A stretch of 64,000 nt of DNA from Coleofasciculus sp. FACHB-1120 (GTDB lineage: Bacteria > Cyanobacteriota > Cyanobacteriia > Cyanobacteriales > FACHB-T130): positions 1 through 64,000 of the forward strand of contig NZ_JACJTV010000022.1 in the NCBI RefSeq assembly GCF_014698845.1, given 5' to 3'. The position numbers were made by a program, and so were the translations under genes. Below, one piece after another: positions 1 to 64,000 of the stretch. The notes beneath the pieces are model-generated. The model was given only the letters and a program-made list of their open reading frames with translations. It had not been told where the DNA came from and ran no database searches. The first letter of the stretch is position 1; each line of letters opens with the position of its first letter.

Positions 1-346
1 CATCTACTAAATATTTCAAGAAATGAGCAAAATCCTGACTGGTGCGTTGTTGAGTGACGTGGATATGTCGCCATCCAGCTAACGGTTGAAAGCAGGCCAA
101 CAGGTTACAGGTTCCTTCCCGTTTGTACTCATAGTCATAGCGCTCAGGCTTACCTGGCTCGGATGGGAGTGGGGTACGCACTTGACTAATCAACTGACAA
201 GGTCTCTCATCGATGCACACTTGAGGGTAATCAGGGTCGTAGGGTTTGCCATATAACTCCAATACATCTTCCATGCGCCACACAAAGTCGGCTCCCACTT
301 CCGGGATGCACCATTGCTCTTTTAGCCAAGGCTTGATTTCGTTTTT
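1..346 (-). CDS. IS630-family transposase, downstream frame (orfB), partial
   Basis: This frame carries the catalytic half of an IS630/Tc1-like transposase and runs off the window edge. Read in the -1 frame after the A-run at 342-348 it continues LKKNEIKPWLKEQWCIPE, typical of the DDE domain entry in this family. The first catalytic Asp is probably the one in VCIDERPCQL. No start codon is expected here, because the frame is reached by frameshifting from the gene at 322-762. The remaining DDE residues and the distal terminal repeat lie outside the window, so activity cannot be judged. Confidence 0.85.
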
Positions 347-762
347 TTAAGAGTGCGTCGCACTGTCTCGTCCGAGATCCTCTCGACCAGTTGGATTTCT
401 ACTAACCTTTGTGCTAACAGTTGCATTGTCCAACGCTGCTGACCTTCTGGCGCTGCACTACAAGCGGTTGCCACCAACAAAGCTTCCCCTTTACCATCCA
501 GCTTACGTCTCACCCCTGGACGAGGGCTTTCACGCAGCGCAAACTCTACTCCTCCTTCCACAAACTTCTGGCGTGTGCGGTGAACTGTCGATTCTCCTAC
601 ATGTAGCATTTGGGCAATTAGTTCATCAGGATGACCTTCATCGGCTAGCAGCAGGATATGTGCACGCTTAAATGTCCTACTTGATGTCTGACCTTTCTCA
701 ATCAAGCTCAACAACTGTTGGTGTTCTTCCTTCGTGAGATTAACAATGTACTTTTCGGCCAT
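322..762 (-). CDS. IS630-family transposase, upstream frame (orfA)
   Basis: This encodes a 146-residue N-terminal transposase part with helix-turn-helix DNA-binding regions (about residues 20-60 and 60-115), including the GESTVHRTRQKFVEGG helix. The ATG at 762 is preceded by an AGGAG ribosome site about seven bases upstream. Frame 0 stops at 322, shortly after the A7 run, and the catalytic half lies in the -1 frame, as in many two-ORF IS630 elements. The upstream IS end is probably near position 830, where TA dinucleotides (the family's target) occur, but the partner repeat is off-window, so this boundary is inferred. Confidence 0.88.
   Translation of the reverse strand: MAEKYIVNLTKEEHQQLLSLIEKGQTSSRTFKRAHILLLADEGHPDELIAQMLHVGESTVHRTRQKFVEGGVEFALRESPRPGVRRKLDGKGEALLVATACSAAPEGQQRWTMQLLAQRLVEIQLVERISDETVRRTLKKTKSSLG
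341..350 (-). other. Candidate -1 ribosomal frameshift site (A7)
   Basis: On the minus strand the sequence CTTAAAAAAACG gives Leu-Lys-Lys in frame 0. Stepping back one base on the A7 run gives AAC GAA ATC (Asn-Glu-Ile), which joins the two halves of the transposase exactly. This is the arrangement seen where IS630 elements use programmed -1 frameshifting. A simple inactivating deletion cannot be excluded from one copy. Confidence 0.65.
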
Positions 763-1008
763 TGATGCTCCTGGTTTTTCCCCAGTTTCTCAGGCAGGCG
801 TTTACCTGTCAAAATTTCTGTGGTGGTCTACTAGCGTGAAAGCGACAAGAAAAAGCAAAGATACATATTTTAACACTTTGTATTCTCATTTTATGTCTCC
901 ATTGGCTTTTCGCAAAATTCAATTCACATTCGCCTAAATAAATAGTTTTGATCCACTTTGTAGGGAAATCAAAATAAAATATTATTGGTTCTTATTAGGT
1001 TAGAGTAA

Positions 1009-1878
1009 TCAAAAGCCCGGTTGAGCCAAAGCAGCCGCGTGGTGAGCGAAATGATCGCCGATAAATGAGGCAATGAAATAGTAACTGTGATCGTAACCAG
1101 GTTGTGTGCGGAGAGTCAGGGGATGATTTACCTCTGCACAAGCTTGTGCAAAAACGTCGGGTTGTAATTGTTCGCCTAGAAACGGATCTGCATCTCCCTG
1201 ATCGATCAAAATGGGCAATCTTTCTGGAGCAGATTTAATTAAATGCATCGGATCGTAAGCTAGCCAGTCAGATTTATTGGTGCCTAAATAATTCTGAAAT
1301 GCTTTTTGTCCCCAGGGAATTAGGCTGGGGGTAACAATTGGAGAAAAGGCGGAGACACTTTTAAACATTCCGGGATTTTTCAGGGCGATCGCTAAGGCAC
1401 CATATCCGCCCATTGAATGTCCGAAAATGCCCCGATTTTCTGCCATGACGGGGAAATTTGCAGCGATCGCTTCCGGTAATTCTGAAACTACATAGTCATA
1501 CATCCGATAATGCTTTGCCCAAGGCATTTGCGTTGCATTGACATAGAATCCCGCACCCGTTCCCAAGTCCCAACTATCTTCTTCTCCAGGGAGATTACAG
1601 CCGCGCGGACTGGTATCAGGAGCAATCACAATGACACCGTATTGCGCTGCAAATTGCTGTGCGCCTGCCTTACTGATGAAATTTTGTTCCGTGCAGGTTA
1701 ATCCACTGAGCCAATAGAGTACTGGACAAGATTGTGATTCAGCTTGGGGAGGAAGATACACGCCAAAATTCATCTCGCAGTCGAGGACAGTGGAGTAATG
1801 GCGGTAGACAGATTGCCAACCCCCAAAACTCCGGTTGCGGCTGACTAAGGTGAGGTTTGTCGGGACGGGTTGGTTCAT
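1009..1878 (-). CDS. fghA: S-formylglutathione hydrolase
   Basis: This is a cytosolic esterase that hydrolyses S-formylglutathione to formate and glutathione, the second step of glutathione-dependent formaldehyde oxidation. The 289-residue length is normal. It is an alpha/beta hydrolase with nucleophile motif GHSMGG (Ser about 155), an acid in DQGDADPF (Asp about 231) and catalytic His in GYDHSYYF (about 264). It lies 145 bases downstream of the class III alcohol dehydrogenase on the same strand. The two genes form a pathway pair, probably one operon, although a structured repeat fills the gap and may uncouple their expression. Confidence 0.95.
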
Positions 1879-1920
1879 GACTGATAATGCTGAATCATAC
1901 TAAGTTCTGCGCGATCGAGA

Positions 1921-1995
1921 AGAACCCCACCCCCAGCCCCTCCCCGCCTGCGGGGAGGGGAGACATAGCCGCAGGCTATGGCGGGGTGGGGTTCT
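1921..1995. repeat. Three-stem palindromic intergenic repeat
   Basis: An outer 12-bp inverted repeat (1921-1932 with 1984-1995, AGAACCCCACCC) encloses two internal hairpins. One is an 11-bp stem at 1937-1947/1950-1960 with a two-base loop, and the other is a 7-bp stem at 1964-1970/1974-1980 with a three-base loop. The fold would be clover-like. It sits between the frmA and fghA genes, so it could act as an attenuator or processing site, or simply be a mobile interspersed repeat. All pairings were read directly from the sequence. Confidence 0.85.
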
Positions 1996-2023
1996 CTTAA
2001 TTATGGGCAAGCCGGACATGATA

Positions 2024-3166
<1,143 letters not shown>

Positions 3167-3372
3167 CTATCATCCAGAATTTCGCCAGAGATAGCGAGAG
3201 CTGTAATTCTTACTTTAGCGATCGTCGTTGGTTTCGCGGGTGAAAGCGACCCAGAAGTTTTAAAAATACGTTTGTAAACACCCCCTCAATCCAAACATTG
3301 CTTGAATTAAGCCGACTTTCTTACTTGTGTCTTAGGATAGGCTTGCAAAATTCCTACTTTGGGTAAATAAGG

Positions 3373-4461
3373 ATGTGGCACAAAAAAAGTTTGTGGTGGA
3401 TCTTGGGAGGATTGGGAGGAAGTGCGATCGCTACCTTTGCTCTGCTCAATTTCTTCAGATGGCATCGTCTGCGTACCTATGAGAAGATTCCTGACTTGAG
3501 GGCTGTGCAATGGAATGGTAAAAACTTAGCCGGTACCGATTTTTCCCGCCAAATTTTCCGAGAGGCAGATTTATCGGAGGCAAATCTGCGACGGGCCAAC
3601 CTCCAATGGACAGACTTCTCTGGTGCGGCGACTCGCCTGATTGACACCGACCTGCGCCAAGCCAACTTAACCAATGCTTTACTCTCCGGTACTCAAGCTA
3701 CCAGAGCCAATTTCTCTGGAGCAATCCTGCGTCAGACAGACTTAAGCAACGCTAGCCTGAATGGTGCGCGTTTTAGAGGTGCAGATTTGCAGGGCGCGAT
3801 TCTGATTGGGGCAAAACTGGTAGGGGCTGACTTCAGCGAAGTGAAGCATGATCCGGCTTATCTCGATCGAGCGGATTTGACCGATACGGGGATTACAGGA
3901 TTTCGCGATACACGGCTTTGCAACGCCACCATGACAAATGGTGCAATTTCTAAACAGGGTTGCTTTTGGCCTTCCTACGATTTGAAGCAAGCAGCACAAG
4001 CTCAGGATTGGCGCTGGATGGATTCGGCAACCAGTTATCTATTTAAAGAGGCGGTGATTCCTGGGGATGCCAAGGCACTTGAGCAGACTGTAGACGAGAT
4101 TACACCCGAACAAATCCGGGAAATGCCTTGCAAACATCTCAAAACGCTAGATCAACTTTGGCGACAAGCCAGTGGCGATCGCTTTGGGTTCGGCATTCAG
4201 CGGCGAATTTGGGAAAGTTCTCCAGTGAATCGAGATTACACCAAGTTCGGAGAAGCTGTGGGATGGAAGCAAAACGGGACTTGGCTCAAATTTAATGATT
4301 TAACCGCTAAAGAGTCCGCTTCCAAGGGCAGTGTTCTCCCAATCGGTCATTTTCCCTGGCACTCTTGGCAAGTTCTGGAACCTACTAAGACCGAGCCTAC
4401 TCGCTTTCGCCGTGTGGGATTTGGGGAATGGATGGCACACTTGAAAGCTTGTAAAATTTGA
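3373..4461 (+). CDS. Membrane-anchored pentapeptide-repeat protein with C-terminal GUN4 domain
   Basis: This is a 362-residue fusion. Residues about 8-27 form a membrane segment ([18 protein letters not shown]). Residues about 45-165 are A(D/N)LXX pentapeptide repeats ([13 protein letters not shown] and similar), which fold as a right-handed beta-helix. The C-terminal part, about 200-362, matches the GUN4 domain pattern: [21 protein letters not shown], a [10 protein letters not shown] segment and a GHFPWHSW loop. GUN4 proteins bind porphyrins and stimulate magnesium chelatase, so this may be a membrane-tethered tetrapyrrole sensor. The domain order is seen; the tetrapyrrole role is inferred. 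A catalase remnant begins right at its stop codon. Confidence 0.85.
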
Positions 4462-4721
4462 CCAAGCTGCAATACACCAAAGCGAAGTTTCTCTCAGAAG
4501 TCGGCAAGCAGACAGAGGTGTTTTTGCAGTTCTCTATTGTCGCTGGCGAAAGAGGTGCCGCTGATGCCGAGCGCGATGTGCGCGGCTTTGCAGTAAAGTT
4601 CTATACCGGAGATATTAACAACAGTTCTATATTGATATTGTTAATCAGCCACAGCACTCTCTCGGCTTTATTTTTTCATGGCAGTTGCGACCCTCTTGCT
4701 GAGGATGACTTAAACGTATAG
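4458..4721 (+). pseudogene. Catalase fragment
   Basis: The stretch at about 4461-4607 encodes [33 protein letters not shown] and [10 protein letters not shown], which is the conserved early core of monofunctional haem catalases. The catalytic His and everything before it are missing. After FYT the frame loses similarity and stops at 4721, before the usual NNTP region. About 50 of roughly 480 residues remain, so this cannot be an active enzyme. The fragment abuts the stop codon of the preceding gene, suggesting a deletion or recombination joined them. Confidence 0.8.
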
Positions 4722-4740
4722 CAGCTTAGAATCTGTCCAA

Positions 4741-6456
4741 CTAAACCACCGCATTGAGATTAAGTGCTGATTGATTCACAATTTGCATCCCAATTTTAGT
4801 TTGTTCTAAACCACTTGCTGTTTCTACCGATCCCTGTTTCAAATTATTCATCACTTCTACGACTTGCTCAATCGCCAGAGCTTGCTGCTTAGCCGTGAGA
4901 GAAATTTGTTGACTGCGTAATACGACATCATTAATTGCTGTTATTGAGTCTTGTTGATTGTTTAAAACAACTTCCTCAATCGCTTGAATCACGCTGTTAT
5001 ATGCTTCCAAGACAACATCATTGATTGCTTGAGTAACATTTGTGGAAGACTCTAGAACAACATCATTAATTGCTTGAGATACTTTAGCGAAAGCCTCTGC
5101 TGTCTCTCTGGACATTTCAATCGTTTCATCGGCATCCTTCTTACCCCGTTCCGTCACTATAACTGTTAAATTTATTGATTTTTGAATATCAGAGATCAGC
5201 GTGTTTATCTTTTCTGCTGATTTTTTGCTTTGGTCGGCTAATTTACGAATTTCGCTAGCAATAACAGTAAAACCTTTACTGTTTTCTCCTGCTCGTACAG
5301 CCTCTACTGCGGCATTTAAAGCTAGCATATTTGTCTGATTAGATATTCCTGTAACTAAGGCGCTAATATTGCCAATCTGATTAGTTTGCTCGCTCAGACT
5401 CAAAATATGGTCTGCGATCGCAACAACTTTTTCTTTCAATTCTGACATTCCATTTACAGTTTTTATGACAGATTGATTGCCTGATGCAGCTAAGGATAGT
5501 ACCTGCCTTGAACCTGTTGCTGATGATTCTGCTAAAGCTAAGACTTGATTTGCACCTTTGGTTGATGATTCTGCTAAAGCTAAGACTTGATTTGCACCTT
5601 TGGTTGATGATTCTGCTAAGACTAATAGTTGTCTCGCACTTTCTAACGATGCTTCTGCTTGTTCTGATGCTTGCCGAGCTGATGCATTTAATTCATTCAT
5701 CGTGGCACAGGCTTGATTAACGGCAACAGCTTGGTTGCTTGCTATACGTTCTTGTTCTTCTACAGCAGTAGAAATTTCTGTAGAAGAACTAGCCAGCGCA
5801 CTAGTCACGTCATTAATCGGTCGGACAACCTTTTTAGAAATAAACCATAAAGTAAAACAAGCTAAACCTATTGCAGCAGCAGTGCCGCCTAAAGAAATAA
5901 AATTTGATATTTCTTCGGCTCGTTTAGCTTCTTCTTTCCTTTTATCCAGTAGTTCATTTTCTATGGCAATCATTTCGCCAATCTCGTCGCGAAGATTATC
6001 CATAACTTGCTTCCCTTTACCAGAAAGCACTAAGGCTCTTAATTCTGTTTCTTTACCTGCTTTCTTTAAGAAAATAGTTTCCGCTAATTCTGAAATTTTT
6101 TCTTGAGATAAATCTTCAATATTAGCCAAGTTTTCCAATTGCTTGGGGTTGTCTTGTACAAGTTTTTGTATTTCTTTGAAGTCTTTATTTATTATTTCAA
6201 GAGCTTTGTTATAAGGTTCTAAGAAAGTATCCCTCCCCGTAATAATGAAACCTCTTTGACCTGTTTCTGCATCAACTAGATTTTTTTCCAACCCCCCCAG
6301 TTTATCTTTAACTTCATAAGTGTGTGTTACCCAGTCTACTGCTTCTACCAGAGTATTTGTACTGATTTTAGAAGTAATACCTATACCAACCATCAGCGCC
6401 ATAACTGTTCCAAAGCCGACTTGGGTAACTTGACCGAGCTTAATTTTATTTTCCAT
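4741..6456 (-). CDS. Methyl-accepting chemotaxis-type receptor with CHASE3 sensor
   Basis: This is a 571-residue membrane receptor. It has TM1 (about 12-30), an extracytoplasmic CHASE3-type four-helix domain (about 35-185, with the signature [12 protein letters not shown]), TM2 (about 187-208) and a long cytoplasmic signalling coiled coil. The hairpin tip that contacts CheA/CheW is clear: [21 protein letters not shown] at about 371-391. In-register 14-residue repeats precede the tip and 15-16-residue QAINDVVL repeats (about 461-515) follow it, which lengthens both arms. No other chemotaxis genes are in the window. A role in phototaxis or gliding is possible but unproven. Confidence 0.92.
5461..5628 (-). 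repeat. Four 42-bp in-frame repeats in the chemoreceptor gene
   Basis: Four consecutive 14-codon units encode [14 protein letters not shown] and variants (receptor residues about 277-332). Two of them are nearly identical at DNA level. Fourteen residues equals two coiled-coil heptads, so gain or loss of units keeps the helix register. The near identity suggests recent duplication by slippage. Confidence 0.85.
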
Positions 6457-6843
6457 ATCTAGCTATCTCAATTTATTGATTACTGATATATTAACAATCA
6501 GTAAGTTATTGACAACAACCGCAAAACTACGGTGTCCCCTAGTTTATCCATATAAATCATTAAGAATTTTTATTAAGCAATATTTTTTTAAATAAATAGA
6601 ATTGTGCCCTATCGAGCTGAGATTAGGTTGTTTAAACTCAAGCAAACAAACCCCAGCAAAATTTATCTGTCTTACACTAAACGAAATAAAAAATTTAACA
6701 ATTACTAAGCAAAAAAGCGAATCAGTGAAATATTTATGTAGTTAATTGATAGGCTGACAACTTGAGATAGAAAAGACTGTTCGTAAATAGATATGAAGGG
6801 AAGATATAGCAGGAGATATAATAACCGATACAAGATGTAACAA
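6457..6843. other. Intergenic region upstream of the chemoreceptor
   Basis: This AT-rich stretch presumably holds the promoter of the minus-strand chemoreceptor and the degraded edge of the IS5-type remnant that follows. I see no convincing gene, RNA or strong hairpin in it. Confidence 0.5.
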
Positions 6844-7156
6844 ATGAGTCAACTCTTTTACAACAGTGACGTTAACAACGAGGAATGGTAACGGATTGAA
6901 CCTTTGTTGCTCCGTGCCAAGCCTTTTTGTAAACACTGAAAGGTTAACTTACAAGAGATTTTGAATGTTATTGTCTACCGAGCGGATAATGCGATTAAAT
7001 GGCGCAATTTACCCCGCGATTTTCCAGCGTGGCAAATAGTCTATGGCTACTATCGCTTATGTAAAATTGGACATCTGGGAGCTTTCTCAATACAGCCCTG
7101 GCGCAGCAAGTACGAGTCATCAAGGGACGGCAGGGTCAACCCAGTTTAGCTATAAT
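6844..7156 (+). pseudogene. IS5-family transposase remnant
   Basis: From the ATG at 6844 the translation MSQLFYNSDVNNEEW, IEPLLLRAKPF and AIKWRNLPRDFPAWQIVYGYY matches the N-terminal part of IS5-type (DUF4096) transposases. In-frame stops lie at 6889 (TAA) and 6937 (TGA). Similarity then changes frame after about 7100, where VRVIKGRQGQPSLAII resembles the stretch just before the first catalytic Asp. The element ends abruptly near 7156, where a toxin-antitoxin-type gene remnant begins. It is dead, with no visible ends or target duplication. Confidence 0.82.
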
Positions 7157-7245
7157 TATCCATCTAAGAGCCTCTGTCAGACTCTGACGCAGGAAAGAGC
7201 CTGTTCTAGGGTAGAGATACGCTATTATTCGCATGACGGCGATCG
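7157..7245 (-). pseudogene. DUF6888 gene remnant (N-terminal fragment)
   Basis: About 80 bp align without gaps to the start of the intact DUF6888 gene at 8398 and its upstream bases. Shared text includes CAGGCTCTT and GCGTAT on the minus strand. Translated, it reads STLEQALSCVRV with an in-frame stop where the intact copy has PTAEQALACVRV. The fragment is cut off by the IS5-type remnant. This shows that the locus once carried a second copy of the DUF6888 module. Confidence 0.75.
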
Positions 7246-7265
7246 CCAGTTATTCCGTTGATAGA

Positions 7266-7604
7266 CTAATCCCCGCTAATCTCCACTAACATCTCGCCTG
7301 TTCGCAAAAGCTCTAAAGCTTCAGGTAATGTTGCACTCAAAATCTCTTGCAATCGCGTATTAGATGTATTGCCACACGTCAACCAGATAATTTGTGGCGG
7401 TACCCCGTAGCGATCGACCAAATCAACAAAATCTCTGTCCTTGGTCATAACGATCGCTCCTTGCGCTTTTGCTGCTTCAAAAATCTCATAATCTTCAGCA
7501 TCTCTCAGACCAATATCGCGCAAGGCTACTGCTGTCACCCCAAATGTATTCGCGATCCAGGGTGCAATTCCAGGCGACAGTTGTGCATCTACCCAAATCG
7601 TCAT
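7266..7604 (-). CDS. DUF5615 PIN-like protein (probable toxin)
   Basis: This 112-residue protein has the PIN-like layout of the DUF5615 family: an N-terminal acidic strand (IWVDAQLSPGIAPWI), then AEDYEIFEAAK, and the core VMTKDRDFVDLV with Asp residues suited to metal binding. Its ATG overlaps the stop of the upstream DUF433 gene (ATGA), giving translational coupling. DUF433-DUF5615 pairs are regarded as type II toxin-antitoxin-like modules in which the PIN-like member is the putative RNase. Toxicity is inferred from the family and gene order. Confidence 0.88.
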   Translation of the reverse strand: MTIWVDAQLSPGIAPWIANTFGVTAVALRDIGLRDAEDYEIFEAAKAQGAIVMTKDRDFVDLVDRYGVPPQIIWLTCGNTSNTRLQEILSATLPEALELLRTGEMLVEISGD

Positions 7605-7825
7605 GCCACCAGAACTGGATGATCGACTTTACGCGCCGCGTAGGTGAGTGCTGCTTTCAGATCCTCCATTTCCAGATCGGGCATTTCCTCCAATATTTCT
7701 TCGGCACTTAAACCAGCCGCAAACAAGTCCAGCACATCTGATACCCGAATTCTCATACCCCGAATGCAGGGACGACCTCCACACTGCTTTGGATTAACTG
7801 TAATTCTCTCAAGCAAATTTGGCAT
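7601..7825 (-). CDS. DUF433 antitoxin-like protein
   Basis: This 74-residue DUF433 protein has the hallmark VNPKQCGGRPCIRGMRIRVSDVLDL followed by a helix-turn-helix-like LSAEEILEEMPDLEMEDLKAAL. It probably binds DNA and the co-encoded DUF5615 protein and neutralises it. It is the first gene of the pair, as expected for an antitoxin, and overlaps the second by four bases. It sits between remnants of another antitoxin and another DUF6888 gene, suggesting that this pair was inserted into, or replaced part of, an older module. Confidence 0.88.
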   Translation of the reverse strand: MPNLLERITVNPKQCGGRPCIRGMRIRVSDVLDLFAAGLSAEEILEEMPDLEMEDLKAALTYAARKVDHPVLVA

Positions 7826-7928
7826 TCGATTTTGCTCCGAAATAAATCCTTATCTCAGTGTGGATCGAGTTTACCTAAGTTGCAAATTCAAAAAATCTGA
7901 AGATGCGATCGCTCATTTCTGCTTCAAA

Positions 7929-8025
7929 CTAACTGTCCTCTAACTGGTTTGTGCGTTCTTTTCGCCTGGTCAAGGACTCAATAAAATCAAAATATTCAAT
8001 TTTAAAGCAAGTGTTAAAAAGCTTC
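7929..8025 (-). pseudogene. Antitoxin-like gene remnant
   Basis: On the minus strand the frame ending at 7929 reads EYFDFIESLTRRKERTNQLEDS and stops. It resembles EVLNFVEFLTWQEERSNQL in the intact antitoxin-like gene at 8577-8852, and the DNA is also similar (compare 7938-7975 with 8732-8770). No start or full N-terminus remains. It begins immediately after the DUF6887 stop codon. I read it as the relic of a second copy of the antitoxin. Confidence 0.65.
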
Positions 8026-8220
8026 TCAACTGCTACCCAGTTTTCCCTTTAGGATCTCTTCCATTTCCCTCAAATCTTCTTCCGTCTTAGGAAATCGATA
8101 TTTTTGGCTATTAGGATTCCTGCGTTTAATCAGAGCCTCAATTGCTTCATCATCCTCTCGGTGAGCCAAAACATAGGCTCTCAGTTCTTGACGGGTCATT
8201 TTGCTAAAGTCAGGCTTCAT
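8026..8220 (-). CDS. DUF6887 family protein
   Basis: This small acidic/basic protein of 64 residues begins MKPDFSKMTRQELRAYVLAHRED, the conserved DUF6887 start. Two tandem ATGs (8223 and 8220) lie within the end of the DUF6888 gene, and the second fits the family start. The overlap of about a dozen bases implies translational coupling. The DUF6888/DUF6887 pair is common in cyanobacteria, and its size and setting among toxin-antitoxin genes suggest such a role. I know of no proven function. Confidence 0.75.
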   Translation of the reverse strand: MKPDFSKMTRQELRAYVLAHREDDEAIEALIKRRNPNSQKYRFPKTEEDLREMEEILKGKLGSS

Positions 8221-8398
8221 CATTAAAGCTCCATTGACCATCGGAAAAAATTAGAATTTCCAAACTCTCAGTTACACCAGCAAGGATAAACACTATCTTG
8301 GTGTTCTGGTTATACCGAAATACATGAATAGGCTGATATCCATTTGAGAGCATCTGGCATACTCTGACACAGGCAAGAGCCTGTTCTGCGGTAGGCAT
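8210..8398 (-). CDS. DUF6888 family protein
   Basis: This 62-residue protein begins MPTAEQALACVRVCQMLSNGYQPIHVFRY and has a central TKIVFILAG strand, typical of the DUF6888 family as I recall it. It is followed by, and overlaps, a DUF6887 gene. Upstream on the same strand lie a broken PIN-domain frame and an antitoxin-like gene. A truncated second copy of this gene is at 7157-7245. The family has no established function; the pairing and the neighbourhood hint at a toxin-antitoxin-like module. Confidence 0.75.
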   Translation of the reverse strand: MPTAEQALACVRVCQMLSNGYQPIHVFRYNQNTKIVFILAGVTESLEILIFSDGQWSFNDEA

Positions 8399-8419
8399 AC
8401 GCTGTTATTCACATGATAG

Positions 8420-8580
8420 CGAGTATCACCATACCGTAAAAGATGTACTTTACTGGCTTGAATTGACTGAATAATCATCCTACAGACATCGCGCGATCGC
8501 ACTCAAGCCGCCAGAGAGTCAAAGTTGCGATCGCTAAGCTGCAAGAGGACATTTGTATCTACGAGATAGATCGAAGTTAT
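8420..8580 (-). pseudogene. PIN-domain toxin remnant
   Basis: Immediately after the antitoxin-like gene, the minus strand reads IYLVDTNVLLQLSDRNFDSLAA and then hits TGA at 8503-8505. VDTNVLL is the classic first PIN strand with its metal-binding Asp. Further in the same frame, VCRMIIQSIQASKVHLL resembles the next PIN helix and strand, after which the sequence merges into the start of the DUF6888 gene. No usual start codon is present. The toxin of this pair is therefore lost while its antitoxin frame is still open. Confidence 0.7.
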
Positions 8581-8852
8581 GGATGCTCCTCGTAAATATC
8601 TGCATGACTGACCGCACAATCGGATAATAAGGGTACATTCGTTCCAATAATTTTCGCTAGTTCCTCAGATAGCTGGTCTGCAATATCTTCAAAGATGGAC
8701 TCATCAATTTCTGCTGTAGACTCACCGATATCTAACTGATTTGAGCGTTCTTCCTGCCAGGTCAAGAATTCGACAAAATTTAGCACCTCATGTAACTTAG
8801 GTTGAGGCAGATGATGTAATTTTCTAACAACGTTGTCAATTAAAGGTTCCAT
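8577..8852 (-). CDS. Antitoxin-like protein (VapB/DUF2281 type)
   Basis: This 91-residue protein starts MEPLIDNVVRKLHHLPQPKLHEVLNFVEFL, the pattern of DUF2281-like antitoxins in which a short amphipathic N-terminus precedes the LPxxKxxEVLxFVEFL helix. The acidic C-terminal half would be the toxin-binding part. It directly precedes a broken PIN-domain frame on the same strand, so it was probably the antitoxin of a VapBC-type pair and is now orphaned. Whether it now serves another toxin is unknown. Confidence 0.7.
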   Translation of the reverse strand: MEPLIDNVVRKLHHLPQPKLHEVLNFVEFLTWQEERSNQLDIGESTAEIDESIFEDIADQLSEELAKIIGTNVPLLSDCAVSHADIYEEHP

Positions 8853-9027
8853 AGCCTACTGGAACTGGTAATCGAACTTCTCTTAGGCTACGAAATTCGC
8901 CGACTCGCCGACAGGTAAAAATAGCCAAAGTATCGCTAGTTCTGCCGTCGATACCGAGACAACTTTGAGATATAGCTGTTGAGCGATCGGATTGTTTCTG
9001 TTGTAGCTCTAGGATAAACTGAGTTGA
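8836..9027 (-). pseudogene. Short open frame without start codon, possible gene relic
   Basis: A 63-codon open frame on the minus strand contains SCLGIDGRTSDTLAIFTCRR and EFRSLREVRLPVPVGYG. It has protein-like composition but no ATG, GTG or usable TTG near its beginning, and its upstream stop is at 9028-9030. Its end overlaps the start of the antitoxin-like gene. It may be the C-terminal relic of a lost gene; I do not recognise the family. The rest of 8853-9156 shows nothing else. Confidence 0.35.
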
Positions 9028-9156
9028 TTAAAAGGGGTAAAAGAAGCTATTTTCTGTTAGCTATATAACGACTAAGAGCGGCGGTGGCAGATGATAACCT
9101 CAAACTCAACACTATGGGCTTCTTTCAGTCCGTTACACTAACTTGTTAGGCATTCG

Positions 9157-10068
9157 CTATTGTCGGGATGATTCGGTAGATTTCCGCAGTTCCACGAACT
9201 CTTCGTCCGTCAGAAGCCCGGTTTCCCCAAGTCTCTCGTTGATTCTTCGGCTCGTAACATCAATCTCATGGACGGCATGGGCATAGCAACAGTATGGCAA
9301 TACAAACTCAATGACAAATGGTTGTTTCTCTACTGCTGACCGTACCCACACCTCACCTGGTATATCAAATACCATGTAGATATCCTTACGATTTTCTACC
9401 CCAAAAATCTCTGTAATCGCTGCAATGAGCTTATTGATTGCAATTGGTGCTACAAGCTCGAAATCATAATTTTCATTGTAATGAATACTCTGATGTCGAA
9501 TTGGCTTTAAGTCACGGAATAGGTTTATTGCATTTTCAGGAATTAGTTTCCAATCAAAAATTAAAGATAGCATTTTTTCCCAGTCATCAAAACTGGCTTT
9601 ATCATAAATTTTCTTATAATCGCGATGTGATGTGAAATACCTTCGAGTCTTCAACACAAGTCGGTTTAAAAGTCTTTCTGCCAAACAACAAGCAGACGTT
9701 ACAGCCGGGTAGAAGTATCCCATGCAATAAGTGTTGATAATCTGCTGAATCTTCTGCGGATACTCATCAATAAGACCTATGGGCGGGTAATCAATTTTAT
9801 TCCACCGCTCCAACTTTTCTTTAAAATTAATATGTCCAAGTTCGGCTTTTAGTTGTTCTTCAATGCTTGTAGAGGATTCCTCCATCCCTGGAGAAGCATA
9901 AATTCTGCGTCGTGTATCAACATAGAAACTAAAGAGACGATATCTACGGTCTAGGGCGGGGCACAAGAAGTTTATAGGTTCCTCACCTCGACTCTGTTTT
10001 TCAGTGACTGTGACTGGAATAGTATGATTGTCACCACAGACTGGACAGACTACATCAACATTCAACAT
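9157..10068 (-). CDS. Uncharacterised protein with zinc-ribbon-like N-terminus and HEPN-like region
   Basis: This is a protein of about 303 residues that I do not recognise as a named family. The ATG at 10068 is preferred over an upstream TTG. The N-terminus carries CPVCGDNH and a later FLCPALD, suggestive of a small zinc-binding fold. The middle has a helical stretch (TSACCLAERLLNRLVL, then DLKPIRHQSIHY) ending in an R-x4-H motif (about residues 191-196), as in HEPN RNases and DUF4145-like proteins. It stands alone with gaps of about 300 bases on both sides and lies next to a toxin-antitoxin island. A defence or RNA-cleaving role is inference only. Confidence 0.6.
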   Translation of the reverse strand: MLNVDVVCPVCGDNHTIPVTVTEKQSRGEEPINFLCPALDRRYRLFSFYVDTRRRIYASPGMEESSTSIEEQLKAELGHINFKEKLERWNKIDYPPIGLIDEYPQKIQQIINTYCMGYFYPAVTSACCLAERLLNRLVLKTRRYFTSHRDYKKIYDKASFDDWEKMLSLIFDWKLIPENAINLFRDLKPIRHQSIHYNENYDFELVAPIAINKLIAAITEIFGVENRKDIYMVFDIPGEVWVRSAVEKQPFVIEFVLPYCCYAHAVHEIDVTSRRINERLGETGLLTDEEFVELRKSTESSRQ

Positions 10069-10074
10069 ATACAA

Positions 10075-10432
10075 ATCTTTTATCCCTAATCCTATAGTTT
10101 TTATGCGTAACTCTTATTAGACTAGCTTTTTCTTTCAGTATAGTCCGCTGATTTGGGTGAATATACCGTAACTTATTGCCGTATCACCCCAATCTAGATG
10201 GACAGATTGAAGAATCTTTCAGCGAAAAAGGTATTTCACGCTAAATCCATTACTGAGCCAATCAGTGAACATTAGGCAATCTCACCTGCCGAAAATTTTT
10301 CCAGGTGGATACGCCTGCACTGAGAAAAGAAGACATCGCGCTCGCGCTAGAAGCTGTCTAGATCTTCCCGTTACCCGATGAAGCCATCTGCCGATGATAT
10401 GTTGATTTGCATTAGAGATCTCTCTCTTGCTA
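10075..10432. other. Intergenic, nothing recognised
   Basis: These 358 bases separate the HEPN-like gene from the end of the molybdopterin oxidoreductase gene. I see no open frame with protein-like character and no strong inverted repeat. Confidence 0.4.
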
Positions 10433-12688
10433 TCAGGCGTAAACTACAACCGGAACTCGCTTAAATGCAGGTATCCCAGACTGCTTATCTATACGCGCTT
10501 TAAAGATGACATTGACTTCGGGATAGAACATCATTGCTGCTCCTTGACGCACCGCACCAAAGATAATTTCAACATTCTCTAACTTGCCTGCATCACCCTG
10601 CACCGTCACTCGCTGATGCTCCTGCCATCCTGCTTGTTTTGCATCAGATGGGTTTATTAAAATGCAGTTGCGGTGCGGCATTCCGCGATATTTGTCATCT
10701 GGTTTGTAAACTACTGTATTGTGTTGCGAGTAGCTGCGTCCCGTCATTAATGCTAATACAATCGCCTGCGTTGATTCCGGCACTCCAAACTCTTTTGCTT
10801 CCGGTAAATGCAATTGGGGTAATGGCGTGACAAACATATTCGCTTTACCGGACGGTGTAGCAAATTTAGGTTCATTGAAAATGCGTCCGGCGATAGTAAA
10901 TTCTTCCTTTGTTTCATCAATTGTCGCCATCTGCTCAAAGCCGGGAATCGTTTTGGCAATCAGTTGGCGGACATATTTAGTATCTTGCAGTTTGCGCCAA
11001 TCAACCGGATCGCTGCCAAGAATCTGATGTGCTAATTGAGTGAGAAATTCCACCTCGGAAATCAAATCCGCATTCTTGAGATGGGTTTTCCCAACATCAT
11101 TCAGCCGCACAAAATTGTTGCCCGATTCCGTAGTAGTTTGGTGCGGATTTTCAAAGCGGTTAAAAACGGGAATGATGATGGTATTTTTCTGCGCTAAACC
11201 GTGAAAGTGTCCTAAATTCGGTTTAGTGGCGAGGTAGATGATGGTTTCAATATTGCCTAAAGCACGCTTTGCTTGATTTAAATCCGGGTTGGCTGCATAC
11301 AGATTTCCACCCAGGCAAATCAACGTATCTACTTTGCCTGCATCAGCCGCATCAATTAAGTCGCGGGCGCGATATCCAGGGTTGCGATTGAGCGATCGCC
11401 CTAGCAATTTCTCTAGCGCTTCTTGAATCTCTTTTTTGAGCTGGACTGTGACTCCCATCGAGCCAAAACCCTGGACGTTGGAGTGTCCCCGGATCGGCAT
11501 AGTACCGCCGCCTTCTTTGCCCGCATTCCCTGTCAGCAGAGCCGTGTTAGCGATCGCATAGATGTTATCCACGCCGTTTTCTTGCTGCGTTGCACCCATC
11601 GCCCAAGCAAACACCACGCCTTTTGAAGAGGCGATTATTTCGGCGGCGACTTCAATCTCCTGCTGGGAAACACCGCAAGTTTGCGCGATCGCATCCCACG
11701 AAATAGAGCCAGCATAATCGACAACCGCTTCCCAACCCTCAGCATGGGCGCGAAGATAATCTGTTTGAATTAAGTTGCGTTCGATTAGCGCTTTTTGGAT
11801 GCCGATAAATAGCGCCACATCGCTACCGGGAATTGGTTGCAGATAAAGTGAGGAAATTTCCGATCCGGTAAATAGCGACTTGAGGGGAAATGCTGGGGAT
11901 GCAAACTTGACCAACCCGACTTCCACTACTGGATTAACCACAATAATTTTGCCACCGCGATCGCGCAACTCGATCAGTTCGTTCATCAAGCGCGGATGGT
12001 TAGCAGGCGCATTCGACCCGATTAGCACCACGCAGTCTGCCTTTTTCAGGCTATCCAGACTCACCATTGAGGTGCCAGAACCAAACATCTGCTTCAGTCC
12101 CACCGTCGAGGGGACGTGGCACAAATCCGAGCAATCTGCCAAATGATTTGATCCCAGCGATCGCATCATCAGTTGCAGCAGATAAGCCGCTTCATTCGAC
12201 GATCTCCCGGAACTATAGGAAGCGACTCGCTCCGGGGACTTGCGAAAACCAGCTTCGCTAATCTCGTAAATCTCCTCCCAAGAAATTCGCTCGTAATGAG
12301 ATTTCCCTTCGCGCAGAATGACCGGAAAACTGAGACGACCCAGCCGATCCGCTTCCAAGGAAGTTAACTGCTGGAGTTCGGCGATACTGTGGCTGTCGAA
12401 AAAATGGGTCGGAACGGGTGGTTGCAACTCTGCGGAAATTGCCTCTACGCTTTTGGCGCAGCGTTGCATCGTTTCCCCCAACTCGTTTGCGAAGCCACCC
12501 TTTTGTCCCCCCGTTCCCCAAGCACAGGACAAGCAAGCACTTTTATGCAACAACGTTTGCCAGAGTTTTGGCCCTTCGGGTGATAGGGTATGCTCTGCCC
12601 AATATTGTACGACGGGCAAACCGCCACCCATTTCTGGAGCGTTGCTGGTTGCTTTCGTTGCGTCTTCTGGTTTAATATCTGCGTCCAT
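10433..12688 (-). CDS. FdhF/YdeP-family molybdopterin oxidoreductase
   Basis: This is a 751-residue molybdopterin-dependent oxidoreductase of the YdeP type, related to formate dehydrogenase alpha subunits. The start at 12688 is chosen because AAGAGGA lies about seven bases upstream; an in-frame ATG 27 bases earlier has no such site. Near residue 50 is SACLSCAWGTGG, the YdeP-type N-terminus that replaces the usual four-cysteine [4Fe-4S] motif. Then follow cofactor-binding segments: VVLIGSNAPANHPR, NTALLTGNAGKEGGG and a C-terminal MolyDop-binding domain from about 640 (MTGRSYSQHNT). The substrate is unknown; partners such as FdhD are not in the window. Confidence 0.88.
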   Translation of the reverse strand: MDADIKPEDATKATSNAPEMGGGLPVVQYWAEHTLSPEGPKLWQTLLHKSACLSCAWGTGGQKGGFANELGETMQRCAKSVEAISAELQPPVPTHFFDSHSIAELQQLTSLEADRLGRLSFPVILREGKSHYERISWEEIYEISEAGFRKSPERVASYSSGRSSNEAAYLLQLMMRSLGSNHLADCSDLCHVPSTVGLKQMFGSGTSMVSLDSLKKADCVVLIGSNAPANHPRLMNELIELRDRGGKIIVVNPVVEVGLVKFASPAFPLKSLFTGSEISSLYLQPIPGSDVALFIGIQKALIERNLIQTDYLRAHAEGWEAVVDYAGSISWDAIAQTCGVSQQEIEVAAEIIASSKGVVFAWAMGATQQENGVDNIYAIANTALLTGNAGKEGGGTMPIRGHSNVQGFGSMGVTVQLKKEIQEALEKLLGRSLNRNPGYRARDLIDAADAGKVDTLICLGGNLYAANPDLNQAKRALGNIETIIYLATKPNLGHFHGLAQKNTIIIPVFNRFENPHQTTTESGNNFVRLNDVGKTHLKNADLISEVEFLTQLAHQILGSDPVDWRKLQDTKYVRQLIAKTIPGFEQMATIDETKEEFTIAGRIFNEPKFATPSGKANMFVTPLPQLHLPEAKEFGVPESTQAIVLALMTGRSYSQHNTVVYKPDDKYRGMPHRNCILINPSDAKQAGWQEHQRVTVQGDAGKLENVEIIFGAVRQGAAMMFYPEVNVIFKARIDKQSGIPAFKRVPVVVYA

Positions 12689-13001
12689 ACAGCTTCCTCT
12701 TGAATGCAGCGCCACTCATCCGTCAGCCTGGAATGCGTTTTCTCCCTCGGAATTTATCTTGAGCTAAATACTATCTAGAGGGACTTGAAATCAGCGTAAC
12801 TCATCAAAACTTCTCTCGCACGATTGTATGGATGTGCGATCGCTGAGAGTTTTTTCCCTAGAAAAATAGCTTCTCAAACATCGTCTAACTATTTCAATCG
12901 TAGCGCTGGGATCTCAGTCTTTAAGCAGATTTTCAGATGCCTTCCCCTAGCCTGCAACTGCTCTGTGAAATAATGGGGACACAACTGTTCCTAAAATTTT
13001 T
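12689..13001. other. Divergent promoter region
   Basis: This region lies between the start of the oxidoreductase gene (minus) and the start of the PII-like gene (plus), so it must contain promoters for both. The only short motif I can point to is the HIP1-like GTGCGATCGC near 12834. No riboswitch or convincing operator could be identified by eye. Confidence 0.5.
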
Positions 13002-13301
13002 ATGACCATTTCTCACAGCCAGGGCTATCTCGTCACGATCATTTGCGAAACGGTATTGCAAGATCGCCTAGTTAAGCTGCTCAGCGGATTGGGTGCTTCT
13101 GGCTACACTATTATTCCAGCCAAGGGCGCTGGTAGTCACGGTAAACGTATGGGAGATATCGCTGGCTATAACACCAACATTGAAGTCAAAACCATTGTGT
13201 CAAAAGAGATATCAGACCAATTACTAGAAGACCTGAAGGAGTTTTCGAGCAATCATGCCTTGATTGCCTTTCGTCAAAAGGTAGATGGCTTGTTTGATTA
13301 A
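13002..13301 (+). CDS. Small PII-like (GlnB/SbtB-like) protein
   Basis: This 99-residue protein has the ferredoxin-like PII pattern: an initial strand (GYLVTIICETVLQDRLVKLL), then GASGYTIIPAKGAGSHGKR, where PII-like proteins carry the T-loop, then NIEVKTIVSKEISDQLLEDL and a short final strand. It is shorter than canonical GlnB (about 112) and lacks the uridylylated or phosphorylated loop sequence. This places it with PII-like proteins such as SbtB that sense adenyl nucleotides. No transporter gene is adjacent; it diverges from the molybdopterin oxidoreductase. A regulatory role is inferred. Confidence 0.7.
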   Translation: MTISHSQGYLVTIICETVLQDRLVKLLSGLGASGYTIIPAKGAGSHGKRMGDIAGYNTNIEVKTIVSKEISDQLLEDLKEFSSNHALIAFRQKVDGLFD

Positions 13302-13519
13302 GTAGTTGAATCTAAACTCTGACTGGGGCAATAGATTTCAATTTGTCGAGTTCTAGGAGCGATTAATCAGTTTAAACGGCTGCCATTGTTGATGTATTCC
13401 TGCATCTTTATGCGGAGTTCTTCAGTACAGTCGTTTTCTGATGCAAGTTCCAATACGAAGTCTCGCAGATGGAGGCAAAGCCTTGACGTTAGACCGCGAA
13501 ATACACTGCTACATTAGTC

Positions 13520-15049
13520 TCAACCCCAAAACTGTTTAGTATTTTTCTCGCTATGCAACTCATCTAATACATCTCTAATTTCAAGCCAGCCATCTGAAAG
13601 TGTATAAAAATCTTTTTCCGGCGGACGAACGGGCAAACTTTCATATGCTTTTGAATCATTTAACTTAGAAATATTCTTCATAATCGAAAATAAAATTTCT
13701 GTCCCCAACTTTTGAGCTACTTCTTCAGCTTGAAAAATCGTTATATCATCTGATGTAAAACTTCCGTGTAGAAGCTCATTCCTAACTTTAATAAACTGAG
13801 GAGTACCTTTGCTATTCATGTATTTTTTCCAGTCAATATTTAAATCATCTACGAAAAATCGGATAACAGTTGAGAGGTATGGTGTCTTACCACTACTTGA
13901 AATGTTGGCTTTCTTGAGATTGTTAACCGAATCTTTCGTCAAATCTACAAGCTGATTATTTTGCGAACTTGCACTTATTAGCTTTGAGAGACCATTCATT
14001 TTCCAAAACCAGTAGGAATAAAAATATTCAATTGCAGAACATGCAGCCATTAATTTTAACTCAACGCTGGATTCATAAACCGTTATTTTTAAGTGTTGTA
14101 TTCCTCGGCTGAGTTGTTTGCTTAAAGGACAACATTCAAGAAATGAGGTAACATTACCTAGAAAATGAATTCCCTGGGTAGGCCAAGATTTGCTAATCCT
14201 AGGTATTCTTCTTCTCTGCCAAATAGGAATTACCCGACCATAGACATATTTATTTTGAGAGTAAATCGAATAATCATAGTAGATTGGTAAAATCTCATAA
14301 TCGCAGATAATACTGAGAAAAGCACAAGCATCATTAATAACATGCTCCAAATGTCTAGCTAAAGAAACTTCAATTTCTTTGGCTTCATGGATAATCAACT
14401 TATTTATATGCTGGTTTATTAATGGAACTCTAACATCTATAAAACTAAGTCTATAGAGAGTATCTATGTTTCTTCTATAAGAGATATTGTGATCTTTGTG
14501 AACGATATATTTTTTACCACACTTAACTTCGTATCCTGAACTCAAGGCACAATATAAACTTGGTTTATCTATTATCCTAGTAGCGTTCCTGCTTTGCCGC
14601 TGAGGAGTATTCTCAAATTCTGTTCCAAAAATCTCATCTATTGCTGAAAACTCGTCATTTAAGTAAGCTCGCAATTGAATGAAATAATCGGGTTTTTCTT
14701 CGGAAGAAACATCTTTCGATAGCCCTGAATAAGTTACGAATCTTGCTGTGTAAAAGTTTGTTGTTCCGTTATTAATATCAAAAGGTGGTCTAGAATAGCC
14801 AATTAGAAATATACTCGGTTGAATAATCAGAATTTGCTGCCTCTCATCGTGCATCTTTTCAGCAATTTTTAACCGCTCATCATCAGCAATACCTTTCCAG
14901 ATTAGCTTTACATCTATCTCGGCTTCTTCTACGAAGATAAGGCGCAAGCTAATTGTTATTGATTGGATAGTGTCGCCAATTAGAAGTTTGGCATCACCAT
15001 GATATGTCCAATCTCCTGGAAAACCACCTAACCATCCTGGATGAGTCAT
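13520..15049 (-). CDS. Uncharacterised protein with C-terminal HEPN-like domain (ApeA-like layout)
   Basis: This is a stand-alone 509-residue protein. The N-terminal about 280 residues are rich in strands and unfamiliar. The C-terminal part has a helical segment (SVELKLMAACSAIEYFYSYWF) and then KVRNELLHGSF near residue 420, an R-N-x3-H motif typical of HEPN RNases. This large beta-rich N-terminus followed by a HEPN domain resembles ApeA-type abortive-infection proteins. The gene is AT-rich relative to its neighbours, has long flanking gaps and no partner, all suggestive of a horizontally acquired defence gene. The function is inferred, not shown. Confidence 0.6.
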   Translation of the reverse strand: MTHPGWLGGFPGDWTYHGDAKLLIGDTIQSITISLRLIFVEEAEIDVKLIWKGIADDERLKIAEKMHDERQQILIIQPSIFLIGYSRPPFDINNGTTNFYTARFVTYSGLSKDVSSEEKPDYFIQLRAYLNDEFSAIDEIFGTEFENTPQRQSRNATRIIDKPSLYCALSSGYEVKCGKKYIVHKDHNISYRRNIDTLYRLSFIDVRVPLINQHINKLIIHEAKEIEVSLARHLEHVINDACAFLSIICDYEILPIYYDYSIYSQNKYVYGRVIPIWQRRRIPRISKSWPTQGIHFLGNVTSFLECCPLSKQLSRGIQHLKITVYESSVELKLMAACSAIEYFYSYWFWKMNGLSKLISASSQNNQLVDLTKDSVNNLKKANISSSGKTPYLSTVIRFFVDDLNIDWKKYMNSKGTPQFIKVRNELLHGSFTSDDITIFQAEEVAQKLGTEILFSIMKNISKLNDSKAYESLPVRPPEKDFYTLSDGWLEIRDVLDELHSEKNTKQFWG

Positions 15050-15694
15050 ATGAAGTAGATGTTTATGGATGCGTTATAACTCTTGCAAGTTACTAACCGA
15101 GAATACAAAGTTTTCACTAAGGTTTTGTCATTTCTACTCTAGCCTGTCTCATCATTACCTGCAAATTATTGCTCTACAAATAGCCCCAGAGTGACCTTAC
15201 TTCAAAGACTGGATGGTTAACCGCTGACGGTTTTTCACAGATGGTTTTACAATTGCAAGGGCAATCGTACCTCACAAATAACCTCCCAACCAAAGCCTAA
15301 CCAAGGACTTCCACTTACTTGAGCATCAGCACCCAACAGATAAGCTTCCAACTACGTCCCAACAGAGGGATTAAGTTAACTATTGATTATGCCGCAACTG
15401 CGGTATAACTTTCTTTATGGGTGTATATTGCTGCAAAAGGCTTTTGTATATCAAGCCACACTCCCTATTACTTGCTATCAGAGTCTCCCTTTCTCTGGGG
15501 GGTACGTCGCGCAATTCGGCTCAAGGACATGAGCCGCAAGACAAAAAAGAATTATATCTACTACATACTGGAATACATTTACTGTCATCACTAACGGCAT
15601 CCTCAAGAACAAAATGCGATCGCGCCTAGGCGCATTCCTTTTGCAACCCTACCGATATCTCTCGTCCGCTCCATCAATTTATTAGCCTGCGCCG
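15050..15694. other. Long intergenic stretch, nothing recognised
   Basis: These 645 bases contain only short open frames without protein-like composition and a small inverted repeat (CCGCAACTGCGG near 15391). Combined with the degraded xisH on the far side of xisI, the region looks like decaying accessory DNA. Confidence 0.4.
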
Positions 15695-16039
15695 CTATGA
15701 TGCAACTGCAAAATCTGTGTACTGTCGCATCTTAGGTTCGTGGAATGCTAACACAATATCTTCTTTAGGGACACCTGCACGAACTAAGTCAGCGGCAATG
15801 CCATCTTCAGTCCAATCTTCTTCGATCCAAAACTTACTATCACGAATACGAACATAGACGGTCATGCCAGCAATGCGATCGCCTTTCTGCCAACCAAGAT
15901 TCATCCAGATATAATGTCCCTTTGGTTCATCCACAATCAAGAATGTCTTAATGTCTCGATTCGGACGGCGGTTGCACAATTCTAAATACTCAGACAATAT
16001 CTGTTTCATCAACTTGGGATACTCAATTAATTTATCCAT
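15695..16039 (-). CDS. xisI: XisI family protein (element-excision controlling factor)
   Basis: This 114-residue XisI protein has family markers such as YHLxx-type positions in KTFLIVDEPKGHYIWMNLGW and the C-terminal WIEEDWTEDGIAADLVRAGVPKEDIVLAFHEP. XisI and XisH were defined as factors that control excision of the fdxN element in heterocystous cyanobacteria, but the families are widespread outside nif elements. Its ATG lies inside the last codons of the upstream xisH frame, so translation was coupled. That xisH is now only a C-terminal fragment, leaving xisI an orphan. Confidence 0.92.
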   Translation of the reverse strand: MDKLIEYPKLMKQILSEYLELCNRRPNRDIKTFLIVDEPKGHYIWMNLGWQKGDRIAGMTVYVRIRDSKFWIEEDWTEDGIAADLVRAGVPKEDIVLAFHEPKMRQYTDFAVAS

Positions 16040-16173
16040 TGCGTAATTTCCTCTGCCTCTATATTTACGACAATGAGTGGAAGCTGGTGTTTATTGAGAA
16101 TGAGTTGAATTACATCTTGCTTGAAAAAGGTGTTATGAGCGACTGTACTGACAGCAACATAAGTCACAAGTAG
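16027..16173 (-). pseudogene. xisH: xisH remnant (C-terminal fragment)
   Basis: An open minus-strand frame ends NTFFKQDVIQLILNKHQL, then IVVNIEAEEITQWIN and stop, matching the conserved XisH tail (TFF...I...LIVY...EEIVEWIN). It overlaps the xisI start by 13 bases, the usual xisH-xisI arrangement. A stop codon lies directly upstream at 16174-16176 and the N-terminal two thirds are absent. Confidence 0.85.
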
Positions 16174-16281
16174 TTAAGCTGGTTCGCATTGGCGATCGCA
16201 AAGCCTCTACAAAGTAGAATCGCATCATCAAAGACAGCATCAAAAAACGTCTTCCAGAAACAAAAAAATGCGATCACGTCT

Positions 16282-16812
16282 TTAACTGTTGCTTAAAGCC
16301 ATTGTCAATTGCCGATTAGATTTTGCGCTATGTCTGCGCTCAAGTTCTAGTAAACCTTCTTTAAGACGGACTCCACCTCTAAAACCTGTAAGTGTGCCGT
16401 TGCTGCCAATAACACGATGGCAAGGCACAATAATACACAGAGGATTTTTACCGTTGGCTGCTCCCACAGCACGCGCTGCTGTTGGCAATCCTATTTTTCT
16501 CGCCAGTTCTCCATAAGATATCGTTTGACCGTAAGGAATCGACTGTAGGGCTGTCCAAACCTGCTGTTGAAACACCGTACCTATGGGGGCAAGTGGTAGC
16601 GTGAATTGATACAATTCGCCATTGAAATATGCCTGAAGTTGATCAACGGCGTCACCGTCTAGCTTCTTTTGGAAATGCCAAGTGGCTTCTGGAGACTTTG
16701 CAGCCAGTCCTTCTTGAAAGTCTATTGCCACTAGCCCAACTGAGTTTTGCGCGATTAAGATACGTCCCAGAGGGCTATCCATGTAGGTATAGAAAATTGA
16801 ATCAGAAATCAT
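16282..16812 (-). CDS. ogt: Methylated-DNA--protein-cysteine S-methyltransferase
   Basis: This is a 176-residue suicide alkyltransferase that removes O6-alkyl groups from guanine in DNA onto its own cysteine. The active-site motif IVPCHRVIGSNG is intact (Cys about 131). Upstream are the helix-turn-helix region (IPYGQTISYGELARKIGLP) and the arginine-finger stretch TAARAVGAANGKNP; downstream is the substrate-pocket GFRGG loop. Length and layout match Ogt-type proteins without the AraC-like Ada extension. It stands alone on the minus strand. Confidence 0.95.
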   Translation of the reverse strand: MISDSIFYTYMDSPLGRILIAQNSVGLVAIDFQEGLAAKSPEATWHFQKKLDGDAVDQLQAYFNGELYQFTLPLAPIGTVFQQQVWTALQSIPYGQTISYGELARKIGLPTAARAVGAANGKNPLCIIVPCHRVIGSNGTLTGFRGGVRLKEGLLELERRHSAKSNRQLTMALSNS

Positions 16813-17201
16813 AAAAATTCCTTTTTGCTTAGATTTTCCAGAACGCGATCGCCTGCAATTCTAGATAGAATTTTGGCATGGATTCACATCTGTGCATCAT
16901 GGGAATGCGTTGGCGAAGCCCACTGAAAGTATCGCTTGTCAGCAACCCATACCATCGGTCAACCCAACAAATATTTATAAGAGTTGGATTGGTTTCCTTA
17001 AACGCCACGACGCAAGGACGCGGAAACTCCCGCTTGTGACTCGCCAACCTCTGTGGATTTTAAATTTTTAGCTCTAATTGCTACATCTCGCCAGCAGCCT
17101 TTTTTGAGCAGAAATGGACGGTTGCAAAAAAAATCCCCTGGCAGAAATGCCAGGGGATGAAAGTGCTAAATCTTAGCTAATGAATTGGGTAACTCATGCC
17201 C
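16813..17201. other. Intergenic between ogt and clpC
   Basis: The ogt promoter and the clpC terminator (17126-17158) lie here. A short segment near 16905-16920 (GCGTTGGCGAAGCCC) resembles interspersed repeats common in cyanobacteria. No gene is convincing. Confidence 0.5.
17126..17158 (-). terminator. Rho-independent terminator of clpC
   Basis: On the minus strand an 11-bp perfect stem (ATCCCCTGGCA / TGCCAGGGGAT) with a four-base loop is followed directly by a run of T residues. It lies 44 bases after the clpC stop codon. Confidence 0.95.
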
Positions 17202-19682
17202 TTAGGCGACAGGAAGTAACTCTCGCTGTTCGGATTTGACTACCTGAATCTGACCGTCATCGTCAACATCAATGATGGCTGTGTCTCCATCTTGAATGGT
17301 GCCAGATAGCATGGCTTCAGCCAAGTTGTCTTCCAGGAGTCGCATAATCGCCCGACGCAGCGGTCTTGCACCGTAAGCAGGACTGTAGCCTTCGGTAACG
17401 ACACGGTCTTTGAAGCGATCGCTTACTTCCAAAGTAATTCCCTGTTCGGTCAAGCGTTCGGCGATTTCGCGCAGCATGATTACAGAAATTTGCTTCACTT
17501 CGTCCTTCGTCAACTGACGGAAGACAATGATCTCGTCGAGACGATTGAGAAACTCAGGACGGAAGTATTGCTTGAGTTCTTCATTCACCAAAGCGCGAAC
17601 GTGGTTGTATTGCGCCTCAGCTTGATTGTCAGTTACCTCGAAGCCTAAACCGCCGCCGCCTTTCTCAATGACTTTAGAACCAACGTTGGAGGTCATGATA
17701 ATCAAGGTGTTCTTGAAGTCTACTGTGCGACCTTGAGCATCGGTCAGGCGACCGTCATCCAAGAGTTGCAGCAGCATATTGAACACATCGGGGTGAGCTT
17801 TTTCGATTTCGTCGAATAGTACCACGGTGTAAGGCTTGCGACGCACTGCTTCAGTTAACTGACCGCCTTCGTCGTATCCCACGTATCCAGGAGGCGAACC
17901 AATCAGCTTGGAAACCGTGTGGCTTTCCATGAATTCCGACATATCCAGGCGGATCATGGCTTCTTCGGAACCGAAGAAGTAAGCAGCTAAGGATTTCGCA
18001 AGTTCCGTCTTACCGACTCCGGTGGGGCCAGAGAAGATAAAGCTGGCGATGGGACGGTTGGGGTCTTTTAGACCAACGCGGGCGCGGCGAATCGCCTTAG
18101 AGGCGGCGGTGACAGCTTCCTCTTGACCGATGAGACGCTGGTGCAAGGTATCTTCTAAGTGCAGCAGCAATTCCGATTCGGATTCGGTGAGTTTGCTGAC
18201 AGGAACTCCAGTCCAGGAAGCAACGATTTGAGCGATGTCCTCTTCGTTAACAACTGGGGAATCTTCGGGGTTAATGACTTCTGTCTTTTTGTTGTCAGAA
18301 ATCGCCTTCAACTGTGCCTCAAGCTCCAACTCGCGATCGCGCAGTTGTCCCGCTTTATCAAAGTCTTGAGCCTTCACAACCGCTTCTTTCTCTTTGGTCA
18401 CTTCACGCAGTTCGCGCTTCAGTTGTCCAGTACCAGAAGACTTGCTGTTTCTCAGATGGACGCGAGAACCCGCTTCATCAATCAGGTCAATTGCCTTATC
18501 CGGCAGGTAACGGTCTGAGATGTAGCGATCGCTCAAGCTGGCGGCTGCAACCAGAGCAACATCAGAGATTTTAACTTTATGGTGCTGCTCGTAGCGATCG
18601 CGCAGACCAAATAAAATCTCGATGGTTTCACTGACGCTGGGTGCGCCTACCATAATCGGCTGGAAGCGACGTTCTAAAGCCGCATCTCGCTCAATATGCT
18701 TGCGGTATTCGTCCAGGGTGGTCATTCCCATGCACTGCAACTCGCCTCGCGCTAATGCTGGCTTGAGGATATTCGCCGCATCCATGCCACCTTCGGTTGA
18801 ACCCGTACCAATCAGGGTATGCACTTCGTCAATGACCAGAATGACGTTCCCCGATGTCCGAACTTCATCCACAATTTTCTTGAGACGTTCTTCAAATTCG
18901 CCCCGGAATTTGGTACCCGCAATTAGCGAACCCATATCCAGACCGATCACCTGCTTATCTTCCAAAAAGCCAGGAACGTCTTTATTCACAATCCGCTGAG
19001 CTAAACCTTCCGCGATCGCAGTTTTACCAACTCCTGGCTCTCCAATCAACACCGGGTTGCTCTTGGTGCGGCGAGCTAATATCTGGATAGCGCGTTCGAT
19101 TTCTTTGGCGCGACCAACGACCGGATCGAGCTTGCCTTGTGCAGCGAGTGTCGTCAGATTCGTGCCGAACTCATCTAACGTTGCGGTTTTGCGATCGCCA
19201 CGTCCGGATGTCGAACGATCTTCTCCACTACCCGCAGAGACGGCTGTGACTTCTCCCAACATCCGAATCACGGCGGTACGGAGGTTATCGGGGTTAGCGT
19301 TCAGGTTTTGCAGCACTTTTGCGGCAACTCCTTCCCCTTCTTGAATCAGCCCTAGTAGCAGGTGTTCCGGGCCTATATAGTTATGTCCGAAAGCCTTTGC
19401 TTCGACAAAAGCTTGCTCGAAAACACGCTTCACCTTAGGGGTAAAGGGAATTTCAGAAGGTACAAAGCGAGATCCTCGACCAATAATTTTTTCTACCTCA
19501 ATCCGGCATGCTTGGAGGGTGATGCCTTGATCGATCAGGACTTTTGCCGCCACACCCGTGCCTTCTGCAATTAATCCTAAAAGGAGTTGCTCGGTGCCCA
19601 CGAGGTTGTGTCCCAGGCGACGTGCCTCTTCCTGGGATAGCATGATTACCCTAACGGCTTTGTCTGTGAAATGTTGAAACAT
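17202..19682 (-). CDS. clpC: ATP-dependent Clp protease ATP-binding subunit ClpC
   Basis: This is an 826-residue HSP100 unfoldase that feeds substrates to ClpP. It has two Clp-N repeats (about 1-145, starting [20 protein letters not shown]). AAA module 1 has Walker A GEPGVGKT near 214-221. The middle domain has a UVR-like helix ([19 protein letters not shown]). AAA module 2 has Walker A GPTGVGKT near 554, and a C-terminal D2-small domain follows. The sequence is complete and standard for cyanobacterial ClpC. It is monocistronic, with a strong terminator after it and a long leader region before it. Confidence 0.97.
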
Positions 19683-20213
19683 AGCAACTTTCCTCTACCG
19701 AGCTGTTTAGGCGATGGGTGAAGTGGCATTTCCCCATGCATAAACTTTTATGTACTTGCTTAATTAACAATGTATCTCTACCCTGATAGCGATCGCAGTG
19801 GGCACAACCGTATGAAACAGGTGTAGTTGCCGCCTATGCATAGGTTTGGAGCGCGATGCATGTATGGCGAAAGAAAATATACCTCGGTAGTTATAAATTG
19901 CAGGTATATAAATGTAGGGGTGAATTTAAAATCCTTCCCTACCGTCGCCAACCTTCAACCGGGAGCGGCTTCATTAATTCTTATAAACTTAATAATACTT
20001 ATTATTAAGCCCCCATACATGGCTCCCTGTATTCGTAGCTTAAGATACTAATTAGAGTTTTACCCACTAAAAGTGTCGGGAAATCTTATATTTCTACCTC
20101 GCGGTATATTTTTTTTGAACCGGCTCCCTTAACAGTTCTTCACCAATCATCCAAAATCCTCATTTATCGTAGAGAAGCTGTGCAAGGACGTGGTTAGGAT
20201 GATTTGAGGGATA
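19683..20213. other. clpC upstream region with AT-rich palindrome
   Basis: This holds the clpC promoter region. A perfect 10-bp AT-rich palindrome with a two-base centre (CTTAATAATA-CT-TATTATTAAG) lies at 19988-20009 and could be an operator or a cruciform; it is about 300 bases from clpC. No gene is visible. Confidence 0.45.
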
Positions 20214-20426
20214 TCACTGTAAAAATTTCTTGCCTTCTGAATCTGCCTTTTGAATGGCAAAATCAACTAATTTCCTCCCAATCCCTTGATATGCGAACGA
20301 TAGTATTTCTACACGTCGATATGCGCTAGAATGCCTCATTTTTATCATCTTTGCTGCTGTATAATCCAGTTCATCTACTTTTTGGGAAGCATCATCAACG
20401 GCAAGCCGATAGCAAACTTCGGTCAT
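20214..20426 (-). CDS. Short hypothetical protein, possible acetyltransferase fragment
   Basis: This is a 70-codon frame with ATG at 20426. Its C-terminus, GIGRKLVDFAIQKADSEGKKFLQ, resembles the acetyl-CoA-binding motif A of GNAT acetyltransferases (Q/RxxGxG/A followed by a helix), but it stops where the second half of the fold should begin. The N-terminal half matches nothing I know. It is either a truncated GNAT gene or a chance frame. Confidence 0.35.
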   Translation of the reverse strand: MTEVCYRLAVDDASQKVDELDYTAAKMIKMRHSSAYRRVEILSFAYQGIGRKLVDFAIQKADSEGKKFLQ

Positions 20427-20670
20427 TCCAACCAGTCAGAAAGTAATTTTAGAAAAAATACTGTTTTTCCTCAAAATTAAGGGAAATCCAAAACTGACTT
20501 GTTTAGAGAAGCTTTCGTAGGCAAAAACTGTATAGACTAGATTAATCGCTTCATAAAAAGTCTGATAAACAAGGATTTAAGGTGCATTTTCGAGAAAATG
20601 GGTAATCGATGAAAAGTCATTAGTTGTTAGTGGAGGACTCATGACTAATAACGAATAACCAATAACCGAA

Positions 20671-21852
20671 ATGTTGCCAACTGCCCTAATTTATACGCCT
20701 GAATTTGCTATACACGATCCTGGTCAAATTAGGGTCGAAGGAAATAATTTATATCACCGGGTAGCGGGGCAAGATTTGCTTGACCCAGTTTACACGTTAG
20801 ACCAAATTCAGTTTCCTTACCCAGTCGTTAGTCCGGTTCCCCACCCGGAATCCAGTAGTCGCCTGACAGCCGTAATGGCAGCGCTGAGGGGTTTTGGGTT
20901 AAGCCAGCAGATGACTCTTCTTGAGCCAGAATCGGCAACGGAAGAGGATTTACAGGCGGTACACACATCGGAATACATTGCTCAAGTCCGGGCAATCAGT
21001 GCGGCTGGCGGGTATTTGGCTGAGTCTACCTATGTAAGCCCCGGCTCTTACAAAACCGCCTTGATTTCCGCTGGGGCAGGAATTAGCGCCCTCAAGGGCA
21101 TTTTGTCCGGGCAGATTCAAAGCGCTTTGTGCTTAAACCGTCCGCCTGGACACCACGCCGGACGCGAAAAAGCGGGTGGTTTCTGCTTATTTAATAATGC
21201 AGCGATCGCAGCCAAGTATTGCTTAAAAAAAGGGGGTGTAGAGCGTGTTTTAATCTTGGATTGGGACTTGCATCACGGAGATGGCACCCAAGATATCGTA
21301 CAGGACGACCCGCGTATCATTTTTTGCTCCCTCCACCAATTCGGCGCAGAGCTTTACCCGCAAACCGGCAATCTGGAGGATATTGGCGCACAAGGTAACA
21401 TTATTAACCTGCCGCTACCCGCGAAGCTAGCAGATGAGGAGTATTGGGCGTTGTTCCAAAGTATCATCCCGGCTCTGATTGCCCAGGCTAAACCCGATAT
21501 CGTGATTGTATCAGCGGGGTTTGATGGACACTTCGATGATATCAATCATCTTTACCTATACGATCCTGGCGCAGGCTTGTGCCTGAGTGCCCAACTTTAC
21601 TACAACCTAACCCGTTTAGTCGCAGAAGCGATCGCCTCCTTGGGTGGGCATTACCTGCTGTTGTTAGAAGGTGGCTACGATGCCACGAATTTGGGCAACT
21701 GTCTAGTGAATACGTCTGCGGCAATGTTGGGTTTGCCGCTTGTCATTGAAGAAACTCTCCCCCACAGAGAAATGGAGTCTTCTTTTAACTTGGAGAAATA
21801 TATTGCAAGACTCAACGCAGTACAGCTAGGTCGTTGGCAATTCTCTCGATAG
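20671..21852 (+). CDS. Histone deacetylase family protein
   Basis: This 393-residue arginase/deacetylase-fold zinc amidohydrolase has the expected motifs: RPPGHHAG (His161-His162), the zinc ligands Asp199 and His201 in LDWDLHHGDG, Asp285 in SAGFDGH, and GGYD (Tyr336). In bacteria such proteins deacetylate small acetylated amines (acetylpolyamines, acetoin-related) or proteins. The first about 50 residues are an extension before the usual fold start. It converges on the tamB gene, with only 35 bases between the stops. Confidence 0.93.
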   Translation: MLPTALIYTPEFAIHDPGQIRVEGNNLYHRVAGQDLLDPVYTLDQIQFPYPVVSPVPHPESSSRLTAVMAALRGFGLSQQMTLLEPESATEEDLQAVHTSEYIAQVRAISAAGGYLAESTYVSPGSYKTALISAGAGISALKGILSGQIQSALCLNRPPGHHAGREKAGGFCLFNNAAIAAKYCLKKGGVERVLILDWDLHHGDGTQDIVQDDPRIIFCSLHQFGAELYPQTGNLEDIGAQGNIINLPLPAKLADEEYWALFQSIIPALIAQAKPDIVIVSAGFDGHFDDINHLYLYDPGAGLCLSAQLYYNLTRLVAEAIASLGGHYLLLLEGGYDATNLGNCLVNTSAAMLGLPLVIEETLPHREMESSFNLEKYIARLNAVQLGRWQFSR

Positions 21853-21887
21853 TCATCACTCACTCCTTAGCCTTCAGCCCTCACTTC

Positions 21888-24800
21888 TTAGAAGCGCTTT
21901 TCATACTCGATAACACCCCTGGTTTCCCCAGACAAATCGGTGCCACCTCTCAGCAGAATTTCATTATTCACTCGATAAGTGACACCAAACTCAGGAGGCT
22001 CATCAGCCGTCAGAATCTTCGATACAGAGGCAGAAAGCTTGGGAGTGACAGCAACCCCAAGCTCTGCCGCCAGACCCAGCGTTGAAGTACGAGATTTTTC
22101 ATCTCTAACCACCGTGGGGAACAAACGAAATTCGCTCAATCCCAACGCATCTCCCACCACATTTTGGAAAGGTGTTAACAGCGCCGAACCTGCCAAGTTT
22201 GCGAGTCCTAATGTGGTATCTCCTCGACCCAGCGTTTCCACAAAGCCGCCACCCAAAAGGGCGACAATTTCGCTCTCGCTGCGAGGCGGATTGCTGGTTA
22301 GCTCCAAATTATCTGCCAATTGACTTGCCGAACCTGTGGCTCTGGCTTGAATGCGAACCGTTTGTAACGCCCCCAAATTGGTAGCGGGAACATCGCTAAT
22401 TTCGCTACTCACAATCCCTGTGGCGCTTGTGTCCGCAATCCGGCTGCGAGTCACTTCGGAAACAGATGCCACCAGCCGAATATCCAGAACCGGGTCAAGT
22501 CCATCACTGGGGGTAAACTCAGCCGTGTGTTCGTAGCCGCGTGCCAAGCGGAACTGAGTGGTAAATAGATTCACCTGACCCCTCGTTAGACGAATCGTGC
22601 CCTTTGGCTGAGGCTCATCCAGGGTGCCATTGAGAGTAAAGCCACCAGTCGCTTGGAAACTCAGTAGCGGTGGGCGGCTGATTTCGACGCTTTTGCCTAG
22701 AGTCAGTTGCAGGTTATTAAATGCAGGAGTGAAGGGTTGCTCGTTAGACGTTGGGGAGGAGGGGGTTCCGGTACCGCCACTGGGTGAACCTGTTCCACTT
22801 GTGCCTTCCCCTGCCGTCTCTCCTATCAGCACCCGACCATCAGCAAGTCGCACTTCACCCCCAATTTGCGGATTGAAAGCCGAGCCACTAATCTCCACGT
22901 TGCCGTTGACGCCGCCTGAGTATAACCCTTTCAGATTTAAAGCTAACTCGTCGAGGCTAACTGTGAGTTTTTCCCCTGTTCCTTGACCTGTGCCTGAAAT
23001 GGGGATGGCACCGGAGACGACCACTTCACCGCCGCTAAAGTTACCCCGGAAGTTTTCTACTTGGATGCGGTCAAAGTTAAATAAGACCCTCCCGTTGACA
23101 TCGGTGAGCGGTTCGGGCAAAGCTTGGGCTTCGATAGTGGCATCATCAACAGTCGCAATCCCGTTAGCGACAAGCTGATTTAATCCGCCTGTGCTGGGGT
23201 TAACCGTACCCCGAACGTTGAGTTGCACCTGTCCGGTACCATCCACCCAGGTGACGGCAGAACGCGAGAGCAGGTTGAGTAGAGAGAGTCCCTCATTTTG
23301 AACGTTCAAATCCAGGCTGAGTTGGTTGTTATCGGGTGCGACGGAGGCAAAGGGCAACTGGTAAAAGGGAATGCTGCCGGTGATTTGAGTCGTTGGGGGG
23401 ATGGCGATTGGAGATGGGGTACTAGGCGTTGTTGGAGCCTGAGTATTGGGCGGATTCTCCCCAGCTTCCGGGCTTCCCGGCTCCCCAGCTTCGGCAGTGG
23501 CGATGGTGCTGCTGAAGGTCAGACGGGCATTCGTGTATCGAAAACTACCCCGCGCTGCTTGGACAGCGGTTTGGTTCAGCGTGCCATCAGTGAGAGTTAG
23601 TTCGCCGATGGCTTGAGGATTGTTGATGCTGCCTGCAAGGGTTGCGGTTCCATTGAGATTCCCGGTGATATCGACTGGCAAATTGGCAAACTCTTGGAGT
23701 GGGGCGACTGGGACATTTCTCAGGCGCAACTGACCGCTTTGTTCTGCGCCGCCAAGGGTGCCGGTGAAGGCAAGCAGCGTTTCCTCAGACTCAATTCGTA
23801 AGGGCAGAAGGGTGAGGACGCCGTTTTGGAAGCTGCCTTTGAGAATCACATTATCGGCAGTGTAGAGACGATTTGGCTGGTCGTCTGTGCCCCACTTCCA
23901 GTTATTTCCGCCGAAATCAAAGTCGAGGTTAATGCCTTGTCTAGGGGAAGCCGCCACGTTGACTTCGCCGGAGAAATTGCCGGTGAGGTCTTTGAGTTCG
24001 GGGATGGGTGAAGCTTCGCGTTCCTCTTGCTGGGCGGCAAGGATGGCTTCTATTTCCGACAAACGGCGCAGTTGAGCTTGTAGGGTAGCATTGGGTTGAC
24101 CGACGGGTTGGGGTCGAACCTCGGCGGCGCTGGCATAGGTGGGGGGTTGTCCGCCTCTTGCCAGGTCTTGTAAATCAAAGATTTGCAGGAGGGGGAGGAC
24201 GTTTTGTATTTTTCCTTGAGCCACTTTCAGCGAACCTTTTAGTTCGGGGCCGCTAGAGGTTTGAGTGGCGCTACCGGCGAGGGCGTATAGACTTTCGCCT
24301 TGGCGGAACTCTCCCCCAGCCAAGGTAGCGGTACCATCGGCATAACGGAAACTGCCGATTGTCAGCAAATCGCCTTTAATATTGCCAAGGACGGGTTGCG
24401 CGATCGCTACATTATTCCCAGCAACATTAAAATTGGCGAGATTCAGGATAAAGTCTCCAGAAAGTTTACCTTCGATGGGTTGGGATGCGATCGCTGGCGG
24501 TAGACTTGCTAAAGCATTTCGGGGAGCTAAATCTTTCAACAGTTTGAGCGGAACGTTTTGTACATCCACCACTAATAAATCCCCATCTCGGTTGCCTTGC
24601 GCCAACACCTCATCACGCTTCACTAAAAAAGAGACGGGTTGATAGTTAGGCGACAACACCAGCGAAATCCTGTCTTGTTGATTGCCTGCTAGCTCAACGC
24701 TACTAGCCTGTCCGGGGACTAAATTGATTTGCCCGGTGAGAACGGGGTCGAACACCAAGTCATTGGCGGCAAAATCCTCGACACGCAACTGTCCGGTTGC

Positions 24801-27800
24801 TCGGATAGCTGCCGGATTCACAGCAGTCAGCGACCCAGAAGCATCAACGTTGCCACTCACCCGTCCTCGCAGCGCTGGAACCGGCACGGAATCCGGTAAT
24901 GCTGCGACAAGCTGCTCCAGGTCAACATTGTTGGCAGAAATCGAACCCGCAAAGCGTCCGTCTTGGAGTTGGACATTTGAGGCAGTGATGGAGCCATCTC
25001 CCACATTCAAAGTTCCGGAAATCGTGCCGTTCAGGGTTGTCGGGGTGAAGGCAGCTAAACTGCCGGACAGGTTGAAGGAACTATTATTGAGCTGACCTTG
25101 GAATTGCGGTGGCAACTGGGGAAATACTTTTGCCAGCTCTACCCCATCCGCCTTGCCAGATGCTTGCCAGCGACCGTTGCCGAACTGTACATTGGCATCA
25201 CTGACGCTTCCCTCACCCAAATTCAGATTTCCAGACGCTGTGCCGACAATACTTTCCGGGCCAAACGCCGCCAAACTTCCCGATAGGTTAAAAGAACCAT
25301 TATTCAACTGACCTTGGAATTGGGGCGATTGGGGAAACACGCTAGCAAGTTGGATATTGGACGCCTCACCAGACGCTTGCCAGCGACCATTGCCAAACTG
25401 CACATTAGTGGCACTGACGCTGCCTCCGCCCAAGTTCAGATTTCCAGAAGCCGTGCCGCTAAGCGTTTCCGGGCCAAACGCCACCAAACTTCCCGACACA
25501 TTAAACGAACCATTATTCAGCTGACCTTGGAATTGCGGTGGCAGTTCGGGAAATAAAGTTGCCAACTGAATCTCTGACGCTTGCCCGCGAGCTTGCCAGC
25601 GACCGTTGCCAAAGTCTACATTAGCGTCGCTGACGCTACCCCCGCCCACATTCAAACTTCCAGAAATCGTACCGCTAAGCGTTTCCGGGGTAAAAGCCGC
25701 CAGACTTCCCGACACATTAAAGGAACTGTTATTCAGGCGACCTTGAAATTGGGACGATTGGGGAAATACCCGTGCCAGTTGCACTCCAGATGCTTGTCCG
25801 CGAGCTTGCCAGCGACCGTTGTTAAATTGGATATTCGAGGCGGTAACGGTGCCCCCGCCAAGATTGAGACGCCCAGAAGCTTCTCCGGTAATGGTTTCAG
25901 GACTGACATTTTCCAGACTTCCGGCGACTTTAAAGGAACCGTTATTCAGCTGACCTTGGAATTGCGGTGGCAGTTCGGGAAATAGTTTTGCCAACTGGAC
26001 GCCAGACGCTTGCCCAGATGCTTGCCAGCGACCGTTGCCAAGCTGTACGTTGGTGGCACTGACACGACCACCGCCAACCTGAAGATTTCCTTGGGCAGTC
26101 CCGCTAATCGTTTCCGGGGTGAAAGCCGCCAGACTTCCTGACAGGTTGAAGGAACCATTGTTCAGCCGACCTTGGACGGGTGATTCGGGCAAAACCGTTG
26201 CCAATTGAACGCCAGACGCTTGCCCAGACGCTTGCCAACGACCGTTGTTAAGCCGGACATTTGAGGCATTGACGCTGCCCCCACCAATATTCAGTTGAAC
26301 CGATGCGGTGCCGCTAATGGTTTCGGGGGTGAAAGCAGCTAGACTTCCGGATAAGTTAAAAGAACCATTTGCAGTTTGATTTCGGAATTGCGGCGGCAGT
26401 TGTGGTGCTAGCTGCGCCAACTGGACACTAGAAGCTTGACCGGACGCTTCCCAGCGCCCTGCATTTAGGGCAATTTTTGAGGCCTTGACGGTGCCGCCAG
26501 CAACCCGGACGTTCGCCTGAGCGGTGCCGCGAACCGTTTCCGGTTTGAAGGAATCGACACTTCCCGCTAGATAAAAACTCCCATCTGCCTGGGCTGACTG
26601 CAACTGTGGCGGGAGTTCTGTCAAACGCGCCAGTTGAACATCATCGGCAACGCCTGCCGCCTCCCAGCGACCCTCTGCCACCTGACCTTTGACATTGACG
26701 GTGCCTGCCCCGACCCTCAGAGTTGTGTTGCGGAAGTAGGTTTTATCCTGAGTAACGATGACTTCTCCACTGCCTGGGTAGGTGGCTTGGGGTGCTTGAA
26801 CTTGCACGACGGTCTGGAGGTTGCCGGTGGTGCCAAAGAGCTGTGCTTTGGCAGCTACGGTGCCGATCTGGATATTGGTCGGCTTGACGCCGTAAATCTG
26901 GGCAACGGCATCCCCTGGAATATCTTGACCGACGACATCGAATACCAACCCCCCTTGGTCGCCCATCTGAATGCGACCATTACCCGCCAGTCTGCCACCC
27001 ACGCTAGGCAAGGCACGGATGTTGGTAATGGTGAGGAGGGAATCGATCATCTGAAATTGACCGCTAATCCCGCGAAAGTTTACCTTATCTACGATTAGGG
27101 GCACTTTTTCGGTGGGCTGGAGAGTGGCGACGGTTCCTGAGATGATGGGCTTTTCCAGCGCTCCCTTGAGCTGCAAGTCAACGCGGACTTTTCCAGTTAC
27201 GGGGAAGGGCGACTCTACTTTGAGAGTATCGAGGGCAGTTGCGATCGCAACCGATTTGACTTGGGCGGCAATGTTGTACCCACCCTTTTCTTCCTGGGTA
27301 TCGATAACCCCATTAGCAACTGCGGGAACCTGACCGTAAAGAGCGCTGACATTTTCCAGCGCGATCGCATATCCGTTGAATCGCACGAGTCCGTTGGCAT
27401 TACTAAACGGTCGCGGCACCTCTGCAACCTGCGCTTGGACATTTTTGAGGATAGCTGTTCCCAGAAATGTGGCTCGCTCTTCATTTTGAAATCGGACTTC
27501 TAGGTTGCCATCCAACAGTCCCGCCTGAAAGTTTATTGGCAGCTTAGCTAAACGATCGACATCGACTGCACTCAGGTTCTGTGCTTGAACTTGCAGGTTT
27601 GTTTGTCCGGTTGGCACGCGGTGTTCACCGGAAATTTTGAGGCGGCTTTGGATGGGTGCAGCCGTTGAATTGGTCTGCTGTTTTTGAGGGACACTTTGTG
27701 TCGGTGCCCCGACAGGTTTAACTTGAGATTGAGCGCTGACATCAAAGTGAATTCGCTGGTTTTTATCGAAAAAGCGAACCGTACCCCCTACCTGATGAAA

Positions 27801-28481
27801 AGCGACTGGCACCCCCCTCCTCTCTGCTCTCGGAAGGAGGGCGTCCCCTTTAGGGAGCGTGTCTTGAGTATTACTACGCGGGGTATTTTGAGAGGGCAGC
27901 GTTGCATCTACATTTCCTCTTGCTTCCTGGCTGCCTTTTTTCCTCTCTACGATTTTGGGCGTTGGTACCAGCACAACGTCCGCGTTTTGAACCCGAATGC
28001 TTTGAATATCCGTCGTAATCGGCCCAGTTGGTTCTTCTGACTTCAGTTCAGTAGAAACCCAGCGTCCTTCTTTGTCCTGTTCAACGTAAATATCAGGGTT
28101 GACCAGGGTAATATCTAGCTGCAAAGTCCGTCTAAAGAGCAGCGCCATCGGATCGAAAACCACGTTTACAGCCTCTACCGAGGCGCGGTCGGGGTCAGTG
28201 GGCGTGGCTGGGATCGAGGAGGCACCGAAGCTTAGATTGTTGATGGAAAAGCCTTCGACTTTCCCTAGCTGCACGGGTCGTTCCAGCGTTTGACTGAGAT
28301 TTTCTTCAACCAGCGGTGCTAACCGCTGGTGGACAAAAACCCACGCCCACCAGACCCCGCCAATTGTACTAAGCAGCAGGATAATTCCCAGCCCAAGGCC
28401 GGTGCGGCTTAAGAGTACCCATAGACGCCGATTGGAACGGGTAGCTGCTGTTTCATTACCCGAATTTGGGGAGTTCTTCAT
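21888..28481 (-). CDS. tamB: Translocation and assembly module protein TamB (DUF490), giant
   Basis: This 2197-residue protein has one N-terminal membrane anchor (about 20-45). A long periplasmic region follows, and then a C-terminal DUF490 domain (about the last 350 residues) that ends in Phe, as is usual. TamB-type proteins span the periplasm as a hydrophobic beta-groove and are linked to lipid transport to the outer membrane and to autotransporter assembly. The central part holds eight to nine near-identical about 72-residue units, making this protein longer than E. coli TamB (about 1260). Proline/serine/threonine-rich linkers interrupt the C-terminal third. It converges with the deacetylase-family gene. 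Confidence 0.93.
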   Translation of the reverse strand: MKNSPNSGNETAATRSNRRLWVLLSRTGLGLGIILLLSTIGGVWWAWVFVHQRLAPLVEENLSQTLERPVQLGKVEGFSINNLSFGASSIPATPTDPDRASVEAVNVVFDPMALLFRRTLQLDITLVNPDIYVEQDKEGRWVSTELKSEEPTGPITTDIQSIRVQNADVVLVPTPKIVERKKGSQEARGNVDATLPSQNTPRSNTQDTLPKGDALLPRAERRGVPVAFHQVGGTVRFFDKNQRIHFDVSAQSQVKPVGAPTQSVPQKQQTNSTAAPIQSRLKISGEHRVPTGQTNLQVQAQNLSAVDVDRLAKLPINFQAGLLDGNLEVRFQNEERATFLGTAILKNVQAQVAEVPRPFSNANGLVRFNGYAIALENVSALYGQVPAVANGVIDTQEEKGGYNIAAQVKSVAIATALDTLKVESPFPVTGKVRVDLQLKGALEKPIISGTVATLQPTEKVPLIVDKVNFRGISGQFQMIDSLLTITNIRALPSVGGRLAGNGRIQMGDQGGLVFDVVGQDIPGDAVAQIYGVKPTNIQIGTVAAKAQLFGTTGNLQTVVQVQAPQATYPGSGEVIVTQDKTYFRNTTLRVGAGTVNVKGQVAEGRWEAAGVADDVQLARLTELPPQLQSAQADGSFYLAGSVDSFKPETVRGTAQANVRVAGGTVKASKIALNAGRWEASGQASSVQLAQLAPQLPPQFRNQTANGSFNLSGSLAAFTPETISGTASVQLNIGGGSVNASNVRLNNGRWQASGQASGVQLATVLPESPVQGRLNNGSFNLSGSLAAFTPETISGTAQGNLQVGGGRVSATNVQLGNGRWQASGQASGVQLAKLFPELPPQFQGQLNNGSFKVAGSLENVSPETITGEASGRLNLGGGTVTASNIQFNNGRWQARGQASGVQLARVFPQSSQFQGRLNNSSFNVSGSLAAFTPETLSGTISGSLNVGGGSVSDANVDFGNGRWQARGQASEIQLATLFPELPPQFQGQLNNGSFNVSGSLVAFGPETLSGTASGNLNLGGGSVSATNVQFGNGRWQASGEASNIQLASVFPQSPQFQGQLNNGSFNLSGSLAAFGPESIVGTASGNLNLGEGSVSDANVQFGNGRWQASGKADGVELAKVFPQLPPQFQGQLNNSSFNLSGSLAAFTPTTLNGTISGTLNVGDGSITASNVQLQDGRFAGSISANNVDLEQLVAALPDSVPVPALRGRVSGNVDASGSLTAVNPAAIRATGQLRVEDFAANDLVFDPVLTGQINLVPGQASSVELAGNQQDRISLVLSPNYQPVSFLVKRDEVLAQGNRDGDLLVVDVQNVPLKLLKDLAPRNALASLPPAIASQPIEGKLSGDFILNLANFNVAGNNVAIAQPVLGNIKGDLLTIGSFRYADGTATLAGGEFRQGESLYALAGSATQTSSGPELKGSLKVAQGKIQNVLPLLQIFDLQDLARGGQPPTYASAAEVRPQPVGQPNATLQAQLRRLSEIEAILAAQQEEREASPIPELKDLTGNFSGEVNVAASPRQGINLDFDFGGNNWKWGTDDQPNRLYTADNVILKGSFQNGVLTLLPLRIESEETLLAFTGTLGGAEQSGQLRLRNVPVAPLQEFANLPVDITGNLNGTATLAGSINNPQAIGELTLTDGTLNQTAVQAARGSFRYTNARLTFSSTIATAEAGEPGSPEAGENPPNTQAPTTPSTPSPIAIPPTTQITGSIPFYQLPFASVAPDNNQLSLDLNVQNEGLSLLNLLSRSAVTWVDGTGQVQLNVRGTVNPSTGGLNQLVANGIATVDDATIEAQALPEPLTDVNGRVLFNFDRIQVENFRGNFSGGEVVVSGAIPISGTGQGTGEKLTVSLDELALNLKGLYSGGVNGNVEISGSAFNPQIGGEVRLADGRVLIGETAGEGTSGTGSPSGGTGTPSSPTSNEQPFTPAFNNLQLTLGKSVEISRPPLLSFQATGGFTLNGTLDEPQPKGTIRLTRGQVNLFTTQFRLARGYEHTAEFTPSDGLDPVLDIRLVASVSEVTRSRIADTSATGIVSSEISDVPATNLGALQTVRIQARATGSASQLADNLELTSNPPRSESEIVALLGGGFVETLGRGDTTLGLANLAGSALLTPFQNVVGDALGLSEFRLFPTVVRDEKSRTSTLGLAAELGVAVTPKLSASVSKILTADEPPEFGVTYRVNNEILLRGGTDLSGETRGVIEYEKRF
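24960..26680 (-). repeat. Tandem about 216-bp repeats inside tamB
   Basis: Eight units, plus a degenerate ninth beginning GRFAGS, each start near GRW(Q/E)ASGQAS and contain PPQFQGQLNNGSF, SGSLAAFTPETISGT and a GGGSV motif. The unit is about 72 residues. DNA identity between neighbouring units is high enough to see by eye, pointing to recent unequal recombination or gene conversion. Confidence 0.9.
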
Positions 28482-28930
28482 AGAAAACTAGCAACGGCGG
28501 TAACGAGGGTTTCTTGAGACATGATTGCAGGCTTCTACCGATGAATACTATCGGCTTGTCCTCTGTAAGTGTCAACTCTGGTCCTTACATCTGTTCCTTA
28601 CACCACACCTGTATCATCTGTGGGAATTTTCCCACACTCGCGTACTCAGAATGAGACTTGCTTTGAAAGGGTCTGCTTGCGATCGCGTCGGTGACACCAG
28701 AATCCTACGCTCAAGGCATAATCAAACAGACTTGAGCGGCGCTGATATGTTTCACCAATCTGTCAATTGCCTAAAACTCATACCATTTTAGATTTTTGAT
28801 TCCCAATTTTGGGTTAGAGAAGATTGGCTGCGATCGCGAAGTGCTGACTTGTCAGTTCGCGATCGCAGCCAATCGCCACTGACTACCCTTTACTTGTAAC
28901 TACCTTAAGTTGAAATGATTTCAGTAGTAT
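28482..28930. other. Intergenic between tamB and a membrane protein gene
   Basis: These 449 bases hold the tamB promoter side and the 3' region of the gene at 28931. The only strong structure is the long inverted repeat at 28822-28874. No gene is recognised. Confidence 0.5.
28822..28874. repeat. Long inverted repeat containing HIP1 in both arms
   Basis: A perfect 19-bp arm (GATTGGCTGCGATCGCGAA) at 28822-28840 is mirrored at 28856-28874. Five more base pairs (CTGAC/GTCAG) form inside the 15-base loop. It lies about 55 bases past the stop of the minus-strand membrane protein gene. It could end transcription, although no clear T-run follows. Confidence 0.85.
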
Positions 28931-30670
28931 TTAATCGGGGGTAGCTTTAATCATACATTTGGCTTCCAGTACAACCAGCTCCCCTGTCTCCAAAACCGAA
29001 CAGCGTTGCATCAAACCAGACATAGCTGGAATACTTCCCCGCTCCAGCATTCCTAAAACCTCTTTCGCTAGCGGTTGCCACTGTATAAACCAAGGATTGC
29101 TGGCGATATATTTAGGGGTAAATGCAGCTCGATCCAGCAAGAAAAAATCTACACCATAGGCTTGAATAAAATTTTTTATTTCTGCAAAATCTTGAGTGTA
29201 CTGAGTGTGGATTAAATCGGTAGCTCGTTTGCGAATTTCACGTTCGTATTCCACGTGATAAGGATTTGCATATTCCCAGCCGACTAAAATAGCTCTGTTT
29301 GAAAAAGTAGGTAGGTTATCTACCTCTTCTGATAAGGAAGCAATGAGAGTGTCTTTAGGTTGTTTTTGAAAGAATTCATATAGTGCTGGTGCCTTTCCAA
29401 CCACGTAATTACTGTTTGGGAATTTCTCCAACAGGTATGGATAAAAAACCAAGATTGTTCCTAGTAGAGTTGTTAACCCTAAGGCGGTAAACTGCCGCCG
29501 GATAAAAAATTCATCCTGCTGACTTGCCCACTGAAAAGCTGAATCTAGGAGCGCTAATAACACGATTCCTGCGCTCAATATCATCACCAATTTGAAGCTA
29601 TATCGCGTGTAACGGGCAGGAGCAAAAAGCTTGTAGAGCATGGCATGAGCAGCCACAAATATCCCGAAAGAGCCTAGCGCAATCTGAGGCAAAATTATCA
29701 CGTTGCTGGTAACTTGCCTAATTAAAGGGAACTTATCGGGATATCGCATCAGAATTGGCAATAACAATCCCATCAGAGATAGGGGATGTTCAAACACATT
29801 AGGCAGAAGACCACTATGTTGTCCAAACAGCCAAAACCCTAGGGGATTATTGTTATCAAAAAACGGAATTCTTCCTGTTTGAGAAAATGCTGGTAACGAT
29901 CTTAGCTCCATCCCTGCGATCGCTGGGCCAACTTCAGCAGATTTCAAGGCATAGGGCAAGATCGCTAGCAGGCAAAGTCCCAGCCCAGTAGCGCCGAACA
30001 GATAATCAAGCCGATTCTTAGATAGAAGGGGTCGCTGTCCGTCCCAGCGCCACAGTCGCAAGATTAAGATTCCGGCTAAAATGAACAACAACGGGGGATA
30101 AAACAATCCAGCCAAAGCGATCGCGCCTAGACATAAAAATAAAGAGCGCCGCAGCAAATAGTACAAAAAGGCTAGAAAAAACAAATAAATAAAAGACCGG
30201 GGAGTGCTAGAAACTAAATCATCCCTCATAGAGAGATTTTGATTGAGCAGCAGCGTGCTAATAAATCCCACTGTGGGTACCGGAAATATTTCCATGCAGA
30301 CTGCAAAACCGTAGGCGGTTGTCAGTAGTGTCAAAAAGACTGGTAGTAATTTACTCAAGCCAAGTGGCTCAATCCCCACAAATGCTATTAGTCGATAAAA
30401 AGTAGCATATCCAGAGGGGGTTATGGCTTGAAAATAGTCGGCAATGAAATCATTCGGAAACAAGCCTGAGTCTACAAATCGCTGCATCCAAAACACATAT
30501 ACCCGTGCATCATCTTGCACAACATAAGAGCTACTAAAAGCCTGCTTGAGTCCTAAAAAACTATAAATGAGGGCGAAAGTTAAGCTTAAAGTAAACCAAA
30601 ATATCATCTGAGATTTAGAAGTTTTGGCAGTTGGGGTTGTTAAAAATTTGTGCAGGTGAGTGATTACCAT
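28931..30670 (-). CDS. Polytopic membrane protein, unknown, GT-C-like layout
   Basis: This protein of about 579 residues has roughly ten or more hydrophobic segments (from about residue 25 to 400) and a soluble C-terminal part of about 170 residues. The ATG at 30670 is preferred; a TTG 51 bases upstream would add a polar leader. An acidic loop after the first membrane helix (VVQDDARVYVFWMQRF) resembles the acidic loop of GT-C-type lipid-linked sugar transferases, and the C-terminal part follows a pattern seen in such proteins. It sits beside the polysaccharide genes. I do not recognise a named family. Confidence 0.75.
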   Translation of the reverse strand: MVITHLHKFLTTPTAKTSKSQMIFWFTLSLTFALIYSFLGLKQAFSSSYVVQDDARVYVFWMQRFVDSGLFPNDFIADYFQAITPSGYATFYRLIAFVGIEPLGLSKLLPVFLTLLTTAYGFAVCMEIFPVPTVGFISTLLLNQNLSMRDDLVSSTPRSFIYLFFLAFLYYLLRRSLFLCLGAIALAGLFYPPLLFILAGILILRLWRWDGQRPLLSKNRLDYLFGATGLGLCLLAILPYALKSAEVGPAIAGMELRSLPAFSQTGRIPFFDNNNPLGFWLFGQHSGLLPNVFEHPLSLMGLLLPILMRYPDKFPLIRQVTSNVIILPQIALGSFGIFVAAHAMLYKLFAPARYTRYSFKLVMILSAGIVLLALLDSAFQWASQQDEFFIRRQFTALGLTTLLGTILVFYPYLLEKFPNSNYVVGKAPALYEFFQKQPKDTLIASLSEEVDNLPTFSNRAILVGWEYANPYHVEYEREIRKRATDLIHTQYTQDFAEIKNFIQAYGVDFFLLDRAAFTPKYIASNPWFIQWQPLAKEVLGMLERGSIPAMSGLMQRCSVLETGELVVLEAKCMIKATPD

Positions 30671-30721
30671 ACGTAAGGTGACAGACTCAGTTAGAAGGGC
30701 AAAATGAAACAGAATAGACAA

Positions 30722-31187
30722 ACCCTGTAATCCGACATTAAGCAGAATTAAACTTAAAGCTTTTCATCAGACTAGGCACGGCTGGGATAGTTCCCTGTTT
30801 CAGGAAAGCAGGAGCGTCTCCTAGGCAGCAGATAGCAGGTGAAGGATTAGCCGCATTTAGCAGCATACGCTATGCGAGGAGTGCGGGTACACGCGCCGCA
30901 CGCTACGCGAGGAGCGCTTTTCGCTCTCATCAACAAAATTCTCCCGGCTAGCTGCCTTGAGGTATCCTGTATAACCTCAAGGCAGCTTTCATGAGTTTGG
31001 TGGGGTTGTAAGGGCACATGAACCCTTGGCGTTACCAGTGCAGCTTGTACGGAACTATGGCATTTCCCTGAGTAGTTGGGCTAGACTTTGGACTTGAACG
31101 CCTTTGGATTTGTCGCGCTCATCGCGATTATTTGTCAATGACGGTACATCAATTACTAACCTGCTAACAGCGAGTAGAAACAAAAAT
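30722..31187. other. Divergent intergenic region with repeats
   Basis: This lies between the membrane protein (minus) and the epimerase (plus). At 30861-30917 are GC-rich palindromic repeats (ATACGCTATGCGAGGAG, CGCCGCACGCTACGCGAGGAGCG) of a kind scattered in cyanobacterial genomes. At 30950-30987 is a perfect 14-bp hairpin. Promoters for both genes must lie here but were not identified. Confidence 0.6.
30950..30987. repeat. Perfect 14-bp inverted repeat
   Basis: AGCTGCCTTGAGGT at 30950-30963 pairs with ACCTCAAGGCAGCT at 30974-30987 across a 10-base loop. It is about 200 bases upstream of the epimerase start, between divergent genes, so it is more likely a repeat or leader structure than a terminator. 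Confidence 0.75.
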
Positions 31188-32198
31188 ATGGGGAAAATTT
31201 TAGTGACTGGTGCCGCTGGTTTTGTTGGTTTTTACTTATGTAAATTGCTGCTGGATAGAGGACAAGAGGTCATTGGCATCGATAATCTCAATGATTATTA
31301 TGATGTCAATTTAAAACAAGCTCGTCTGGAGCAACTGAAGAAAAAAAATAATTTTCAGTTTTCCAAACTTGAATTGGCTGACCGTCAAGGAATCGCTGAG
31401 TTATTCGCGAATTCCCAGATTGAACGAGTGCTACACATGGCTGCCCAGGCCGGTGTACGTTACTCTCTGCAAAATCCCCATGCTTATGTCGATAGCAATT
31501 TGGTGGGATTTATGAATATCTTGGAGGGTTGTCGGCATTCGCAAGTTAAACATTTGGTATTTGCCTCTTCTAGTTCGGTTTATGGGGCAAATAAGAAAAT
31601 GCCCTTTTCGGTACATGACAATGTAGACCATCCGGTCAGCTTGTATGCAGCTAGTAAAAAGGCAAATGAACTGATGGCACATACCTACAGTCATTTGTAT
31701 GGTTTACCAACGACTGGCTTGCGCTTTTTTACAGTGTATGGGCCGTGGGGTCGTCCAGATATGGCGATGTTTTTGTTTACCAAAGCCATTTTAGAAGGGC
31801 GTCCGATTGATGTTTTTAATCATGGTAAGATGCGGCGCGATTTTACCTACATTGATGACATTGCAGAAGGAGTTTTACGAGTAGCTGATAAAATTCCACA
31901 GCCAAATCCTGATTTAACAGGAACTGACTCCGATCCAGGAGTGAGTGCCGCACCTTATAAAATTTACAATATTGGCAATAATACGCCGGTTGAATTAGGG
32001 CGCTTTATTGAGGTTTTGGAAGATTGTCTGGGTATGAAGGCAGTGAAAAATATGCTGCCAATGCAACCGGGGGATGTTCCTGAAACTTATGCCGATATTA
32101 GTGATTTACAAAGAGATGTTGGCTTCAAGCCTAGTACATCCATTGAGGTTGGAATTCCCCGTTTTGTTGAGTGGTATCGCTCTTTTTATGGGACGTAG
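31188..32198 (+). CDS. NAD-dependent epimerase, UDP-glucuronate 4-epimerase type
   Basis: This 336-residue extended short-chain dehydrogenase probably converts UDP-glucuronate to UDP-galacturonate for polysaccharide synthesis. The start at 31188 ([14 protein letters not shown]) matches the family; an in-frame upstream start would add 28 unrelated residues. It shows the Rossmann motif GAAGFVG, the catalytic [11 protein letters not shown] (YxxxK), and substrate motifs such as [15 protein letters not shown] and [12 protein letters not shown], which are characteristic of the CapI/UDP-GlcA epimerase branch. It is divergent from the membrane protein and converges on the kinase gene. Confidence 0.92.
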
Positions 32199-32209
32199 CC
32201 TTTAGTTGT

Positions 32210-32260
32210 GAGCCATTAGTTTCTAGTCATTAGTTTTTAATGACTAGAAACTAATGGCTC
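32210..32260. terminator. Perfect 23-bp hairpin between convergent genes
   Basis: GAGCCATTAGTTTCTAGTCATTA (32210-32232; written here only to show the arm) pairs perfectly with 32238-32260 across a five-base loop. It lies 11 bases after the epimerase stop and 25 bases after the kinase stop on the other strand, so it may serve as a bidirectional terminator. T-tracts are weak, so the role is inferred. Confidence 0.7.
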
Positions 32261-32285
32261 ATCCTTAACAATTAATCACTAACGC

Positions 32286-34658
32286 CTAGCGCAATCCAAG
32301 TTTCTTTTGCAAAAGTTTTTTGGCATTTTCTACTTCTGATTCTTGGTTAGAAGTGTAGTAGCGATCGTAGTAATAGTACGATCCACCGGCGTTTCTTCTC
32401 ACACCGTTGGCAACCATACCCAAGACGGGGGCACTAGAGATTTTTAATGCATCTATCGCTTGTAGCAGGATAGAGCGATCAGTTTTGCCCAGTCTCGCTA
32501 CCATGATCACGCCATTGGTATGGACAGCCAGGAGTCTGCCATCTGCCAGACCCAGTATCGGTGGGGTGTCATAAATTACTAAGTCAAAAACAGCGTTCAA
32601 CTGCTCCATCAAATACTGCATTCGCTTAGAGGAAAGCAGTCTAGTGGGATCTGGTGGGATTTGTCCAGCAGTTAGCACGTAGAGATTGTCCCAGGAGGGC
32701 AAGCGTTGGATAGCTTCTCTGGGAGTTAGACCTGTGGCAATGACGTTGCTCAGTCCCTGGTGATTCTCTAAACCGAGGACGTTATGAACCTGAGGACGCC
32801 GTAAATCAGCATCTACCAGCAAAACTCGCTGCCCCATTGCCGCAGCCGCCTGCGCTAGGTGTACGGAAACAGTGGATTTACCATCGCCTGGGGAGGCTGA
32901 GCTAACCACTAGCGAGTGGATGGGGGTATCAGAACCGAGAAAACGAATATTGGTATGGAGAGAACGGAAGGATTCTAAGAAGGGAGAAGCATTGTACCAG
33001 CTAGCTTTGCGAGTGGTGGCACGCTCTTTGGATGGGGTATCTCCGTTTTGGTTTTTGGCTGAGGCTCCGTTTCCATTTGGCTGGGCGAAGTTGGTGAGTT
33101 CTGCGATGGGTTTGAATAGCTTGAGTTCTTTGTGATGGGGAATCAAGCCGAGAATGGGCAGTCGGGTGCTGTCTTTGAGTTCTTCGGGGGAGTGGAAGAC
33201 ATTGTCGAGTCGCTCTGCTAATAAGGCAGATGCCACCCCTAACAGTACCCCAGCGATCGCGCCTAATATCAGATTTCGCTTTGGCTTGGGAAAGATGGGA
33301 TCTTCTGGCTTTTGGGGTTTGGCGATCAGCTGCCAGGGGAGAGCTTTCTGTGCTGCTTCAATTTGCAAGGTTTCCCGAACGGCTAGAAAGCGGTTTAAAC
33401 TCTCGGTTGCGACGTTGAGTTCCCGCTGTAAATCTGTGTACTGACGGGCAATCAGGGGCAGTAGTCTAACTTGTTGATTTAAGCGCTTTTCGGCTTGCGC
33501 GATCGCATTGCCGCGAACTTCCAGAACCTGCACTTGGTTTGCCGCATCCACAAATTGCTGAATCAGCTCCAGGCGTACCGTGCTGGGGGAAGACAAATAT
33601 TGCCGTTCGCTGAGACCAGATAGATTATTTCCTAATACTGCCGCCGCTTCTTGTTGCAACAGGGGCAGCAAATTTTGCTGCTGCTCTTTGAGTGACTGAA
33701 TCGTGGGGCTTTCTTCCAGAAACCGGGCTGACTCGGTGGCAAGCTTTGTTTCGACTTCCTTAAGTTTATTGAGTAACTGTTGGTAGCGCGGTGCTTCCGA
33801 GAGAGCTGCGGCAGCGATCGCTTGATTGGGGGGTAGCCCTAACTGTTTTTGTAGCGTTACATACAGCGACCGGACTTCATTATGTTTTAGTTGGTTATCG
33901 AGTTTTTGTTCCTCAACATTAGACACCAGGGTGGCAAGTTGTTTGGCTTGTTCTTCCGGATCGAGGATGTTGTACCGTTGCCGAAATGCTTGCAGTTGTC
34001 CCTGGAGTTTGTCCACCCGTTGCTGAAGTCCAGGAAGTTGACCGTCTACAAACTTAATTCCCTGGTTGAGGTTAGTTTGCCGCTCCTGAAGACTGTATCT
34101 CAGGTAAACTTTAGCCAACTCAAATAATACGTACTTAATTTTATCGGGATTGGTATCTCTGTAACGTACTTCTAAAATTTTTGTTTTATCTAACTGGGTA
34201 ATTGTCAGGTTGTTTTCAAGAATTAGTGACTCATAGTTGATATCGGGATAGCGATTTTGGATCTGAGCGATGAATGCCGCCATCCGTTCGGAACTGAGTA
34301 AAACTTTAATTTGAGTTTCGTAATCCAGACTAGAGTCGTTTAGAGCTGGCTCGATTGCCTGCAATTGAGTGAGTTTAGTCAGCTTATTTTCAGCCGTGAC
34401 GGGTTCCACTAGGAGTTGAAACTTTCCTTCATACTTGGGTGTCTGGCTGAATGTCCATAAGCCGATTCCAGTCGTGACAACGATCGCCACTCCCGCAATC
34501 ACCAAAGCACGGCGACGCACCACATTCAAGAGCTGACGAGCATTCAAGTCGTCCTGGCTGTTTTCCAGAAACTGAGTTTCGTCGGTTAGCGGCAATGGCT
34601 GGAATTGCTTGCCATTCCCTTTCGGCGATGACGGTTGAGAAAATTGCCCCGCTTCCAT
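32286..34658 (-). CDS. Polysaccharide co-polymerase / tyrosine autokinase (Wzc-like)
   Basis: This 790-residue inner-membrane protein controls chain length and export of surface polysaccharide. It has a Wzz domain with TM1 near residue 50, a long periplasmic coiled coil (about 190-420), TM2 near 465 and a cytoplasmic BY-kinase domain. Kinase motifs are Walker A SPGDGKST (about 589), Walker A' LLVDADLRRP (about 614) and Walker B LVIYDTPPI. A tyrosine cluster near 761 (SYYYYDRYY) is the autophosphorylation tail. It is followed on the same strand, after the intervening 160 bases, by nothing but the convergent hairpin. Its export partner lies just upstream. Confidence 0.94.
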   Translation of the reverse strand: MEAGQFSQPSSPKGNGKQFQPLPLTDETQFLENSQDDLNARQLLNVVRRRALVIAGVAIVVTTGIGLWTFSQTPKYEGKFQLLVEPVTAENKLTKLTQLQAIEPALNDSSLDYETQIKVLLSSERMAAFIAQIQNRYPDINYESLILENNLTITQLDKTKILEVRYRDTNPDKIKYVLFELAKVYLRYSLQERQTNLNQGIKFVDGQLPGLQQRVDKLQGQLQAFRQRYNILDPEEQAKQLATLVSNVEEQKLDNQLKHNEVRSLYVTLQKQLGLPPNQAIAAAALSEAPRYQQLLNKLKEVETKLATESARFLEESPTIQSLKEQQQNLLPLLQQEAAAVLGNNLSGLSERQYLSSPSTVRLELIQQFVDAANQVQVLEVRGNAIAQAEKRLNQQVRLLPLIARQYTDLQRELNVATESLNRFLAVRETLQIEAAQKALPWQLIAKPQKPEDPIFPKPKRNLILGAIAGVLLGVASALLAERLDNVFHSPEELKDSTRLPILGLIPHHKELKLFKPIAELTNFAQPNGNGASAKNQNGDTPSKERATTRKASWYNASPFLESFRSLHTNIRFLGSDTPIHSLVVSSASPGDGKSTVSVHLAQAAAAMGQRVLLVDADLRRPQVHNVLGLENHQGLSNVIATGLTPREAIQRLPSWDNLYVLTAGQIPPDPTRLLSSKRMQYLMEQLNAVFDLVIYDTPPILGLADGRLLAVHTNGVIMVARLGKTDRSILLQAIDALKISSAPVLGMVANGVRRNAGGSYYYYDRYYTSNQESEVENAKKLLQKKLGLR

Positions 34659-34819
34659 CTAGACCCCTGCACCTTGTTGGCTTGGTTGACGCGATCGCCA
34701 GAGATATTCCTGGTTCTTGCCTCATTTTGTACCATCAACGTGCAGGATGCTAGATCCCAACGACCAAATTTTTTCCTCAGCTCTTGATTGCGGCTCTCCA
34801 GACCTAGCTAGCCACGTTT

Positions 34820-36340
34820 CTACTCAAAGATTCTAAAGAAGTTGAATAAGCTGAAAACTCCTCCCAGCGGACTCAACACCGTCCCCAGTGTGTCTGAGAA
34901 ATTAGCGAGGTTAGAGCGGTTCACCACCACCACGTCATTATTTCGTAAAATCGGATTGTTTTGATCGTTGATGCCCTGAGCAAAATTGACCTGGACGTTC
35001 CGCTTAGAAATAGTGCCGTTGGCGTTGAGACGAATCAACTCTACCGAACTCCTCCGGGCACGATTGTTAAATCCTCCGGCTGCCAAAACCGCTTGATTCA
35101 AGGTCGTATTGGGTGGCACTTCAATCGTCCCTGCATTGGCAACTTCCCCGACTACATTGACCCGAATGATATTGGGAGAGAAACTAGCTGTCGCGATTTG
35201 CGGTACCTCAGAGGGGTCGATATTGCTGGCAGTGGGCACCACCACGGTATCTCCTTCCTGCAAGATGACATCTTGAGTGACATCCCCAGACTGTAAAAGT
35301 TGCCAGAGGTTGATATCAAGGACTTTTTCGGGACCCGAACGGGCGGAACGACGGATTTGAACCTGGCGAATATCCGCTAAGGGGGTAATTCCTCCAGCGA
35401 CTTGAATGGCTTGTGTCACCGTGGCAGGAGTGCTGCTGGAAGACGCAGCCCTATTCGCCTCAGGGGGAGTATTTGCAGTGGCAACGGTGGTTGGTGACAC
35501 GATATAAGGCCCTGGACGGGAGACTTCTCCGACCACGACAATTTTGATCGGCCCAGTGTTTTGGGGTGCAAAGCTGGCATCCGCTAGGGTACGGGATTCA
35601 TCGGCGTTGATTTGGGGGCTGGTGGGGATAAACAGCGAGTCTCCATCTCGCAAAGTGAGGTCTTGACTCAAATCGCCGTTGTTGAGTAATTCCCAGAGAT
35701 TGACGGCGATGACATCCGAGGAACCGGGTGAAAGGCGGCGCAGTTCTACTTGGCGGATGTTGGCGGCTTGGGTAATGCCTCCAGCCAATTGCACTGCTTG
35801 CGTAACGGTGGGAAATTGCGTGCCTTCGGTGAGGTTAACGGTGTAGGAACCCGGACGATTGACTTCCCCAGCGACTGCGATTTTGACCGGACGGGGTGCC
35901 AACAGCGTCAGGGTTAGTAGGGGTCGTCGGATGTAACGAGCATATCTACTGGAGATTTCACTGGTTGCTCTTTCGAGGCTTAGATCCTGAACGGATACGC
36001 TGCCAATGATTGGCAGGTTGAGCGTGCCATCGATTAGCACTTGGTACTCACCGCTATATTCGGGAACCTCAAAAATATCCAGCCGGACGCGATCGCCTGC
36101 TCCTAGAGTATACGGGGCATCCGCTCCACGCCTTACAGATGTTCCTGCTGGGGCAGCAGAAGGTCGCAATCCGGGGAGTTGCGCGATCGCAGATGGAGGT
36201 AAAATCATCAGGGTCGTAACGCTAAGGAGCGTGAACCCCGCAACGGTTCGGGTAGCCAGTGTCGGAAAACCAACGCTCTTCGTCCAAAAATTACAGCTTG
36301 TTTCACGATGCCTTTTGGCGCTCAACTTAGCACTCTCCAT
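34820..36340 (-). CDS. Polysaccharide export protein (Wza-like, SLBB domains)
   Basis: This is a 506-residue exported protein. An N-terminal hydrophobic signal (about 32-53, ending IAQLPG) precedes a Poly_export domain (YTLGAGDRVRLDIFEVPEYSGEYQVLIDGT) and three SLBB domains. Each SLBB begins VAVAGEVNRPG, VVVGEVSRPGPY or VNVVGEVANAG. The C-terminus is hydrophobic (about 485-506) and could insert in the outer membrane. The tyrosine autokinase follows 161 bases downstream on the same strand, the usual Wza-Wzc pair. It diverges from the SLH-domain gene. Confidence 0.94.
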   Translation of the reverse strand: MESAKLSAKRHRETSCNFWTKSVGFPTLATRTVAGFTLLSVTTLMILPPSAIAQLPGLRPSAAPAGTSVRRGADAPYTLGAGDRVRLDIFEVPEYSGEYQVLIDGTLNLPIIGSVSVQDLSLERATSEISSRYARYIRRPLLTLTLLAPRPVKIAVAGEVNRPGSYTVNLTEGTQFPTVTQAVQLAGGITQAANIRQVELRRLSPGSSDVIAVNLWELLNNGDLSQDLTLRDGDSLFIPTSPQINADESRTLADASFAPQNTGPIKIVVVGEVSRPGPYIVSPTTVATANTPPEANRAASSSSTPATVTQAIQVAGGITPLADIRQVQIRRSARSGPEKVLDINLWQLLQSGDVTQDVILQEGDTVVVPTASNIDPSEVPQIATASFSPNIIRVNVVGEVANAGTIEVPPNTTLNQAVLAAGGFNNRARRSSVELIRLNANGTISKRNVQVNFAQGINDQNNPILRNNDVVVVNRSNLANFSDTLGTVLSPLGGVFSLFNFFRIFE

Positions 36341-36496
36341 TCCAAATTCTGTTAAACCTCGTTACACAAAGTCACGCCATTGACGGATACAATCCGTAAA
36401 AAGTTGCACTATAAATTTTAATCACCAACGTAATTTTCCCAAACTCGTGTACCTTTGAGGTGGCAAGGAATTTTTGGGTATGAGGAGGATAAGGTT

Positions 36497-38239
36497 ATGA
36501 CGCCAGCAACAGGTAGGAATCGTGTCAGTGCCAGCAAAAAGAAATTGTGGTACCGGGTAAACATCCTACTAAGTTCCATCTTTTTGGGCAGTACGCTCCT
36601 CTATGCGGCTGCCAGTCTGGCTACCACGAAGGCAAGTTCTACCAACGGGAACGCTTCAGCACCAGCCAAGGGTAGCGGTTCAATGGGTGACGCACTCTTA
36701 AAAACGATGCTAGGGGCTGAGGCGCTGCGTTCTAACAATCCTCCTCCAACCACCACACGTTCTAGCTCTTCGCTGCCAGCGATTCGCAATCCAGCTATCC
36801 CAGGAAGCAGTGTACAACAACCTGGAGCTGTCAGGACGCCATCGCAATTGGCTCAAGCTAGCACCTTCCCCGATGTACAGGGTAGCTGGGCGCAGACTTT
36901 TATTGAAGCACTCGCACAGCGAGATGTGATCGTAGGCTTTCCAGATGGCTCCTTCCGCCCTGACGAGCCGGTGACACGCGCTCAGTTTGCCGCCATGATC
37001 CGGAAGGCTTTTCAAAGACCTGCCACTCGCCAAGCGATCGATTTTGTGGATGTGCCTGCCAATTACTGGGGTTACACAGCCATTCAGGAAGCTTATCAGA
37101 CAGGATTTTTAGAAGGATACCCCAACCAGGTTTTCCAACCGAATCAAAATATCCCCCGTGTCCAAGTCTTGGTATCTTTGGTCAGTGGACTTAACCTGTC
37201 TCCAACAGCAGACACCGCCTCGATTTTAAATGGTTTATTTCAGGATGCTGGCAGCATTCCTAGTTATGCTCGTACCAGTATTGCGGCTGCCTCACAAAAT
37301 CAACTGGTTGTCAACTATCCAGATGTGGCGCTGTTAAATCCCAATCAGTTAGCCACTCGTGCTGACGTGGCGGCGTTTATTTACCAAGCTTTAGTGAATG
37401 CGGGGCAAGCGCCTCAGATTCCAGCAACGGATGTTGCCGCTCGTTACGTTGTTGGCTACGAACCAGTTGCGACAACACCGCCTCCCCCTACAGCAGAACA
37501 AGTTGCAGCCTTGCGCCAACAGTATCGACTTCCTGCACCACCGATAGTAGAACAGCTACGGCGCTTAATTGGAGGAAATTCCAGTATTACAACACCCACG
37601 GCTTTCGGGGCTGACCGGGGTCAGGCTTTTATCGGAGGGGGCTTCCAAGAAAGAACTCGCAACAGCAATAAGGCAGACGGGGTAATCGCCGCAGGTATCG
37701 GTCTGGGCGATGCTCGCAAAGCAGTGGGTGTAGAAGGAGTTATCTCAATTTATGACCTCTTCGGCGATGATAGCTTTGAAGATGGTGGGATTAGCTTCAA
37801 GATTCACCGTCAGTTTGCCAATGACCTAGCTGTAGCGGTTGGGGTGGAAAATATCGATACCTTTGGAAATCCCGATCCGGGATACAGCACCGTTTATGGT
37901 GTCGTCAGTAAAGTTTTTCCGCTAGGATCGCAGACAACGGCAGGTTTCACCCCCTCGGTTACTGCCTCTGTGGGTTTGGGCGGGGGTCGCTTTCGGTCAG
38001 TACCTGATATTGTGGCTGGTAGAGACTCGGTCAATCCGTTTGGCAGTATTGGTGTGCGCGTCGCTCAGCCGATATCTGTCATTGCCGAATGGAGCGGTCA
38101 AGATTTGAATGTGGGTGCTTCGATCGCCCCGTTCGAGAATATACCGCTGATCATCACTCCAGCGCTTGCTGATGTAACTGGAAATGCTGGTGATGGGGCG
38201 CGTTTCATCCTAGGCGTCGGTTACGGCATTACTTTCTAA
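36497..38239 (+). CDS. SLH-domain outer-membrane-type protein
   Basis: This is a protein of about 580 residues. The ATG at 36497 follows a perfect AGGAGG eight bases upstream; an earlier in-frame start lacks this. It has an N-terminal membrane/signal segment (about 20-40) and three SLH motifs from about residue 115 (FPDVQGSWAQTFIEAL ... GFPDGSFRPDEPVTRAQFAAM, then two more), which bind secondary cell-wall polymer or peptidoglycan. A proline-rich linker leads to a C-terminal region of about 210 residues that is glycine-rich, strand-like and ends GVGYGITF. A terminal Phe suggests a beta-barrel recognised by BamA. A small secreted protein gene follows at 25 bases. Confidence 0.88.
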   Translation: MTPATGRNRVSASKKKLWYRVNILLSSIFLGSTLLYAAASLATTKASSTNGNASAPAKGSGSMGDALLKTMLGAEALRSNNPPPTTTRSSSSLPAIRNPAIPGSSVQQPGAVRTPSQLAQASTFPDVQGSWAQTFIEALAQRDVIVGFPDGSFRPDEPVTRAQFAAMIRKAFQRPATRQAIDFVDVPANYWGYTAIQEAYQTGFLEGYPNQVFQPNQNIPRVQVLVSLVSGLNLSPTADTASILNGLFQDAGSIPSYARTSIAAASQNQLVVNYPDVALLNPNQLATRADVAAFIYQALVNAGQAPQIPATDVAARYVVGYEPVATTPPPPTAEQVAALRQQYRLPAPPIVEQLRRLIGGNSSITTPTAFGADRGQAFIGGGFQERTRNSNKADGVIAAGIGLGDARKAVGVEGVISIYDLFGDDSFEDGGISFKIHRQFANDLAVAVGVENIDTFGNPDPGYSTVYGVVSKVFPLGSQTTAGFTPSVTASVGLGGGRFRSVPDIVAGRDSVNPFGSIGVRVAQPISVIAEWSGQDLNVGASIAPFENIPLIITPALADVTGNAGDGARFILGVGYGITF

Positions 38240-38264
38240 GTTCTTTGCTCGCAAAACAAAAGCC

Positions 38265-38828
38265 ATGAACATCAAACGTCTTTCTTTAAATCTCAGTTTA
38301 GGTTTAGCTTTAGGTTCTTCTCTACTGTTTTCGGAAACAGCATTTGCTCAAACTCCCGGCTTCAGTTCAGATGTCACCGGCCCGATTATGACGACTAGCG
38401 ACGTTGTCAACGGAGCCTTCATACCCGACAGAGGCGGACGGGGAAGACTCGCTTTCAGAACGGAGGCGATCGCCTCTGCTGTCAATCAGGCAGCAGCCTC
38501 AGTCAACTCCCAGACCGCAAACAACAGCTTGGGGAACGTTTTGACGGGGACTGGAAATGTTGCTGCTAGCGCTAGCCAGCTAGAAAGCGGTCTGGTGAAT
38601 GCTACTGAAGGCATTAATCCGACCCTAGCTCGTAACGTGGTTGCCAATTTGCAAGGGCTAACAACAAATGGTAGGGTCGATGCGGTTAGGCTGGCGGCGG
38701 CTGTTGAAGCCTACAATGCTCTCATCAACTCCAGTAGTGGCGTATTTTTGAGCGAGCCTCCCGATGAGCTGCTGGCAATTCAATCCGTCCTGGCTGCACT
38801 ATTGAATGCGGCTTTTGGAGCAGGTTAA
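38265..38828 (+). CDS. Small secreted protein, unknown
   Basis: This is a 187-residue protein with a classical signal peptide (LSLNLSLGLALGSSLLF, cleavage probably after AFA near residue 28). The mature part is alanine- and asparagine-rich with low charge, and contains AIASAVNQAAASVNSQTANNS and an LAAAVEAYNALI helix. I recognise no family. It lies 25 bases after the SLH-protein gene on the same strand, so the two are probably co-transcribed and it may be a periplasmic or surface partner. No cysteines or lipobox are seen. Confidence 0.8.
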   Translation: MNIKRLSLNLSLGLALGSSLLFSETAFAQTPGFSSDVTGPIMTTSDVVNGAFIPDRGGRGRLAFRTEAIASAVNQAAASVNSQTANNSLGNVLTGTGNVAASASQLESGLVNATEGINPTLARNVVANLQGLTTNGRVDAVRLAAAVEAYNALINSSSGVFLSEPPDELLAIQSVLAALLNAAFGAG

Positions 38829-39041
38829 CGCTACCTGCAAGTTTTGATGTCAGTAGGGAAGGCTTTATGAGGCGATCGCCTTGTTGCTCGGATTCTTAAA
38901 ACCAGTGGCGGAGTGTTTTTCTGTTCCCTGACTCCCGGCTACCTGGTGACGAGCGATCGCTTATACTGCCTCGTGTCATAGATATTAGTTTTAAGCACAT
39001 CTTAGACACGGTTTTTTTTTGACTGTTGTGCGTAATTCCGT

Positions 39042-40025
39042 ATGTCCAAAGATATAAGCATTGGCATCGTAATTCCCTCGTATAATGAGGGTCAAGATTT
39101 GATCGATACGCTTAAAAGCATATTTAATCAGAGTTCACCATTTACAGAAGTTATCGTTGTAGATGATTCCTCTGATGGCACCGACCAATTAGTTGCAGAT
39201 ACTTTTGGCGAGAAGGTAAAGTTAATTCACCGCAGCAGTCTCTTAGGACGATCTTCGGCTCGTAATTTAGGCATAAAACTTTCCTCATCTGAAGTGGTGG
39301 TAATTCTGAATGCTGATGTCAGCTTGCCACCTAATTTTTGCGAATATTTACGAAAAAAATATAAAGACGAAGATTGTGATGCCTTCGGAGTTGGTCTAAC
39401 AATTACTAACACTCAGCATCCATATCCCCGTTATCGCTATGCTATCTATTTAACCCATGTCTATCGCCGAAAAGTTTGGACGGAAGGCTTTTCTGTCCGT
39501 CGTTCAACTTTCTTCAAAACTCAAGGTTTTCCGACTGGGTATCCTCTAGCTATCTTAGCAGGCGAAGATACAGAGTTCGTTTTTGACCTACAACGAATAG
39601 GAGCCAATATTTGCTTTGACTTTGAGTATAAAGTTACTACAGTAATGCCGGAAGATGCAGAAACTATCGAAAGTCAATTGCGAGGACGAGGCTCTCTGCG
39701 TACTTTACACTTTGTTTATGACAAATCGTTGGGAGAATTAGTACCTCGTTGCATTCTTAAGCAGATTCGGCGGCTAGTCGTTGTAGCCACAGTTCTACCA
39801 TTTTGTTATCAGATAATCCGGTTATGGCTCCATTTTAATCAGGGATGGAAAGATTTAGGCAATTATGCTAAGTATGAACTGTATGACAAGTGGTTGCGAT
39901 CACATCAAGAATGGCTAGATATGGCAAACTTTCTCAGCATATACAGAGACAAGGGTTATAACTTACTTGATATTTTTCTCAAGCGGCCTTCTCAACTGCT
40001 GAAAATAAGTCAAAAATTTCAATAA
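39042..40025 (+). CDS. Glycosyltransferase family 2
   Basis: This is a 327-residue GT-A glycosyltransferase. The N-terminus IGIVIPSYNEGQDLIDTLKS and VVDDSSDGT form the nucleotide-sugar site, and VVILNADVSLPP supplies a variant DxD-like acidic motif. EDTEF near residue 183 fits the catalytic-base position. The C-terminal part has a hydrophobic segment (about 243-270), suggesting membrane association. It opens an 11-kb same-strand polysaccharide run, with two bases to the next gene. Confidence 0.9.
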   Translation: MSKDISIGIVIPSYNEGQDLIDTLKSIFNQSSPFTEVIVVDDSSDGTDQLVADTFGEKVKLIHRSSLLGRSSARNLGIKLSSSEVVVILNADVSLPPNFCEYLRKKYKDEDCDAFGVGLTITNTQHPYPRYRYAIYLTHVYRRKVWTEGFSVRRSTFFKTQGFPTGYPLAILAGEDTEFVFDLQRIGANICFDFEYKVTTVMPEDAETIESQLRGRGSLRTLHFVYDKSLGELVPRCILKQIRRLVVVATVLPFCYQIIRLWLHFNQGWKDLGNYAKYELYDKWLRSHQEWLDMANFLSIYRDKGYNLLDIFLKRPSQLLKISQKFQ

Positions 40026-40027
40026 TT

Positions 40028-40965
40028 ATGCTCGATACCACCGATCTCTCGCCAGTGGATTTTGCATTCGATCCTAATCTGGGGACTTCTGTTCGCGATC
40101 GCATTCGAGATGCTGCTGACCATCTAATTCGCCGCCCTTTTTATAAAATACTGTATAAAAAAAAATTGCTCAGCAACCCTATCCTATTGATTTGGTACTT
40201 CCCGCAAAAGGGATGTCCACATTAGCAAAGCGACATTGGGTGGATCGATATCTTCGGATTCAAAATTCCCGAATACTTGTAATTGGTTGTGGAACTGCTT
40301 GGGATTTTGGATCTTATCTCCGCTTCAAACCCAAAGAAATTGTCGGTATCGATTTATATAATTTTGGGGCTTGCTGGCAAAAAGTTCAAGAGTATGTTGC
40401 TAAAGCTGGGTTGCCAACTAAAGTAAGTTTTCATCAAGCAGATATTGCTGAACTCAATCCCAAAAATATAGGGGAGTTTGACATTATTTCCAGCGATGCG
40501 GTGTTTGAACATTGCCGAGACTTAGAAAGTGTACTAAAAACTCTGTATAACCTTCTGCGTCGCCAAGGCGTTATGTATGCCAGTTATGGACCACTGTGGT
40601 ACTGTTGGAATGGAGACCACTTTTCAGGACGCGATCGCATTGAGGAGGGATACAACCATTTGCTACTCGATCCCGTTGCCTACCAAAATTATTACCATAC
40701 CCATTTGCGAGATGCTGATTTTGAATTGCAAAATGGAGGCCGCTATATAGAATTAGATTTATTTAGTAAACTTTCGAGCCGAGAGTATTTTGAACTTTAT
40801 AATCAATTGGGTTTTCGTACAAAATCAGTTATAGTTGACTTTAATATCAAAGCTAATTCCTTGCGTTCCACTCCTTTATTTAAACAACTAATTTCCAAGT
40901 TCCCCCATTTAACAGTAGAGGATTTTTTAATCAGAGGACATCTGATTATTTTAGAAAAACCTTAA
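40028..40965 (+). CDS. SAM-dependent methyltransferase split by a frameshift at A9
   Basis: The N-terminal frame starts at ATG 40028 and stays open to 40225. The catalytic part lies in the -1 frame, from about 40156 to 40965. The frames join naturally at an A9 run (40157-40165): reading one A twice gives KKKIAQQPYPIDLVLPAKGM and a protein of about 312 residues. The methyltransferase SAM motif is ILVIGCGTAWDFGSYL, followed by EIVGIDLY and ISSDAVFEHCRD (motif-4 region). Either a one-base deletion or slippage expresses it. A shorter product starting at TTG 40192 or ATG 40222 is also possible. It belongs to the polysaccharide run. Confidence 0.8.
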
Positions 40966-40982
40966 AAATAACACAAAACTGT

Positions 40983-41690
40983 ATGGAGCCAATCAAATTT
41001 TACGAAAAATATGCAGTTGAGTATGCGAAAAATGCCTCGATACCTGAGCCGATAGCTTTTTCAGGAACATGGGGGAGCAAAACCAGGATTCAATTAGCTT
41101 ATGAAATGCTGGCACCTTATGCACCTTTTGATAGTTTCTTTGATGTTGGTTGTGGGAATTTGAGCAATTTAGTAACTTTGCAAAATCTATTTAACAAAGG
41201 TTTTGGAATAGATATAGTAGCTTATCCAACCTGGAAACTTTTGGAAGATAAGTTGAGTACCTATCAGCACAATCTCAATTCGGAATCTCTTCCCTTTCCG
41301 AATGAAATGTTTGATGCTGTTACCATCTTAATGGTTCTAGAACACGTATTCGATCCTTTTACTGTAATTGAGGAAATTTCTAGAGTGACGAAAGTAAAAG
41401 GGTATTTAGTAATTAATGTTCCCAATATTGCTTATATTAAACATCGCCTAGGACTGTTAGTAGGTAAATTGCCAATTACATCAACAGTCAAATGTTGGGA
41501 AATGCGAGAATGGGATGGCGGACATATTCACTACTTTACCCTAGAGAGACTAACTTGGTTACTAAATAAATTTGGAAACTATCAAGTCTTACAGGTGCAA
41601 GGAAGTGGTAAATTAGGGAAACTGAAGCGCCTATTGCCAGGGGTATTGTGCAGTGATTTGCAAATTTTGTGTCAGAAAGTAGGTGGATAA
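40983..41690 (+). CDS. SAM-dependent methyltransferase
   Basis: This 235-residue class I methyltransferase has a SAM-binding strand-loop SFFDVGCGNLSNLVTL (GxGx-type) and a catalytic region MFDAVTILMVLEHVFDPF, followed by YLVINVPNI. It is a Methyltransf_11/23-type enzyme of unknown acceptor; in this setting, modification of a sugar or glycan is likely. It lies 17 bases after the split methyltransferase gene and 49 bases before the next. Confidence 0.88.
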   Translation: MEPIKFYEKYAVEYAKNASIPEPIAFSGTWGSKTRIQLAYEMLAPYAPFDSFFDVGCGNLSNLVTLQNLFNKGFGIDIVAYPTWKLLEDKLSTYQHNLNSESLPFPNEMFDAVTILMVLEHVFDPFTVIEEISRVTKVKGYLVINVPNIAYIKHRLGLLVGKLPITSTVKCWEMREWDGGHIHYFTLERLTWLLNKFGNYQVLQVQGSGKLGKLKRLLPGVLCSDLQILCQKVGG

Positions 41691-41739
41691 AAAGAATAAA
41701 ACTCATTTCTTTTTGACGTAATATACAAAGATTATTCTC

Positions 41740-42456
41740 ATGGATGCTCAGGAATTACAAAGGCAATACTATCAAAACATTGCTTCTGATTATGAGAACA
41801 TACATTTTCAAGAGGAAGACGAACATCTTATTGCCTGCAAATTTATTAGCTTGTTTTGCGCTGAACTAGAAGTAACTAGCGTTTTAGATACCGGCTGTGG
41901 TACAGGGAGAAATGTTGCCTATCTGAAATCTTATTTCCCACAAGCGGAAGTGATGGGGAATGATGTTTCTGCCGATTTATTGCAAGTCGCTACTAATAAA
42001 CATGGCATACCGCCAGAAGATTTAGTTTGTTGTAGCAGCTATAAACTACCATTTCCTGATAACTCATTTGATATTGTGACAGAGTTTGCTATATTACACC
42101 ACGTCGCCGAGCCAGATTGTGTTGTGGCGGAAATGTTACGGGTAGCGCGTAAGGGAATTTTTATCAGTGATAGCAATCGTTTTGGACAAGGTAGTTTGTT
42201 GTCTCGCTTACTCAAGTTAATACTCTATAAAATAGGACTTTGGTGGCTGTTTCGGTGGGTAGCAAATGGAGGAAAAAGATGGAATTATTCAGAAGGAGAT
42301 GGGGTTTACTACTCTTATAGCGTTTTTGATAATTTAAAACAGGTAGAAACAGCCTGTTCAAATGTGTTTGCTATACCTACACGAGCAAGTCATGGTTCAG
42401 CAGTATCGCCATTGCTTTTTTCTCCTCAAATATTACTTTGTGGCTTTAAGAAATGA
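41740..42456 (+). CDS. SAM-dependent methyltransferase
   Basis: This 238-residue class I methyltransferase has the SAM motif SVLDTGCGTGRNVAYL, then GNDVSADLL and a catalytic DNSFDIVTEFAILHHV segment. Residues from about 160 on are more hydrophobic and aromatic (IGLWWLFRWVANGG), as in Methyltransf_11 enzymes acting on lipids or glycans. Its stop overlaps the start of the next glycosyltransferase (ATGA), so the genes are translationally coupled. The acceptor is unknown. Confidence 0.88.
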   Translation: MDAQELQRQYYQNIASDYENIHFQEEDEHLIACKFISLFCAELEVTSVLDTGCGTGRNVAYLKSYFPQAEVMGNDVSADLLQVATNKHGIPPEDLVCCSSYKLPFPDNSFDIVTEFAILHHVAEPDCVVAEMLRVARKGIFISDSNRFGQGSLLSRLLKLILYKIGLWWLFRWVANGGKRWNYSEGDGVYYSYSVFDNLKQVETACSNVFAIPTRASHGSAVSPLLFSPQILLCGFKK

Positions 42457-43607
42457 AAGTCACTATCTCTGTATTCGGGCGTTTTCATGCCTTTAACTTA
42501 GCGCAACAATTGCAGCAAAAGCAATATCTAAAGGCTCTAATTTCTACCTATCCAACTTTTATAATTACCAAGTATGGGATCGAGCATGACTTAATTCGTT
42601 CCATCTGGCATTTGGAGGTATTAGTTCGTGCTTGGCGGCAAGTACCTGTCTGGCTAAGAGGTTCTAATAATCTGCCATTTTTATTCCGCGATCGCTTTGA
42701 TCGAGCCGCAAAAAATTATATATTATCTGGTTCTGATGTATTTGTAGGATGGTCAAGTTTATGTCTTTACTCTTTACGCAGAGCGAAAAAGTTAGGAGCT
42801 TTAACCGTAGTCGATCACGGTAGTAGTCACAGGCAATACCAAACGCAAATTCTGCAAGAGGAATATGAACGCTGGGGAATCAAGTTTACTTCCCCCTCTC
42901 CAGAAATGTATGAGCGGGAATTACAAGAGTATGCAGAGGCCGATCGCATTGCCGTTCCTAGTTTATTTTCTAAAAAGACGTTTTTAGAAAAAGGTATTTC
43001 CGAAAAAAAACTAATTTATATTCCTTACGGTACTTCTTTGACAGAGTTTTATCCAGTACCAAAGCTAGATAAGGTATTTCGAGTTATACACTGCGGTGGA
43101 ATCATACTGCGGAAAGGAGTGCAATATTTAGTAAAAGCTTTTTATGAGTTGAAGTTGCCAGATGCAGAGTTGTGGCTGGTTGGTTCGCTGGCTCCAGAAA
43201 TGAAGCCAATTTTAGCTAAGTATGAGAGTGATCACATTATCCTCAAAGGCAAACATCCTCAAAGTCAACTACACTGGTTTTATTCTCAATGCTCTGTGTT
43301 TTGTTTAGCCTCAATTGAAGACGGCTTTGGAATGGTGATTGCTCAAGCGATGGCTTGCGGTTTACCTGTAATTCATACGACTAATACAGGCGGTGAGGAT
43401 ATTGTTAGAGATGGTGTAGATGGTTTTTGCATACCGATTCGGGATGTAGAAGCGCTCAAAGAGAAAATCTTGTTTTTCTATGAGAATCCCCAGAGGAGAT
43501 CGCAAATGGGTCATAATGCCTTAAAAGAAGCTAGCAATTCTCTGTCTTGGAATGACTACGGTGAGAAAATAGTTGCTGCTTACTCTACTGCCTTGGCTGC
43601 AAAATAG
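42453..43607 (+). CDS. Glycosyltransferase family 4
   Basis: This 384-residue GT-B enzyme has the family 4 signature: VFRVIHCGGIILRKGVQYLVKAF, then SVFCLASIEDGFGMVIAQAMACGLPVIHT (the E-x7-E motif in the donor domain, about residues 285-305). The N-terminal acceptor domain begins KVTISVFGRFHAFNLAQQL. It overlaps the preceding methyltransferase by four bases and is followed at nine bases by the flippase. Confidence 0.92.
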   Translation: MKVTISVFGRFHAFNLAQQLQQKQYLKALISTYPTFIITKYGIEHDLIRSIWHLEVLVRAWRQVPVWLRGSNNLPFLFRDRFDRAAKNYILSGSDVFVGWSSLCLYSLRRAKKLGALTVVDHGSSHRQYQTQILQEEYERWGIKFTSPSPEMYERELQEYAEADRIAVPSLFSKKTFLEKGISEKKLIYIPYGTSLTEFYPVPKLDKVFRVIHCGGIILRKGVQYLVKAFYELKLPDAELWLVGSLAPEMKPILAKYESDHIILKGKHPQSQLHWFYSQCSVFCLASIEDGFGMVIAQAMACGLPVIHTTNTGGEDIVRDGVDGFCIPIRDVEALKEKILFFYENPQRRSQMGHNALKEASNSLSWNDYGEKIVAAYSTALAAK

Positions 43608-43616
43608 GTAAGGTTC

Positions 43617-45083
43617 TTGTCAAGCGTTACTAAATTTATCAAAGGAGGTTTACTCCTCGGTGTTGCCAGCATAGTAATGCGCCTATCGGGTGTATTGGTG
43701 CTAGTTCCGATAGCGCGGTTGCTGGGACCTAAGCATCTGGGAATCTACAGCTTGGTGTTTTCCCTAGTCCAAAGCGGCAATATATTAGGACGCTTAGGAA
43801 TTGATGCCGCTATGCACCGCAATGGAGCGCACCTCTACAGTACCGATCCAGTTGCAACTGGACGTCTACTTGGAGTAGGTAGCACCTTGATTGGGCTAAG
43901 TTTTGCAGCTTTAACAGCAGCGATCTGGATAGGACGCGAACCTTTGGCAACATATTGGTTAGGTAATCCAGAGGCAGCAGCATGGTTTAGTTATGCTGCC
44001 GTAAATCTATTTATAGAAGGAATCAGTTGTGTAGCGATGACTGGGCTGTTGAGTCTCCACAACTTTAAAGCCCATTCGCTGGCAACGTCTACTGGCAGTT
44101 TGGGGCGATTGCTGTTGTCACCGTTGTTGGCATGGTGCTATGGTTTATCGGGTGCATTTTTGGGGCTAATCGTAGCCTCTTTGTTGCAAGCTGGAGTCGG
44201 ATTTGTCTACTTTCGCCGTAGTACCCAGCAACATCATATTTTGCTGAGGTTAGAGGGCTTCTGGCAAGAAAGTTATCAGATTATGCGATTTGGCATTCCC
44301 TTTTATGCTGGAAACGCTTTAATTGGGTTAGTATTTCTACCGATGATGGGGGAAGTCGGGCGAGTAGCGGGATTAGAAACGCTAGGACAGATCAGGATCG
44401 GACAGTCTCTGAGTCAAATCGTGGGCTTTTTGCCGGGAGCGATCGCCCCTGTTACCATCTCCATTCTTTCGGAAGCCCATAGCAGTGAAGGAGAAGATTT
44501 TCAACGGTTGCGTTCAATCCATTTGCGGAGTAACTGGATACTTGCTTTGTCGCTAGTTACGTTCTTGAGTGTCACGAGTTCAAGTGTAGTTAACCTGCTG
44601 TTTGGTAGTGCCTATCAAGCTGCTTTACCGCTTGTAATCGGTTTAAGTTGGTGGGCAGCCTTGACTGTCGTTGTAGAAAGTTTTAATCTTTACAGCCTGA
44701 GTGCCGGTTACACGAAAGCGATCGCTGTAGGAGCATTACTCCAAAAAATTGTCTTCATCAGTCTCACATTTTGGTTGCTACCGCAGTGGAAAGGCATGGC
44801 TTTTATTTTTGGTTTGCTTTTAGGTAGTGTCCTGCAACTAATTGTGATGCTTACGACCCTGTGGTCACAACTCGAAGCACTATTAAAGCAGCAAATTTGT
44901 ATCCTTTGCTTGTGGAGTCTAGGTAGTATTGGATTAGTTTATGGGCTAGAACAGTTAAACTTACCAATATTGGCTAGTTGGTTAGTTGCATTGGTACTCC
45001 CTTTAACAATTGCCAGTTTAGGTACCTGGTCAATTTTTAGCTCAAATGAAAAGGAGCAGATGTGGGGTAGACTTTGTAAATAA
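43617..45083 (+). CDS. Oligosaccharide flippase (Wzx-like)
   Basis: This 488-residue polytopic protein has about 12-14 hydrophobic segments and flips lipid-linked repeat units across the inner membrane. It starts at TTG 43617 (SSVTKFIKGGLLLGVASIVMRL), with GGTAAGG-like ribosome site bases just upstream. No ATG is usable nearby. It is typical of the MOP/Wzx family in length and in its N-terminal pattern. The Wzy-like gene follows after 119 bases. The pair defines a Wzx/Wzy-dependent pathway together with the Wzc/Wza genes at 32-36 kb. Confidence 0.9.
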   Translation: MSSVTKFIKGGLLLGVASIVMRLSGVLVLVPIARLLGPKHLGIYSLVFSLVQSGNILGRLGIDAAMHRNGAHLYSTDPVATGRLLGVGSTLIGLSFAALTAAIWIGREPLATYWLGNPEAAAWFSYAAVNLFIEGISCVAMTGLLSLHNFKAHSLATSTGSLGRLLLSPLLAWCYGLSGAFLGLIVASLLQAGVGFVYFRRSTQQHHILLRLEGFWQESYQIMRFGIPFYAGNALIGLVFLPMMGEVGRVAGLETLGQIRIGQSLSQIVGFLPGAIAPVTISILSEAHSSEGEDFQRLRSIHLRSNWILALSLVTFLSVTSSSVVNLLFGSAYQAALPLVIGLSWWAALTVVVESFNLYSLSAGYTKAIAVGALLQKIVFISLTFWLLPQWKGMAFIFGLLLGSVLQLIVMLTTLWSQLEALLKQQICILCLWSLGSIGLVYGLEQLNLPILASWLVALVLPLTIASLGTWSIFSSNEKEQMWGRLCK

Positions 45084-45202
45084 GCGATGCTCAAGCTAAC
45101 CAGGAGCCTATCATTTTGCATTAAACAAAATAGCCAAATCCTATTGGTATTCGGTTCGCTATAAAGCTAGTTAAAATTCAGTTTAAATTCAAGCGACTTT
45201 AT

Positions 45203-46741
45203 ATGTCACTTCAACCCTCTCGCTCACCTCTACTTTCTCGGAAGGTCAAAAAATCTCATCTATTCATATTGCCGTTTGTATTGATAGCAATAACTCTGCT
45301 GTGTATAGTTTTTTTTCCCGGCTCCATTCCTAGCGGCGATCGCTGGTTGGTTTTTGCCGATGGGTTGGGAATATGTATTCTCTGTAGTTGGGCTTTTCTG
45401 CGTTCTCCTCTCCAATCAATAGATATTTTCCAACCCCAATTATTATACAGAGCAATCATTTTTGTTTATTATGGCTTGCCTACGATTTTATTTGCATCTA
45501 TGGGAAGTTATGGCCCAGAAAAAAAATTCTCTCTAATATTTGTTAGGAATGCAGAAATAGCTAAATATACTGGAACTTACCTATTTTTATTTACTCTAGT
45601 AACTTTAGTGATGTTTGATCTAGGAATAAAAATAAGTCAGAAAAGCTTTAGGAAGATGGGGTTGCCCTTACAGGTTTCTTCTTCTTACTTGAAGTGGTTA
45701 CTTTTTTTATACATATTACTGGTAATTCCTATCCGTTCCTTCCAAGTATTTAGTGGAGCTTATATTTTTGAGGCAGGAGCATTTAATAAAATCCCAGCTT
45801 GGTGGGCATTACTTAATTACCCAGCGATTCTTATCACTTTTGTCGCAGAAATGTACTGCTTAATCCTAGCTCACTCACCTCGTTACCGTACCTTGCCTCG
45901 TCTTAGCATAGCAGTATTAATGTTTATCGAACAGTACCTAGTTGCCTTTGTATCATCATCCAAGCAATCACTGCTTTTAGTCACTCTCAACCTATTATTA
46001 GTTTTATGGATAAGTAGAGCAATATCTTTCTTCCAAATCATTTTGCTGACGACGGGAACTGCTTTGGTATTTGCACCTCTAACACTGATTATTCGCTATA
46101 TGGATGTGCGTTACCTACGCTCGTTAAATCTTTTTGATGCTTTATCATTTGTTGGAAAAACTATGGTTGATACTATTATAAATAACTATTTTTCTATAGG
46201 AGATTATTTAGCTTTGTCGATTACATCTTTGTCTAAAAGAATAGATGGTTTTCGCACAGCTGCCCGCTCAATAGATATTGCAATGAATCACCTAGAACCA
46301 GCGGGAGGAGCAACAGTAATGGCTGGTTTTTACAATTTAGTTCCTTCCTTTCTTTGGCCTGAGAAAAACAAAATTACTAGGGATGTAGTTCATTTTACTA
46401 CTGTATTTTTTGATAGGACGGGTGAAGAGGCAAACATAGGAATTGCTATTAGTCAAGCTGCTGAATGGTATTATAACTTTGGATATTATGGGGGATTAAT
46501 TGCCTGTGCAGTTTTTGCTCTATCTATCGGTTTTCTCCTTGGGGCAATATATGGCTCTCCTGTTGAAGGCAAAGAAAATAATTGGTTCTTTTTTGGATTG
46601 GTTATCTATTTACCAACTTCTACGCAGTTTCTATTTCTCGACCTCCCATTATTTACAAGTTTAGCAAATGGTATTCGGTATACAATTATAGGCAGTATAT
46701 TTTACTTTTTACTTTCCATAAACCAGAAAAAAAGACAGTGA
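45203..46741 (+). CDS. O-antigen polymerase-like (Wzy-type) membrane protein
   Basis: This 512-residue polytopic protein has about 10-12 hydrophobic segments and a large periplasmic-type loop in the second half (about residues 320-420). Sequences of Wzy polymerases diverge, so the call rests on topology and position between a flippase and glycosyltransferases. Its predicted job is to polymerise flipped repeat units. Its TGA overlaps a GTG start of the next gene (GTGA). Confidence 0.78.
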   Translation: MSLQPSRSPLLSRKVKKSHLFILPFVLIAITLLCIVFFPGSIPSGDRWLVFADGLGICILCSWAFLRSPLQSIDIFQPQLLYRAIIFVYYGLPTILFASMGSYGPEKKFSLIFVRNAEIAKYTGTYLFLFTLVTLVMFDLGIKISQKSFRKMGLPLQVSSSYLKWLLFLYILLVIPIRSFQVFSGAYIFEAGAFNKIPAWWALLNYPAILITFVAEMYCLILAHSPRYRTLPRLSIAVLMFIEQYLVAFVSSSKQSLLLVTLNLLLVLWISRAISFFQIILLTTGTALVFAPLTLIIRYMDVRYLRSLNLFDALSFVGKTMVDTIINNYFSIGDYLALSITSLSKRIDGFRTAARSIDIAMNHLEPAGGATVMAGFYNLVPSFLWPEKNKITRDVVHFTTVFFDRTGEEANIGIAISQAAEWYYNFGYYGGLIACAVFALSIGFLLGAIYGSPVEGKENNWFFFGLVIYLPTSTQFLFLDLPLFTSLANGIRYTIIGSIFYFLLSINQKKRQ

Positions 46742-47928
46742 AAGTTCTCCACGTCATACCTTCAATTGCTCCCGTGCATGGTGGAGCAAGTCGGGCAATC
46801 TTAGAAATGGCAAAAGCCTTACAAGAGCAAGGTGTAAAGGCTGAGATTGTTACGACTAACGACAATGGCTCCGATTTGCTAGATGTCCCATTGCAGAAGC
46901 GTATAGAATACGAGCAAGTTCCTGTTTGGTTTTTTCCTCGCTTTTCGCTACCCATTGCTTCAGTGCGAACCTTTTGTTTTTCCAGTCAGCTAACAACTTG
47001 GTTGTGGAGACATATAGCTGAGTACGATATTTTACACGTCTATGGAATATATTCTTATGTCTCAACATTGGCGATGGCGATCGCTCGCATCAAACATATT
47101 CCCTATATTATACGACCGCAGGGACAACTCGGTGAATGGGCTTTGCGACAAAGGACTTTCAAAAAACAAATTTATATAGGATTAATTCAACGTGCTAATT
47201 TAAACTGTAGTCGATATGTTCACTTTACATCTGAACAGGAGCAACAAGAAACTTCTAAACTAAATTTTAATTCAGCTAGTTTTGTTTTACGAAATGGCTT
47301 ATTTATACCTCCTCCGATACCGGAAGCTCGTTATAAACTGCGGCAACTGCTGAAGGTTCCGCAAGATGAACCAGTCATCTTATTTTTATCTCGCTTACAT
47401 CCGAAAAAAGGGTTGGATTATCTGATTCCGGCGCTGGGGAAGGTGGCAAATCGTCGCTTTACATTCGTAGTGGCGGGGAGTGGCTCTCCTGAGTACGAGG
47501 ATACAATTGATGCCCTTTTAGTTTCGGCGGGAATTCGCGATCGCACTTATCGCGCTGGCTTCGTGTCTGGTGAAAGGAAAGACTTATTGTTGCAAGGTGC
47601 AGATTTATTTGCGCTGACTTCCCACTCAGAAAACTTTGGCATTGCGGTTTTAGAAGCAATGGCGGCGGGAAAGCCAGTTCTCGCCACCTCTGGCGTTGCT
47701 CTCGCTTCTGTAGTAAAACAGTATCAACTTGGTTATGTAGCAGAACTGGATGTGGAAGCGATATCGTCTGCTATTGAACACTGCCTAATCCATCCACAAG
47801 AAGCTGCACAAATGGGTGAATGCGCCCGTAAACTTATCTTAGAGCAGTATACTTGGAGTCCTATAGCCACCAAGATGATTGAAATTTACACCTCGATTCT
47901 TAACCAACAGCCAATTTTTAAGGTATGA
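46738..47928 (+). CDS. Glycosyltransferase family 4
   Basis: This is a GT-B enzyme of about 396 residues. The GTG at 46738 is chosen because KVLHVIPSIAPVHGGASRAI is the usual start for this family and the GTG overlaps the stop of the polymerase gene (GTGA). Earlier in-frame starts would overlap that gene by about 150 bases. The donor-domain motif ALTSHSENFGIAVLEAMAAGKPVLAT is near residue 300, with VILFLSRLHPKKGLDYL before it. It is the second family-4 enzyme of the cluster. Confidence 0.9.
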   Translation: MKVLHVIPSIAPVHGGASRAILEMAKALQEQGVKAEIVTTNDNGSDLLDVPLQKRIEYEQVPVWFFPRFSLPIASVRTFCFSSQLTTWLWRHIAEYDILHVYGIYSYVSTLAMAIARIKHIPYIIRPQGQLGEWALRQRTFKKQIYIGLIQRANLNCSRYVHFTSEQEQQETSKLNFNSASFVLRNGLFIPPPIPEARYKLRQLLKVPQDEPVILFLSRLHPKKGLDYLIPALGKVANRRFTFVVAGSGSPEYEDTIDALLVSAGIRDRTYRAGFVSGERKDLLLQGADLFALTSHSENFGIAVLEAMAAGKPVLATSGVALASVVKQYQLGYVAELDVEAISSAIEHCLIHPQEAAQMGECARKLILEQYTWSPIATKMIEIYTSILNQQPIFKV

Positions 47929-48572
47929 TCCTAACTTCTAACAAAGAATATCAATATCCTTATCGAGATAGTAATTTAACAAATGCTCATGGCTTTTTAA
48001 TGTCACCGCTGCTCTCAATGCTTCAGCAGGTTAATAAAAATAGTGACAAAAAGCTTCGGGTTCTAGATATAGGTTGTGGAAATGGAAGTCTTAGCCATGC
48101 GATCGCACAGCAAGGATATGAAGTGGTTGGAGTTGAGGAATCTGAACAGGGTGTTGCTATAGCTTCTAGTAACTTTTCGGATTGCCATTTTATTCAAGCT
48201 AGTATTTATGATTTACCTTATACTGAATTACAAAACTACTTTGATATTGTTATATCAGTAGAAGTAATTGAGCATCTTTTTTACCCTAAAGAGTTAGTAA
48301 AAGCAGCTAAAAAATGTCTTAAACCTAATGGAACTTTAATTCTGACTACACCTTATCACGGCTATCTAAAAAATATTGTGCTTGCTATTTCAGGAAAATT
48401 GGATAAGCACTTTCATGTTCTCTGGGATGGGGGTCATATTAAATTTTTTTCCGTGAAAACCCTAACTGAATTATTGAACTCAGAAGGATATACAGATATT
48501 CATTTCAAGTTTGCTGGTAGATTTCCCTACGTTTGGAAATCAATGCTGTGTTCTTGTTCTCCGATGCGGTAA
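47925..48572 (+). CDS. SAM-dependent methyltransferase
   Basis: This 215-residue class I methyltransferase has the SAM motif RVLDIGCGNGSLSHAIAQ, then VVGVEES, and a catalytic region YFDIVISVEVIEHLF followed by LILTTPYHG. It resembles UbiG/Methyltransf_23 types. It overlaps the upstream glycosyltransferase by four bases (ATGA). It is the fourth methyltransferase in the run, which implies a heavily methylated glycan or lipid anchor. The acceptor is unknown. Confidence 0.9.
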   Translation: MILTSNKEYQYPYRDSNLTNAHGFLMSPLLSMLQQVNKNSDKKLRVLDIGCGNGSLSHAIAQQGYEVVGVEESEQGVAIASSNFSDCHFIQASIYDLPYTELQNYFDIVISVEVIEHLFYPKELVKAAKKCLKPNGTLILTTPYHGYLKNIVLAISGKLDKHFHVLWDGGHIKFFSVKTLTELLNSEGYTDIHFKFAGRFPYVWKSMLCSCSPMR

Positions 48573-48580
48573 GAAACTTG

Positions 48581-49432
48581 ATGCGGCTTTCTGTAATTAT
48601 TCTCACGAAAGATGAACAAGCAAATTTGCCAGATTGTTTAGCTAGTCTGCAAAAGCTGGATGCGGAAGTTTTTGTGGTTGATTCTGGAAGTAGCGATCGC
48701 ACAATTGAAATCGCTAAAGAATTGGGCTGTCAAGTTTTTGAGCATCCTTTCGAGAATTATGCAAAGCAATTCAACTGGGCTATAGAGAATCTGCCCATTA
48801 TGACGCCTTGGATTATGCGCCTTGATGCGGATGAACGCCTGACCCCGAAATTATTGGAAGAGTTGAAGCTGATATTACCTCAGACAGATGATGAGATTAC
48901 CGGCTATCAAGTCAAACGCCGCGTGTTTTTCATGGGGCGGTGGATACGTCATGGCGGTTATTATCCCACTTGGCTGCTACGAATTTGGCGCACAGATTTT
49001 GGCGTTTGCGAACAGCGCTGGATGGATGAGCATATTGTTCTTAAACAGGGAAAAATCGCTAAGCTTCAGCACGATATCATTGATGAAAACAAAAAAGGCT
49101 TGAGTTTTTGGATAGACAAGCACAACCGTTATGCAGAGCGAGAAGTGAAAGATATGCTCAGCATCATCTCAGAAAAAGATGATGCTCTTTTGAAAAGCGG
49201 TCAATCTTCTCAAGCAATTCGGCGGCGCTGGGTTAAGAAAAATCTCTACACGCGATCGCCTCTTTTCCTCCGTGCCTTTCTCTACTTCTTCATGCGCTAC
49301 ATTATCGGCTTAGGTTTTCTGGATGGCATAGAAGGTTTAATCTTCCATTTTTTACAAGGCTTTTGGTATCGCTTCTTAGTCGATGCCAAAATTTATGAAA
49401 AACAAAAAAAGAAGCGATCGGCTCCTAGCTGA
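48581..49432 (+). CDS. Glycosyltransferase family 2 (WaaE/KdtX-like)
   Basis: This GT-A enzyme of about 283 residues starts MRLSVIILTKDEQANLPDCL at ATG 48581; earlier starts would overlap the methyltransferase. The motifs are VVDSGSSDRT and the catalytic MRLDADERLTPKLL (DxD), plus a later QRWMDEH. The N-terminal layout is that of the WaaE/KdtX-type core glucosyltransferases. The C-terminus has a hydrophobic part (about 230-270). It adds another sugar in the same cluster. Confidence 0.9.
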   Translation: MRLSVIILTKDEQANLPDCLASLQKLDAEVFVVDSGSSDRTIEIAKELGCQVFEHPFENYAKQFNWAIENLPIMTPWIMRLDADERLTPKLLEELKLILPQTDDEITGYQVKRRVFFMGRWIRHGGYYPTWLLRIWRTDFGVCEQRWMDEHIVLKQGKIAKLQHDIIDENKKGLSFWIDKHNRYAEREVKDMLSIISEKDDALLKSGQSSQAIRRRWVKKNLYTRSPLFLRAFLYFFMRYIIGLGFLDGIEGLIFHFLQGFWYRFLVDAKIYEKQKKKRSAPS

Positions 49433-49436
49433 AAGT

Positions 49437-50027
49437 ATGCCGCTATTTCATCACAAGCGTAAAAAGTACCGTTTTTTGTGTTTAGCAATCTCAGTCCTGA
49501 TCGCGCTGTCGATTGGGATTATTCCGGTGCGAATAGCGATCGCTCATCTCCAAGCACCCGTGCCCCAAGTCATCCTTGCCTTAGGCGGTGGTCCAGACAG
49601 AGAAAAGTTCACCGCCCAATTTGCCCAAACTCATCGTTCCCTAGAAATCTGGGTTTCTTCCGGCACGCGCCCTGACAAAGCTCGTGAGATTTTTCAAGCT
49701 GCGGGGATTCCAGATGATCGAGTACATCTCGACCGACGTGCGGTTGATACCGTAACTAACTTTACCTCTCTGGTCGCTGACTTTAAAAGTTTAAATATTC
49801 AACATCTCTATCTAATCACCTCTGACTTTCATATGCGTCGGGCAACCGCGATCGCTATCCTTGTTCTGGGCAGCCGAGGCATTGCTTTCACCCCTGTGCC
49901 GATTCCCTCCAATCAACCACTCGAATCCTGGCTCCACGTCCTCCGTGACTTCGGACGGGCGCTCTTTTGGATAGTAACTGGTCACACGGGTGCTAGTCTG
50001 AATCCTCCAAAATTAAACATCAAATAA
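49437..50027 (+). CDS. YdcF family (DUF218) membrane-anchored protein
   Basis: This is a protein of about 196 residues with an N-terminal membrane segment (FLCLAISVLIALSIGIIPV) and a soluble DUF218 domain. The domain markers are VILALGGGPDREKFTA, RAVDTVTNF and LYLITSDFHMRRA. DUF218 proteins are linked to envelope or glycan metabolism (for example E. coli ElyC/SanA) and bind S-adenosylmethionine in YdcF. The start is uncertain: ATG 49437 begins just after the preceding stop, but an in-frame ATG at 49383 overlaps that gene. It closes the polysaccharide run. Confidence 0.85.
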   Translation: MPLFHHKRKKYRFLCLAISVLIALSIGIIPVRIAIAHLQAPVPQVILALGGGPDREKFTAQFAQTHRSLEIWVSSGTRPDKAREIFQAAGIPDDRVHLDRRAVDTVTNFTSLVADFKSLNIQHLYLITSDFHMRRATAIAILVLGSRGIAFTPVPIPSNQPLESWLHVLRDFGRALFWIVTGHTGASLNPPKLNIK

Positions 50028-50102
50028 TTTTAATCTTTACTTTTGGTAGTTCTCGATAAATCAAGTCTGTATTGTATGAATGAATAAAGTCTCATCTCTG
50101 TA

Positions 50103-50125
50103 AGGGCGGATCTCAAACCCGCCCT
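50103..50125. terminator. Possible bidirectional terminator
   Basis: A 7-bp GC-rich inverted repeat (AGGGCGG / CCGCCCT) with a nine-base loop lies between the convergent YdcF and desA genes, immediately downstream of both. No long T-run is present, so this is tentative. Confidence 0.5.
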
Positions 50126-50131
50126 GGCTCC

Positions 50132-51181
50132 TCATTGAGCGTGATAGTCCTTAAAAGACTGGTAGTAGGAGTCTTCGGGATTGTACAGGTGACATTCGTC
50201 TGTAATCTGCTTCATTAAAGACCAAGAGAAGCGACATTCACGAATTGAGTCTCCCCACTTCTGTTGGATACTGCGATGAGCGAGTCGCAAGTTATAGGAA
50301 GGAATTGCGGTAGAAATATGGTGGGGAATGTGAACGTTGATGTCGTGGCAGAGAAATTCCACCCAGCGTGGATAATCGCAATGGACGGTTCCAAAGAGTT
50401 GCGCTTGAGCTTGATTCCACTCGTCGGCGGGGGTGAAGGGAATGTCTGGCGCTGTGTGGTGAACCAGGGTAAAGGTACTCATCCAGAAGTGGTACACCAG
50501 CCAGGGTAGAAGCCAAAATTTGACAAATCCCCAGATGCCGAGTGTGGTAATTAATAAAGGGAAGGCTACGCTAGCAAATACCAACACGACTAGCGCCGAT
50601 AATTTCACCTTCTGGCGGTCTTTGCCTTTAAATTGCCACCAATTAAAATGCATAGCGCCCCAGTGGAGAATCGAAGCCACCCACCAAAATCGACCCCGCA
50701 GTAACCGATAGCCCCACTGTCCCAAGCTTCCTAAACTGTCATAAAACGCTGGTTGAAAGGGTTCCCAAGCGTTGTCTTCATTGAGTTTATTGGTGTGGGC
50801 ATGATGGTAATTGTGCAGAATCCGCCAACTGTGGAAAGGATAAATTAGCGGCAGCATGAATAACTGCCCCACCAAATCGTTCACCCAGCGCCGATTGGCA
50901 AAGGAGCGGTGTCCACAGTCATGGGCAATGACAAAAAAACCAGTCAACGCTGTGCCGGTAAAAATCCAGAGGGGAGGTAAAAGAAACCAGGGAGCGATCG
51001 CTAAACCCCAGTAGCCCAAGCCAACCATTAAAACGTTGAGCAGTGCTGTGAGCCAAGCTTTGGGGCGATTCTTGGTAAAAACCTCGCGCGGTAGACTTCT
51101 CACAATATCTCTTAAATACAGGCTGTCAGTCGTTGCAAATTCCGAGTTCGGGATCGTTGCTGGGATGGTCGATAAGGTCAT
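50132..51181 (-). CDS. desA: Delta-12 fatty-acid (acyl-lipid) desaturase
   Basis: This is a membrane di-iron enzyme that introduces a double bond at carbon 12 of oleoyl chains in membrane lipids. Starting at ATG 51181 the protein has 349 residues, close to known DesA (351); a longer in-frame extension is less likely. The three histidine boxes are present: HDCGH (87-91), HNYHHAH (123-129) and HIPHH near 303, with several hydrophobic helices between. Such genes are cold-induced in cyanobacteria; a hairpin just upstream may matter here. Confidence 0.94.
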   Translation of the reverse strand: MTLSTIPATIPNSEFATTDSLYLRDIVRSLPREVFTKNRPKAWLTALLNVLMVGLGYWGLAIAPWFLLPPLWIFTGTALTGFFVIAHDCGHRSFANRRWVNDLVGQLFMLPLIYPFHSWRILHNYHHAHTNKLNEDNAWEPFQPAFYDSLGSLGQWGYRLLRGRFWWVASILHWGAMHFNWWQFKGKDRQKVKLSALVVLVFASVAFPLLITTLGIWGFVKFWLLPWLVYHFWMSTFTLVHHTAPDIPFTPADEWNQAQAQLFGTVHCDYPRWVEFLCHDINVHIPHHISTAIPSYNLRLAHRSIQQKWGDSIRECRFSWSLMKQITDECHLYNPEDSYYQSFKDYHAQ

Positions 51182-51236
51182 GAAGAGATTAAAGTTCTCG
51201 GGGTTTTCGTTGAGTGCAGTGCATTTATACGCACAC

Positions 51237-51278
51237 AAAAATACTGCCCGATACAGATTTGTGGCAGGCAGTATTTTT
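51237..51278 (-). terminator. Terminator-like hairpin upstream of desA
   Basis: A 12-bp perfect inverted repeat (AAAAATACTGCC / GGCAGTATTTTT) with an 18-base loop lies 56 bases upstream of the desA ATG and about 100 bases after the end of the preceding small gene, both on the minus strand. The right arm ends in TTTTT. It may terminate the small gene or act as a leader attenuator for desA. Confidence 0.75.
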
Positions 51279-51375
51279 GCTCGGCTAATAATTTATCACT
51301 TCGGGCAAACGAAGCTAGCACCGAAGAGTTGCCGATGAGGTTACAAACAGCATTTCTAAGGATAAAAGCCTCTTC

Positions 51376-51648
51376 TTACGAACCTTGCGCGTTGGCGGTG
51401 CTGGATGTCACCGCCATTTCGCGATCCGATGCTAACCGCTGCTGTTTGATTGTTTGCAGCTGTTGCAAGAGAATTTCAACTTCCGCCTGCAAATGCAGGA
51501 ATTTAACTTGCTGGTCGGCTTGATAGACAGCTTTGGTCACAGGCTTCAGATGCTTGTTACCAGTTAGGGCTGTCGAAAGATTGCTCAGCGGCTCGGAATT
51601 GCCAACAGAGTCTTGCGGACGGGTCAGTGTAGATGAACGAGTGGACAT
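51376..51648 (-). CDS. Small conserved cyanobacterial protein, unknown
   Basis: This is a 90-residue protein with a polar, serine/threonine-rich N-terminus and a central helix (VTKAVYQADQQVKFLHLQAEVEILLQQLQTIKQQRL) with heptad hydrophobics. It probably forms a short coiled coil. The VYQADQQVKFLHLQAE stretch is familiar from hypothetical proteins of other cyanobacteria, but I know no function. A terminator-like hairpin follows it. Confidence 0.65.
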   Translation of the reverse strand: MSTRSSTLTRPQDSVGNSEPLSNLSTALTGNKHLKPVTKAVYQADQQVKFLHLQAEVEILLQQLQTIKQQRLASDREMAVTSSTANAQGS

Positions 51649-51860
51649 CAGCTAAATAAATATTTCTGTGTACTCACACCATCCAGTAATTTTAGCCTGA
51701 AGTGGTAACTAAGTTAAATTTTATGTGTCGCTTTTCCAATTGGCTAAAAAAATGCTGTGTGCCGTAGAAGTTGGGCGGTAATGCCACCTTTGTCGCTCTG
51801 GCGAGCGCAGGCTGCGCCTACGGGTCGAATACGGCTCGCGGTCTTCAATCACTCGGGACA

Positions 51861-51883
51861 CAATCGAGGCTGTGCCTCGATTG
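51861..51883. repeat. 10-bp perfect hairpin
   Basis: CAATCGAGGC pairs with GCCTCGATTG across a three-base loop. It lies 23 bases after the stop of the minus-strand aldo/keto reductase gene and may end its transcript, although no T-run follows. GC-rich repeats (GCGAGCGCAGGCTGCGCC) occur near 51800. Confidence 0.6.
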
Positions 51884-51905
51884 CGAACCAAAATCTAAAA
51901 TCGGT

Positions 51906-52862
51906 TTAATTTCGCCAAGGACGACTCACCTGTTCCAATTGGGCAACTTCCTCGTCGCTCAATTCCCAACCGAGCGCCCCAGCATTCTGTCGCGCCTGTT
52001 CGGCTGTCTTCGCGCCTGGAATCGGAATCACATCGTTCTGAGCAATTAACCAATTCAGGGCAACCTGAGCGGGTGTTTTTTGATACTTTTCCCCTAACTG
52101 GCTCAGCAAGGATGTCACCAGGGAGATTTTCTCCAAGCCGCTGCGGCTGAAGCGAGAGTCAAATCTGCGGGCACCTGTCGGTTCCTGGTACTTCTCAACG
52201 GTGTACTTGCCAGTGAGTAACCCTTGTGCTAAAGGGCTGTAAGCGAGGATCGTAATCCCCAGTTGACGCGCTGTGTCGAGAATGCCATTTGTTTCGACTT
52301 GTCGAGTTAGCAGAGAATAGCGCACTTGGTTCACCGCTAAAGGCACTCCTCGATCTGCTAGTTGTTGGTGCGCTTGTTTCATTTGTTCGGCGGAGTAGTT
52401 GCTGACGCCGACTGTCGCAATTCTGCCGCGCTTCACCTCATCGGCTAGGGCATTCATCAATGTCTCTTGACTCATCAAGAAGGCAAAAGGCCAATGCACC
52501 TGATAAAGGGCGACTTGTTCGACCCGCAGACGTTTTAAACTTTCTGTTAAAGCATCGGAGACAGATTGAGCCGTGAATCGCCAAGGGGCAGGACCGTATT
52601 TAGTAGCAATTTGGGCAGGACAGCCAGTTTCTTGCATGAACTTTCCCAAAAGTGACTCTGACTCTCCGAACCCGTAAATCTCAGCGGTGTCAAAGAAGTT
52701 AACGCCGGCATTCAGAGTCGCTTCAAAGGCTTCTCGTAATTGGGCTTCGCCGTAATCGCTGCCATAATTCCAAAACAGCTTGTCTCCCCAAGCCCAAGTG
52801 CCGATACCGAGTTGGGTGACAATCGGGCCATCGCGCCCTAAAGTAATCGTTTGTAAGCTCAA
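51906..52862 (-). CDS. Aldo/keto reductase
   Basis: This 318-residue NAD(P)H-dependent carbonyl reductase has an (alpha/beta)8 fold. The catalytic tetrad is intact: Asp58 and Tyr63 in NFFDTAEIYG, Lys88 in IATKYGP and His123 in ALYQVHWPF. The cofactor site includes PIPGAKTAEQARQNAGALG near 275-293. The start appears to be TTG at 52862. It is an AKR of the Tas/YajO-like group with a broad likely substrate range; none is indicated by the neighbours. Confidence 0.93.
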   Translation of the reverse strand: MSLQTITLGRDGPIVTQLGIGTWAWGDKLFWNYGSDYGEAQLREAFEATLNAGVNFFDTAEIYGFGESESLLGKFMQETGCPAQIATKYGPAPWRFTAQSVSDALTESLKRLRVEQVALYQVHWPFAFLMSQETLMNALADEVKRGRIATVGVSNYSAEQMKQAHQQLADRGVPLAVNQVRYSLLTRQVETNGILDTARQLGITILAYSPLAQGLLTGKYTVEKYQEPTGARRFDSRFSRSGLEKISLVTSLLSQLGEKYQKTPAQVALNWLIAQNDVIPIPGAKTAEQARQNAGALGWELSDEEVAQLEQVSRPWRN

Positions 52863-52975
52863 AATTTTTACTCTTTACAAAACTTCATATTTTTCAGTTT
52901 AACGTCGCAGACAGTCGCAGATGAGTATGGTGAAATGAGAACAGCAAAAAATGTTTTCATTGACTTTTAAAAAAA

Positions 52976-54424
52976 ATGGCAACAGGTGATATATCAAATT
53001 TGCAACCAGAGGCATCAAAACCCCGCGAGTCATTTCCTCCCAAGGTGAATTTATTCACCATGTTCCGACTCGGCTTATTCCAGATGGGATTGGGGATGAT
53101 GTCCGTTTTGGCATTGGGCATCCTCAACAGAGTCATGATTGGGGAGTTAGCAATTCCTGCCACCATTGCTGCGGGTGCCTTGGCAATGCACCAGTTTGTT
53201 GCCCCAGTGCGGGTGTGGTTTGGGCAAATGTCGGATGCGAAGCCGATATTGGGGTATCACCGCACGGGTTATGTGTGGATAGGTGCGACATTATTTGCGA
53301 TCGCATCCTTCCTCGCCGTACAAGTAATGTGGCGGCTGGGCAATGTGGTGCAAGCTGCCGGGGGTTGGTCGTGGACAACCCAAACCTACGGCTGGACTGG
53401 TTTGCTGGCACTTGTCTTCGTGTTTTATGGCGTGGCGCTGAGTATGAGTTCGACTCCCTTTGCCGCGATGTTGGTGGATGTTTCCGATGAAGATAATCGT
53501 TCTAAACTCGTCGGGATTGTCTGGTCTATGTTGATGGTGGGAATTGTTATCGGGGCAATTCTCGGCAGCAGTTTGCTCAAGCAAGTCGGCACAGACGCAC
53601 CCCTATCAGCATTGCAAGCCTCGATCGACCGCTTGTTTATGATTGTACCGGCGACCGTGGTGGGTCTGGCATTGCTGGCGACAGTGGGCGTCGAGAAAAA
53701 ATATTCCCGCTATACCTCTCGTTCCACTTTAGTAGAACGAGAAGATAGCATTACCTTGGGTAAGGCATTGCGAGTGTTAACCGCTAACCGGCAAACGGGA
53801 ATCTTTTTTACGTTTTTGCTGGTGATGACGATTAGTTTGTTTATGCAGGAAGCAGTCTTAGAACCTTATGGGGGCGAGGTTTTCCGAATGCCAGTTTCGG
53901 AAACAACCAAGCTGAATGCTTACTGGGGACTGGGAACCCTGATTGGAATTAGCAGCACTGGTTTTTTGATTGTGCCGCGCCTAGGTAAGCAAAAAACCGC
54001 TAAGCTAGGCTGTCTGTTAGTAGCGGCTTGTTTTGTGTTAATTATCCTGTCAGGATTCAGCCAAAATCAAAAGTTATTGCAAGGTGCGTTATTCTTGTTT
54101 GGTCTTGCCTCTGGCGTCACAACCACCGGCGCGATTAGCTTAATGCTGGATCTGACAGCAGCGGAAACGGCAGGTACGTTTATCGGTGCTTGGGGATTGT
54201 CGCAGGCAATGGCACGGGCGCTGGCAACCGTGACAGGGGGTGCTGTTTTGGATTTGGGGAAACAGCTATTTGCAAACCCGGTACTCTCTTATGGATTGGT
54301 ATTTGCGCTGCAAGCCGTGGGGATGGTGCTAGCGGTTTGGTTCCTCAGTCGGGTAAATGTGTCAGAATTTCGCACAGATGCCAAGAAAGCGATCGCAACT
54401 GTCCTGGAAGGTGAATTAGACTAA
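52976..54424 (+). CDS. PucC-family major facilitator (BCD family)
   Basis: This 482-residue membrane protein has about 12 hydrophobic segments. Family motifs are visible near the N-terminus: FRLGLFQMGLGMMSVLALGILNRVMI, then MHQFVAPVRVWFGQMSDAKP. PucC/LhaA relatives in phototrophs help to assemble light-harvesting complexes; cyanobacterial members are thought to act in (bacterio)chlorophyll handling or delivery. The start ATG 52976 follows a long A-run. The inositol-phosphatase-family gene follows 74 bases downstream on the same strand. Confidence 0.9.
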   Translation: MATGDISNLQPEASKPRESFPPKVNLFTMFRLGLFQMGLGMMSVLALGILNRVMIGELAIPATIAAGALAMHQFVAPVRVWFGQMSDAKPILGYHRTGYVWIGATLFAIASFLAVQVMWRLGNVVQAAGGWSWTTQTYGWTGLLALVFVFYGVALSMSSTPFAAMLVDVSDEDNRSKLVGIVWSMLMVGIVIGAILGSSLLKQVGTDAPLSALQASIDRLFMIVPATVVGLALLATVGVEKKYSRYTSRSTLVEREDSITLGKALRVLTANRQTGIFFTFLLVMTISLFMQEAVLEPYGGEVFRMPVSETTKLNAYWGLGTLIGISSTGFLIVPRLGKQKTAKLGCLLVAACFVLIILSGFSQNQKLLQGALFLFGLASGVTTTGAISLMLDLTAAETAGTFIGAWGLSQAMARALATVTGGAVLDLGKQLFANPVLSYGLVFALQAVGMVLAVWFLSRVNVSEFRTDAKKAIATVLEGELD

Positions 54425-54498
54425 CGAATTGCGAATAGATAATCCAAGAGTGGCTAATTGTATTGCCATTCGCCATCAACCCCGAACCACGAACACAG

Positions 54499-55305
54499 AT
54501 GACAGATTTTTGGGAGAAGGTTTTAAGCTTTGCACAAGAGACGACGGTTAGACTCGGCAAGCAACTGCTGCAAGATTTTGGGCAGATCCAGGCAGAACAT
54601 AAAGCAGATGGGAGTTTGGTAACGCAGGCAGATAAGTGGGCGGATCGAGAAATTCGAGAAGCGATCGCGCGCACATTCCCCAGCCACGATGTTTTGAGTG
54701 AAGAAGCAGAACATACCTTTTTCGGTTCTGAATGGTGCTGGATCATCGATCCGGTTGATGGCACCACCAATTTTACGCGGGGAATTCCCATCTGGGGAAT
54801 TTCAATGGGGTTGCTGTATCAAGGCACTCCGGTATTTGGGTACGTGTATTTTCCCCCCACCAGGCAATCTTTTCACGGCTTTTGGCACGGAGAGGGCGGT
54901 AACAATGGTGCTTTTTTAAATCATCGCCCGATTCACACTAGCCCAGATGCTCCGAGTAATAGTCACTTCTTCTGCGTGTGTGCTAGAAGTACCTCGATCT
55001 TGCAGAAACCTTTCCCCTGCAAAATCCGGATGCTGGGCGTCACCACCTACAATTTCCTGGCAGTTGCTTCCGGTACCAGCTTGGGCGGTGTTGAATCTAC
55101 CCCCAAAATTTGGGATATTGCAGCAGTCTGGGCAATTTTGCAGGCAGCGGGTGGAGTTTGGATACCGCTAACTTCAAAACCTGTGTTTCCTTTGCAAAAA
55201 GGAGTAAATTATGGCAGTATTTCTTTCCCTACTTTAGTGGTGAGTCGTCCCGAACTCGTCCCCACTTTTCAACCTTTAGTGGAATTTTTGGGGAAGAACA
55301 ATTGA
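54499..55305 (+). CDS. Inositol monophosphatase family protein
   Basis: This is a 268-residue Mg-dependent phosphatase-family protein. The start ATG 54499 (MTDFWEKVL) is used, as an upstream TTG lacks family similarity. Motifs are VLSEEAE (metal-binding Glu), the central IIDPVDGTTNF and the late WDIAAVW with its Asp ligand. The SuhB/IMPase family also includes CysQ and fructose-bisphosphatase-like enzymes, so the exact phosphate ester is not certain. It follows the PucC-like gene. Confidence 0.92.
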   Translation: MTDFWEKVLSFAQETTVRLGKQLLQDFGQIQAEHKADGSLVTQADKWADREIREAIARTFPSHDVLSEEAEHTFFGSEWCWIIDPVDGTTNFTRGIPIWGISMGLLYQGTPVFGYVYFPPTRQSFHGFWHGEGGNNGAFLNHRPIHTSPDAPSNSHFFCVCARSTSILQKPFPCKIRMLGVTTYNFLAVASGTSLGGVESTPKIWDIAAVWAILQAAGGVWIPLTSKPVFPLQKGVNYGSISFPTLVVSRPELVPTFQPLVEFLGKNN

Positions 55306-55341
55306 CAGTTGCCTCTGTTTAAGGGAAGTGTCAACCATTCC

Positions 55342-57087
55342 TTAATAACCGCTTGGGGCACCTTCCCCGCGAGGATCGGCAGCCCCTTCTAATAAGCCTT
55401 CAGGGGTGACGACGATCGCGTTCGCATTTCCCCAAGGCGATCGCTCTTCGATTTTGTGCCCTCGACGGCGAAGTTCTGCAAGCGTAGCGGCGTCTAAACC
55501 GTAAGGTTCCACGTTCAGCTTATCAGGAAGCCATTGATGATGAATGCGGGGGGCAGAAACGGCGGCACCGGCATCCCTGCCGTATTCTAGGACGTTGAGG
55601 ACAACTTGCATCACGGTCGTAATGATCGTGCTACCCCCAGGCGCACCGACAGCCATCCGCAGCTTGCCATTTTCGGTGACGATAGTTGGGGTCATACTGG
55701 AGAGGGGAATTTTACCCGGAGCGATCGCATTCGCTTCACCACCCACTAATCCAAAAACGTTGGGAACTCCCGGCGCAGCGGCAAAATCGTCCATCTCGTC
55801 ATTTAGCAGAATCCCCGTTCCCGGCACCACCACACCCGATCCAAAGCCGTAGTTAATCGTAAACGTGAGGCTGACGGTATTGCGATCCTCATCGACTACC
55901 GTTAAATGAGACGTATCTTGCGATTCCTTGGGCTTACCAAAGCCCTGTAACGTCTCCTGATTCCCTGCCTTTACCTCAGTGGAAGCTCGTGCCCGTTGCA
56001 GACTAATTTCCTGGCGTCTTTTGGCAGCGTATGCCGGATCGATCAGAGCGTTAACCGGAACTTTCACAAAAGCCGGATCGCCCAAATGCACCGCCCGATC
56101 TGCATAAGCGATCCGCATGGCTTCCACCATGAGATGTAGGGTGTCAGGGTGGTGCCATCCTTTGGATTTTAAATCGGTTTCCCCGATAATATTTAACATT
56201 TGCAGCAGGTGAACGCCTCCCGAAGAAGGGGGCGGCATCGAGCAAATCCGAGCAGCGCGGAAATTGCCACAGACGGGGGCGCGCCAGGTAGTTTTGTAAG
56301 ATTTGAGGTCTTCAAGGGAAATCAAACCCCCATTTTTTGCCATATCGCTAGCGATCGCGCGGGCAATGTCGCCAGTGTAGAAGTCCTGAGGATTGAGGGC
56401 GATCGCTTGTAAGGTTTTGGCTAAATCTTTTTGTACCAGCTTCTCTCCCGGTGCAAACAAAGTGCCGTTCGGCGCGAAAATTTGTCGGGCTGCGGGATTA
56501 TTGAGAATGGCATCCTTGCGGTTTCCAGCAACTTGGGCGAAACGGGAGGTAGGGTTAATCGTAGAGCCTTCGTTAGCAAAACGAATGGCGGGTGCGATTG
56601 TTTCTTTCCAGGGAAGTTTGCCATACTGGCGATGAAGTTCATACAGTCCCGCCACCGTTCCGGGCACCGCTACTGACAAATAACCAGTGACACTAGCATT
56701 GGGACGCACCTTCCCCGCTGCATCCAGGTACATATCCCGTGTTGCCTTCAGGGGAGCGCGTTCGCGGAAGTCCAGCGCTTTGATTTCGCCAGTTTTCTCC
56801 AAGCGTACCAGGGCAAAACCCCCGCCGCCGATCCCCGCCGAAAAAGGCTCGACAACGGAAATGGCAAAAGCAGTTGCCACGGCTGCATCGACTGCATTGC
56901 CTCCCTTGCGTAACATACTCAACCCCGCGTCACTCGCCAGTTGGTGAGCGGAGACAACCATCCCCCGCTTACTTCTGAGGGGCTGTATAAATGCTGCGGG
57001 TGCTTTGTCGCACCAAGACACGGAAACAGAGACAAGAACTGTCACCAGTGCTAGGGAAAAACGCTTAGACCTTAGAGAAATAGGCAT
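55342..57087 (-). CDS. ggt: Gamma-glutamyltransferase
   Basis: This is a 581-residue periplasmic N-terminal-nucleophile hydrolase that transfers or hydrolyses the gamma-glutamyl group of glutathione. It has an N-terminal hydrophobic signal (about 10-30) and RSKRGMVVSAHQLASDAG. The autocleavage/nucleophile Thr is near residue 393 in DTSHLTVVDEDRNTVSL, and GILLNDEMDDF follows. The small-subunit substrate motif PLSSMTPTIV and the C-terminal GAADPRGEGAP are present. It converges with the inositol-phosphatase-family gene, with 36 bases between the stops. Confidence 0.95.
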   Translation of the reverse strand: MPISLRSKRFSLALVTVLVSVSVSWCDKAPAAFIQPLRSKRGMVVSAHQLASDAGLSMLRKGGNAVDAAVATAFAISVVEPFSAGIGGGGFALVRLEKTGEIKALDFRERAPLKATRDMYLDAAGKVRPNASVTGYLSVAVPGTVAGLYELHRQYGKLPWKETIAPAIRFANEGSTINPTSRFAQVAGNRKDAILNNPAARQIFAPNGTLFAPGEKLVQKDLAKTLQAIALNPQDFYTGDIARAIASDMAKNGGLISLEDLKSYKTTWRAPVCGNFRAARICSMPPPSSGGVHLLQMLNIIGETDLKSKGWHHPDTLHLMVEAMRIAYADRAVHLGDPAFVKVPVNALIDPAYAAKRRQEISLQRARASTEVKAGNQETLQGFGKPKESQDTSHLTVVDEDRNTVSLTFTINYGFGSGVVVPGTGILLNDEMDDFAAAPGVPNVFGLVGGEANAIAPGKIPLSSMTPTIVTENGKLRMAVGAPGGSTIITTVMQVVLNVLEYGRDAGAAVSAPRIHHQWLPDKLNVEPYGLDAATLAELRRRGHKIEERSPWGNANAIVVTPEGLLEGAADPRGEGAPSGY

Positions 57088-57190
57088 TATTGTGGCGCAA
57101 CAGAGCGATCGCTTTTGCCCCTAAAGATATCACTTACCACTGGCGATGATTGTTTTTTTTCTTGAACCAATCGCTTTTCCTTACCACCAT

Positions 57191-60100
57191 TCAAGCTTGG
57201 ATGCGTCCGGTGAGGTTAGCGATCGCCGTCGCTAACTCCGCTGGGTTCACAGGCTTAGGAATGTGTACCTGGAAGCCTGCTTGGAGAGCCTTTGTACGGT
57301 CTTCAGCGCTGGCGTAGGCACTTAAGCACACAGCCGGAATTTTTCCGCTTTGTGTATCCAGCGCCCTGACTTTACGAATTAAGGCGTAGCCATCTTCTCC
57401 GGGCATCCCAATATCGCTTACCAAGATATCTGTCTGCAAGCGGTGAAGCGCTTCCAGTGCTTCGCCTGCACCCGTTACAGCGGTGACTTGAGCCTGATAT
57501 TGCTCCAAGATAGCAATTAGCACTTCGCGGGCGTCGGCTTCATCATCCACGATTAGCACTCGCAAGCCATCCAGACTGACGGGAGAAGCAAAGTTGCCGG
57601 AGGAGAGAGGAAGGTGAGAATCGAGTTCATCCTTCCGCTTTCTGACTTCATCCGTCCGCAACGGTAGATTCACAATAAAGGTTGTGCCTAACCCCAGTCC
57701 AGGGCTTTGAGCGCAGACAGTTCCCCCTTGCAATTCTACGAGGTGGCGCACGATCGCGAGTCCGAGTCCGAGTCCGCCATGCGATCGCGTCGTTGTACCA
57801 TCGGCTTGACGAAAGCGTTCAAATACATAAGGGAGAAAGTCGGCACTAATTCCCTGTCCCGTATCAGTTACTCTGATTTGGGCATAGTTGGAAATCGGGT
57901 GTTCATTCCCATTCCCGATTTCCACAGAAAGTTTTACCTCGATTCGCCCCCCCTTGGGGGTAAACTTGACCGCGTTAGAAAGCAGATTCCAGAAAACTTG
58001 CTGCAAACGAGCGGAATCGCCCAAAATGATTCCGGCTGAGCGATCGCATCTAGCGTCAATTTGAATATTTTTTGCTTCTGCTGCGGGTAGCACCGTATCA
58101 ATAGCCGCCTCAATCACGGGTACAAGTTCGATGGGGCGCACATTTAGGCGCAGCTTGCCAGTAATAATCCGCGAGACATCTAAAACATCCTCAATCAGTT
58201 GAGACAGTGCCCTTGTATTCCGGTCGATGGTTTCTAGGGCGCGGGCAACCGTGGCTGCGTCAAACTTCCGGGTACGGAGGAGTTGAGTCCATCCCAGCAT
58301 GGCGTTGAGAGGCGTTCGCAGTTCGTGGGAAAGGGTCGCTAAAAACTCATCTTTGGTGCGGTTTGCTTCTTGGGCTTCCCGGTAAAGACGTGCATTCTCA
58401 ACCGCGACGGAAGCCATCTGTGCTAGCTGGACGAAGATGGCTTCATCTTGTTCGCTGAAGTCACCCTCGTATTTATCCGACAGGTGAATCAAACCGATAT
58501 TGTTCCCGTTGTGTCCTATCAGCGGTGCGGCTAGCCAGCCTCGCATCGGTGAATTATCCGCAGTGCCAAATTCTTTCCAAGCGGGATGTGCCTCCAGTTC
58601 AGCTTGCGTCAGCCGCATCGGGCGGTTCCTCTGACAGACAAGCGAGTAGATGCCGGTGCCATCGAGTTTTTCAAGGAATTCGCGCCTGGGGGCATATTTG
58701 TCCGAGAGGGAGATGGCATTGATAGACTGCGCCCAGTCTTGATTTACCTTCAGGTTGGCGTGTGACTGGTGGGCACCGATGATTGTACGCGCTTGCTCGG
58801 CGATCGCTTGCAACCGCTGCTCGATCGAGAGTGTGGAGTTGATGGCTAAAGCCGCATCCGCCAAGCCTCGAAGTTGGGTTGCCCGTTGTTGTTCGTTGAG
58901 CAAAAGTTGGTTGCGTTCTTGCTCTAACTGCTTGCGATCGCTAATATCGGCAACAATGGACATACAGCTAAGATTTCCTTGAGCGTCACGCACCGGACAA
59001 GCCCAGACGCTGATATCAACCAGTGAACCGTCCTTCTTTCGCCGACGTGTTTCGATAGCCGTTAATGTTCTGCCATGCTCGATAGCATCAAGTTGTGCTA
59101 GGAACTCGTCTCGCTTATCTTCTAGGATGCTAGGAAGAAAACGGCCGACTACCTCTTGTTCGCTCCAACCGAAGATCCGCTCATCTGCTGGATTCCACAG
59201 TTTTACGGTTCCATCCTCAAGACTAAGAACTGTAATCCCTAGGGGACAAGCTTGAATCAGGCTGTCCAGAGTTTGGTTCGTTGCTTGCAGCGCTTCCTCA
59301 GTTCGCTTGCGTAGCGTAGCGTGCCGCCGGCTTTCGCTGATATCTTCAACCATGCCCAATCCATAGCAGGCTTTTCCTTCTCGATCAAAAATTGCCGTAG
59401 CTGTGAGATTTATCCATAAAATTTCTCCATTTTTCTTGATGTAACGTTTTTCTATTTGGTAGCTGGCTACCTCACCTTTAAATATTTGCTCTATATAACG
59501 CCAATCTTTTTCAACATCTTCGGGGTGGGTAATATCTGCAAAAGTCAATTGACTGAGTTCTTGTTCGGGATATCCCAACATCTCACAGTAGGTTTTATTT
59601 ATCTTGACAAACCGACCGTTTAAGTCAACAACGGAGATGCCAATGGGTGCTTCTTCAAAAAATGTGCGGAATCGTTCCTCGCTTTCCCGAAGCGCTTCCT
59701 CTACCCGGATGTGTTCTGTAATATCTTCGTGTACCAGAACCACTTCGCAAATATTTCCAGCTTCATCTTTTACAGGATAGATGAAAGCCTGCGTCCAGCG
59801 TTCTTGGTCTTGGTAATCTCCTAGCTCCGCAACATCATATACGATGGGTGGCATCTCTACCGCCTCGCCAGCAAATGCCCTTTGAATGTATGGCATGATG
59901 CCTTTAGCGACTAATTGGTGATCCTGCAACAGGTTGTATTCTGGAATTTGGTCAAGCGTGATTCCCCAAAGTTTTTCCCAAGCTCGGTTTACTTGAATAA
60001 TCCGACCATCGGGAGCCATAATTTGCGTACTCAAGGGGGACTGATCCACCAAAGCCCGGAAGCGAGTTTCTGATATTCGCAACTCCTGCTCAGCGCGTTT

Positions 60101-62440
60101 GCGTAGCGTAGCGTGCCGCAGGCTTTCGCTTAAGTCAATTGCAAAACCCACACCCGATTGGTTAGAGCCGCCCAGATAGCCTGTCCCTACTAAGACGGGA
60201 ACCCTGGTGCCGTCTTTGCGGATATATTCCTTCTCGAAAGGAGTGTGCGATCCTTTCTGCTGCATCTCCTCCATCGCCTGCATATCTAGATGCCGATATT
60301 CTGGCGGCGTCATTTCCGCCCAGTTCGCTTTTCCAGACAGCACTTCCTCCTGCGTATAACCGACAATGTTACAAAAGACATCGTTTGCCTCCAGGATATT
60401 GCCAGAAAAGTCCGCAATGATGACCCCGATGATATTTGACTCAATCAAGCGTCTCGCCCGTGTTTCGCTCTCTCTGAGAGCCGCTTCGGCTTGTTTGCGC
60501 TGGGTAATGTCGCGGGAAATGACCACGAGCCCTTTGATGCTTTTATCCTGATTGTGCAGTGGGGCTACGATATATTCGTAGTGTTGCAAGCCGCTAGCCG
60601 TTAAGAATTCATTTTCCTTCCTAATCGGTTCTCCGGTAGCGATTACTTCTTCTCTATGAGCATCGAATCGGCTCATAATTTCTTCTGGCAAGCCGATATC
60701 TCTCCAAGTTTTGCCTACTAGCTCGCTTGGCTCGAAGCCCACGACTTGGGCACCGCCTGTGCTTACATATTTGTAGCGACCTTCCCGATCGAAGATGTAG
60801 ATGTGATCGACAGATGCCGAAAGAATCGCATCCAGCGTACTGGCTTGTTCTTGAAGCTCGTTTGCAAGTTGCCGAGAGTTTTCTTCCGCTTGTTTGCGTA
60901 GCGTAGCCTGCCGCAGGCTTTCGCTAATGTCCCGTTGACTTCCCCAAGCTCGTACTAAAAAACCATTTTCCACAATTCCCACGAGATTGTTTAAGAAATA
61001 TTTGGAATTTCCTTCTTTATCCACCTCATAGGATTCGGCATCGTTGAGTCGGTAGCCAGACTGAATAAACGCACGTAAATATTCAAGATTATGTGGCTCT
61101 GAGGGAATCAGAAAAGTTTCTAATCTTACTCCAATAATTTCTTCTGTGCTATTAAAACCATACATTTGAGCCATAACCCGATTACATTCAGCTAAGTATC
61201 CATATTGGTAGAAATGCTTAATTTGTTCATCTTCTGAAAGTTCTATGGGAATCGGCTGCTCAAGTTCAAACCGCCAAATCCCCTCGGAACTCTGCTCAAT
61301 AAAAGCGCGGTAGCGCTCTTCGCTGTTCCTCAACAAGGCTTCAGCTTGCTTGCGCTCAGTAATGTCTCGAATAATACTCAAAACTATTTTTCTGTCGCCA
61401 ATTAATAAGCTCTGGGCACTCACTTCTACCGGAAAGAAAGTCCCATTTTTGCGGCAGTGAATCGTTTCAAACAAAATACCTTGCTTGTCTGCTTGCTTAA
61501 GTTGACTATCTATTAAATCCAGAGTTTCTGGCGCTCGTAAATTGTTTATTTTTAGGGAAAGCAACTCTGATTTAGAATACCCATATGCTTGAATAGCAGC
61601 CTGATTGGCTTCAATAATTTGACCATCAAGCTGCACATATAAAACAATGTCACGACTGTGTTGAGAAAGAAGTTGATATCGTTTTAATTCTTCCTCAGCT
61701 GCTTTGCGCTCAGTGACATCAGTTAACATCGCGATCGCTTTTGGCATCGCTTCGCCTTTGGCGTCGCTGATACCGCCTTCATTAAAAATAAGATTTGTGG
61801 AGACAATTGCCCAAAGCGTCGAACCGTCTTTGCGGCGGTAACGGAAGTCAAACTGCTCTTTAATGCCGGGGTTCCCGCGCTCCAAAGATTGCTCTATCTG
61901 AATGCGAGCCTCTTCATCCATGAAGTCAAAAATTGAACGCCCGAGCATCTCTTCGACACCGTAACCGAACATCTCGGCTAACCGTTGATTGACATACTCT
62001 ATCCGCAGTTGGGCATCCAATAACCAAATGCCCTCGTTAGCCGTCTCGACAATGCTACGATATCGCTCCTCGCTAGCTCGTACTTTTAATCTGTTCCTCT
62101 CGGCTCGTTGCTTGGCAGCCTTTAATTCCGCACCGATCCAACTAATAAATAATGCCACCAACCCAAACACCGCCAGTCGCAGGATGTCCCCCCCACCAAA
62201 TAAAACTGAATGGAACGGAGAGATAAAAAAATAAGAAATCGTTAAAGTAGACAAAACGGTAGCTAGCAGTCCCGGTTTTAAGCCGCCGTACCAAGAACTC
62301 AACATTACAGCAGCAAAAAAAAGTGGGGAAATGTGCGGCTGAATGTGTGGAAATAACCACAGTGTCAGTACCCCGGCGCTAGCAACAGCGAGTACAGCAA
62401 CACCGTAGCGCCGTAATCGAGGATCTATTTTTTTTAACAT
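57191..62440 (-). CDS. Multi-PAS hybrid sensor histidine kinase
   Basis: This is a protein of about 1749 residues. The ATG at 62440 has AGGAG eight bases upstream, which decides the start. From the N-terminus it has a hydrophobic DUF4118-like block (about 10-100), eight PAS domains (some with PAC), a GAF domain, a HisKA dimerisation helix (phospho-acceptor His in TLSHELRTPLNAMLGW), a HATPase domain (NLLSNAVKFTP, DTGQGIS, GLGLGLAIV), and a receiver domain with Asp in LVSDIGMPGEDG. It is probably a multi-input light, redox or ligand sensor. Linkers between PAS domains carry in-frame palindromic repeat insertions. Confidence 0.94.
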   Translation of the reverse strand: MLKKIDPRLRRYGVAVLAVASAGVLTLWLFPHIQPHISPLFFAAVMLSSWYGGLKPGLLATVLSTLTISYFFISPFHSVLFGGGDILRLAVFGLVALFISWIGAELKAAKQRAERNRLKVRASEERYRSIVETANEGIWLLDAQLRIEYVNQRLAEMFGYGVEEMLGRSIFDFMDEEARIQIEQSLERGNPGIKEQFDFRYRRKDGSTLWAIVSTNLIFNEGGISDAKGEAMPKAIAMLTDVTERKAAEEELKRYQLLSQHSRDIVLYVQLDGQIIEANQAAIQAYGYSKSELLSLKINNLRAPETLDLIDSQLKQADKQGILFETIHCRKNGTFFPVEVSAQSLLIGDRKIVLSIIRDITERKQAEALLRNSEERYRAFIEQSSEGIWRFELEQPIPIELSEDEQIKHFYQYGYLAECNRVMAQMYGFNSTEEIIGVRLETFLIPSEPHNLEYLRAFIQSGYRLNDAESYEVDKEGNSKYFLNNLVGIVENGFLVRAWGSQRDISESLRQATLRKQAEENSRQLANELQEQASTLDAILSASVDHIYIFDREGRYKYVSTGGAQVVGFEPSELVGKTWRDIGLPEEIMSRFDAHREEVIATGEPIRKENEFLTASGLQHYEYIVAPLHNQDKSIKGLVVISRDITQRKQAEAALRESETRARRLIESNIIGVIIADFSGNILEANDVFCNIVGYTQEEVLSGKANWAEMTPPEYRHLDMQAMEEMQQKGSHTPFEKEYIRKDGTRVPVLVGTGYLGGSNQSGVGFAIDLSESLRHATLRKRAEQELRISETRFRALVDQSPLSTQIMAPDGRIIQVNRAWEKLWGITLDQIPEYNLLQDHQLVAKGIMPYIQRAFAGEAVEMPPIVYDVAELGDYQDQERWTQAFIYPVKDEAGNICEVVLVHEDITEHIRVEEALRESEERFRTFFEEAPIGISVVDLNGRFVKINKTYCEMLGYPEQELSQLTFADITHPEDVEKDWRYIEQIFKGEVASYQIEKRYIKKNGEILWINLTATAIFDREGKACYGLGMVEDISESRRHATLRKRTEEALQATNQTLDSLIQACPLGITVLSLEDGTVKLWNPADERIFGWSEQEVVGRFLPSILEDKRDEFLAQLDAIEHGRTLTAIETRRRKKDGSLVDISVWACPVRDAQGNLSCMSIVADISDRKQLEQERNQLLLNEQQRATQLRGLADAALAINSTLSIEQRLQAIAEQARTIIGAHQSHANLKVNQDWAQSINAISLSDKYAPRREFLEKLDGTGIYSLVCQRNRPMRLTQAELEAHPAWKEFGTADNSPMRGWLAAPLIGHNGNNIGLIHLSDKYEGDFSEQDEAIFVQLAQMASVAVENARLYREAQEANRTKDEFLATLSHELRTPLNAMLGWTQLLRTRKFDAATVARALETIDRNTRALSQLIEDVLDVSRIITGKLRLNVRPIELVPVIEAAIDTVLPAAEAKNIQIDARCDRSAGIILGDSARLQQVFWNLLSNAVKFTPKGGRIEVKLSVEIGNGNEHPISNYAQIRVTDTGQGISADFLPYVFERFRQADGTTTRSHGGLGLGLAIVRHLVELQGGTVCAQSPGLGLGTTFIVNLPLRTDEVRKRKDELDSHLPLSSGNFASPVSLDGLRVLIVDDEADAREVLIAILEQYQAQVTAVTGAGEALEALHRLQTDILVSDIGMPGEDGYALIRKVRALDTQSGKIPAVCLSAYASAEDRTKALQAGFQVHIPKPVNPAELATAIANLTGRIQA
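59309..59332 (-). repeat. In-frame 24-bp palindromic-repeat insertion (copy 1)
   Basis: On the minus strand it reads AGCCGGCGGCACGCTACGC followed by TACGC-like bases and encodes SRRHATLR between the PAC of one PAS domain and the next. The unmodified linker in this gene reads DITERKQAEA; here it reads DISE-SRRHATLR-KRTEEA. Confidence 0.85.
60101..60124 (-). repeat. In-frame 24-bp palindromic-repeat insertion (copy 2)
   Basis: It encodes SLRHATLR at the same linker position (DLSE-SLRHATLR-KRAEQE). It differs from copy 1 by two bases. Confidence 0.85.
60896..60919 (-). repeat. In-frame 24-bp palindromic-repeat insertion (copy 3)
   Basis: It encodes SLRQATLR at the same linker position (DISE-SLRQATLR-KQAEEN). 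The shared core GCAGGCTACGCTACGC is close to intergenic repeats near 30900. Confidence 0.85.
61731..61768 (-). repeat. In-frame insertion of a second repeat type
   Basis: Bases reading GACGCCAAAGGCGAAGCG and continuing into GCGATCGCGATG encode DAKGEAMPKAIAM within an otherwise standard PAC end (NEGGIS...LTDVTERK). The GGCGAAGCGATGCC core is a common cyanobacterial interspersed repeat and is followed by HIP1. Confidence 0.65.
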
Positions 62441-62904
62441 ATTCTGTTCTCCTGGTGAGTTCAGCATTTCGAGCGCTTCCCACGATCTAAATACCAACAC
62501 CGATTCTTAATGTGAAAAATGAAAAACGAATCTCCCACACCAGCGCGATCGCGTTAACCTAGCGCTAAAAGAGTCAGTTCGCTGGTTCGCACATCTACCC
62601 TAGTAGCCCCTCGATCCGTATCATAGCCAGATGTCAAAGTTTAGCCCCTCTATATTTCAAAATTTCAAAATACTGATGATGCTACCACCAGACACAGAAA
62701 TCGGCTCCAATTGGTCTGTGGCACAAGATTGCGCCATACTGTAACAATTTTGCGCGGTTGGGTTGTGAGGTTGGGAGTATTTCTTGGCTACCCCCGATGC
62801 GTTCATTTTTTCATTGGGGAAAGCTCCAATTCCTGCAAGGGTTTAATCGAATTGTGCAATAACTCTCCTAAAATTATCGGGGGATTAAGGATTTTAAAAA
62901 AATA
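62441..62904. other. Divergent intergenic region
   Basis: This lies between the kinase start (minus) and the helicase start (plus) and so holds promoters for both. Small direct repeats (TTTCAAAA near 62660) occur. No gene or strong structure is seen. Confidence 0.5.
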
Positions 62905-64000
62905 ATGGCTCGTAGCCCTACTTTATCTTTTGATCGCGGCACCTTAATATTGCATCCACCTCCTAGGGGGAAAGCTTGGGTGGAATATGCGACTTGGGAC
63001 GATCGCGTGGAAAAGTTCCGTATTCCGGCGATTCACTATCGTCAACTGGTGGAAGCACTACAAGCGGAAGAAACAAATTTTATCGACGAAGCGAAGGATT
63101 TTCAAGCGTTGGAACTCGTCGCCAGTATGGAAATGGAACCCTACCCGCATCAAACCGAGGCGCTGATGGCTTGGAAGCAAGCGGGGCGTCAGGGGGTGGT
63201 GGTGCTGCCGACGGCGGCTGGAAAGACTTATCTGGCTCAACTGGCGATGCAGGCAACGCCGCGCAGTACGTTGATTGTGGTGCCAACGTTGGATTTGATG
63301 CACCAGTGGTATGCCCACTTGACAGCGGCATTTCCGGATGCGGAGGTGGGATTGCTGGGAGGGGGTTCGCGGGATAGAACAGCAATTCTGGTTGCCACTT
63401 ACGACAGTGCGGCAATTCATGCTGAAAACTTGGGCAATCGCTATGCAATGCTCGTGTTTGATGAGTGCCACCACTTACCGACTGACTTTAATCGGGTGAT
63501 TGCCGAATATGCGATCGCTCCCTACCGACTCGGACTCAGTGCAACTCCAGAGCGTTCTGATGGCAAACACGCCGATTTAAATCTTCTCATTGGTTCCGAA
63601 GTTTACCGCAAAACAGCAGAAGAACTTTCTGGTTCGGCACTCGCTGAGCATGAGATCGTACAGATTAAAGTCAAGTTATCGCAACTAGAACGCGATCGCT
63701 ACAACGAGTTAATTCAACTCCGCAACAACTTTTTGCGAGAATCCAATATTTCTCTAGGCAGCATACAAGGCTGGCAGCAGTTTGTGATGAGAAGTGCCGG
63801 TTCGCCAGCAGGACGTCGGGCAATGCTAGCCCATCGGGAAGCGAAAGATATCGCCTTGGGTACAGACGGCAAACTGCGAATTCTCGCCAATTTGATCGCC
63901 GAACACCACCCAGAACGAATTCTAATTTTTACCGCTGATAACGCGACCGTTTATCGGATCTCTCAAGATTTCTTAATCCCAGCGATTACCCATCAAACGC
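62905..64000 (+). CDS. DEAD/DEAH-type helicase (XPB/ResIII-like), partial
   Basis: This is a 365-residue N-terminal portion cut by the window edge. The ATG at 62905 gives MARSPTLSFDRGTLILHPPP. Superfamily-2 motifs are in order: a Q-like EMEPYPHQTEAL, Walker A VVLPTAAGKTYLAQ (about 100), motif Ia VVPTLDLMHQW, motif II VFDECHHLP (about 190), and motif III LGLSATPERSDG. The start of the second RecA domain (DGKLRILANLIA, RILIFTADNATV) follows. This is the XPB-like/type III restriction-like helicase group. The C-terminal motifs V and VI are outside the window. Confidence 0.9.
   Translation, partial: MARSPTLSFDRGTLILHPPPRGKAWVEYATWDDRVEKFRIPAIHYRQLVEALQAEETNFIDEAKDFQALELVASMEMEPYPHQTEALMAWKQAGRQGVVVLPTAAGKTYLAQLAMQATPRSTLIVVPTLDLMHQWYAHLTAAFPDAEVGLLGGGSRDRTAILVATYDSAAIHAENLGNRYAMLVFDECHHLPTDFNRVIAEYAIAPYRLGLSATPERSDGKHADLNLLIGSEVYRKTAEELSGSALAEHEIVQIKVKLSQLERDRYNELIQLRNNFLRESNISLGSIQGWQQFVMRSAGSPAGRRAMLAHREAKDIALGTDGKLRILANLIAEHHPERILIFTADNATVYRISQDFLIPAITHQT

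Follow-up and report, generated by a model that had tools for sequence, protein, structure and literature searches.

We describe a known kind of sequence, the in-frame small repeat, in a new and strikingly restricted form: single-heptad cassettes that sit at one joint of cyanobacterial sensor proteins, namely the exit at the C-terminal end of a PAS domain. Homologous joints can carry different cassettes. The DNA analysed is a stretch of 64,000 nucleotides (hereafter the window; positions 1-64000 of contig C22 in the 6.2-Mb genome, G000, of a cyanobacterium), and its features of interest, all in a single gene, are as follows.

57191..62500, minus strand: host gene, 1769 aa, with DUF4118, a PAS array, GAF, HisKA, HATPase_c and a receiver domain
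59309..59338, minus strand: 30-bp cassette unit AGCGAA[21 bp]CGC encoding SRRHATL, with the 21-bp insert at 59312-59332; orthologous site empty in the sister species G001
60101..60130, minus strand: cassette unit encoding SLRHATL, with the 21-bp insert at 60104-60124; common to G001; the homologous G004 site has AYTELRL, another 7-aa cassette
60896..60925, minus strand: cassette unit encoding SLRQATL, with the 21-bp insert at 60899-60919; common to G001
61340..61366, minus strand: ordinary empty linker of the same gene, DITERKQAE (coordinates read from the sequence)
61731..61771 (end approximate), minus strand: net +7 aa insert (SDAKGEAMPKA) inside a PAS domain, not a linker cassette; adjoins the HIP1 octamer GCGATCGC at 61731-61738

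The repeat in the host gene

An earlier reading of the window from sequence alone (the sequence-only reading) had noticed three near-identical copies of a repeat, all in frame, at a fixed point of the linkers in a PAS kinase, and this was borne out. The copies at 59309-59337, 60101-60129 and 60896-60924 compare with 0.00 expected from 100 shuffles; all three are in frame, and each lies directly behind a PAS domain of the histidine kinase, where the repeat converts DI[ST]ERK to DISE-SLRHATL-RK or a close variant. The same reading held that in-frame DNA lengthens the linkers, and here the alignment agrees, showing orthologous sites without the insert. Its figure of 24 bp has to be corrected to a net 21 bp, or 7 codons (the orthologue has DISE-------RKRAEE as against DISESRRHATLRKRTEE), and its description of the repeat as palindromic is weak, the three strings folding as DNA no better than shuffled sequence (z-scores -0.28, -0.01 and -0.56). 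An in-frame linker repeat was thus recognised from the outset, but its one-heptad length and the other cassettes in the slot were overlooked.

Two further elements had been proposed in the window. The first, a copy of the element near 30900, is at chance level, the best 21-bp match having 6 mismatches, equal to that at an unrelated place, 36878. The stretch 30860-30925 is repeat-like, contains GCTACGCGAGGAGCGC and has an exact 11-mer in common with the cassette; it seems to be another repeat. The second, a different repeat inserted near 61731, stands as an insert (net +7 aa relative to the homologues in G002, G004 and G005) but not as a repeat: the 23-bp core has no second match at up to 4 mismatches in the scanned stretches, and a 20-bp piece has one 3-mismatch match, in another G004 kinase gene. 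This insert is common to G001 and lies within the PAS domain, ahead of the last strand and outside the linker. The HIP1 octamer beside it is also present in the G002, G004 and G005 homologues, which are without the insert.

Distribution of the cassettes

Searched as a 29-bp pattern with up to 3 mismatches, the SLRHATL cassette has 7 matches in the whole window genome and 17 in 4 of 40 genomes, the window's own included (7, 8, 1 and 1), and all 17 copies lie at PAS exits in a single frame and orientation. Among 386 phylum-sampled genomes, again with the window's own included, that genome is the sole match. A generally mobile palindrome entering diverse proteins and intergenic DNA, as had been suggested for this element, finds no support in such a placement. 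Dispersed relatives of the cassette are few in number: the 21-bp core at up to 2 mismatches matches outside PAS genes in 1 of 8 cases in G000 and 2 of 10 in G001, the loosest search (20-bp core, up to 3 mismatches) gives 2 of 9 and 3 of 11, respectively, and a near-copy of the core outside any long ORF has similar flanks in four genomes. Diverged SLRHATL-like copies (SRRHAAL, SLRHAVL) were seen at L208 (G001:C31) and G000:C1:343649 in the coil preceding a PAS-like region, not behind a PAS domain.

Searching 60 genomes under stricter filters (E at most 0.01) with a profile built from 16 filled sites brought up PAS linkers that hold unlike heptapeptides, which belong to at least three further 21-bp cassettes, AVAAATQ, RQAALRE and AYGELRL. 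AVAAATQ has 12 matches, every one at a PAS exit and all from a single genome of the 60, G004; RQAALRE has 10 matches in 7 of 60 genomes from four families, nine at PAS exits and the tenth in a coil preceding a PAS domain; AYGELRL has 17 matches (up to 3 mismatches) in 9 of 60 genomes, and the 8 at PAS exits come from four families. Its other 9 matches lie outside PAS linkers and lack a PAS core, several of them being GCGATGCCTACGGCGGGCTTCGCCTACGC or near it, and judged from these sequences the AYGELRL family appears to link the PAS cassettes to ordinary dispersed repeats. In a check with a PAS-core profile of our own making, the end of the profile fell at the slot for 16 of 16 distinct sites of SLRHATL, 12 of 12 of AVAAATQ, 9 of 10 of RQAALRE and 8 of 17 of AYGELRL. 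Diverged +7 linkers are present as well, for instance DISERQQQTMLCKQAE in G000:C15 and SLRHAVL in G000:C1. Near-identical repeats around TAGCCTACGGCACGCTGCGCTACGACAGGCTCA were observed on three G019 contigs (L211-L213), and several profile matches within 2 kb in G036:C12 (L214).

Conservation of DNA and of protein

Nucleotide identity between copies of a cassette averages 0.87-0.96 over the 21 bp; for the AGC GAN ahead of them the mean is 0.87-1.00, and for the CGN codon 0.94-1.00, values that are favoured, partly by construction, by our having found the sites by DNA pattern. Beyond about 12 bp to either side the identity falls sharply to 0.26-0.37. At fourfold-degenerate sites the identities of insert and flank are 0.89/0.22, 0.95/0.17, 0.89/0.30, 0.68/0.26 and 1.00/0.24. 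Because such sites are 68-100% identical inside the cassettes and 17-30% identical in the flanking codons, the likeness of the copies is, as far as sequence comparison can tell, one of shared DNA and not of protein constraint. A search for the peptides in any codons among the loci collected, many of which had been fetched by DNA pattern, yielded, for the four cassettes in turn, 16, 11, 12 and 8 distinct linkers, each with at most 4 mismatches in 21 from its reference; simulated random synonymous codons pass 3 mismatches in 2-10% of trials. Nor was the octapeptide found encoded by unrelated DNA in distant genomes, as the sequence-only reading would have expected of an ancient linker: a codon-degenerate scan of genome contigs for DI[ST][ED]xLR[HQ][AT]TLR, which may leave out the window genome and those very close to it, returned one record, Trichocoleus sp. 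FACHB-40, and the DNA there is related.

Filled, empty and swapped sites

In the sister species G001 the orthologous host gene carries two of these inserts and lacks the third, the counterpart of the 59309 site reading DISE-RKRAEE. Conversely, G001:C45 has two filled sites whose counterparts are empty in the window genome (G000:C1:123575-127546). Each of these three G000/G001 differences amounts to exactly seven codons. A fourth pair is formed by a filled site in G004:C63 and its 77%-identical counterpart in G000:C1 (200 aa), which reads DITERK. Further filled sites have empty homologues that are more distant (52-60% identity) and were not counted as orthologues; some of these read DISDRK, one with HIP1 DNA (C2:181752).

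One cassette may also stand in the place of another. SLRHATL at window position 60101 corresponds to AYTELRL in G004:C25 (64% identity over 118 aa, the genes matching at both ends too), and AVAAATQ in G004:C14 corresponds to RQAALRE in G001:C3 at a homologous linker (71% identity over 193 aa). We also note that the G004 homologue of window positions 59300-61000 (L095) has its PAS domains in another order, with the breakpoints in linkers; the joints that hold the cassettes seem also to be those at which PAS modules are rearranged.

The edges of the filled alleles read GAA...CGC, whereas the empty orthologues have GAG at two sites and CGG at one, so that the edge codons of the filled alleles agree with the cassette consensus at all three species-level polymorphic sites; between G004:C63 and G000:C1, AGC GAT is found in place of ACT GAG. 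These edge codons suggest a transferred piece slightly longer than the insert, as read from the sequences compared. Alternatively, the match could reflect ordinary divergence, for which the background is 5.4% and 9.5% in two genes.

Linker length and helix models

A survey of 351 PAS domains on stretches of G000, G004 and G002, which covered domains reaching the C-terminus of the model and took each linker once, found 283 linkers of unchanged length (+0); 51 domains without a clear helix motif and 3 without an anchor were not counted. All nine clearly longer linkers, a class judged partly by eye, are +7, and eight of them carry one of the four cassettes; the ninth, DISEAKRDEVVRKQ, carries none of them. 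A +7 linker of none of the four cassettes, DISEAKRDEVVRKQAQEE, was noted at residue 490 of its ORF in L264 (G000:C21). Of the 14 rows other than +0 the script had assigned ten to +7, and one of these (L258), together with rows of +8, +8, +15 and +17, was judged by eye to be a misfit. The stretches came from lists of PAS-family or kinase matches or were the largest contigs, and some were chosen with their cassettes already known, so the share of +7 linkers is not unbiased. From a separate regular-expression survey of linkers, which takes in many non-PAS proteins, single rows only were used.

In AlphaFold models of a PAS-linker-PAS segment, run as monomers with 23-row alignments, the filled version has one continuous helix of 30 residues (131-160; mean pLDDT 93.0, pTM 0.58) and the same segment when empty a continuous helix of 23 residues (131-153; mean pLDDT 93.5, pTM 0.70). 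The residues of the cassette inserts have no obvious heptad pattern. A step of seven residues is one that preserves the heptad register of a helix.

Possible origin and spread of the cassettes

The account that we favour, and consider somewhat more probable than its competitors taken together, is that DNA resembling a dispersed repeat enters a PAS linker, is tolerated there because its length is a single heptad, and passes from linker to linker through short homologous replacement akin to gene conversion. The 30-bp unit, AGCGAN[21 bp]CGC, occupies the position at the PAS C-terminal exit that in other linkers is taken by 9 bp encoding [ST]-[ED]-R, and it adds exactly one heptad to the helix that leads into the next domain; if coiled-coil register is what makes this tolerable, the addition may be functionally neutral. 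The slot, the seven-codon length and the sharing of DNA are observed directly, whereas the route of copying, its direction and the neutrality are inferred. The cassettes themselves may have originated as captured fragments of cyanobacterial small dispersed repeats. From a first PAS linker, gene conversion or template switching could carry a cassette into further linkers of this kind in the genome; homologous replacement could also exchange one cassette for another. SLRHATL and AVAAATQ are nearly absent outside PAS linkers despite an abundance of short targets, which argues for copying through PAS-linker homology (the DI...RKQAE codons) and against free transposition. No donor-to-recipient tract was traced for such copying. 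PAS copies of RQAALRE, like those of AYGELRL, come from four families, which goes beyond within-genome copying alone and needs repeated capture or horizontal transfer.

Alternatively, a tiny mobile element that targets a short motif (AGCGANCGC, often HIP1) might jump independently into each PAS linker. HIP1 (AGCGATCGC) does occupy 25 of 76 empty DI[TS][ED]R linkers in G000 and 20 of 63 in G004, exactly at the slot; the cassette unit resembles a HIP1 octamer split in two, and the AVAAATQ or AYGELRL unit minus its 21 bp is HIP1 itself. Similar repeats elsewhere in the genomes, and the distant empty homologues that read DISDRK, would fit such an element too. HIP1 is, however, abundant (2334 two-strand counts, or about 1167 sites, in 858 kb; 863 for AGCGATCGC), and yet SLRHATL and AVAAATQ are found almost only in PAS linkers. 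Moreover, none of the four closest filled/empty pairs has HIP1 at its empty site, the sequences there being AGCGAGCGC in two cases and AGCGAACGG and ACTGAGCGC in the others, and the marks of a MITE are lacking, in that no target-site duplication is visible at the three G000/G001 pairs and there is no significant fold. We therefore consider independent jumping unlikely. A bolder speculation, to which we give a lower chance still, is that PAS linkers form a recombination slot centred on HIP1 (GCGAT/CGC), in which heptad cassettes settle, displace each other and pass from one signalling gene to another, such that selfish DNA tunes linker length network-wide with HIP1 as the exchange point.

Presence and absence by themselves give no direction, and the longer linkers might instead be ancestral, the short ones having arisen by a precise 21-bp deletion; the diverged +7 linkers in G000:C15 and G000:C1 would be in keeping with this. 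Against this, the cassettes are bound to lineages (SLRHATL in 4 of 40 genomes and 1 of 386 phylum-sampled genomes, both including its own, and AVAAATQ in 1 of 60), the empty alleles differ among themselves and resemble ordinary DI[TS]ER codons, and the great majority of surveyed linkers are +0, so that gain of the cassettes appears the likelier direction and deletion improbable.

Duplication of whole PAS-plus-linker modules, the linker being carried along, would be in keeping with arrays that rearrange, as in the G004 homologue with its other domain order around the same sites. The PAS DNA upstream of the cassettes is, however, merely 0.26-0.32 identical between copies, so the domains do not stem from a recent joint duplication. 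Module duplication is contradicted outright at the three species-level polymorphic sites, where orthologous domains are otherwise unchanged, and we hold it to be very improbable. Least credible of all is protein-level selection for a particular octapeptide in an old linker: the linkers do retain their helix and the R-x-x-A-E start, but four unlike heptapeptides occupy the slot, the fourfold sites, near random in the flanks and conserved in the cassettes, already contradict it, and the same peptide with other DNA was not found among the loci collected.

Comparison with known repeats and linkers

The small dispersed repeats (SDR) of cyanobacteria are reportedly very short. They are roughly 20-30 nt long and dispersed, and their copies are largely non-coding. 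The cassettes fit this length, and AYGELRL, with 9 of its 17 matches outside PAS linkers, may resemble the SDR in its dispersal; SLRHATL (core matches outside PAS linkers 1 of 8 in G000 and 2 of 10 in G001), AVAAATQ (0 of 12) and RQAALRE (0 of 10) differ in having few or no copies outside PAS-type linkers at the thresholds used. SDR work (Elhai et al. 2008) is cited in passages of PMC3116915 and PMC3733652.

The Rickettsia palindromic elements (RPE) are described in PMC10969869 as being of about 150 bp, inserted in frame in unrelated protein genes, and tolerated by the host protein. Like these, the cassettes are repeated DNA in frame in coding genes; unlike the long, palindromic RPE of many unrelated genes, they are 21 bp net, fold little, and occupy one protein context and one slot. 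PARCEL palindromic coding repeats, as presented in PMC2996958, are likewise short and are mobilised within and between genomes, with hosts that include membrane and surface proteins, but they form multi-domain tracts, in contrast to the single 7-aa linker units of the cassettes.

For the coiled-coil linkers of sensor histidine kinases, the account in PMC6798134 has the activity of YF1 depend on 7n residues and natural linkers heptad-periodic. The cassettes agree with this in changing length by seven residues within what is predicted to be a continuous helix (from 23 to 30 residues), and go beyond it in that we propose recurrent 21-bp cassettes as a DNA source of natural heptads. No description of repeats in PAS linkers was found in the open-licence papers searched.

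The seven-residue rule is already known from engineering and from sequence statistics, and the cassettes offer a concrete origin for natural heptads. In contrast to the scattered insertions of Rickettsia, this in-frame repeat keeps almost entirely to a single protein joint, and its filled and empty pairs, together with the swapped ones, represent ready material for direct functional comparison.
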